Origin: a virus
Strand: one strand, 5' to 3'
DNA length: 27,458 nucleotides
IMG/VR virus record: IMGVR_UViG_3300022169_000024
Span: 1-27,458 of that record
The notes beneath the pieces were generated by a model. That model did not search any database, was not told where the DNA came from, and worked only from the letters and a program-made list of their open reading frames with translations. Below are positions 1-27,458 of this stretch, piece after piece (position 1 is the first letter of the stretch; every line of letters starts with the position of its first letter). The translations under genes and the position numbers were made by a program.

Positions 1-88
1 CAGGTATATCAATCCCTAGTCCTTCCTTTACTCTTCCATATTTAACATCAAGTATTTTATCTTTTATTATTTTTGCTTGAGCAATCAT
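1..88 (-). CDS. 5' end of a replication gene, possibly helicase (partial)
   Basis: An open frame starts at the ATG at 88-86, which overlaps the stop of the SSB-like gene in a TAATG arrangement, and runs off the window edge after 29 codons. The visible residues begin MIAQAKIIKDKILDVKYGRV and are charged. Too little is present for a domain call. Its place directly after ERF and SSB-like genes suggests a replication or recombination protein. The phrase VKYGRVKEGL is reminiscent of the N-termini of phage DnaB-like helicases, but that is a memory-based guess. Confidence 0.5.
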   Translation of the reverse strand, partial: MIAQAKIIKDKILDVKYGRVKEGLGIDIP

Positions 89-429
89 TAAAAAGGTAAA
101 TCTGCAGATACTTCTCTATCTGGTTGCTGTGCTGAATTAGTTACTTCTTGTTCTGTCTTACTAATTTTCCATCCATTAATAGAATTAAAATACTTAGTTT
201 CACCTTGTGGATTTACCCAAGCTCTACCTCTTAAGTTTATTCCAATTTCAACAAAATCTCCTGCTCCGAACTGTGATAGGTAGTCTATACTATCGTTAGT
301 GAATTCTACGCAAATAGTTTGAGGATATTGAGAACTTAAATCTGTTTCTAAAATAAGATTTGCCTTTTTCATTCTCTCTGTAATTTGTACAGTTTTTTGA
401 ATTTCTTTAATTTTTCCAGTAATTTCCAT
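88..429 (-). CDS. Single-stranded DNA-binding-like protein (DUF3127 type)
   Basis: This 113-residue protein has the length and beta-rich pattern of small OB-fold proteins of the DUF3127 type found in Bacteroidota and their phages. Residues 1-80 carry alternating hydrophobic strands, including the segment ending GRAWVNPQGETKYFNSINGW. The C-terminus ends in ADLPF, which resembles the acidic, Phe-terminated tip that SSB proteins use to recruit partners. It lies 5 bp downstream of the ERF annealase gene, so the two are probably co-translated and act together on single-stranded DNA. The family assignment is by recognition. The OB fold and the tip function are inference. Confidence 0.7.
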   Translation of the reverse strand: MEITGKIKEIQKTVQITERMKKANLILETDLSSQYPQTICVEFTNDSIDYLSQFGAGDFVEIGINLRGRAWVNPQGETKYFNSINGWKISKTEQEVTNSAQQPDREVSADLPF

Positions 430-434
430 AGTTT

Positions 435-977
435 TTAATTTAAAAGTTGTTTTTCAGTTTGTGATTCAATAGTATATTTTGATTTTATATTTTCAACACT
501 ACCTCCAGTTAAAATATATTCTTTAGCTTTTTTAAAAGCTTCTGAATCTGGTTTTAAAATAGGTTTTAACTTTGGTTTAGCAGGATAGTTTGGTTTTTGA
601 GTTAATCCATTACCACTAGCTAAATTAGCATCATCATCTACTGCTTGTAAAGCTAGTAAAGATCCTAAAGTATATCTTCTATAATAAGTTATTTGTGATC
701 CCATTTTTTGTGGATCATTTAATGCTGCTAACTTAATTGAACTATAAACAGCGCCAGTGCCATCTAAACATATGATCTTTGTATATACTGAGTCTTCTTC
801 AATTGGTTGCAATAGAAGTAATCTGTGTTTCTCTAAATACGGTTGTAGTTGTTGTATTAAAGAGTTTATATCAAAATATTTAGATTTAAAAAAAGGATTT
901 TTAGCATCTTTACTAATACCACCTAACTCTAGTTGTAGTTCAAATAATTTTTCGTTGATACTTTTTGTTTTGCTCAT
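435..977 (-). CDS. erf: ERF-family single-strand annealing protein
   Basis: The 180-residue protein matches the ERF superfamily of phage single-strand annealing recombinases. Visible hallmarks are the N-terminal helix with KDAKNPFFKSKYFDINSL (about residues 23-40), the QPYLEKHRLLLLQP segment (45-58), and the core GSQITYYRRYTLGSLLALQA followed by VDDDAN (93-118). ERF proteins form rings on single-stranded DNA and promote annealing for circularisation or recombination-dependent replication. The C-terminal 60 residues are Lys/Pro-rich and look like a linker plus a small tail domain. It is preceded by a 40-codon gene with a 2 bp gap and followed by an SSB-like gene. The PD-(D/E)XK exonuclease that could feed it resected ends is encoded far away, at 25072-26109. 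Confidence 0.93.
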   Translation of the reverse strand: MSKTKSINEKLFELQLELGGISKDAKNPFFKSKYFDINSLIQQLQPYLEKHRLLLLQPIEEDSVYTKIICLDGTGAVYSSIKLAALNDPQKMGSQITYYRRYTLGSLLALQAVDDDANLASGNGLTQKPNYPAKPKLKPILKPDSEAFKKAKEYILTGGSVENIKSKYTIESQTEKQLLN

Positions 978-979
978 CT

Positions 980-1102
980 TTAAGTAATTTGTTTTTTAAG
1001 TTGTTTAATTTGTTCTTTTAGTTCTAAAATCTCACCTTCTAATCTAGAAACCTTAACTTCAGCTTGTTCTTTTTTCATGATTTCATAAAATGTTCTACTC
1101 AT
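980..1102 (-). CDS. 40-residue leucine-zipper-like protein
   Basis: A 40-codon frame begins with ATG at 1102-1100 and ends with TAA two bases before the ERF start. The product begins MSRTFYEIMKKEQAEVKVSR and continues with heptad-spaced Leu/Ile residues (LEGEILELKEQIKQLKKQ), so it should form a single coiled coil. It is the first gene after the promoter at 1120-1152 and has an AT-rich leader with no Shine-Dalgarno site. Tight packing, a clean heptad pattern and promoter proximity support it being real. The function is unknown. It could dimerise or bind ERF. Confidence 0.75.
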   Translation of the reverse strand: MSRTFYEIMKKEQAEVKVSRLEGEILELKEQIKQLKKQIT

Positions 1103-1119
1103 AATTATTTTGTTTTAAA

Positions 1120-1152
1120 CAAATATATAACAAATTTTAATATAAAAACAAA
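1120..1152 (-). promoter_or_regulatory. Bacteroidota-type promoter for the ERF/SSB operon
   Basis: Read on the minus strand, TTTG at 1152-1149 is followed by a 21 bp spacer and TATATTTG at 1127-1120. This matches the Bacteroidota sigma-70 consensus TTTG-N19-21-TAnnTTTG at every fixed position. The expected transcription start lies roughly 10 bp before the ATG at 1102. The -33 element is part of the T-tract of the preceding terminator. Confidence 0.7.
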
Positions 1153-1186
1153 AAAAGGTAGAAAATTAATCCTACCTCTTTCTACC
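1150..1186 (-). terminator. Intrinsic terminator after the NinG operon
   Basis: On the minus strand GGTAGAAA (1186-1179) pairs perfectly with TTTCTACC (1164-1157) across a 14-base loop. Seven Ts follow at 1156-1150. It sits 22 bp after the ninG-like stop. A shorter alternative pairing inside the loop (GGTAG with CTACC) is also possible. Confidence 0.7.
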
Positions 1187-1207
1187 AAAACAAAACAAAA
1201 CAAAAAT

Positions 1208-1597
1208 CTATATAAGTTTTTTTAATTTTATTGAATAATTTTTAATCATATCATTTAATTCATCATTAGAAAACTTAACTAATATTCTACTTAAACATTC
1301 TAATTCATTAGATAATTCTATTCCTAACATTTTAGAAAACTTATATTGTTCTCCATACCTAAAAACATTACAACCTACACATTGTGGTTTTACATTACGT
1401 TCGTCCCATCTAATTGAATAGTGTTTCCTACTCATAAAATGGCCTGCTTGTATTTCTTTCCAATGTAATTTTTTCTCGCAAGTAATACAAACACAAAAAC
1501 CATCAGAATCAGCATTACTCAATCTAATCCATTGACTAAATACAATATCTAATTTCTTAACTAGACTACTTCTAGATGGTTTCTTAATTTTAGGCAT
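1208..1597 (-). CDS. ninG: NinG/Rap-like recombination endonuclease
   Basis: The 129-residue protein carries the zinc-dependent NinG (lambda Rap) pattern: CITC at residues 37-40, AGHFMSR at 51-57 with a further His at 59, and CVGCN at 73-77. Lambda Rap is a structure-specific endonuclease that cuts branched recombination intermediates such as D-loops and Holliday junctions. The protein is shorter than lambda NinG (about 200 residues) but keeps the full Cys/His core. It overlaps the upstream 81-codon gene by 8 bp. Together with ERF, the SSB-like protein and the PD-(D/E)XK exonuclease it gives a full recombination set. An HNH-like nuclease with another role is the main alternative. Confidence 0.85.
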   Translation of the reverse strand: MPKIKKPSRSSLVKKLDIVFSQWIRLSNADSDGFCVCITCEKKLHWKEIQAGHFMSRKHYSIRWDERNVKPQCVGCNVFRYGEQYKFSKMLGIELSNELECLSRILVKFSNDELNDMIKNYSIKLKKLI

Positions 1598-1835
1598 CTA
1601 AATGGTGTAATAACTCTTTGCCAATAACTTCATCAATGCCTTTTATTTGCTTATAAATATATTTACTATCAGATTTAACTTTAGTTTTTTCAGCTTTTAA
1701 AGAATCTATACCTAAGTTAGTGTATTGAATAGCATCTAATTCTAAAAGTAAATCTGTTCTAGACTTTACAGATAAATTAAAATCTTTTGCTATTTTTTCT
1801 GCTAAATCTCTAATTGTTTTTTCTTCTTGTGACAT
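1590..1835 (-). CDS. Unknown 81-residue helical protein upstream of NinG
   Basis: A charged, helical protein of 81 residues that begins MSQEEKTIRDLAEKIAKDFN and ends HLDA. No catalytic or metal-binding motif is visible. It overlaps the ninG-like start by 8 bp, so the two are probably translationally coupled. It is the first gene downstream of the promoter at 1888-1919. Its place suggests a small partner of the recombination genes. The function is not recognised. Confidence 0.75.
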   Translation of the reverse strand: MSQEEKTIRDLAEKIAKDFNLSVKSRTDLLLELDAIQYTNLGIDSLKAEKTKVKSDSKYIYKQIKGIDEVIGKELLHHLDA

Positions 1836-1887
1836 TAATTTTTAAAAAAAATATTTATATTATTATTAATACTTTACCACTACCCAC

Positions 1888-1919
1888 CAAATTTACAATG
1901 TTTTTTACAAACAAGTAAA
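1888..1919 (-). promoter_or_regulatory. Bacteroidota-type promoter for the ninG operon
   Basis: On the minus strand TTTA (1919-1916) is followed by a 20 bp spacer and TAAATTTG (1895-1888). The -7 box matches TAnnTTTG exactly and the -33 box matches TTTG at three of four bases. It lies in the 124 bp gap after the holin gene, about 50 bp before the ATG at 1835. Confidence 0.6.
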
Positions 1920-1959
1920 CTTTTAGAACTGTAAGTTATTTACAAGATATAAACAACCT

Positions 1960-2376
1960 TTACCGGTGTTTGTTATTACCCATTATCTTTTCAGCTCCTC
2001 TTGAGCCAAAGTAACCAATAAAAACTATTTGTAGTAAGTCTTTTACTGTTTCTAGTTCTTCTAATTGTAATGACCAACCAATTATAAACGATATTGTAAG
2101 AAATGCCAAAGTTAATGGTCTTACGTTCTGAGCTAACCAACTTGTAGACTTGGAATCAGCTACCCACCTTTTGGTGATGCCATCCATTTCAGTACGCTCT
2201 AGTTCTAGTTTTTTAAGTGCAAGTTCTTTATCTTCTTTAGACATATCAGAACCTCCTATAATAGCCTGTATAACGCTTCCTACAGCCGTATCTCCTGCTA
2301 TTGAACCAACTACGTTAGGAATCTTTTTTAATAGAAACTGACCTACTTTTGTATCTTTGAATTTTTTCTTGTCCAT
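1960..2376 (-). CDS. 3TM-type phage holin
   Basis: The 138-residue product resembles the GTA/phage 3TM holin family. It has a basic N-terminus, a weakly hydrophobic Gly/Ala/Ile-rich stretch (about 22-41), a charged helix (45-70) ending in an arm with KRWVADSKSTSWLAQNVRP, a clear membrane segment (about 86-103) and a second hydrophobic segment (about 112-124). Holins of this type insert in the inner membrane and release the endolysin or dissipate the membrane potential. It follows the M15 peptidase gene after 18 bp, as expected for a lysis cassette. Family membership is by recognition. The topology is inferred from hydrophobicity. Confidence 0.75.
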   Translation of the reverse strand: MDKKKFKDTKVGQFLLKKIPNVVGSIAGDTAVGSVIQAIIGGSDMSKEDKELALKKLELERTEMDGITKRWVADSKSTSWLAQNVRPLTLAFLTISFIIGWSLQLEELETVKDLLQIVFIGYFGSRGAEKIMGNNKHR

Positions 2377-2394
2377 AACGTGTTTCCAACTGTA

Positions 2395-2763
2395 TTAGTA
2401 AGTCCAGATGACGTTAGGTGATTTGTTTTCGTCAGAATCAACGTGGATGAAGTTGTTAGCGATTCCGATACGGTTAAATCCTGCATCTTGCAATGCTGTA
2501 ATGATAATCCATCTTTCTCGTGAACCCGAACAGGAAATGTCTGCTGCTTTACCCTTGAGATGGGCAGAGTCAATTGGCTTCTTTCCAAGCCTTCTGTAGA
2601 TTTCAATATTATGCTCTTGTGTTCTGTAGCCGCTATTGATTTTAAATGGGATGTCTGCCATATGTCTTGCATCATCAAGCATTGAAAGAAAGTTAGCATC
2701 CATATTGATCCCACTATTAGGTAGATCAGGCGAATCAAATTCATCTAGTGTAAAGTATTTCAT
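2395..2763 (-). CDS. Peptidase M15 endolysin (D-Ala-D-Ala/L-Ala-D-Glu type)
   Basis: The 122-residue protein is a compact M15A (PF08291-type) zinc peptidase. The zinc ligands can be placed at His68 and Asp75 in SAHLKGKAADI and at His107 in FIHVDSD. The preceding GYRTQEHN segment (45-52) is also typical. Such enzymes cleave peptidoglycan cross-bridge peptides and serve as phage endolysins. No signal peptide is present, so export should depend on the holin. Its ATG overlaps the stop of the upstream membrane-protein gene by 4 bp. It is full length for the family's minimal catalytic domain. Confidence 0.9.
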   Translation of the reverse strand: MKYFTLDEFDSPDLPNSGINMDANFLSMLDDARHMADIPFKINSGYRTQEHNIEIYRRLGKKPIDSAHLKGKAADISCSGSRERWIIITALQDAGFNRIGIANNFIHVDSDENKSPNVIWTY

Positions 2764-3020
2764 TTGCGTTTAAAGTTTTGCTTAATGTCTTTAATCTCGT
2801 TTTGTAGTATTTCAAACTTTAAGTCAATTTCTTTTTCGCTTATTTTTTGAGGTGGTAATGTCTTGGCTTCTTCAACTTCTATTTCTAGAATCGCAATCTT
2901 ACTATTTAATGTATAATAACTTCCTACTAATGAAATTATCATTGTTACAATCATTACTATATTAGCTAGGGATAAAGAAAAGTCTGCTTTCCCATCGCCA
3001 TCTATATCTACTTTCGCCAT
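2760..3020 (-). CDS. Small membrane protein with DxDGDG motif and coiled coil
   Basis: The 86-residue product has three parts. The N-terminus holds the EF-hand-like loop DIDGDGKAD (residues 5-13). One transmembrane helix follows at about 16-38. The rest is a charged coiled coil (about 42-83). It starts in a TAATG overlap with the 50-codon gene upstream and overlaps the M15 endolysin start by 4 bp. Position and architecture suggest a lysis accessory protein such as a holin, antiholin or spanin-like factor. No lipobox is visible, so a classical o-spanin is unlikely. Calcium binding by the loop is inferred only from the Asp spacing. Confidence 0.8.
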   Translation of the reverse strand: MAKVDIDGDGKADFSLSLANIVMIVTMIISLVGSYYTLNSKIAILEIEVEEAKTLPPQKISEKEIDLKFEILQNEIKDIKQNFKRK

Positions 3021-3172
3021 TATTTTTTTAGTGCTTTTATTATCTGTATAATTGTAAACGCAAAGGTTGCAATCAAGACTAAAGTTTGGAGGTAAGGATT
3101 TATTTCAGAGATGCTTATTGCCAATGCTGAGATGTTTATTCCGTATATTCCAAAAATCTTTAAGTCTTCCAT
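3020..3172 (-). CDS. 50-residue hydrophobic membrane protein, holin-like
   Basis: ATG at 3172-3170 follows the LamG-protein stop by one base, and the frame ends in a TAATG overlap with the next gene. The product begins MEDLKIFGIYGINISALAIS and has two hydrophobic stretches (about 6-23 and 30-46) before a basic KALKK end. Size, two putative membrane segments, a positively charged tail and the place at the head of the lysis cassette fit a class II-like small holin. The family is not identified. Confidence 0.75.
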   Translation of the reverse strand: MEDLKIFGIYGINISALAISISEINPYLQTLVLIATFAFTIIQIIKALKK

Positions 3173-3173
3173 T

Positions 3174-5507
3174 TTATTCGTTGTAAAGAGCGGTTACTTC
3201 TCCGCTGTCTAATACTCTATTAAATATTCTTACTTGGTCTAATTTTCCATCAAGATAAAAGAAGTTTCCTCCTGCTGCATTAGCATTATATGCACCTAAT
3301 AAATTAAGTCCAGTATCATTTGCTGCAGGAGCATTATCTACATCATTATTACTCGCTACTTCAACTCCATTAACATAAATTATTGCAGCTTTACCGCCAA
3401 CAAGCGTAGAACTTTTAGTACAAACAATGTTATACCAATTTCCTGTTGCAACAACCCCTGCATTTGTACTTAAAGTATTAGCTCCACCCTTAAAATCTAA
3501 ACTACCATTAGCCATTGCATTAACATAAACTCTATAATTAATCTGTAAAGTAATTAAAGAGTCGTAATCTGACAAGGTGTCAAAATTTACCCAAAAAGAT
3601 AAAGTAAAATTATTATTTCTATCTACTCCAGTTGGCAGACTAATAAGACTACTACTCCCATTAAACACCGCAGCTTTATCTATATACCCTGAAGCATAAG
3701 TAACATTACTTGCAGTACCATTATAATTACCTTCGGCATCGTTAGCATTATCTTCAAACTTATATAAAGCTAATTCACTTGAGTCTCCAAATGGGTTAGT
3801 TGCGTTTCTTGTTACATATGGCAGAGCTTCCTCGGCAAATGCCATATAGATGTGTGTTTCTCCGCTTCCATTAGTGTTTGCGTAGTTTTGATTTAAAACA
3901 AACCCTGAAGATGTAAATTGTATTCCACGGAGTGTATTGCCAGTAACTTCTAACGATGATGATTCAGCGAAAAGGACAGTATCATTTTCATAAGGAACAG
4001 TTCCTGTTTCTCTTTTATTATCATACATCATCCAGTTTCTACCTGTAGTAGTTGATTTTATCATCACAAATGCTGGTCTAAACCCTAAATTTACAGGCAC
4101 ATCTGTAGCTCCACCCCCAACATAAGACCCTATCTTAGAAAAGCCATCTACTGAATGAAAGCAGTAGGCAACATAAGACTGTCCACTAACAGAAATTCCA
4201 CTACCTAAAGAAAAAGTTGTTGAGGTTGGTGCTGTATTATTCCAAAAAGTATTATTTGTTTCTTCTGCACTTGTTTCATTTAACCTTAATGCTCTATCTG
4301 TTTGATTTGTTAAAGCTGATGAATTTACAAACCAAGAGTCAGTAAAACTTGTTGTTTTTACAATTACTAAATCAGGGGTTGAATTAAGTCCGTGCCCAGC
4401 GGTAAGTGTTGATGCATCTGATGTAAATGTTGAAATACTAAACCCTGCATCTACATTAGCAGACACTTGACTTGTTATTGTACCATATGTATTGCTTACT
4501 GCTGCACCTCCTGCTTTCCAATTCCAAGCTACGTATGTTTCACTACTATTATTAATTCCATTATAGGAACCCATATTAAAACCATTAGCACTAAAAGAAG
4601 TAACCGCAGTTGTTTCGTTAAATTGAGAATTGGTAAGATTAGTATATATTTGTTGAGTGCTACCTCTAACAGAATCTTGTAAATAGTGGTTTTCAGTACC
4701 ATCACGCCTTTTTATCCAAGTAAAATCAGGTTGAAATCCTACACTTGTTATAGCTTGTGTACTACTATTACCTGTATATAAAACAGAATTAAAATAACTA
4801 GTAGGCACTATAGTAGGCACACAGTAAACCTCATTGTAAAGCGATGCTACTTGAGTAGCGTTTAAAGCTGAAGAGAATATTCTTACTTGGTCTATTTGTC
4901 CTGTGAAAAAGTCTGTGTCAGTAGTACCATCTCCTCCAATGCTTGTAGGCTCTGAATTAGAAAATGAAGTTATGGAATTAGAGGCGGTTTCAGCACTGCC
5001 ATTATTTATATAAATTTTGGCACTTGTAGAATCAACAGTAACTGCTATATGATTCCATTGATTTAAAGTTATTGTACCAGCACTATTAAAAACTAAAGTG
5101 CTACCACTACTACCCCTTAGTAAAAAACGAATTGTGTTATCACTCATTATTTCAATAAGATTCCAATAAAAAGTTGAATCATTACGATACCCTATAATAG
5201 CTTCCTGACTAGCCGAAGATGGTTTTACCCATATAGAAATTGTTTGCGCACCGCCAAATGTATTTAAAGGACTTGATGTTCCTAAACTAATAACACTACT
5301 ACTCCCATTAAACTCCGCAGCATTTCCAAACTTACCTTGTACGTTAAAGTTTACGTCTGTAGCTGCACCGTTGTAAGTGTCCTTCTCATCCGCAGCAGTT
5401 GACATCTTGTAGTAGGCTACGTTTGTAGTAGGATAGTCATTGGTGTTGGTAGTACAAGAGCCACCTGCGGCAGCATCGTTTGAATTTATTAATCTCTTAG
5501 AGAGCAT
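3174..5507 (-). CDS. Double-LamG tail fibre / receptor-binding protein
   Basis: This 777-residue protein has a LamG/concanavalin-like domain near the N-terminus (about 25-227), a middle region (about 228-565) and a second LamG domain (about 575-777). The two LamG domains share AAEFNGSSSVISL versus AAVFNGSSSLISL near the start and a DQVRIF...ALYNE-type end. The middle holds two copies of a phage domain with phrases such as GFQPDFTWIKRRDGTENHYL and GFRPAFVMIKSTTTGRNW. LamG domains usually bind glycans, so a role in host adsorption is likely. It is the last structural gene before the lysis cassette, a usual place for adhesins. The N-terminal virion-attachment region is very short (about 25 residues). 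Confidence 0.8.
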   Translation of the reverse strand: MLSKRLINSNDAAAGGSCTTNTNDYPTTNVAYYKMSTAADEKDTYNGAATDVNFNVQGKFGNAAEFNGSSSVISLGTSSPLNTFGGAQTISIWVKPSSASQEAIIGYRNDSTFYWNLIEIMSDNTIRFLLRGSSGSTLVFNSAGTITLNQWNHIAVTVDSTSAKIYINNGSAETASNSITSFSNSEPTSIGGDGTTDTDFFTGQIDQVRIFSSALNATQVASLYNEVYCVPTIVPTSYFNSVLYTGNSSTQAITSVGFQPDFTWIKRRDGTENHYLQDSVRGSTQQIYTNLTNSQFNETTAVTSFSANGFNMGSYNGINNSSETYVAWNWKAGGAAVSNTYGTITSQVSANVDAGFSISTFTSDASTLTAGHGLNSTPDLVIVKTTSFTDSWFVNSSALTNQTDRALRLNETSAEETNNTFWNNTAPTSTTFSLGSGISVSGQSYVAYCFHSVDGFSKIGSYVGGGATDVPVNLGFRPAFVMIKSTTTGRNWMMYDNKRETGTVPYENDTVLFAESSSLEVTGNTLRGIQFTSSGFVLNQNYANTNGSGETHIYMAFAEEALPYVTRNATNPFGDSSELALYKFEDNANDAEGNYNGTASNVTYASGYIDKAAVFNGSSSLISLPTGVDRNNNFTLSFWVNFDTLSDYDSLITLQINYRVYVNAMANGSLDFKGGANTLSTNAGVVATGNWYNIVCTKSSTLVGGKAAIIYVNGVEVASNNDVDNAPAANDTGLNLLGAYNANAAGGNFFYLDGKLDQVRIFNRVLDSGEVTALYNE

Positions 5508-5508
5508 A

Positions 5509-6045
5509 TTATTCTATTTCAGGTGAAAAACTATAAGAGTATTTTTTTACATCTAAATACGTTTCTAACGCATTAATTTCTTCTTCAAATGTGTCTGATT
5601 TTGTAATAACGTCTAAGCGTTCTGCTGCTATCGCTTCAGGTATATCAACAGCTCTTTCTGCTTTTCTTATAACATACCAATCAGTTGGTTTTAATAAACT
5701 TCCTGCTTGTGATTTAATGCTTGATATTTTTTCAGCTTTTAAGGCATCTACATCGTAAACAGGTTTGGTTTCTCCTGTTGGTTCTCTATCGTCTCCTAGT
5801 ACTTCGTAAGTAGCATCAAAGTCAATGTCAATTACAGCGTATGTGAATATTTTCTTTTTCTTATTGAATGCCAAAGAACCTAGCTTTTGGCTTTGAGAAT
5901 CGTATGCAGGTGTAACAACATCGTAAAGACCGTAATCTGAATGTTTAGCACGTCTAAAGTTTAGGTGCAATCCATTTTCATCTGTCCAAGTCTGTGGAAT
6001 ACTTCTGTAAGTTTTGATGTTTCCATCTATTTCTATTGCTTTCAT
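5509..6045 (-). CDS. Phage tail-associated protein, function unknown
   Basis: The 178-residue product begins MKAIEIDGNIKTYRSIPQTW and has a beta-rich first half followed by helical segments (KAEKISSIKSQAGSLL and a later LDVITKSDTFEEEINALETY region). The helical part resembles tail-fibre assembly or DUF4376-like proteins that contain a DWYVIRKAE-type phrase. It lies 1 bp from both neighbours, between two fibre-like genes. A role as fibre component or fibre chaperone is plausible but not shown. Confidence 0.65.
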   Translation of the reverse strand: MKAIEIDGNIKTYRSIPQTWTDENGLHLNFRRAKHSDYGLYDVVTPAYDSQSQKLGSLAFNKKKKIFTYAVIDIDFDATYEVLGDDREPTGETKPVYDVDALKAEKISSIKSQAGSLLKPTDWYVIRKAERAVDIPEAIAAERLDVITKSDTFEEEINALETYLDVKKYSYSFSPEIE

Positions 6046-6046
6046 C

Positions 6047-6550
6047 TTATTGTGCTTTTGAGATTGATAACCAGTAGTCTCCGCTTCCTGCTACTACTAT
6101 TTGAATTAAATTAGAAACTGTTCCGTCATAAGTTCCTGCTACAATTTTACTTCCTGCTGGAAAAGTAGGTACAAAGTCACCTGTAAGAATTAAATCCTTA
6201 ACCATTCCTACTCCTACGTTTGTAAAAGTAAATGTAGAATCTGCTGTTATTGTTTTAGTAAATACTTGAGCAGAAGAAAAATCTACAGCCAAAGCTGCAA
6301 CTGCTGCCGAAGTTGTAAATTCAGTTCCTAGCTTTGCATAAGTGATGCCATCGTCTGCTAATGAAATAGTTACGTTTCCAGTTGCTGAATCTCTTACAAT
6401 TGGTGCTGTAGCGGTTATGGAATTTACATCACCTGCATCATCTGAATAGAGTTCAGTAAAGTTGTCATTCACTTTATCGAATGCCGATCTTAACGGATCG
6501 CCCGTCCCATCGTTAGCAGTAGTTCCTATATTAATTACTTGTTTAGCCAT
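6047..6550 (-). CDS. Tail fibre or appendage protein with KVNDNFTELY motif
   Basis: The 167-residue protein opens with MAKQVINIGTTANDGTGDPL and then FDKVNDNFTELYSDD (about 24-38). This is a recurrent N-terminal module of phage tail fibre and appendage proteins. The remainder is small-residue and beta-rich and ends SGDYWLSISKAQ, like a C-terminal sandwich domain. The module is thought to anchor fibres or seed trimers. It lies 16 bp after a microgene and directly before a second appendage-type gene. Confidence 0.7.
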   Translation of the reverse strand: MAKQVINIGTTANDGTGDPLRSAFDKVNDNFTELYSDDAGDVNSITATAPIVRDSATGNVTISLADDGITYAKLGTEFTTSAAVAALAVDFSSAQVFTKTITADSTFTFTNVGVGMVKDLILTGDFVPTFPAGSKIVAGTYDGTVSNLIQIVVAGSGDYWLSISKAQ

Positions 6551-6566
6551 TATTTATTTTTTAATA

Positions 6567-6719
6567 TTATGTTTGATCTGCTCTGTATAATGTTGAATCA
6601 CTTGTTACTAATGTTGAGTCTCCTGTAATACCATCACAAACAGGGTAAATCTTACCCCAAGAATTTGCTGCATTTCTTAAACCAAACCAACTTTCACAAT
6701 ATATTATTCCAAAATTCAT
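6567..6719 (-). CDS. 50-residue virion-region microprotein (paralogue B)
   Basis: ATG at 6719-6717, TAA at 6569-6567. The product begins MNFGIIYCESWFGLRNAANS, continues WGKIYPVCDG and ends in a Ser/Thr/Asp-rich tail. Its first 27 residues align with those of the neighbouring 28-codon gene (MNFGIIY, SWFG, WG.IYP), so both come from one duplication. The function is unknown. The place between connector and fibre genes suggests a small virion or assembly protein. Confidence 0.7.
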   Translation of the reverse strand: MNFGIIYCESWFGLRNAANSWGKIYPVCDGITGDSTLVTSDSTLYRADQT

Positions 6720-6728
6720 ATTGTTTTT

Positions 6729-6815
6729 TTATTGTATAGGATAAATATTTCCCCATCCATTAGTGGAATTTGTATTTCCAAACCAACTTATAGAATATAT
6801 TATTCCAAAATTCAT
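6729..6815 (-). CDS. 28-residue virion-region microprotein (paralogue A)
   Basis: ATG at 6815-6813 overlaps the TGA of the upstream 43-codon gene (ATGA). TAA is at 6731-6729, 9 bp before paralogue B. The product begins MNFGIIYSISWFGNTNSTNG and ends WGNIYPIQ. It matches paralogue B over its whole length but lacks B's C-terminal 23 residues. The conserved reading frame and the coupled start make it likely to be translated, despite its size. Confidence 0.65.
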   Translation of the reverse strand: MNFGIIYSISWFGNTNSTNGWGNIYPIQ

Positions 6816-6943
6816 ATTTTTGTCTTATCTATACTATAACAATAATTTTTTTCGCTTTTTGTTATATATTCTTTTTTAAGGTATTGAATTAACCTTTTAA
6901 CGTTTTTCTCTTTTGGTTTGTACGATCTTTTTATAAAACCCAT
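6812..6943 (-). CDS. 43-residue basic protein
   Basis: ATG at 6943-6941 lies inside the last codons of the connector gene (13 bp overlap) and the TGA overlaps the next ATG. The product begins MGFIKRSYKPKEKNVKRLIQ and is strongly basic throughout, with a YLKKEYITKS helix. No family is recognised. The charge suits nucleic-acid or acidic-partner binding. Overlaps at both ends support expression by coupling. Confidence 0.6.
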   Translation of the reverse strand: MGFIKRSYKPKEKNVKRLIQYLKKEYITKSEKNYCYSIDKTKI

Positions 6944-7434
6944 CCTTCAAAACTTGCGTCTTTGTCAGGGTATACATCCGAATTTGCATTGGTGTAATAC
7001 TCTGGAAATTTAGTTGATGCATTAAAGCTCATATATTCAATGAATCTTTCAGTATAATACTGAGCAATATTTCTTTCTTTTTCCATTAAGAAATCAACCT
7101 CGTCTTTTTCAACGTTTTGTGAGTTCTCGCTATTATGCTTATAGATGCCCTTATTTGCGATTGTATATGCTGCAAAGGGTAAGTACTCAACCATTGCCCA
7201 ATGTATCAGCATAGGCTTTATATAGTCCGTTACAAGGCTTAAATAGTCTCCAGCTAATGTGCTACCTTCAATATCTGCTTCTATTTTATTAAATAAGTCG
7301 CTTCCTAGATAATTCTGAATGTGAATATCTTGTGCTATTTTTATATATTGAATAAACTTGTCAGTATCCACCCCACCGTTTACCGATGTGAATTTAACTA
7401 AGTCTTTTCTTGTTATGAATAATCCTTGTGCCAT
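6931..7434 (-). CDS. Head-tail connector protein (DUF6712-like)
   Basis: The 167-residue, mostly helical protein begins MAQGLFITRKDLVKFTSVNG and resembles the DUF6712-type connector proteins of Bacteroidota phages. These sit beside the portal gene and replace the gp6-like adaptor. The phrase DTDKFIQYIKIAQDIHIQNY (about 23-42) matches the typical first helix pair. It starts 1 bp after the portal stop. A role in joining portal to neck is inferred from family memory and context. No enzymatic motif is visible. Confidence 0.65.
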   Translation of the reverse strand: MAQGLFITRKDLVKFTSVNGGVDTDKFIQYIKIAQDIHIQNYLGSDLFNKIEADIEGSTLAGDYLSLVTDYIKPMLIHWAMVEYLPFAAYTIANKGIYKHNSENSQNVEKDEVDFLMEKERNIAQYYTERFIEYMSFNASTKFPEYYTNANSDVYPDKDASFEGWVL

Positions 7435-7435
7435 A

Positions 7436-9175
7436 TTATTTATTTACAAATCCTTGATTTGGCATATCAACTGGTCTAGTCGCTACCTTTTTATCGTTTG
7501 TTTCAGGTTTAAAACCTTCCTTCTTAGCTTGATTTACACTTACCTCAGCGTTTGGATTTCCAACATCAGGAGTTACGCCTTCTGCTTTTGCCATATACGT
7601 TTTACGCATCCAGAAATGATGACAAGCACCACCGCCTTTGTAAAGCCAAAGATCATAAGTAGCTGCTCCACCTTTACCCCAACCTGCATTTACAGGTTTT
7701 TTGCTCATTTGTTGTATATCTTCTTTTCTGTATATTTTTTTAGCGGATACCATTTTCTTGCAAAATTCTCTGCTATTAGATTGAGTTCTTAATGGTGCAT
7801 ATTGATAGCGAACTCTAAATTTTACTCCTTCTTTGTTTTCGCCATCTTGTTCACTTTTGGCATTTGACCTTGCGCTACCTGTAGAAGCTAAACCAATCAT
7901 TTTGTCTAAAGCTTCTTCTTGGTCATAATCAACTGGTCTTTCATCTACTAAATCCCATTCTTCTAAATTTTCATCTTCGCCAAACTCTTCAAGTAGTTCA
8001 AACATTTCGTTATCTTCAAACGACTGCTCCTCCTTAGACATTTTAACGCCTGTTTCCTGCTCCCTAGCTTCGTCAGTGATGGCATTATCGGTTTCTATAA
8101 ATTCCAGCGGCTGAGACGTCTTAAAATACAATTTAAGGCTAATACCATTAACAGCTAGTATGTCATCCATTGCATCAGTGATTAAATCCTGATATGGTTT
8201 AATAGTAACGTTGTTAAATAGTAGTGAAGCAGTTTTTATTTCGTCTGCGTTGTTTCCTAGTCCAGAATTACCATCTCTAATACCTAAAAGTAATGGCGAA
8301 GTAATACGGTGTGACACCATAAGCTTACCAGTACATTCATTTGAAAGGTATTCGTAATGAGCAGGAGCATCATTTAAAGGAACGTCATCAATTGTTGTTT
8401 TGCTTTCTGCATTGTTGTTAAAAGCAATAATAACCTTTTCGCCTCTTGCACCTGATAGCTTGTGCATTACATCAGATTTAATCTGAAGTTGTTTTTCCCT
8501 ATCTGGTACACCGTTATTAAAATTGACTACTTTAGTTCCGCTAAAACCATTTTGTACATCATTGATAAGGTAGTCTGATATTTCGTTTTCTAGTTCTGCG
8601 TAAGCTAACCCCCCCTGATAATCTACAGGAGCGTAGTAATCATATCCAGAAACGTATCTTTTTATAATTTTTATTTCAGATTCCTTTCCGTTACCAAATC
8701 CAAAAGAAGCAATTCTCAAAGGCTTATCATTTGGCTTTAATTTAGACCAATCGTGAAAATAATAATAAGCTTCAATATCTCCATCTTCATTACATTTTTC
8801 AGCTCTTAAAGTTTGTCTTGGAAAGTGTTCTGATTTTACAACCTCACCATCTTTGTAAAGAACTTGAAATGATGCTTCCCCTAGTAGTTTTAAATCTAAG
8901 GAAATCTTTCTTAAACATTCATTACTAAATATTGATCTTAAAGCTGCATACTCATCTGGCTTGGAACTGCTGTTTAAAGCATCTACTCCCTTACCATATA
9001 TCATTTGACTAACTCCGTTTATAATTGCGTTATTAGTCGTTGAATTGGTGTATAAATCAATTAAATAAGAATAGTAATCGTTATCTTCACCATAATTGAC
9101 CCATTGACGTTTCTTGTCTTCCGTAATCTTAGGTCTATTGTATGATGCTAAATTAACTATGTGTAAATTATCCAT
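7436..9175 (-). CDS. Portal protein with an extra C-terminal domain
   Basis: The 579-residue product has the features of a dodecameric portal. Visible are an N-terminal region with NNAIINGVSQMIYGKGVDAL, a mid-region LGEASFQVLYKDGEV, the wing/stem segment KLMVSHRITSPLLLGIRDG, and a following long helix (ASLLFNNVTIKPYQDLITDA). Portals are usually about 400-470 residues. Here an acidic linker (about 370-440) leads to an additional module (about 455-540) with RYQYAPL, NSREFCKKM, YRKEDIQQM, GWGKGGAATYDLWLYKGG and CHHFWMRK. The extra module looks like one I associate with XkdF-type proteins of flavobacterial prophages. The ATG overlaps the upstream stop as TAATG. Confidence 0.85.
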   Translation of the reverse strand: MDNLHIVNLASYNRPKITEDKKRQWVNYGEDNDYYSYLIDLYTNSTTNNAIINGVSQMIYGKGVDALNSSSKPDEYAALRSIFSNECLRKISLDLKLLGEASFQVLYKDGEVVKSEHFPRQTLRAEKCNEDGDIEAYYYFHDWSKLKPNDKPLRIASFGFGNGKESEIKIIKRYVSGYDYYAPVDYQGGLAYAELENEISDYLINDVQNGFSGTKVVNFNNGVPDREKQLQIKSDVMHKLSGARGEKVIIAFNNNAESKTTIDDVPLNDAPAHYEYLSNECTGKLMVSHRITSPLLLGIRDGNSGLGNNADEIKTASLLFNNVTIKPYQDLITDAMDDILAVNGISLKLYFKTSQPLEFIETDNAITDEAREQETGVKMSKEEQSFEDNEMFELLEEFGEDENLEEWDLVDERPVDYDQEEALDKMIGLASTGSARSNAKSEQDGENKEGVKFRVRYQYAPLRTQSNSREFCKKMVSAKKIYRKEDIQQMSKKPVNAGWGKGGAATYDLWLYKGGGACHHFWMRKTYMAKAEGVTPDVGNPNAEVSVNQAKKEGFKPETNDKKVATRPVDMPNQGFVNK

Positions 9176-9516
9176 TATGCGAAAATAAATTCATTATCTG
9201 TGTCGTTCGATACATACTCGTTATTGTTTACTGTGTAATCAGCAACAACTTGATTAGTACAAAATATTTTATCTTTAAATATTACATCAGTTCCAGAAAG
9301 AATTGTTAGTATGTAAAAAATATCTTGTTTTACTGGAAATACTGCGTTGTATCTATTGTAATATAGTTCTTGAGTTATTCCTGTAGTTGCTTGGCTGTAT
9401 ACTTGTTTGTTTGTTGATTCGTTTAAAATCTTTACAGTATAAGAAGAACCACTTGTATATTCACGTGGTATGAAATCAATGTTTTGTGCTGATCCGCTTT
9501 CTTGTAGTATAATCAT
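9175..9516 (-). CDS. Small structural protein upstream of portal
   Basis: The 113-residue protein begins MIILQESGSAQNIDFIPREY and is beta-rich, with a motif SSYTVKILNESTNKQVYSQA. It looks like a small virion protein of a type seen near capsid and portal genes in flavobacterial phages, but no domain is named with confidence. Its start abuts the shared 16-base element at 9514-9529. It lies 90 bp after the preceding gene, across a strong terminator, so it probably begins a new transcription unit. Its stop overlaps the portal start. Confidence 0.65.
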   Translation of the reverse strand: MIILQESGSAQNIDFIPREYTSGSSYTVKILNESTNKQVYSQATTGITQELYYNRYNAVFPVKQDIFYILTILSGTDVIFKDKIFCTNQVVADYTVNNNEYVSNDTDNEFIFA

Positions 9517-9532
9517 ATATATACAATAATAT
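9514..9532 (-). promoter_or_regulatory. Shared start-proximal element (copy 1)
   Basis: On the minus strand the sequence ATATTATTGTATATATATG ends in the start codon of the 113-residue gene. The 16 bases TTATTGTATATATATG are identical before the genes at 11743 and 13045. The core ATATTATTGTATA also occurs before the terminase small-subunit gene. It may be a phage-specific promoter or initiation signal for structural genes. This is inferred only from recurrence. Confidence 0.45.
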
Positions 9533-9558
9533 TTTATTGTTTTTGTTATTTATAAGAC

Positions 9559-9583
9559 AAAAAAAAGAGGGCATAAAGCCCCC
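9559..9583 (-). terminator. Intrinsic terminator after the tail-tube-like gene
   Basis: On the minus strand GGGGGC (9583-9578) pairs with GCCCTC (9572-9567, one G-U pair) around a 5-base loop. Eight Ts follow (9566-9559). It lies 24 bp beyond the stop of the 182-codon gene. Confidence 0.8.
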
Positions 9584-9606
9584 TAATTTATGAAAACATA
9601 ATCCTT

Positions 9607-10155
9607 TTATGAATTTGTTCCTACTGTTACCGTTACAGTTGCAGAACTCATCCCAGCGTAAGGATCAGCAGCAGTTGGAGCATCAACAAAATTTGCAGGA
9701 AGTTTTTCCTGTGCATTTAGTGTTAATGTGTAACCTGAAAGATCTCCCATTGCAGCTCCAGTCACTATAGTTCCACCAGTTACTTCAGCGCCATTTTCAA
9801 GACCCATAACAAATACATTTCCGTTATAATCTTCAACAGCCACGTGAGGTCTTCCGTATGCTAATAATTTAATTTCTTTGTTATCTTCTTTAGACAATTT
9901 TTTTAGTGTCAAAGTAAGTGTTTGGTCAAAGAATGTTGTACCATTTTCTCTTGAAGAAGTAATAGCTTGCTCGAAGCTAGAATTTCCTTTGAGTTCATAT
10001 TTAAAGGCAGTGAAAGTCCCTGTTAAATCCGTAATTACATCATCAGTGAGTGTTGCAGTACCTAGATCACCGAAGTCAGTGAAATAGATTGCCTTCAATC
10101 CGCCGATAACATCTTTACAGGGTTCTTTTCTACCAAGTGTTAAATCGCAAGCCAT
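9607..10155 (-). CDS. Probable major tail (tube) protein
   Basis: This 182-residue protein begins MACDLTLGRKEPCKDVIGGL, an N-terminus that recurs in flavobacterial phage structural proteins. Beta-rich segments follow: FTAFKYELKGNSSFEQAI, then GTTFFDQTLTLTLKKL, then a Thr-rich C-terminal end with a VTVTVGT pattern. The pattern and length fit a tail tube subunit. Its place right after the capsid gene, between two strong terminators, fits a highly expressed virion protein. Head decoration protein is the main alternative, since the gene lies within the head module. No motif decides between them. Confidence 0.6.
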   Translation of the reverse strand: MACDLTLGRKEPCKDVIGGLKAIYFTDFGDLGTATLTDDVITDLTGTFTAFKYELKGNSSFEQAITSSRENGTTFFDQTLTLTLKKLSKEDNKEIKLLAYGRPHVAVEDYNGNVFVMGLENGAEVTGGTIVTGAAMGDLSGYTLTLNAQEKLPANFVDAPTAADPYAGMSSATVTVTVGTNS

Positions 10156-10170
10156 CTGTTTTTTTGTATT

Positions 10171-10202
10171 AAAAAAGGGTGAGTAGGCTCATTGGCTCAC
10201 CC
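10171..10202 (-). terminator. Intrinsic terminator after major capsid gene
   Basis: On the minus strand GGGTGAG (10202-10196) pairs perfectly with CTCACCC (10183-10177) around a 12-base loop. Six Ts follow (10176-10171). It lies 28 bp after the capsid stop, a common place for partial termination in phage late operons. Confidence 0.8.
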
Positions 10203-10229
10203 ACCCTCTTTGGTTATTTAATTTATTTA

Positions 10230-11156
10230 CTACGAGTAAAGAACGATGTCTGAACCAATTGCGTGCTGGATTCCAGCAGTGTATCTCATAACGATTCTTA
10301 CATTTTGAGAACCATCGATGTCAGCCATATCAATTACTTTTACTTCCTGAGAATCTGAAAGTAAGCCAGTTCCAAAGAATAAGTTGCTTTTTTCAGCAGC
10401 TACCATAGTGTTTGATGTCATACCTTGACCTAAAGCAACATTGATACCATCAAATGTAAGTGCTCCACCGTTAAACCATTGTGTTCCTTTGTTGTCTGTA
10501 CCAGCAGCTCCTACGTTTGTAGCGAAGCCTCCTAATGCTCTTACATAAGCTCTGTATACGTTTGGAGCAACATAGATAGTCAAGTCTTCTGAACCGTAAA
10601 CAGTAGAAGGAATTGCATCAACTGTCAATCCAATTTTCTCGACTGCATTTGCAGCTGTTACAGCAGCACCTGCTCCTACATCGATAACATCCCCATCTGC
10701 TGCTAGAGTAGTAAGGAAACCATCAAATTCTCCAGCGGTAGCATTTGTACCAGCCCAGATTGTGTTTTCAGTTTTTTGTGCAACTTTACCAGCAACGTGA
10801 GCAATTAAGAAATCGCTGAAGCTAGAAGGTAGATCAGAAAAAGCTGAATACCCCATAGAAATTGCTTCCCAGTCAGATACGAAATCTTTCTTACACAATT
10901 GTAGGTTTACTTGGAACTCTTCAGGTTGAAGGATTCTTTCAGTTAAAGTTAAGGTAGATGTTGCAGCAAAGTCGCAAGATCCGTTAGCAACGATATCATC
11001 AGTCGCTACTTTTTTCATCACTTCTTTGAATTTTACGTTTGGCTTGATAGTGATTAAATCATTTGCCAAAGTTGAACCACTTAGAAGAGCTGCAGAAACA
11101 TATTTTCCTGCAAATTCCCCAGCATAAGTAGTCGTAATAGATGTAGTTGTCGCCAT
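10230..11156 (-). CDS. Major capsid protein (HK97 fold)
   Basis: The 308-residue product has the length and pattern of HK97-fold major capsid proteins. There is an N-terminal arm (MATTTSITTTYAGEFAGKYV), a possible E-loop/spine region with FKEVMKKVATDDIV and LTLTERILQPEEFQVNLQL, and an A-domain region with DAIPSTVYGSEDLTIYVAPN. The C-terminus has NLFFGTGLLSDSQEVKVID and RIVMRYTAGIQHAIGSDIVLYS. The phrase YVAPNVYRAYVRALGGF is typical for this fold. The gene follows a scaffold-like gene after 14 bp and is followed by a terminator, as is usual for capsid genes. No N-terminal delta domain is present, which agrees with a separate scaffold. Confidence 0.88.
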   Translation of the reverse strand: MATTTSITTTYAGEFAGKYVSAALLSGSTLANDLITIKPNVKFKEVMKKVATDDIVANGSCDFAATSTLTLTERILQPEEFQVNLQLCKKDFVSDWEAISMGYSAFSDLPSSFSDFLIAHVAGKVAQKTENTIWAGTNATAGEFDGFLTTLAADGDVIDVGAGAAVTAANAVEKIGLTVDAIPSTVYGSEDLTIYVAPNVYRAYVRALGGFATNVGAAGTDNKGTQWFNGGALTFDGINVALGQGMTSNTMVAAEKSNLFFGTGLLSDSQEVKVIDMADIDGSQNVRIVMRYTAGIQHAIGSDIVLYS

Positions 11157-11170
11157 TTTTTATTTATTTA

Positions 11171-11743
11171 TTAGTTATTTAATCTTCTTAAAACTCTATC
11201 CATTGTTGAATTGCCTTGTCTTTTTTGGCTCAATAGATTGATTTCTTGTTCGCTTTTTGCTTCAGGATTGTGCTTTACCTTTTCAACTGGTGCTTCAACC
11301 GCTGAAAGCTCTAAGTCTTTTTCTTCAACAGTTTCTTCATTAGTTTCTTCAACCTTAGACATTTCTTGCTTTTCAATAATTGCTTTGATTTCTTCAATCA
11401 TTGTTTTAACCTCTGCAAGTTCTTCTTTAGTTGCGTAAGCCAATTCTTCCTCTGCTGCTTCTACTTCTTCTTCGGCTGGTGCTTCTTCTTCAATCGCTCC
11501 GATAGATGCTATAATGCCTTCTTCTTCAACAATTAAAATTTCACCATCTTCTAAAGTGTAATCTCCAACAGGTAGAGCTACCCTATCTTCTTCGCTAACG
11601 ATAAAGACTTCTGATCCTGCTTCAAAGCTTTCACTTTCGATAACAGTTCCGTTTTCTAATGTAGCTTGTGCCAATTTTACTTCTTCTTGGAGTTCTACCC
11701 CAACAAGTTCTTTTACTTTATTTAACATATCTAGTGCTTTCAT
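11171..11743 (-). CDS. Scaffold-like acidic coiled-coil protein
   Basis: This 190-residue protein is highly acidic and helical. A small beta-rich part (about 22-80, with GSEVFIVSEEDRVALPVGDY) is followed by a Glu-rich coiled coil (about 82-130) and a basic C-terminal tail ending TMDRVLRRLNN. An acidic coiled coil with a basic capsid-binding tail, directly before the capsid gene, is the usual plan of a phage scaffold. The first part resembles a domain seen in head proteins of Bacteroidota phages. The start abuts copy 2 of the shared element. The role is inferred from composition and place. Confidence 0.65.
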   Translation of the reverse strand: MKALDMLNKVKELVGVELQEEVKLAQATLENGTVIESESFEAGSEVFIVSEEDRVALPVGDYTLEDGEILIVEEEGIIASIGAIEEEAPAEEEVEAAEEELAYATKEELAEVKTMIEEIKAIIEKQEMSKVEETNEETVEEKDLELSAVEAPVEKVKHNPEAKSEQEINLLSQKRQGNSTMDRVLRRLNN

Positions 11744-11756
11744 ATATATACAATAA
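11741..11756 (-). promoter_or_regulatory. Shared start-proximal element (copy 2)
   Basis: TTATTGTATATATATG on the minus strand, where the last three bases are the ATG of the scaffold-like gene. It is identical over 16 bases to copies at 9514-9529 and 13043-13058. Confidence 0.45.
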
Positions 11757-11780
11757 TTTAATTTATAGTTTGTTACCTTT

Positions 11781-12257
11781 TTAACTTGATTTTTTCTGTA
11801 TTATAAACCATTCAATTCCGTTGCTCCAAACTTGAATGCCTTCGTAAGCTTTATTTATTTCGTAGTAAGAATTAACTCCATCTAAATTCTGAGAACCAAA
11901 AGGTGTTAATCTTGCTTTTGTTGCTGCTACAAATGTTGAGTCTGTAATTATTCTTTTAACTCTGTTTAAGTTTTTTGCTTCAGTTGCATCTGGTAGTGTT
12001 AAAATCATAGTACCATTACCACCACTCCAACTTAAAACAAGCATTTCAGTTTCATCGTAAGTAGATGTATTTAAATCAACAGTTTGACCTGAACTTACTG
12101 TTAATGAATCAGGTGTTAAATGATTCACTATAAAATGCTGTGTTTCTTCAAGTGTAGCTTTTTTAGTTGTGCCTGAATGAACCATCGGTATCAATTCAGT
12201 GCCATCCATTTGACTAGCAGTTACAGTTGTTAATTGACTAATTTTTTTATCTGACAT
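11781..12257 (-). CDS. Head or tail fibre protein with KISQLTT motif
   Basis: The 158-residue product begins MSDKKISQLTTVTASQMDGT and continues LIPMVHSGTTKKATLEE. This is a widespread N-terminal repeat of phage fibre and appendage proteins. The remainder forms a predicted beta sandwich (SLTVSSGQTVDLNTST through GIQVWSNGIEWFIIQKKSS) that resembles the C-terminal part of other appendage proteins. The gene sits inside the head module, between a Cys-rich gene (TAATG overlap) and the scaffold, so a capsid-surface fibre is plausible. A tail appendage is the alternative. Confidence 0.65.
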   Translation of the reverse strand: MSDKKISQLTTVTASQMDGTELIPMVHSGTTKKATLEETQHFIVNHLTPDSLTVSSGQTVDLNTSTYDETEMLVLSWSGGNGTMILTLPDATEAKNLNRVKRIITDSTFVAATKARLTPFGSQNLDGVNSYYEINKAYEGIQVWSNGIEWFIIQKKSS

Positions 12258-12448
12258 TATAATAATATTTTACCGTTATCTTCTTGTAATAAAAAGTCTA
12301 TTGATTCTAAAAGCAATGCAAAATCAGTTTTAGTTATGTTTCCAATACCTTGAGCTCTTAAACTACCATCACAGCATTTGCGTGAATATGTGTTGTCCTT
12401 ACACAAACACGCTCTTTTGTCGCTAGTAGGACTTGAATATCTTTCCAT
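12257..12448 (-). CDS. Small Cys-rich protein of the head module
   Basis: This 63-residue protein begins MERYSSPTSDKRACLCKDNT and continues YSRKCCDGSLRAQGIGNI, giving a C-x-C...C-C cluster (Cys at 14, 16, 24, 25). The phrase with two vicinal Cys and LRAQGIGN is familiar from small proteins of Bacteroidota phages that sit next to head genes. It begins immediately after the XkdF-like stop and ends in a TAATG overlap with the fibre-like gene. The Cys pattern may bind metal or form disulfides. The function is unknown. Confidence 0.7.
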   Translation of the reverse strand: MERYSSPTSDKRACLCKDNTYSRKCCDGSLRAQGIGNITKTDFALLLESIDFLLQEDNGKILL

Positions 12449-13045
12449 TTAAGAAAGTAGGTTTTTAAGTTCGTTTATTACTTCTTGAGCATTTACTTCA
12501 GCTAAATCATCTTTAACTTTATCTTTTGGTCTTTCTAATTTATCTGCAAAATATCCTTCAATACTAAATCCTTTTACTTTACCTGTCTTGACGTAGGAAT
12601 TCCAAATTTCGTCATTGTTTACCTTCATTGATACCATCCAAGTGCCAACAGGTAAGCTTAGACCGTACTTTCTGCTCTTATCTTGTACCTCATCTTCTAT
12701 TATCCAAGATTCTACTGCTGATAATCCAGTTAAAGGAACTTGATGTTCTAGTGTTGAGTTGTTTTGATTGCCGTTTATAAAGAATAATTCGCTAGCCTTG
12801 CGTACTGTTTTCTTAGAAAAGTAAATATAATACTCATCTTCTCCGTTTTTACGGTAAATAGGCTTGTTAGGAATCAATGCTGCGCCTAATAATATCTTTT
12901 TTTCAGCATCAACTTCAGCAAATTTAACCTGATGGTCTTTAAGTGCAATGAAATCTTCTTCTATTGCAGGGTTTTCCACTACAGAAATCGCTTCAATTCC
13001 GATTGGATCATCTCCATCTTCTATAAATAATTCAATTATGTCCAT
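12449..13045 (-). CDS. XkdF-like putative prohead protease
   Basis: Starting at the internal Met at 13045 (MDIIELFIEDGDDPIGIEAI), the product has 198 residues and matches the XkdF domain (PF14550) of PBSX-type phages. Visible phrases are SVVENPAIEEDFIALK, LGAALIPNKPIYRKNGEDEY, STLEHQVPL and KVKGFSIEGYFADKL, ending in a short helical tail. XkdF proteins are proposed serine-type prohead proteases. The His in LEHQVPL and the Ser in KGFSIEG are the likely active-site candidates. A start at 13096 would overlap the tape-measure stop by 20 bp and add 17 unrelated residues. The shared element directly before 13045 decides the start. Scaffold and capsid genes lie downstream, as expected. Confidence 0.8.
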   Translation of the reverse strand: MDIIELFIEDGDDPIGIEAISVVENPAIEEDFIALKDHQVKFAEVDAEKKILLGAALIPNKPIYRKNGEDEYYIYFSKKTVRKASELFFINGNQNNSTLEHQVPLTGLSAVESWIIEDEVQDKSRKYGLSLPVGTWMVSMKVNNDEIWNSYVKTGKVKGFSIEGYFADKLERPKDKVKDDLAEVNAQEVINELKNLLS

Positions 13046-13058
13046 ATATATACAATAA
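13043..13058 (-). promoter_or_regulatory. Shared start-proximal element (copy 3)
   Basis: TTATTGTATATATATG on the minus strand, with the last three bases forming the ATG of the XkdF-like gene. It is identical to copies at 9514-9529 and 11741-11756 and supports 13045 as the true start. Confidence 0.45.
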
Positions 13059-13076
13059 AATTTATACTTTTTTGTT

Positions 13077-14594
13077 TTAAATTGATGCTGACTCAATAAT
13101 GTTTCTATCTAATGCTTGTGCAGAGGTTACATCTGATGCTACTATATAGGCTTTTTGTGGTTTGCTTTCTTTTTCGCCTATTGCTTGTGCTAGTTGGTTT
13201 TCTGGTGCTGCTCCTACAACGTTAAATGCTGGGGCTGATGATATTGATGGTGCGGATGCACCTCCGCCGCCTCCAGGTGTTTTAACTGACAATATACTTT
13301 TAACCGTTTTAAGACCAGAGCCTAAGATTGTTGCTGCTGATATTACTTTTTGAATTGAACCAAATGGCTCAGGGATAGTTGTTGGGCTTCTTAAAACTTC
13401 TGTAAACCCTACATAACTATTAATAGTTGCGCTTGCAATTCCAGCAGCTTTTCCAGCGGCAGATGCTTCACCAAGTATGCTAGATATTTGACCTAATGTT
13501 TCACCAGCAAGATATATCTTTTGGTCTTCTAATATTTCAGTTTGTAAAAGAGTTTCTCTTCTACCTATTTCTTCTTTGGTAGCCAGTTCTTTATTACTGT
13601 CACCTACTTTTATATTAGTTTCTATTTTAGCTAACCCTTGAGCTTTTATACTTGATACGGTTTTAACCCTTTCTGTTTCTTGGTTTTCAAGATTAAAATC
13701 CCTTATCCTTTTTTGTTCTGCCGCTTCTAATGCTAATAACTCAGTTTCTTTTTTATATATAGCTTCTTTTTCCCCAGCGTTTAATCTAAGTAAATTTATT
13801 TCTTCTTCTAGTAATCTTTTTCTTAAATCAAATAATTTTTTAGCTTCAATGCCTGCTGCTTGTGATACTGCAATTTCCCTTTCAATTTCCTTTATGATTT
13901 CAGAAGTAGCTTCTTTAACTTTTAAGGCAGCTCGTTCAGCTTCACTTGGTAATATTCCTAAAAATTCTAATATAGGTTTAGCGGCTTCAAATAAAGAATC
14001 AAAAGCACCTTTAACCGCATCAATTGCTTTACCTATAAATGGTACATTATTAACAAACCTTTTTACCCCTGCAGTAATATCATCCCAATACGCGACAATA
14101 GTTCCTAATGCCACAACAAAAACCCCTATTCCACTTGCTAATAAAGCTTTCTTTGTAGTTGTTCCAAATAATTTTGTAGCAATACCTGATTTTTTAGCTG
14201 CAATAGCAACTTGACCAAAACCTTCAGATACATCTTTTATACCTAGTCCTACTGCGATAGCGGAAGCAGCCTTTTCTTCAAAAGCTCCAAATGCTTCAGA
14301 TTCAATTCCTAAAGCACCTAATGTTCCAACTGCAGCAGATAACGATCCTCCAAATATTTTTGCAGCACCATCAGCAGCCATAATCTTATCTTCTAGATTA
14401 AAGCCTTCTATTGTGTTGTTTATTTTTTCAATCTCTTTATTTAATATTTGAGACTTTGCCGCAAGTTCTTTAAATGCATCACTATTTCTATCAACATCTT
14501 TAAGCTCTTGATTTACTTGTTCTAATTGGTCTTCTAATTGACCTAATGATTTAGAATCAACATCTAATTCTATTTTTATTTTTTTCTTAGCCAT
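13077..14594 (-). CDS. Tape measure protein
   Basis: The 505-residue protein shows tape-measure features. The N-terminus is a coiled coil (KSLGQLEDQLEQVNQELKDV) and is followed by Ala/Gly-rich helices (about 70-150). One or two hydrophobic segments follow (LASGIGVFVVALGTIVAYW, about 152-170), then long charged helices (about 215-345). The C-terminal end is Gly/Ser-rich (TPGGGGGASAPSISSAPAF). At about 1.5 Angstrom per residue it would give a tail of roughly 75 nm, so a short siphovirus-like tail is expected. It overlaps the upstream 51-codon gene by 19 bp. Confidence 0.85.
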   Translation of the reverse strand: MAKKKIKIELDVDSKSLGQLEDQLEQVNQELKDVDRNSDAFKELAAKSQILNKEIEKINNTIEGFNLEDKIMAADGAAKIFGGSLSAAVGTLGALGIESEAFGAFEEKAASAIAVGLGIKDVSEGFGQVAIAAKKSGIATKLFGTTTKKALLASGIGVFVVALGTIVAYWDDITAGVKRFVNNVPFIGKAIDAVKGAFDSLFEAAKPILEFLGILPSEAERAALKVKEATSEIIKEIEREIAVSQAAGIEAKKLFDLRKRLLEEEINLLRLNAGEKEAIYKKETELLALEAAEQKRIRDFNLENQETERVKTVSSIKAQGLAKIETNIKVGDSNKELATKEEIGRRETLLQTEILEDQKIYLAGETLGQISSILGEASAAGKAAGIASATINSYVGFTEVLRSPTTIPEPFGSIQKVISAATILGSGLKTVKSILSVKTPGGGGGASAPSISSAPAFNVVGAAPENQLAQAIGEKESKPQKAYIVASDVTSAQALDRNIIESASI

Positions 14595-14731
14595 AATTCT
14601 TTTTTGAATTGTTGATACGCTTCTTTTATAGATTCAGGATATTTGTTTTTACCTAAAGCTATTGATGTATATTTTCCGCTAGTTTCTTGTTTCTTGGCTA
14701 CTTCTAGTAAGCCTAATATATTCGCTATCAT
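14576..14731 (-). CDS. 51-residue protein before the tape measure
   Basis: The most likely start is the ATG at 14731-14729, one base after the stop of the large tail gene. It gives 51 residues beginning MIANILGLLEVAKKQETSGK and ending KKELWLRKK. An alternative start at 14767 would add 12 residues but overlap the upstream coding sequence. The protein is basic and helical, with no recognised domain. It overlaps the tape-measure start by 19 bp. A small tail-assembly factor is possible. Confidence 0.6.
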   Translation of the reverse strand: MIANILGLLEVAKKQETSGKYTSIALGKNKYPESIKEAYQQFKKELWLRKK

Positions 14732-14732
14732 T

Positions 14733-17700
14733 TTAATAAAATATTTGTACGTTAGAACAAACTCCATTCATAATCTGACAGGAAAGTCCTGAATTAAAAC
14801 TAGCCTCGCCACTTAATAGATAATTATAAAAAGCATAATAACCATCTGGCGGATGTGGAGTTAAATCTGTAAGTAATCTTGGGTTTTTAAATAAATTAAA
14901 TCCATCTTTTATAGGCACTATTGGCTCAGATAAACTAGTTCGGTTTGAAAATTGATAAATGCCATTTCCAATTTGTCCTACTGTTGTTCCAAGGTTTTTT
15001 GCATAACCTTCGGCAGTAGCTCTATCATTTGCGTGATAACCTGTTGATCCATAATAAAAATTTGATATTGAGTCCAAGTCCATACCACTATGTGAATATT
15101 GTATTTGTCTTCCGTCAGGAACAAAAGAATAAGGATCACCTTCAACTACATAAGGAACAATTGTTGAGTATATAGTTGCTCCAGTAATGTTTGCAAAATC
15201 CGTAAAAGTGTTGTCTTGGTTTCTTATTCTAATCGTTCTTTTACTTGAGCTAATAGGCAATTCGTATTTTCTAATATATCCTTCAACACCTACGTAAGTT
15301 GGACTTTCAAAAGTTTTAACCGTTTGAATAGGTGTTATATTTACACCACTATCGTAGCTTGGATTGTTATTTGTAATTGCATAAGTTTTATAGTAAATAA
15401 AGTCAGGAGCTGTCAGTCCTTTTACCGTAAATCTCAAAGGCTCTGGAATTGAGTATATGGGAGCAGCAATGGGATGTTCAATACTTATATTAGTGACGTT
15501 TGCATTTGCTTTTAAAGTCGCTATGTCGTTTGAAGTTAATTCTGATTCTGTTTCAGAATAAAAGAATCCATACTCCGCAACTTGCTCAGTAGCTCCAATC
15601 TTACCTAGCGCATCAATTTTCATTGCTAAGGATACCGTAGTTGTTGTTGATTCTGTTGGGGTTACATATCCAATTACAGGTGCAACGACTACTATTGGAA
15701 CTCCTGCAACTGTAGTGGTTATTACATTGCTAACTGCGGTGTCGTTTGGAATCTCTTCATCAGTTGATACAACTTCTAATCCTTCACTATTACAATCTTT
15801 ATCGGCAGTAAATGAAGATGTATCTGATAAAACAAAAATACTATCTGCTGTAATATCACAATCCGCATCAGGCAAAAACTTAGATGGTACAATAATACCA
15901 ACATCTTCTGATATATTTATTAATTCTAAGTTGCTTAAAAGCGTTTCAAAGTTTGTATTTATACTATTTATCTTATAAGACTTATTAAATATTACAATCT
16001 TATCAGCTAATGATAATTTGTGTAATGTGCTTACAGGTAAATATGCTTTGATTTTTGTTAGCCTCCTTCTTTTGTCAAATACTTCTTCTATATATGTTTT
16101 GTAATATTTTTCAAATAAGCTTTTATTAAATGGAATTAATTCGTATTCGTTTACTTCTGCGTTAAAATTTAAATTATCGCTTGTATCTACACCGTTTGCT
16201 TCATTAAAAAGGTGTAATGAGTTTGAAGGTATAAAGTAAGTTGATAAGGATGACACACCTCCTGAGATTGGTTTATATCCAATAGATGTTCCTGTGACTT
16301 TTTCAGGATAAAACAAAAGAGGTTTTCCTAGTGTTGGCGATTGTGATGAGTCTACACTCCACCCATATTGAATAGTCGTCTCGGCTTCTGTGTTGGCATC
16401 AATTAACCTTTCATATTTAAAATGTTCAAAGGGTATTTTAATGTCATATACATCACCGCTTAATTTATCGTCTCCAGTATATTTAACAGAACCCCAGTCT
16501 TTATTAAATTGCTCTTTGTGGTTTTCTGCTAGAAAACTTTCTAGTCCTTCGTATGTAAAATTAATTTCCCTATATGGTAAAACTGTATCAATAGAAGATG
16601 ATTCTTTATCTAGGTCTTTTGTGATGTCCCAATAAACCTCGCTGTTTGAATAGTAGTCATCCAAAGCTTGTATTTTAACTTCTTTGCTTTCTGTTATGTA
16701 TGAAGTAAGATTAAACATTTTAAAAAGTCCTTGAAGAAACTCTATAATCTTCATATCTGGTAATTGATTTGCAACTTGCAAAATCTTATTTGACCCAGTA
16801 TTAATTGATTGTTTTAAAAATACATACCTTTCAGTTGTGTACCACAATTCTTTTTGATCTCTTCTTAAATTCCAAAGAATCTCGAAAGTACCCACTTCGT
16901 TAGTAACTAGCTCAGCGTGGATTGATTCGTGAGGTGGTAAGCTTCCAATATCAAATGTTTTTGTACCAACTTGGTCATCAAAGCTTTTCCATAGTTCACC
17001 ATCCTTGTATATTAAAAGACTGTATTTTAAAACAGCACCTATTGTACTAATAGAAACTTCAGCTCTAGGATTTCCGTGACCTACTGTAGCAAATGTACTA
17101 CCTCTTAAATATTGTAAAACTCCATATTCTTGATCATTTCCCCCTTCTTTTGTATAATTGTCAAATAATACAGTGTTGATTTGATCTTCAAATACTCCTC
17201 CAACCTTGTTATGAAGCCACACATATAGATCAGAAAACGATGCGTTGTTCCTACTAAAGAAGTCATCAGAAAATGTAAATCCAGCAGGTTTAAAATATTG
17301 GCTTTCAATTGCTTTTACAATAGCATAAACATTCAATGCAGGTTTTAATTGACTTGCATTTACACCACCTAAAGCTGATCCACTATCGTAGTATAGGTTT
17401 GCTAGTTCTTCTGTTGTGCTAGTCGCTGCGCTTGAATCATAATAAAGCCTTTGACCATAAGTTATCAAAGGAGTTATAATTGCTTTGTCATATAAAACCC
17501 CTTCAGATGTTATATCTAGTCCACTTGTTATTGAACTTAATAAATTAGCATCTGTATAGTCAAATTTAAAATTAGCTAAAAATGAAAGTGAACTTAGTTT
17601 AGTATCTCCAAGCAAGTCTTTTAAGTTTACAGTATTGCCAAAGAATGTAAGCCTGTATGTATGAGGTTTATTTAGTTTTAACGTACTACCTTCAAGTTTT

Positions 17701-17993
17701 ATTTTACCTTTCTTAAAAGGCTTGTAATTAAGGTACAGCTCCGCATCTATCTTTTTTCTACCATCAAAAGAATTGACATTTGGATTGTCCTCGTTATCAA
17801 CTATATCAGAATTGTAAAAATGCTTAAATATTTTATTATTTACTTTACTTGCAGGAATTGAAAACGTCTGCGTAAACTCAGTAAATATTTTATCAATAGC
17901 TTTAACGTCTTGGATGCTTTGCGATAGTGTTACCGTTTCATCATCAAACATTTCTACTTGCTGACCCTCTACATAAAGCTGTAATGCTATCAT
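14733..17993 (-). CDS. Large tail-tip / baseplate-like protein
   Basis: At 1086 residues this is the longest product. The N-terminus (MIALQLYVEGQQVEMFDDET, then SFDGRKKIDAELYLNYKPFKKG) resembles conserved tail proteins of Bacteroidota phages and prophages. The middle (about 400-690) is beta-rich with many aromatic residues. A Cys-containing stretch (about 700-740) is followed by a Thr-rich fibronectin-III-like module (about 760-900). The last part ends in a small domain with SGMDLDSISNFYYGSTGYHA and a terminal GLSCQIMNGVCSNVQIFY, which could be a host-contact tip. The start overlaps the upstream stop (ATGA). A tip or central-hub role is inferred from size and order. Confidence 0.65.
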   Translation of the reverse strand: MIALQLYVEGQQVEMFDDETVTLSQSIQDVKAIDKIFTEFTQTFSIPASKVNNKIFKHFYNSDIVDNEDNPNVNSFDGRKKIDAELYLNYKPFKKGKIKLEGSTLKLNKPHTYRLTFFGNTVNLKDLLGDTKLSSLSFLANFKFDYTDANLLSSITSGLDITSEGVLYDKAIITPLITYGQRLYYDSSAATSTTEELANLYYDSGSALGGVNASQLKPALNVYAIVKAIESQYFKPAGFTFSDDFFSRNNASFSDLYVWLHNKVGGVFEDQINTVLFDNYTKEGGNDQEYGVLQYLRGSTFATVGHGNPRAEVSISTIGAVLKYSLLIYKDGELWKSFDDQVGTKTFDIGSLPPHESIHAELVTNEVGTFEILWNLRRDQKELWYTTERYVFLKQSINTGSNKILQVANQLPDMKIIEFLQGLFKMFNLTSYITESKEVKIQALDDYYSNSEVYWDITKDLDKESSSIDTVLPYREINFTYEGLESFLAENHKEQFNKDWGSVKYTGDDKLSGDVYDIKIPFEHFKYERLIDANTEAETTIQYGWSVDSSQSPTLGKPLLFYPEKVTGTSIGYKPISGGVSSLSTYFIPSNSLHLFNEANGVDTSDNLNFNAEVNEYELIPFNKSLFEKYYKTYIEEVFDKRRRLTKIKAYLPVSTLHKLSLADKIVIFNKSYKINSINTNFETLLSNLELINISEDVGIIVPSKFLPDADCDITADSIFVLSDTSSFTADKDCNSEGLEVVSTDEEIPNDTAVSNVITTTVAGVPIVVVAPVIGYVTPTESTTTTVSLAMKIDALGKIGATEQVAEYGFFYSETESELTSNDIATLKANANVTNISIEHPIAAPIYSIPEPLRFTVKGLTAPDFIYYKTYAITNNNPSYDSGVNITPIQTVKTFESPTYVGVEGYIRKYELPISSSKRTIRIRNQDNTFTDFANITGATIYSTIVPYVVEGDPYSFVPDGRQIQYSHSGMDLDSISNFYYGSTGYHANDRATAEGYAKNLGTTVGQIGNGIYQFSNRTSLSEPIVPIKDGFNLFKNPRLLTDLTPHPPDGYYAFYNYLLSGEASFNSGLSCQIMNGVCSNVQIFY

Positions 17994-18976
17994 CTAACGT
18001 TGTTTATTTTATCAAATGCAAATTCAAAATCTACTTTGTAATCAATTAGTTTGTCGTTTAATACTGTTTTAAATTGTAAGTTTTTAGTTGTTGGAATGAT
18101 TGGCAAAGTTTTCTCGTTATATCTTATCCATAAATTCTCAGACAAAAATAACTCTTCTATTGTGTCGTTCATATCTTCTTTTATAAAACCAGTGTTTAGA
18201 GATATTCTAGAAGTTGCATTTATATTGTATCTAGTTTGTTGTGCTTGATTTACTCCATAGGTTACTGTTGAGCTGTTTATAATATTCCTTTTAAACTTTT
18301 CATCACTTACATTAAAGCTTTCAATTGTCTTTTTAAAGAAATATAAATCTTGGAATGCGCCATACCTGTTTACAAAAGTTACTTTGTAAGGTGTGAATTT
18401 TGGCTCACATACATTTACAACCGTTATGGTTTTCTGTGTTGTCCCTCCGCTATCTTTTACAGCTATTGTGTTAGTGTTTGCAGGAATGTCTATATATTGA
18501 ATTTTTTGATTTGTATTTCCGTTGTCTGTTATTGCTGTAGTTACTGAGTCAATAACAACGCTTCCAGTAGTTGCTGCATATACAGGGAGCTTTCCTGCTG
18601 TATCTTCTGGTAAGTAAATGGTACTACTACTAATTAAATCATAAGCGGTCAACTGAGGGTTTATTTCGTCCTCATAAAAACCATACCCATCAAAAGCCAA
18701 ACTTGTATTTGTAACAGGTGATCCATAAGTAAAGATGGTATCAGTATCATCTATTAAATTTGCTACGGTTGTGACCCATACTGTTTTAGATAGATAGTCA
18801 TCGTTAAAGTTTACATCTATGTAGTCCCTTACAATTTCGGCTATCTCAAAAACTATATTATCTTGATAGCTTATGATTGATTTTTGTAAAGTGTATTTTA
18901 AATCGGTATCTGTGTAGCTTCCTGATATACCACTATAAATATAGATACTTAGATTAACTGATTTTAATGTTGCCAT
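17990..18976 (-). CDS. Tail protein, possibly distal tail/baseplate component
   Basis: The 328-residue product begins MATLKSVNLSIYIYSGISGS. It has two beta-rich halves around a central region with SVTTAITDNGNTNQKIQYID and TIAVKDSGGTTQKTITVVNV. The C-terminal half holds PYKVTFVNRYGAFQDLYFFK, a phrase I recognise in conserved tail proteins of flavobacterial phages. It is followed by an ATGA overlap with the 1086-residue tail protein, so the two are probably made together as partners. A Dit-like or adaptor role is a guess based on order. Confidence 0.6.
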   Translation of the reverse strand: MATLKSVNLSIYIYSGISGSYTDTDLKYTLQKSIISYQDNIVFEIAEIVRDYIDVNFNDDYLSKTVWVTTVANLIDDTDTIFTYGSPVTNTSLAFDGYGFYEDEINPQLTAYDLISSSTIYLPEDTAGKLPVYAATTGSVVIDSVTTAITDNGNTNQKIQYIDIPANTNTIAVKDSGGTTQKTITVVNVCEPKFTPYKVTFVNRYGAFQDLYFFKKTIESFNVSDEKFKRNIINSSTVTYGVNQAQQTRYNINATSRISLNTGFIKEDMNDTIEELFLSENLWIRYNEKTLPIIPTTKNLQFKTVLNDKLIDYKVDFEFAFDKINNVR

Positions 18977-18986
18977 TTTTTATATT

Positions 18987-20495
18987 TTATAATTGAAAGC
19001 CATTACCGTTACCACCGCCATCACAATCCCAACGCCAAACTTCTGTTACTATTCCGCTATTGCTTATTCTCCAAATATGAAAAGCTCCTGAAGTACTTGA
19101 GATTGAACTTGAATTTCTAAAACTATCTACTCTATAATATTTATCTCTACCAAACCAAGGTTCTGCTGCGGTTGTTGTTCCAAATACAGTTGAACAAACA
19201 GTTGCATTATAAGCATCACCTAAACCTGTTGCGCTTGATGCTATTGCTGTTGTTGCGCCACCAAAACTATTTTGACAAAAATCCTCTGGAGCTTCACCTA
19301 CAAAACTTTGCTGGATGTAGTATGTGTTTGTGCTAGTGCTACAAGGGTTAAGTTGTGCGGGTTGTGTTATTGATTTTGTACAAGCTACTAAAGCATTAGC
19401 GTTCGAGTAAGCAGAAGAGTTAGGCACTCTTATATTGAATGTTATTGATCTTTGTGTTGGAGTTGAAACCTCTACAAACTTAATTGGTGTAGTTGTCTCT
19501 ATTATTCCAACTGTTGAATCACCTGTTTTTATAGTTCCATCTGTGTAGATTGCTTGATTTGTTAGTATCGTAGTATCACAATCAAAAGGAACAGCACCAG
19601 TTCCTGGTTGGCTAAACAACTTAGAACATTCAATTTGTACTCCTGCATTTCCGTATCCTGTGGGTACTGTTATTAAAAAATACAAAGTTACATCTCTAGC
19701 TGAAGATGTTGTGTTTGCAACGTAGCTAGTAATTGATATTCCTCCTGATGTTGCTCTTATCTCTGCTATTGTACCAATTAAACTTGGATTACTAATCGTG
19801 CCATCTTGTGCAATACTTCCGCCTGTTAAACCTGCTGAGTCTACTCCAGTTGATGCTACACATCCTAAGTCATTATTAGTTGCAATCGTTACTGTTATTG
19901 GTTGAATTGCTACACAGCTATTCGGTGATGAATCAATTGCCTTTACATACACAACCTTAGTTCCGCCTACATTTAAAGCTGTTAAGGCTAGAGTTGTCCC
20001 TGTCGGTCTGCTCATAGCTACAAAGCTAGGATGTGGGTTTACTATAATATAAGCCTCAATGGCAACTGTTCCTGCATTAAAATAAGAAGTTAAATCTATA
20101 GTGTTGGTATCTCCTGCTCCTGATAATGATTGTGTTGGAATTGTTCCGTTTGCAGTTGGACCATTTACACAAGCTGCTGCTTCTTGTACTGCTGTTTTAG
20201 AGCATAACAAATAACCACCTCCTGAGTTTGAAAATCCGTTAGGTATTACAATTTTAAAAGTCACCGTTCTAGTTGATGAAGCTCCTACTGGTGCAAACTT
20301 GTTATTTGCAAAATCCCCTGCTGTGCTTGTAAAAGAATCTATATATCCGTAATCTAAAGTTGGTAGTGTTACCGTTCCATTTGTATCAATAGAATAATCC
20401 GATAGGTTAGCTATTGCACAAGTAAACTCAGGACTTGGCTTTGTAGGTGTAACGTATTCTAAGTAATATGGACTTCTTGCGTTTATTTTGCTCAT
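18987..20495 (-). CDS. Tail protein with three Ig-like repeats
   Basis: The 502-residue protein begins MSKINARSPYYLEYVTPTKP, a recurring N-terminus in Bacteroidota phage tail proteins. It has three divergent repeats of about 85-90 residues (roughly 25-110, 213-297, 305-385). Each begins with a Cys, has a T.TGTI/DGTI turn and a T.TF.I.VP.G strand, and ends with a C.K...Q phrase. The paired Cys suggest a disulfide-stabilised beta sandwich. The last 110 residues hold a distinct domain ending in FHIWRISNSGIVTEVWRWDC and a Gly-rich tail. The ATG overlaps the upstream stop (ATGA). The role is probably surface binding or tail decoration. Confidence 0.65.
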   Translation of the reverse strand: MSKINARSPYYLEYVTPTKPSPEFTCAIANLSDYSIDTNGTVTLPTLDYGYIDSFTSTAGDFANNKFAPVGASSTRTVTFKIVIPNGFSNSGGGYLLCSKTAVQEAAACVNGPTANGTIPTQSLSGAGDTNTIDLTSYFNAGTVAIEAYIIVNPHPSFVAMSRPTGTTLALTALNVGGTKVVYVKAIDSSPNSCVAIQPITVTIATNNDLGCVASTGVDSAGLTGGSIAQDGTISNPSLIGTIAEIRATSGGISITSYVANTTSSARDVTLYFLITVPTGYGNAGVQIECSKLFSQPGTGAVPFDCDTTILTNQAIYTDGTIKTGDSTVGIIETTTPIKFVEVSTPTQRSITFNIRVPNSSAYSNANALVACTKSITQPAQLNPCSTSTNTYYIQQSFVGEAPEDFCQNSFGGATTAIASSATGLGDAYNATVCSTVFGTTTAAEPWFGRDKYYRVDSFRNSSSISSTSGAFHIWRISNSGIVTEVWRWDCDGGGNGNGFQL

Positions 20496-21007
20496 TGTGT
20501 AAAATCTAATAAATCATCTATGTCTAATGCGAACTTATCTACCAACTCATTAGGAAGCTTTTCAAAGCCTTGTTCAAATGGTTTGGTAAAAAAGAAACTC
20601 GCTTTAATTCCTTTTTCAAATATGCTTTTGGCTAATATAAATCCTATAGTTTTGTAATTACCTTTTTTAAACTTACCTTTTTTATCTCTTAACCTTATAT
20701 TCTTTTTCTGTGCCCAATCTGCTAATGGTTGCATTGGAGGTCGTTTAGTGTTAAAACTAAATCTGCTGTTTCTATTTTCAGGGTAATTGCTTTTCTTACC
20801 CTTAACACCTTCATCAACAAAAGCTCCATATTCATCCATATAGAACTCTAAGTAAAAACTATTCTTACTAACATTTAAATCATAACCCAAGCTCTCGTAT
20901 AAAGAAGATGTAACATTCTTTTTCTTTTTAGTTAAGTTAGTACGTGATTGTTTAATCACAAACTTTGCAAAACTTTCTAACGCTGCTTTGGTTTGTTTAA
21001 AATCCAT
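20492..21007 (-). CDS. HK97 gp10-like tail completion protein
   Basis: From the ATG at 21007-21005 (TAATG overlap with the upstream stop) the product has 171 residues beginning MDFKQTKAALESFAKFVIKQ. An ATG 9 bp upstream is possible but less well placed. It is strongly basic and holds YGAFVDEGVKGKKSNYPENR and PPMQPLADWAQKKNIRLRDK, typical of HK97 gp10-like neck or tail-completion proteins. The WAQKKNIRLRDKKGKFKKG part is conserved in Bacteroidota phage versions. The next upstream gene is a probable tail terminator, which fits the usual pairing. Confidence 0.7.
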   Translation of the reverse strand: MDFKQTKAALESFAKFVIKQSRTNLTKKKKNVTSSLYESLGYDLNVSKNSFYLEFYMDEYGAFVDEGVKGKKSNYPENRNSRFSFNTKRPPMQPLADWAQKKNIRLRDKKGKFKKGNYKTIGFILAKSIFEKGIKASFFFTKPFEQGFEKLPNELVDKFALDIDDLLDFTQ

Positions 21008-21465
21008 TAGTCGCAAATTGTCATATCGTTCTGTACCAAGACATCAAACGTTGCTGTCCATCCTGCAAGCTTATTCTCAAACCTATCCACAAAAGGCTCA
21101 CAACTGACATCACCAGCCACTTGATATAATTCAGTATATAAATCCCCTCTCTGTAAGTCATTGATCACCCTTGTTAATAATGCTAATTGCGTGTTTAGTA
21201 CATCTTGTTCATTGTCATTTCCTACGAACTTATCCGTAGCTTCTTCTTTACTAATGTCTACAATGTCCATTGCAAGGACTGAAATATTAAATGTCGTTGT
21301 TTTAGTTCCTACCGTTGCTGTATTAACTATAATGTGTGCTAAGGGAAATATTGACTGCTTGTCTAAATCAACATCATCAATGCTACCAAAGCTTACTGTA
21401 TTAGTAAATGGCTCAGCTTGAAATGCTGTTTTAATTTTATCCGTTATGTTGTAAAAACCTTTCAT
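21007..21465 (-). CDS. Probable tail terminator protein
   Basis: The 152-residue product begins MKGFYNITDKIKTAFQAEPF. It has an alpha-beta pattern with FPLAHIIVNTATVGTKTTTF and a C-terminal strand WTATFDVLVQNDMTICD. Length, order (just upstream of a gp10-like protein) and the ending fit tail terminator proteins of flavobacterial phages. Such proteins cap the tail tube and join it to the neck. The ATG overlaps the TGA that ends the -1 extension of the preceding gene, which points to coupling with the frameshift product. Confidence 0.65.
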   Translation of the reverse strand: MKGFYNITDKIKTAFQAEPFTNTVSFGSIDDVDLDKQSIFPLAHIIVNTATVGTKTTTFNISVLAMDIVDISKEEATDKFVGNDNEQDVLNTQLALLTRVINDLQRGDLYTELYQVAGDVSCEPFVDRFENKLAGWTATFDVLVQNDMTICD

Positions 21466-22204
21466 CTTTTTCTTATTCTTTTTGCTTCCAATTCTTGTTT
21501 CTCTTTTTCAAAAACCAAATATAGTAAAGCAGTGTTTACATTTAATCTAGTGACTTCGTCAAACTTGGTAACGTCTCCTTTAGCGATTCCATAAACCGAT
21601 TGATACCAACCCCACTTGATGCCAAAGTTTGCCTCTGCTCCATAGTTAGTTCCTTCTTCATTTCCTTGCTCAAATAGTTCAGGGTAATTGTCAACAACTC
21701 GTTGCTTAAACGATAAAAAAAAACCAGTGATCCCATTACAACATCCAAAGGCATTTGTTTAAATGCTTCAGCGTTATCTGTTCCCTTGTAATCTTCTATT
21801 TGGTATTTGTCTTTCTTCTGTAGTGTAACAGGCCTGTAAAGCACTGACATTGCTTTGTGCATTTGTTCCCAGTCTGATAGTGTGTTATCTAGGTCTATGT
21901 ACTCTCCTAAGGTCATATCGTCTAGCTTTGGTATAAAACCATATGTAATGCCATTAAGTTCAAACGTAGGCTTTAAATCAGGCTTCTGTTCGAATACCTT
22001 GTTTAGATCTTCTATGATGTCTGTGACGTGGTTGAATCTAATAGTTGCAATATCCTTGAGATCAAGGTTGCAGAATATCTCAACCATCTTATGAAGCAAG
22101 AAGTTAGTGTTCTGGTTATCTTCAGTATTAAGCTTGGTAAACCTTTGATATTGCTCTAAAGGTATATCGCTTAATGAGTCTGGAACGTATAAGTCTATAA
22201 TCAT
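21462..22204 (-). CDS. Predicted -1 frameshift fusion of the chaperone-like protein
   Basis: If ribosomes slip back one base after decoding TTT TTT at 21721-21716, 163 zero-frame residues are joined to 84 new ones (247 total). The extension begins LSFKQRVVDNYPELFEQGNE and holds FGIKWGWYQSVYGIAKGDV and TKFDEVTRLNVNTALLYLVF, ending EAKRIRKR with TGA at 21464-21462. This frame has no ATG, GTG or TTG start between its upstream stop and the slip site. It is open for 255 bases, well past the zero-frame stop at 21542. Its last 80 bases lie where the zero frame has ended, and its TGA overlaps the next ATG. I recall similar stretches in flavobacterial phage tail modules. Confidence 0.7.
21542..22204 (-). 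CDS. Tail assembly chaperone-like protein, unshifted form
   Basis: The zero-frame product from ATG 22204-22202 has 220 residues and begins MIIDLYVPDSLSDIPLEQYQ. The phrase with DSLSDIPLEQYQRF recurs in proteins of this size in marine phages. It is helical in its second half (FFYRLSNELLTITLNYLSKE onward). A start at 22264 would lie inside the terminator hairpin and is rejected. At the zero-frame T9 run (codons GTT TTT TTT TAT, 21724-21713) a second frame opens (see the fused entry). The overall design resembles gpG/gpGT-type chaperones, but it lies about 7 kb before the tape measure, so the function is inferred. Confidence 0.7.
   Translation of the reverse strand: MIIDLYVPDSLSDIPLEQYQRFTKLNTEDNQNTNFLLHKMVEIFCNLDLKDIATIRFNHVTDIIEDLNKVFEQKPDLKPTFELNGITYGFIPKLDDMTLGEYIDLDNTLSDWEQMHKAMSVLYRPVTLQKKDKYQIEDYKGTDNAEAFKQMPLDVVMGSLVFFYRLSNELLTITLNYLSKEMKKELTMEQRQTLASSGVGINRFMESLKETLPSLTKSLD
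21715..21723 (-). other. T9 slippery site for -1 frameshifting
   Basis: Nine consecutive Ts on the minus strand, read as GTT TTT TTT TAT in the zero frame. A heptamer T TTT TTT fits the X-XXY-YYZ slip rule. It is the only long homopolymer in this gene and lies exactly where the -1 frame becomes long and conserved in appearance. No stimulatory pseudoknot was worked out. Confidence 0.65.
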
Positions 22205-22236
22205 ATTATAACAATAATAAAGTCTTGGTTTTGTAT

Positions 22237-22269
22237 AAAAAGAAAAAGGGCTACATTTCTGCAACCCTT
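22237..22269 (-). terminator. Intrinsic terminator with GAAA tetraloop
   Basis: On the minus strand AAGGGTTGCA (22269-22260) pairs with TGTAGCCCTT (22255-22246) with two G-U pairs around a GAAA tetraloop. The downstream tract TTTTTCTTTTT spans 22247-22237. It lies 38 bp after the 81-codon gene and closes the packaging/small-gene unit. Confidence 0.85.
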
Positions 22270-22307
22270 AAACCCTAACGTAATTAACTAAAACCAAAAT
22301 GAAATTC

Positions 22308-22553
22308 TTATTTTGTAAACCTACCTTTATAGTTATCGTAGATCCACAAATAGCAGTCTTTTATTTTATTTTCTAATTCTTTAGTATTTTGTATATATAA
22401 TTCATCTCCATGTTTATAATCTCCTTTTATATCAATAGATAATTTAACCTTTGGCTTTGGTCCTTTAGATTGTGGATTAATAACAACATACATATCATTG
22501 TCCCAGCATCGTTGCATTTTCTTCCACAAAGGTTTATTTAACTTCTTATCCAT
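22308..22553 (-). CDS. Unknown 81-residue protein
   Basis: The product begins MDKKLNKPLWKKMQRCWDND and is basic. It contains VVINPQSKGPKPKVKLSIDI followed by a helical end (KELENKIKDCYLWIYDNYKG). It overlaps the upstream 57-codon gene by 16 bp and is followed by a strong terminator, so it is the last gene of its unit. No family is recognised. A small regulatory or host-interaction protein is possible. Confidence 0.7.
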   Translation of the reverse strand: MDKKLNKPLWKKMQRCWDNDMYVVINPQSKGPKPKVKLSIDIKGDYKHGDELYIQNTKELENKIKDCYLWIYDNYKGRFTK

Positions 22554-22711
22554 ATTGAAAAATCATAGTAAGTAATAAACTTTGCTACTCTATATGCAAT
22601 ATACAACATAAAAAAGAAACTTGATATTAATATCATAAAACTTAATGCATCTGTTTTAAAATTATTTTTACTTTGCTCTCTAGATATTCTTTTAACTTTT
22701 CTGTAATCCAT
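22538..22711 (-). CDS. 57-residue single-pass membrane protein
   Basis: ATG at 22711-22709, TAA at 22540-22538. The product begins MDYRKVKRISREQSKNNFKT (basic, cytoplasmic), followed by one hydrophobic helix (about 22-42, SFMILISSFFFMLYIAY) and a short tail FITYYDFSIWIRS. The positive-inside rule predicts an N-in topology. It lies between two other small genes behind the 22870-22900 promoter. The function is unknown. It might alter the host envelope or exclude competitors, but nothing shows this. Confidence 0.7.
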   Translation of the reverse strand: MDYRKVKRISREQSKNNFKTDALSFMILISSFFFMLYIAYRVAKFITYYDFSIWIRS

Positions 22712-22728
22712 AATATATTTTTTTTAAT

Positions 22729-22839
22729 TTACATCATTCCTGCCATAAAGCAGCCTTCTGAACACCAACCTACTCTTTCGATTGGTTTATCACATTCGTA
22801 GCATTCGTATTCTAATTGTGTCTCTGTTGGATCTTGCAT
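22729..22839 (-). CDS. 36-residue Cys4 zinc-ribbon-like microprotein
   Basis: The internal ATG at 22839-22837 gives 36 residues beginning MQDPTETQLEYECYECDKPI. Four Cys are spaced C-x2-C-x9-C-x3-C (residues 13, 16, 26, 30), which suits one zinc site. A longer start at 22911 would run back through the promoter at 22870-22900 and is rejected. It is the first gene after that promoter, with an expected leader of about 25 bases. Small Cys4 proteins of phages often bind RNA polymerase or nucleic acid. Here that is only a possibility. Confidence 0.65.
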   Translation of the reverse strand: MQDPTETQLEYECYECDKPIERVGWCSEGCFMAGMM

Positions 22840-22869
22840 AATATTATTTGTTTTGTTTTTAATTATATA

Positions 22870-22900
22870 CAAATATATACAATTTTTCTTTAATAAACAA
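22870..22900 (-). promoter_or_regulatory. Bacteroidota-type promoter for the small-gene unit
   Basis: On the minus strand CTTG ending at 22898 (TTG 22900-22898) is followed by a 20 bp spacer and TATATTTG at 22877-22870. The -7 box matches TAnnTTTG exactly and the -33 box keeps TTG. It lies in the gap between the terminase gene and the 36-codon gene. Confidence 0.65.
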
Positions 22901-22922
22901 GTAATTAACAATGTTTTTTTAT

Positions 22923-24092
22923 TTAATATATAAAGTATTGACCTTTAGTTGGGTTTTCTAACGTATCAGTCATTATATATCTAGCTGCATCTATACAATC
23001 AGGATGTGCACCTGTAGGCTTTTGTAGCTGATTACCTTCTTTGTCTGTAGACCAGACATATCCTTGTAGTTCTCTTATTAGATTTTTGCTATTAGATGTT
23101 ATGTATATTTCATTTTGGTTAATTAAGTTTAATCCATACACTACTGAATCTCTTCCTTTGCTAACTCCACTTATAAGATGACCATAACTTTGCAATTCTG
23201 CAATTGATTTTGGTTCTGCTGAATCAGCAACGACTCTATCTACTATCTGTTTATCAAACAAGAATCTACTAATATCACTATTAAGCATTCCTTTCTTATA
23301 TAGTACCTCATCAAATATATATGCTTGATTCCATTTATATAAAGCAATTAAGGTTGTAGGGTCTACAGAATATCCAAAGTCCATACCATACCCTAATAAT
23401 CTAATACCATCAGGCAAGTTGTCTATTTGTTTCCAGTCAGATATACACGCTCCTTGCAACGAACCAGTTTGACCAAGACCATAAACATTCCACCAGTTTC
23501 TCCAATATGTAGATGTCTTAGCTTTCTCTCTAGCTTTCTCAATCTCATCTACTATGGTAATAGGTAAACTATCGTTGTCTTTATAAGTTAATGTTATATA
23601 GTCAACATCTTTTTGACCTATTACTTCTTTATCAACCCAGAATAAAGATGATGGATTATAATCTAACCAAACATTTCCTGATGTTCTTACTACTAATTGA
23701 TTGTACGCATCAAACGGAATATTATTAGCCTCATTCATGTATAAATCAGTTCGTCTTGCTCCTCTAAGTTTATCAGGCTGATCCGTACTAAAGAACTCAA
23801 TATAACTTCCGTTTGTAAAAGTATATTTTAAAGTACTCTTATTGAATTGATTATCTTTGTATCTATGTAAACCTTTAAGAATACTTAGAAAGTCCTTTAA
23901 AGCGCCTCTACGTAAGTGTGGTACACTCTCAGACACTACACTTATCTCCTTGTCAGGATTTTTAATAGCATAATCTATTAGAATAAGTAAAATACAAATT
24001 GTCTTACCAGCTGATGTTCCACCTCTTACAACTTTTATCCTACTATCTAATGATCTTAATTTAGTTAACGCTTCGGTTTTTTTAACCTGCAT
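22923..24092 (-). CDS. terL: Terminase large subunit
   Basis: The 389-residue product has both terminase domains. The ATPase has Walker A GGTSAGKT (24-31), Walker B DLYMNE (116-121) with the catalytic Glu121, and a WLDYNPSS motif (142-149). The RNase-H-like nuclease has Asp238 in LGYGMDFGY, Asp290 in VVADSAEPK and Asp368 in HPDCIDAARY. These drive ATP-dependent DNA translocation and cut genome concatemers. It resembles the PBSX/phage-terminase group by motif style. It follows the small-subunit gene by one base. The length is slightly short but complete. Confidence 0.95.
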   Translation of the reverse strand: MQVKKTEALTKLRSLDSRIKVVRGGTSAGKTICILLILIDYAIKNPDKEISVVSESVPHLRRGALKDFLSILKGLHRYKDNQFNKSTLKYTFTNGSYIEFFSTDQPDKLRGARRTDLYMNEANNIPFDAYNQLVVRTSGNVWLDYNPSSLFWVDKEVIGQKDVDYITLTYKDNDSLPITIVDEIEKAREKAKTSTYWRNWWNVYGLGQTGSLQGACISDWKQIDNLPDGIRLLGYGMDFGYSVDPTTLIALYKWNQAYIFDEVLYKKGMLNSDISRFLFDKQIVDRVVADSAEPKSIAELQSYGHLISGVSKGRDSVVYGLNLINQNEIYITSNSKNLIRELQGYVWSTDKEGNQLQKPTGAHPDCIDAARYIMTDTLENPTKGQYFIY

Positions 24093-24093
24093 A

Positions 24094-24336
24094 CTAATCT
24101 ATAAACAAAGGTAAATCTTCGTTGATTGTTATATCCTTAGTTTCTCTTGGTTTACCTGCATAATAGTTATAAAACAATTGCACATATTTAAAGTCTCCTT
24201 TTTTTAAACCTTCCATTAATGCAGTATGTGCTAATGGTTCTAATGGCGTAAGTTTCTCTATTAACTCTAACTCAATTGCCTTAGGTTTACGGCCTGCATT
24301 GTCTCTTGCACCGCCATTGTATTTCCTTTTATCCAT
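24094..24336 (-). CDS. terS: Terminase small subunit
   Basis: The 80-residue protein begins MDKRKYNGGARDNAGRKPKA. The GGARDNAGRKP motif is typical of the N-terminus of small terminase and related packaging proteins in Bacteroidota and other phages. It ends in a helical part and an acidic tail (NEDLPLFID). Small terminases recognise the packaging site and control the large subunit. At 80 residues it is shorter than most, so it may hold only the DNA-binding and oligomerisation helices. It lies one base upstream of terL. Confidence 0.75.
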   Translation of the reverse strand: MDKRKYNGGARDNAGRKPKAIELELIEKLTPLEPLAHTALMEGLKKGDFKYVQLFYNYYAGKPRETKDITINEDLPLFID

Positions 24337-24359
24337 TTGAAAAAGATTGATTATTCAAT

Positions 24360-24372
24360 TATACAATAATAT
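24360..24372 (-). promoter_or_regulatory. Partial copy of the shared element before terS
   Basis: ATATTATTGTATA on the minus strand is identical over 13 bases to the core of the copy at 9520-9532. Here it lies 24 bp upstream of the terS ATG instead of at the start codon. This placement argues more for a transcription signal than a ribosome-binding signal. The gap is only 52 bp. Confidence 0.35.
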
Positions 24373-24388
24373 CTTTAACGTTTTGTTA

Positions 24389-24847
24389 TTAAGCAAACAC
24401 AATACCTTTCTTATTTAATAATATATTTTTGTTTTTTATTTTATTATTCAATTTGTTTATTTCACTAACTAATTGTTTATTTACTTCTGTTAGTTTCTCA
24501 TTAGTTTGTTTTATCTTAAGATATTTATTTAGCATGCTATCAGTTTGGTTGTTCTCTAATACCATTTCATCTTGCAATAATTCTAATTTAGATTTTATAT
24601 CTAAGTACATAGAACTTAAAGACACACTTTGATCCGACCAAATAGGAAAGTTTTTTAATCCATGTATTACTGTAGCATGGTTCTTATTAACAGATCTACC
24701 TATAGTAGCTAATGATTCTATTGTGTATTCTTTACATAAAGCATAGTATAAAGCCCTAGCCTCTACAAATTCTCTTCTCTGTATAGTGTTATCTATGTTT
24801 ATATTTATATTGCTATTTACTAATTCTTTAATCGTTTTCAATTCCAT
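24389..24847 (-). CDS. DnaA domain IV-like DNA-binding protein with coiled coil
   Basis: The 152-residue product carries the DnaA C-terminal DNA-binding domain: REFVEARALYYALCKEYTIE (25-44), SLATIGRSVNKNHATVIHGL (45-64), with the signature-like NHATVIHGL replacing DHTTVLHAL. In DnaA this helix-turn-helix binds the 9-bp DnaA box. The AAA+ domain is missing. Instead a long coiled coil follows (about 95-143), probably for dimerisation. It overlaps the upstream 77-codon gene by 20 bp and precedes terS. It could mark a phage origin, regulate late genes or compete for host DnaA boxes. Confidence 0.82.
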   Translation of the reverse strand: MELKTIKELVNSNININIDNTIQRREFVEARALYYALCKEYTIESLATIGRSVNKNHATVIHGLKNFPIWSDQSVSLSSMYLDIKSKLELLQDEMVLENNQTDSMLNKYLKIKQTNEKLTEVNKQLVSEINKLNNKIKNKNILLNKKGIVFA

Positions 24848-25061
24848 AATCTTGTATTATTATATCTATTTCTTTTAATGTTAAATGTTCTGCTTCTTTT
24901 ATTGCTTTTAATATTCCTGCACATGTTTCATATTCTTCATGAAACTCATATAGTTTTATTGCTTCTTCGAGTTCTTTAATACTAGCACCATCACTTATGT
25001 CTAAAAGCGCCAAGTAGTAAGCCTCATTTATGTTTTTTAAAACACGATAATGTGCCTTCAT
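24828..25061 (-). CDS. Unknown 77-residue helical protein
   Basis: The product begins MKAHYRVLKNINEAYYLALL and consists of several short amphipathic helices (KELEEAIKLYEFHEEYETCA, then AEHLTLKEIDIIIQDYGIEN). No motif is recognised. It lies 10 bp after the exonuclease gene and overlaps the start of the DnaA-like gene by 20 bp, so it is probably co-expressed with both. Confidence 0.7.
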   Translation of the reverse strand: MKAHYRVLKNINEAYYLALLDISDGASIKELEEAIKLYEFHEEYETCAGILKAIKEAEHLTLKEIDIIIQDYGIEND

Positions 25062-25071
25062 ATTACTAATA

Positions 25072-26109
25072 CTATTCTAATGTTCCTTTTATTACATATT
25101 CGTTTAATTCTTCTGTTTGATTAATAAAATAACTTTTAAATACTTTTAAGGCGTATTCAACTTTATCTTTACCAGCATTATAAAAACTTTCCTTGACATC
25201 ATATATACCAAGATCACCTGAAGACTTATCAATAACGAAAAACTTAAAATCTTTATAATCTATTTTAAATAAATTACAATATATATAAACTTGAACATCA
25301 TATCCGTATTTCTTAGCTGCCCAAGTAAAACCTTTTAAATCACTTGTTGTTTTTAAATCTGCAATATAATCAAACCCTAATACATCGGCTTTAGCTCTAA
25401 ATGGAAATCCCTGCAATATGTCAAACTCAGGTACCTCAAACTTAGCTCCTCTAGTCAAGTCTTGCCATATATCGTTTTGTAACAAAGCATCTGCAGTATA
25501 CATAGCTTTATCATATTCCTTTCTCGTAAATACAAATTGTGAACTACCTACTTCAGCCACCTTTTCTTTATATTTCTTAGTTACAGCTGATTGTACTTCT
25601 ACAACATGGCACAATGTATCTAACTTATCAGGTTCTAAAGCAGCTAAGTGTATTAGTCTACCTATTTTAAACGCTCCTGAGTCTGATTTAAAGTTTAAAG
25701 ATCTAGCATAACTTTTTGGTGAATCAAGTAAGTTTTTTATTGCTGAGCTACTTAATGCATATTTGCCTAGTTCTCCATAATAAAAACTATCATCATACAT
25801 TCTACTTAATAGCTTAGGCTTATCCCAAACATCACCATTTAATAATTTTATCTTTTCAACCCTTTCTTTGCTTTTAATATATATAGATCTCATATCTTCT
25901 ATAGGAACAAAGCAAGTATCTGGTCCTTTCATAGATGGAATCAAATTCAATCTTAAAGCTTCTAATTCCTGTTGAGTTTCAAATTTATATTGTTCTGCAT
26001 CTATAACAACGTTAACACCACCTTTTGCCATAGCCCAATCTAAAAAGCTAATCTTAGGTGTTTTAAATGTTATGTGTTTCCACTTAGGATTTTTTTCTAC
26101 TAATATCAT
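25072..26109 (-). CDS. PD-(D/E)XK exonuclease, RecE/DUF3799-like
   Basis: The 345-residue protein has a DUF3799-type PD-(D/E)XK nuclease domain from about residue 112. Motifs in order are GRLIHLA (150-156, His154), Glu225 or Glu228 in FEVPEF, Asp242 in RAKADVL, DLK at 251-253, and QVYIY (273-277). Related exonuclease VIII proteins degrade one strand of double-stranded DNA so that an annealing protein can act. The partner here would be the ERF protein at 435-977, unusually far away. The first 110 residues are an additional N-terminal region without a clear match. It starts 3 bp after the MazG-like stop. Confidence 0.85.
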   Translation of the reverse strand: MILVEKNPKWKHITFKTPKISFLDWAMAKGGVNVVIDAEQYKFETQQELEALRLNLIPSMKGPDTCFVPIEDMRSIYIKSKERVEKIKLLNGDVWDKPKLLSRMYDDSFYYGELGKYALSSSAIKNLLDSPKSYARSLNFKSDSGAFKIGRLIHLAALEPDKLDTLCHVVEVQSAVTKKYKEKVAEVGSSQFVFTRKEYDKAMYTADALLQNDIWQDLTRGAKFEVPEFDILQGFPFRAKADVLGFDYIADLKTTSDLKGFTWAAKKYGYDVQVYIYCNLFKIDYKDFKFFVIDKSSGDLGIYDVKESFYNAGKDKVEYALKVFKSYFINQTEELNEYVIKGTLE

Positions 26110-26112
26110 ATC

Positions 26113-26418
26113 TTATTTATTATCTTTTATAAAAGTACCATTTTGCATTGTTCCTGTTCTATTTGATATAACCACGTAAGCGGACTCAATACAATCTTCT
26201 ATAGTTAAACCCTCTAATGCAGCTAAGTTAGTTAATACTACTACTATATCGCCTATAGCATCTATTATTTCAGGTTTGTCTCTATTAAGTAAAGCCTTGG
26301 CTAACTCGCCACATTCTTCTTGCAACTTAACATATTGAGTTTTAGAATCTCCTTGGGATAATATCCCTTTGTTACGTGCCCATTCTCTAATTGGTGCAAA
26401 TTCATTTTTAAATTTCAT
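26113..26418 (-). CDS. MazG-like nucleotide pyrophosphohydrolase
   Basis: This 101-residue single-domain protein has the all-alpha NTP pyrophosphatase motif: KLQEECGELAKALL with E34, E35 and E38, then EIIDAIGDIVVVL with E50, D53 and D57. These acidic residues bind two or three magnesium ions. Phage MazG-like enzymes hydrolyse (d)NTPs to monophosphates and shape the nucleotide pool. Next to a ThyA-fold enzyme with a dCMP-type residue, a dCTP-type specificity would make sense but is not shown. It lies 50 bp after the ThyA-like gene and 3 bp before the exonuclease gene. Confidence 0.88.
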   Translation of the reverse strand: MKFKNEFAPIREWARNKGILSQGDSKTQYVKLQEECGELAKALLNRDKPEIIDAIGDIVVVLTNLAALEGLTIEDCIESAYVVISNRTGTMQNGTFIKDNK

Positions 26419-26442
26419 TTTAATTATGTTTTAAATTATGTT

Positions 26443-26450
26443 CAAATATA
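26443..26450 (-). promoter_or_regulatory. Possible -7 box before the MazG-like gene
   Basis: TATATTTG on the minus strand matches the Bacteroidota -7 consensus exactly and lies in a gene gap, 25 bp before the ATG. No TTG or TTTG is found 19-21 bp upstream, so only half of a promoter is visible. Confidence 0.35.
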
Positions 26451-26467
26451 AACAAAAGTTTAACTAT

Positions 26468-27103
26468 CTATATTACTTTATTTAAAAAATTACTATATAA
26501 ATGTATATTGTGTGCAAAATGATAATACTCACCAACTTTTATGTTTAATTTTAAAGACACTAATTCTTGTAATTTACTAAAACAATATTGATCATTACAA
26601 AACCCATACCAAAGATCATTTGATCTCATCATCACAGACATATTTAATTTATCGTTAATTATAGTAAATTGAATCGCATAAGTGCAAGGTGTGTCGTTAG
26701 AGTAAGTATCTATTTCTTTGCCATCATATATAGAAATTGTAGCTTGTCTTGTATTGTTATTTGTTCTTAATATATCTATTACTTTATCTAATTGATTGTT
26801 TCTATTCCATTGCCAACCATAATTAGATCTAACATTACCATCCTCATCCATCATATTTTTCCATATAGGTGCATATTTTGATATTTCTATAGCTGATGGA
26901 TCTCCTGATAAATACCAATCCCATTCTCTATCAGCATACTTATTAGACCAATTTCTAACTTTGTTATTTATCTTGTTATCTAAAGGATTTAATATTGTAA
27001 ACCCTCTATTAAATAAAGCTTTAGTATTAGCAAAATTAATACCATAGCAAGTTATTAAATGATAATACTTTTCAAATGCTTCATTTGCGTTGTTAAATTT
27101 CAT
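26468..27103 (-). CDS. Thymidylate-synthase-fold nucleotide enzyme, dCMP-type active site
   Basis: The 211-residue protein has the ThyA fold: REWDWYLSGD (59-68), SNYGWQW (93-99), catalytic Cys140 in DTPCTYAI, RSND (160-163), and the HLY end (201-203). Distances match E. coli ThyA exactly: Cys to Arg is 20, Arg to the next key residue is 11, and that residue to His is 30. The residue at E. coli Asn177 is Asp171 here. Asn177 makes ThyA specific for dUMP, while T4 dCMP hydroxymethylase has Asp. dCMP methylation or hydroxymethylation is thus possible. Many phage relatives are annotated thymidylate synthase. Neighbours are a probable PLP enzyme and a MazG-like protein. Confidence 0.85.
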   Translation of the reverse strand: MKFNNANEAFEKYYHLITCYGINFANTKALFNRGFTILNPLDNKINNKVRNWSNKYADREWDWYLSGDPSAIEISKYAPIWKNMMDEDGNVRSNYGWQWNRNNQLDKVIDILRTNNNTRQATISIYDGKEIDTYSNDTPCTYAIQFTIINDKLNMSVMMRSNDLWYGFCNDQYCFSKLQELVSLKLNIKVGEYYHFAHNIHLYSNFLNKVI

Positions 27104-27113
27104 GTTTGTTTTT

Positions 27114-27458
27114 TTATATAAAATCTTTTAAATCATTCCAATCTCTATACGAATGTACTAATTTTTTATCAATTGTAGGCAAAGGTGCTTCACCAGCTAC
27201 ATTAAAAAACCAATCACCATGTTTACCATATCTATTCATGTAGTCCCAACCTTTTGAATCATAACTATTCTCACAATCAAATTCTTTAGGTATTAAATCA
27301 GCTTTAGAATTAAAAGGTTTATGATAAGAAAAAAACTCAGATCTACCTAATTCACCGTGTTGTATGTTTCTAGATACAGCAACAGATTTAAAATTAGTTG
27401 TAGGCAATGATATTTGAAGAGATCTAGTCAATACGCCTGTAGATATTACAGACCACAT
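27114..27458 (-). CDS. Probable PLP-dependent enzyme, C-terminal part (partial)
   Basis: The frame is open to the window edge. Its first Met codon is the last three bases, so the true start lies outside. The 114 visible residues hold WSVISTGVLTRSLQISLP, SYDSKGWDYMNRYGKHGDWF and FNVAGEAPLP. The pattern of a Gly-Val-Leu-x-Arg-x-Leu-Gln stretch followed by a YDxKxW motif resembles small phage proteins annotated as fold-type II PLP enzymes (threonine synthase or ACC deaminase-like). The PLP lysine would be in the missing N-terminal part. It lies 10 bp before the ThyA-like gene. The assignment is from memory and moderately uncertain. Confidence 0.5.
   Translation of the reverse strand: MWSVISTGVLTRSLQISLPTTNFKSVAVSRNIQHGELGRSEFFSYHKPFNSKADLIPKEFDCENSYDSKGWDYMNRYGKHGDWFFNVAGEAPLPTIDKKLVHSYRDWNDLKDFI

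Follow-up and report, generated by a model that had tools for sequence, protein, structure and literature searches.

A gene beside the terminase in a large family of Bacteroidota phages appears to encode two proteins from a single start codon, the longer of which would be reached through a switch into the -1 frame at an invariant run of thymines. The explanation that fits best overall, and that we regard as probably correct, is that a selected slippage site yields two products forming a tail-assembly-chaperone-like pair, with slippage most likely set by the length of the run. Comparative analysis demonstrates selection on the slip site, on the -1 extension, and on the zero-frame tail across the family.

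The gene was detected in a viral contig of 27,458 nucleotides, the whole of which was analyzed and is referred to here as the window. It lies on the minus strand, where the zero frame runs from an ATG at 22204 to 21542 and encodes 220 amino acids, comprising an N-terminal domain (residues 1 to 163) that would be common to both products and a C-terminal tail of 57 codons. The protein matches PHROG 32199, a family of unknown function (E = 1.2e-18). A T9 run at positions 21715 to 21723 (A9 on the plus strand) is read in the zero frame as GTT TTT TTT TAT, contains the heptamer T_TTT_TTT in zero-frame phase (21722 to 21716), and no other A or T homopolymer in the window is as long as nine. From this run, the -1 frame (21462 to 21722) reads FF followed by 84 open codons and ends at a TGA (21464 to 21462) located 80 bases beyond the zero-frame stop and overlapping the ATG of the next gene (21465 to 21463). 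Decoding without a slip would produce the 220-amino-acid protein, whereas a one-base slip on T9 would produce a fused protein of 247 amino acids with its last 84 residues drawn from the -1 frame. An earlier note on this DNA had described the same run, the open -1 frame, the overlap with the following gene, and the 247-residue fusion, and all of these numbers hold; the dual-coding stretch, put there at about 175 bases, spans 171 bases by our count (57 codons, 21545 to 21715).

Relatives were sought in viral contigs and bacterial genomes; adding the window itself and two isolates, Nonlabens phages P12024L and P12024S, brought the data set to 322 loci. Every complete site among these loci carries an in-frame T_TTT_TTT, and the same arrangement, in which the heptamer is part of a run of nine or more thymines and a -1 extension follows, is present in all 259 distinct complete sites. 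The run consists of 9 thymines in 214 of these sites, 10 in 43, and 12 in 2, with a minimum of 9, and the -1 extension is open for approximately 84 codons in every one of them. The locus L236, in which the open reading frame (ORF) is truncated, carries T9 as well. The P12024L and P12024S copies, at 28 to 29% identity to the window, were the only matches in a protein-level search of phage records, and a DNA-level search of phage records with the window gene returned no match. The slippage locus was also identified in the bacterial genome of Flagellimonas onchidii. No relatives were recovered with the Psychroflexus copy as the query. A copy on a 7.6-kb contig of an Epsilonproteobacteria MAG (L166) groups with those of flavobacterial viral contigs, and this is probably a misbinned phage contig.

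Hundreds of related marine phages have this T run at the equivalent position, which argues for a real, selected switch. In an alignment of 137 sequences, the number of synonymous differences per matched amino acid is normal until approximately 8 codons upstream of the slip. It drops to 0.27 of normal at the slip itself, remains at 0.3 to 0.5 over approximately 30 codons, and then rises to approximately 0.75. Taken together, the invariant site, the conserved extension, and the drop in synonymous rate from the slip site strongly support a programmed switch into the -1 frame, as the earlier note had supposed. That note had also named three observations that would speak against a switch, namely, a separate start for the extension, an extension broken in relatives, and a T run misread so that both parts belong in one frame; none of the three was seen, as the analysis revealed neither a separate start nor a broken extension, and no contig joins the parts in one frame.

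Because any T9 contains an in-frame T_TTT_TTT, the site by itself cannot separate slippage by RNA polymerase from slippage by the ribosome, and the V-F-F-L junction is identical by either route. Nine thymines is the usual threshold of bacterial transcriptional slippage, and avoidance of such runs is evident from nine onward in many bacterial genomes (PMC1088944). In the other coding sequences of the same contigs, a single T run of at least nine was seen where 14.8 were expected, and A runs of at least nine numbered 19 against an expected 72. Exact T7 heptamers in frame were seen 57 times against 85 expected, an avoidance no greater than that out of frame. The run class changed 17 times on the tree, never to fewer than nine, and the 3' T was lost twice, each time nested among T10 relatives. 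The invariant run of at least nine and this length-dependent, phase-independent avoidance favor transcriptional slippage, and addition of one U by RNA polymerase on the U9 stretch has, in our judgment, slightly better than an even chance of being the mechanism. We infer this preference from patterns that have other possible sources, as run avoidance may also reflect replication errors or replication slippage.

A purely ribosomal mechanism, in which tandem -1 slippage occurs on U_UUU_UUU, the route used by lambda and the majority of known tail chaperones, and the two extra thymines follow from the encoded amino acids, ranks second and approaches an even chance. The heptamer is in phase at 259 of 259 sites, and the tail-chaperone frameshift of lambda is itself ribosomal (PMC5009743). 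Both flanking thymines sit at amino-acid-determining positions (second-position bases of V, L, I, or F codons and first bases of W or Y codons), and since these are nonsynonymous positions, the run-length floor may partly reflect amino acid constraint. Against a purely ribosomal route, the 259 sites extend to below 30% identity and include neither a T7 or T8 variant nor any other X_XXY_YYZ heptamer, and the 57 in-frame T7 heptamers are tolerated in other coding sequences. A downstream stimulatory RNA structure is common at ribosomal -1 sites, although it is not obligatory; simple folding found none in 64 divergent representatives (mean folding z of approximately 0), and Rfam detected no stimulatory RNA near the slip site. 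The earlier note had assumed ribosomal frameshifting, and the phase of the heptamer agrees with that assumption, but the run-length floor and the avoidance of long runs point at least equally to transcription. A bolder version of transcriptional slippage would have RNA polymerase slipping on runs of at least nine thymines, instead of ribosomal frameshifting, set the ratio of two tail-chaperone forms throughout the family, with both alternative C termini, which share a single stretch of 170 bases read in two frames, being functional; we consider this conceivable but somewhat improbable.

A tail-assembly-chaperone-like role is likely but unproven; weak structural matches, the constant location of the gene at the start of a neck/tail cassette, and a Flavobacterium phage relative described below are in keeping with it. 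A fold search of BFVD placed mostly uncharacterized phage proteins on top, with weaker matches to a "Tail assembly chaperone protein" (ctCpR1; E = 7e-3, probability of 0.99) and to a tail assembly protein of a Paenibacillus phage (E = 0.06). Fold searches of the PDB with the N-domain and with the -1 extension returned nothing above noise, chaperone models of Pfam, NCBIfam, and PHROG gave no significant match, and none of the protein family models assigns a function to the slippage gene; a hit to Phage_TAC_7 appeared in 1 of 69 members, at E = 0.077. The description "tail chaperone-like" from the earlier note is therefore plausible from the place of the gene in the operon, from its two-product logic, and from fold matches that are weak, even though the chaperone family models give no significant match. 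Comparative genomics points to two products from one start through a -1 switch (259 of 259 sites, with both frames selected). The two products may be made in a fixed ratio and pair as tail-assembly-chaperone-like proteins, in which the shared N-domain and the -1 domain would each bind a different partner, as for lambda gpG/gpGT.

It is also possible, although we consider it unlikely, that the slippage is real and that the protein is another morphogenesis protein with two C termini, such as a neck or portal-vertex factor. Besides the lack of a match to chaperone models, this idea draws on the gene neighborhood. The conserved order is terminase, slippage gene, 152-aa gene, 174-aa gene, 328-aa gene, 1086-aa gene, small ORF, tape-measure-like gene, protease, capsid, tail-tube-like gene, and portal, traced as far as the portal in the Flagellimonas locus. 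On the minus strand of the window, the terminase large subunit (22923 to 24092; profile match and gene order) lies upstream of the slippage gene, as it does across the family, and the 152-aa gene (21007 to 21465; ORF and gene order) invariably follows. Conserved neighbors beyond it are a 174-aa ORF (20492 to 21010) with a weak match to a tail completion/Neck1 PHROG, a 328-aa protein (17990 to 18976) assigned to the cassette by gene order, and a 1086-aa protein (14733 to 17993) matching PHROG 38559. A 505-aa protein (13077 to 14594) is tape-measure-like by position and composition only. The slip lies at 21.7 kb, the tape-measure-like gene at 13.1 to 14.6 kb, and the tail-tube-like candidate at 9.6 to 10.2 kb, and relatives have the same order. 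The slippage gene therefore adjoins terminase and neck-like genes at 4.5 to 7 kb before the tape-measure-like gene and, in the window and its relatives alike, falls outside the interval between tail tube and tape measure genes that lambda-type chaperones occupy. Against a different morphogenesis role speak the weak BFVD matches to annotated tail assembly chaperones and the layout of one start and two products, which is typical of tail chaperones, and no further frameshifted chaperone candidate was noticed ahead of the tape-measure-like gene.

Other features of the window deserve mention. A 502-aa gene within the cassette (18987 to 20495) is variable, being replaced by an ORF of approximately 190 aa or missing in many relatives. 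The sense strand of the portal gene contains a G7 run (8609 to 8615) that is unusual for an AT-rich phage. Adjacent ORFs at 26468 to 27103 and 27114 to 27458 match PHROGs for thymidylate synthase and, weakly, threonine dehydratase.

Within the dual-coding stretch of the putative chaperone gene, both the zero frame and the -1 frame are under selection, as judged from aligned homologues. The third position of the -1 frame changes there at approximately half the rate of single-coding stretches. For the zero frame, we used a null in which the -1 protein was held fixed and synonymous codons were redrawn in 35 representatives of less than 60% identity. A zero frame open for at least 50 codons was observed in 33 of the 35 representatives, compared with approximately 1 of 35 expected, and in 72 of 72 pairs, zero-frame amino acid identity was higher than -1 coding would predict; selection on both frames follows from these results. 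Codon-level comparison across homologues, as the earlier note had proposed, thus reveals constraint in both frames. Such a long stretch selected in both frames is unusual for a gene of the tail-chaperone type. The zero-frame continuation past the slip is typically approximately 55 to 70 codons, with 25 in P12024L and 37 in the locus L167, and AlphaFold2 predicts for the zero-frame product a helix that continues to approximately residue 184, with low confidence beyond residue 195. A weaker alternative to a functional zero-frame tail is that the open frame merely keeps ribosomes on the message until the next gene.

The -1 extension has the signature FFLxFRxR...YxELF...FGxKWGWYQSIYxLAxGDVxRF...TKLxxHxCL...FEKEKxELE, and in the window it reads FFLSFKQR...KWGWYQSVYGIAKGDVTKFDEVTRLNVNTALLYLVFEKEKQELEAKRIRKR. 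AlphaFold2 predicts a helical C-terminal domain of four helices (mean pLDDT of 75.8); one row from a public phage record was left out of the input for structure prediction. The Flavobacterium phages FPSV-D15 and 2A encode a remote relative of 293 aa in an uninterrupted ORF, and this protein can be aligned with the fused product over its full length, including the junction (hhalign probability of 77 to 80%). This single-frame relative spanning the junction supports the extension as a real C-terminal domain of the same protein. We had considered Flavobacterium phage 6H as a second frameshift case and rejected it, as its split results from indels that neither of its sister phages, 2A and FPSV-D15, has. 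Because both sisters have one 293-aa ORF there, the 6H record (KC959568) appears to contain indel errors, and its annotated 191-aa gene (10352 to 10927) is a fragment.

The public records of P12024L and P12024S list the extension as its own ORF with an ATG, annotated in P12024L as the separate hypothetical gene 41, which might suggest an independent gene with its own start or re-initiation; this is highly improbable. An ATG occurs within the first 45 extension codons at only 22 of the 259 sites, at scattered positions, and upstream between a stop and the slip site at 3, in line with the statement of the earlier note that the extension has no usable start codon of its own. Conservation of the block starts from the slip site, which in P12024L is the T9 in gene 40, and the remote relative has both parts in one frame. 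We rejected the separate-gene reading on the scarcity and scatter of start codons. Genes 40 and 41 of P12024L (JQ823123) are one slippage-fused gene, as are genes 38 and 39 of P12024S. Least probable of all is that the T run is a sequencing error or varies in phase at the DNA level. Homopolymers are error-prone and mutable, and indels divide the remote relative in 6H but not in its sister phages. However, the parts are joined in one frame at 0 of 259 distinct sites, and the downstream zero frame is itself under selection; sequencing error is thereby refuted, and phase variation is very unlikely.

A slippage-fused chaperone-like pair would extend the near-universal slippage of tail chaperones to an abundant and uncharacterized group of flavobacterial phages from marine settings; in the isolate records that we examined, the two halves of the gene are listed as hypothetical proteins with no relation to each other. 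Should the switch act in transcription, it would show that phages arrive at the same protein ratio through a different step of gene expression and would provide a testable model for the Bacteroidota, in which recoding has been little studied. Within the incomplete coverage of our literature search, no paper described a tail chaperone produced by transcriptional slippage, and none described a chaperone with a frameshift in phages of Bacteroidetes.

Several known systems share parts of this design. The P2 E/E' genes (Phage_TAC_7) have a T-rich slip site, and their -1 frame overlaps the zero frame by tens of codons. The slippage gene resembles them in both respects, although its match to that family is insignificant, and P2 is not known to have an invariant run of at least nine thymines. 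Transcriptional slippage sites of the 9A or 9T type, as in Shigella mxiE, Thermus dnaX, and IS elements, likewise have a homopolymer of at least nine at which one added nucleotide fuses overlapping frames, and coding sequences elsewhere avoid runs of this length; in mxiE, the insertion takes place at a U run (PMC1088944). Unlike these examples, the gene described here is a morphogenesis gene of Bacteroidota phages. The Flavobacterium psychrophilum phages FPSV-D15 and 2A (Unahavirus) match the fused product in a single frame, but their protein involves no frameshift and the homology is remote. As in lambda gpG/gpGT, which the earlier note took the arrangement to copy, two products have the same N terminus, the longer one would arise through a switch into the -1 frame toward the 3' portion of the gene, and the gene belongs to the structural operon of a tailed phage. 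The likeness is only partial, as the slippage gene has no sequence-family match to gpG/gpGT, its run is T9 or longer whereas lambda has a mixed heptamer, approximately 57 selected zero-frame codons continue past the slip, and the gene stands next to the terminase, as the first of the cassette, rather than adjoining the tape measure. What seems new is a logic like that of lambda G/GT combined with an invariant run of at least nine thymines, a long tail in which dual coding is under selection, and a gene position that is unusual.
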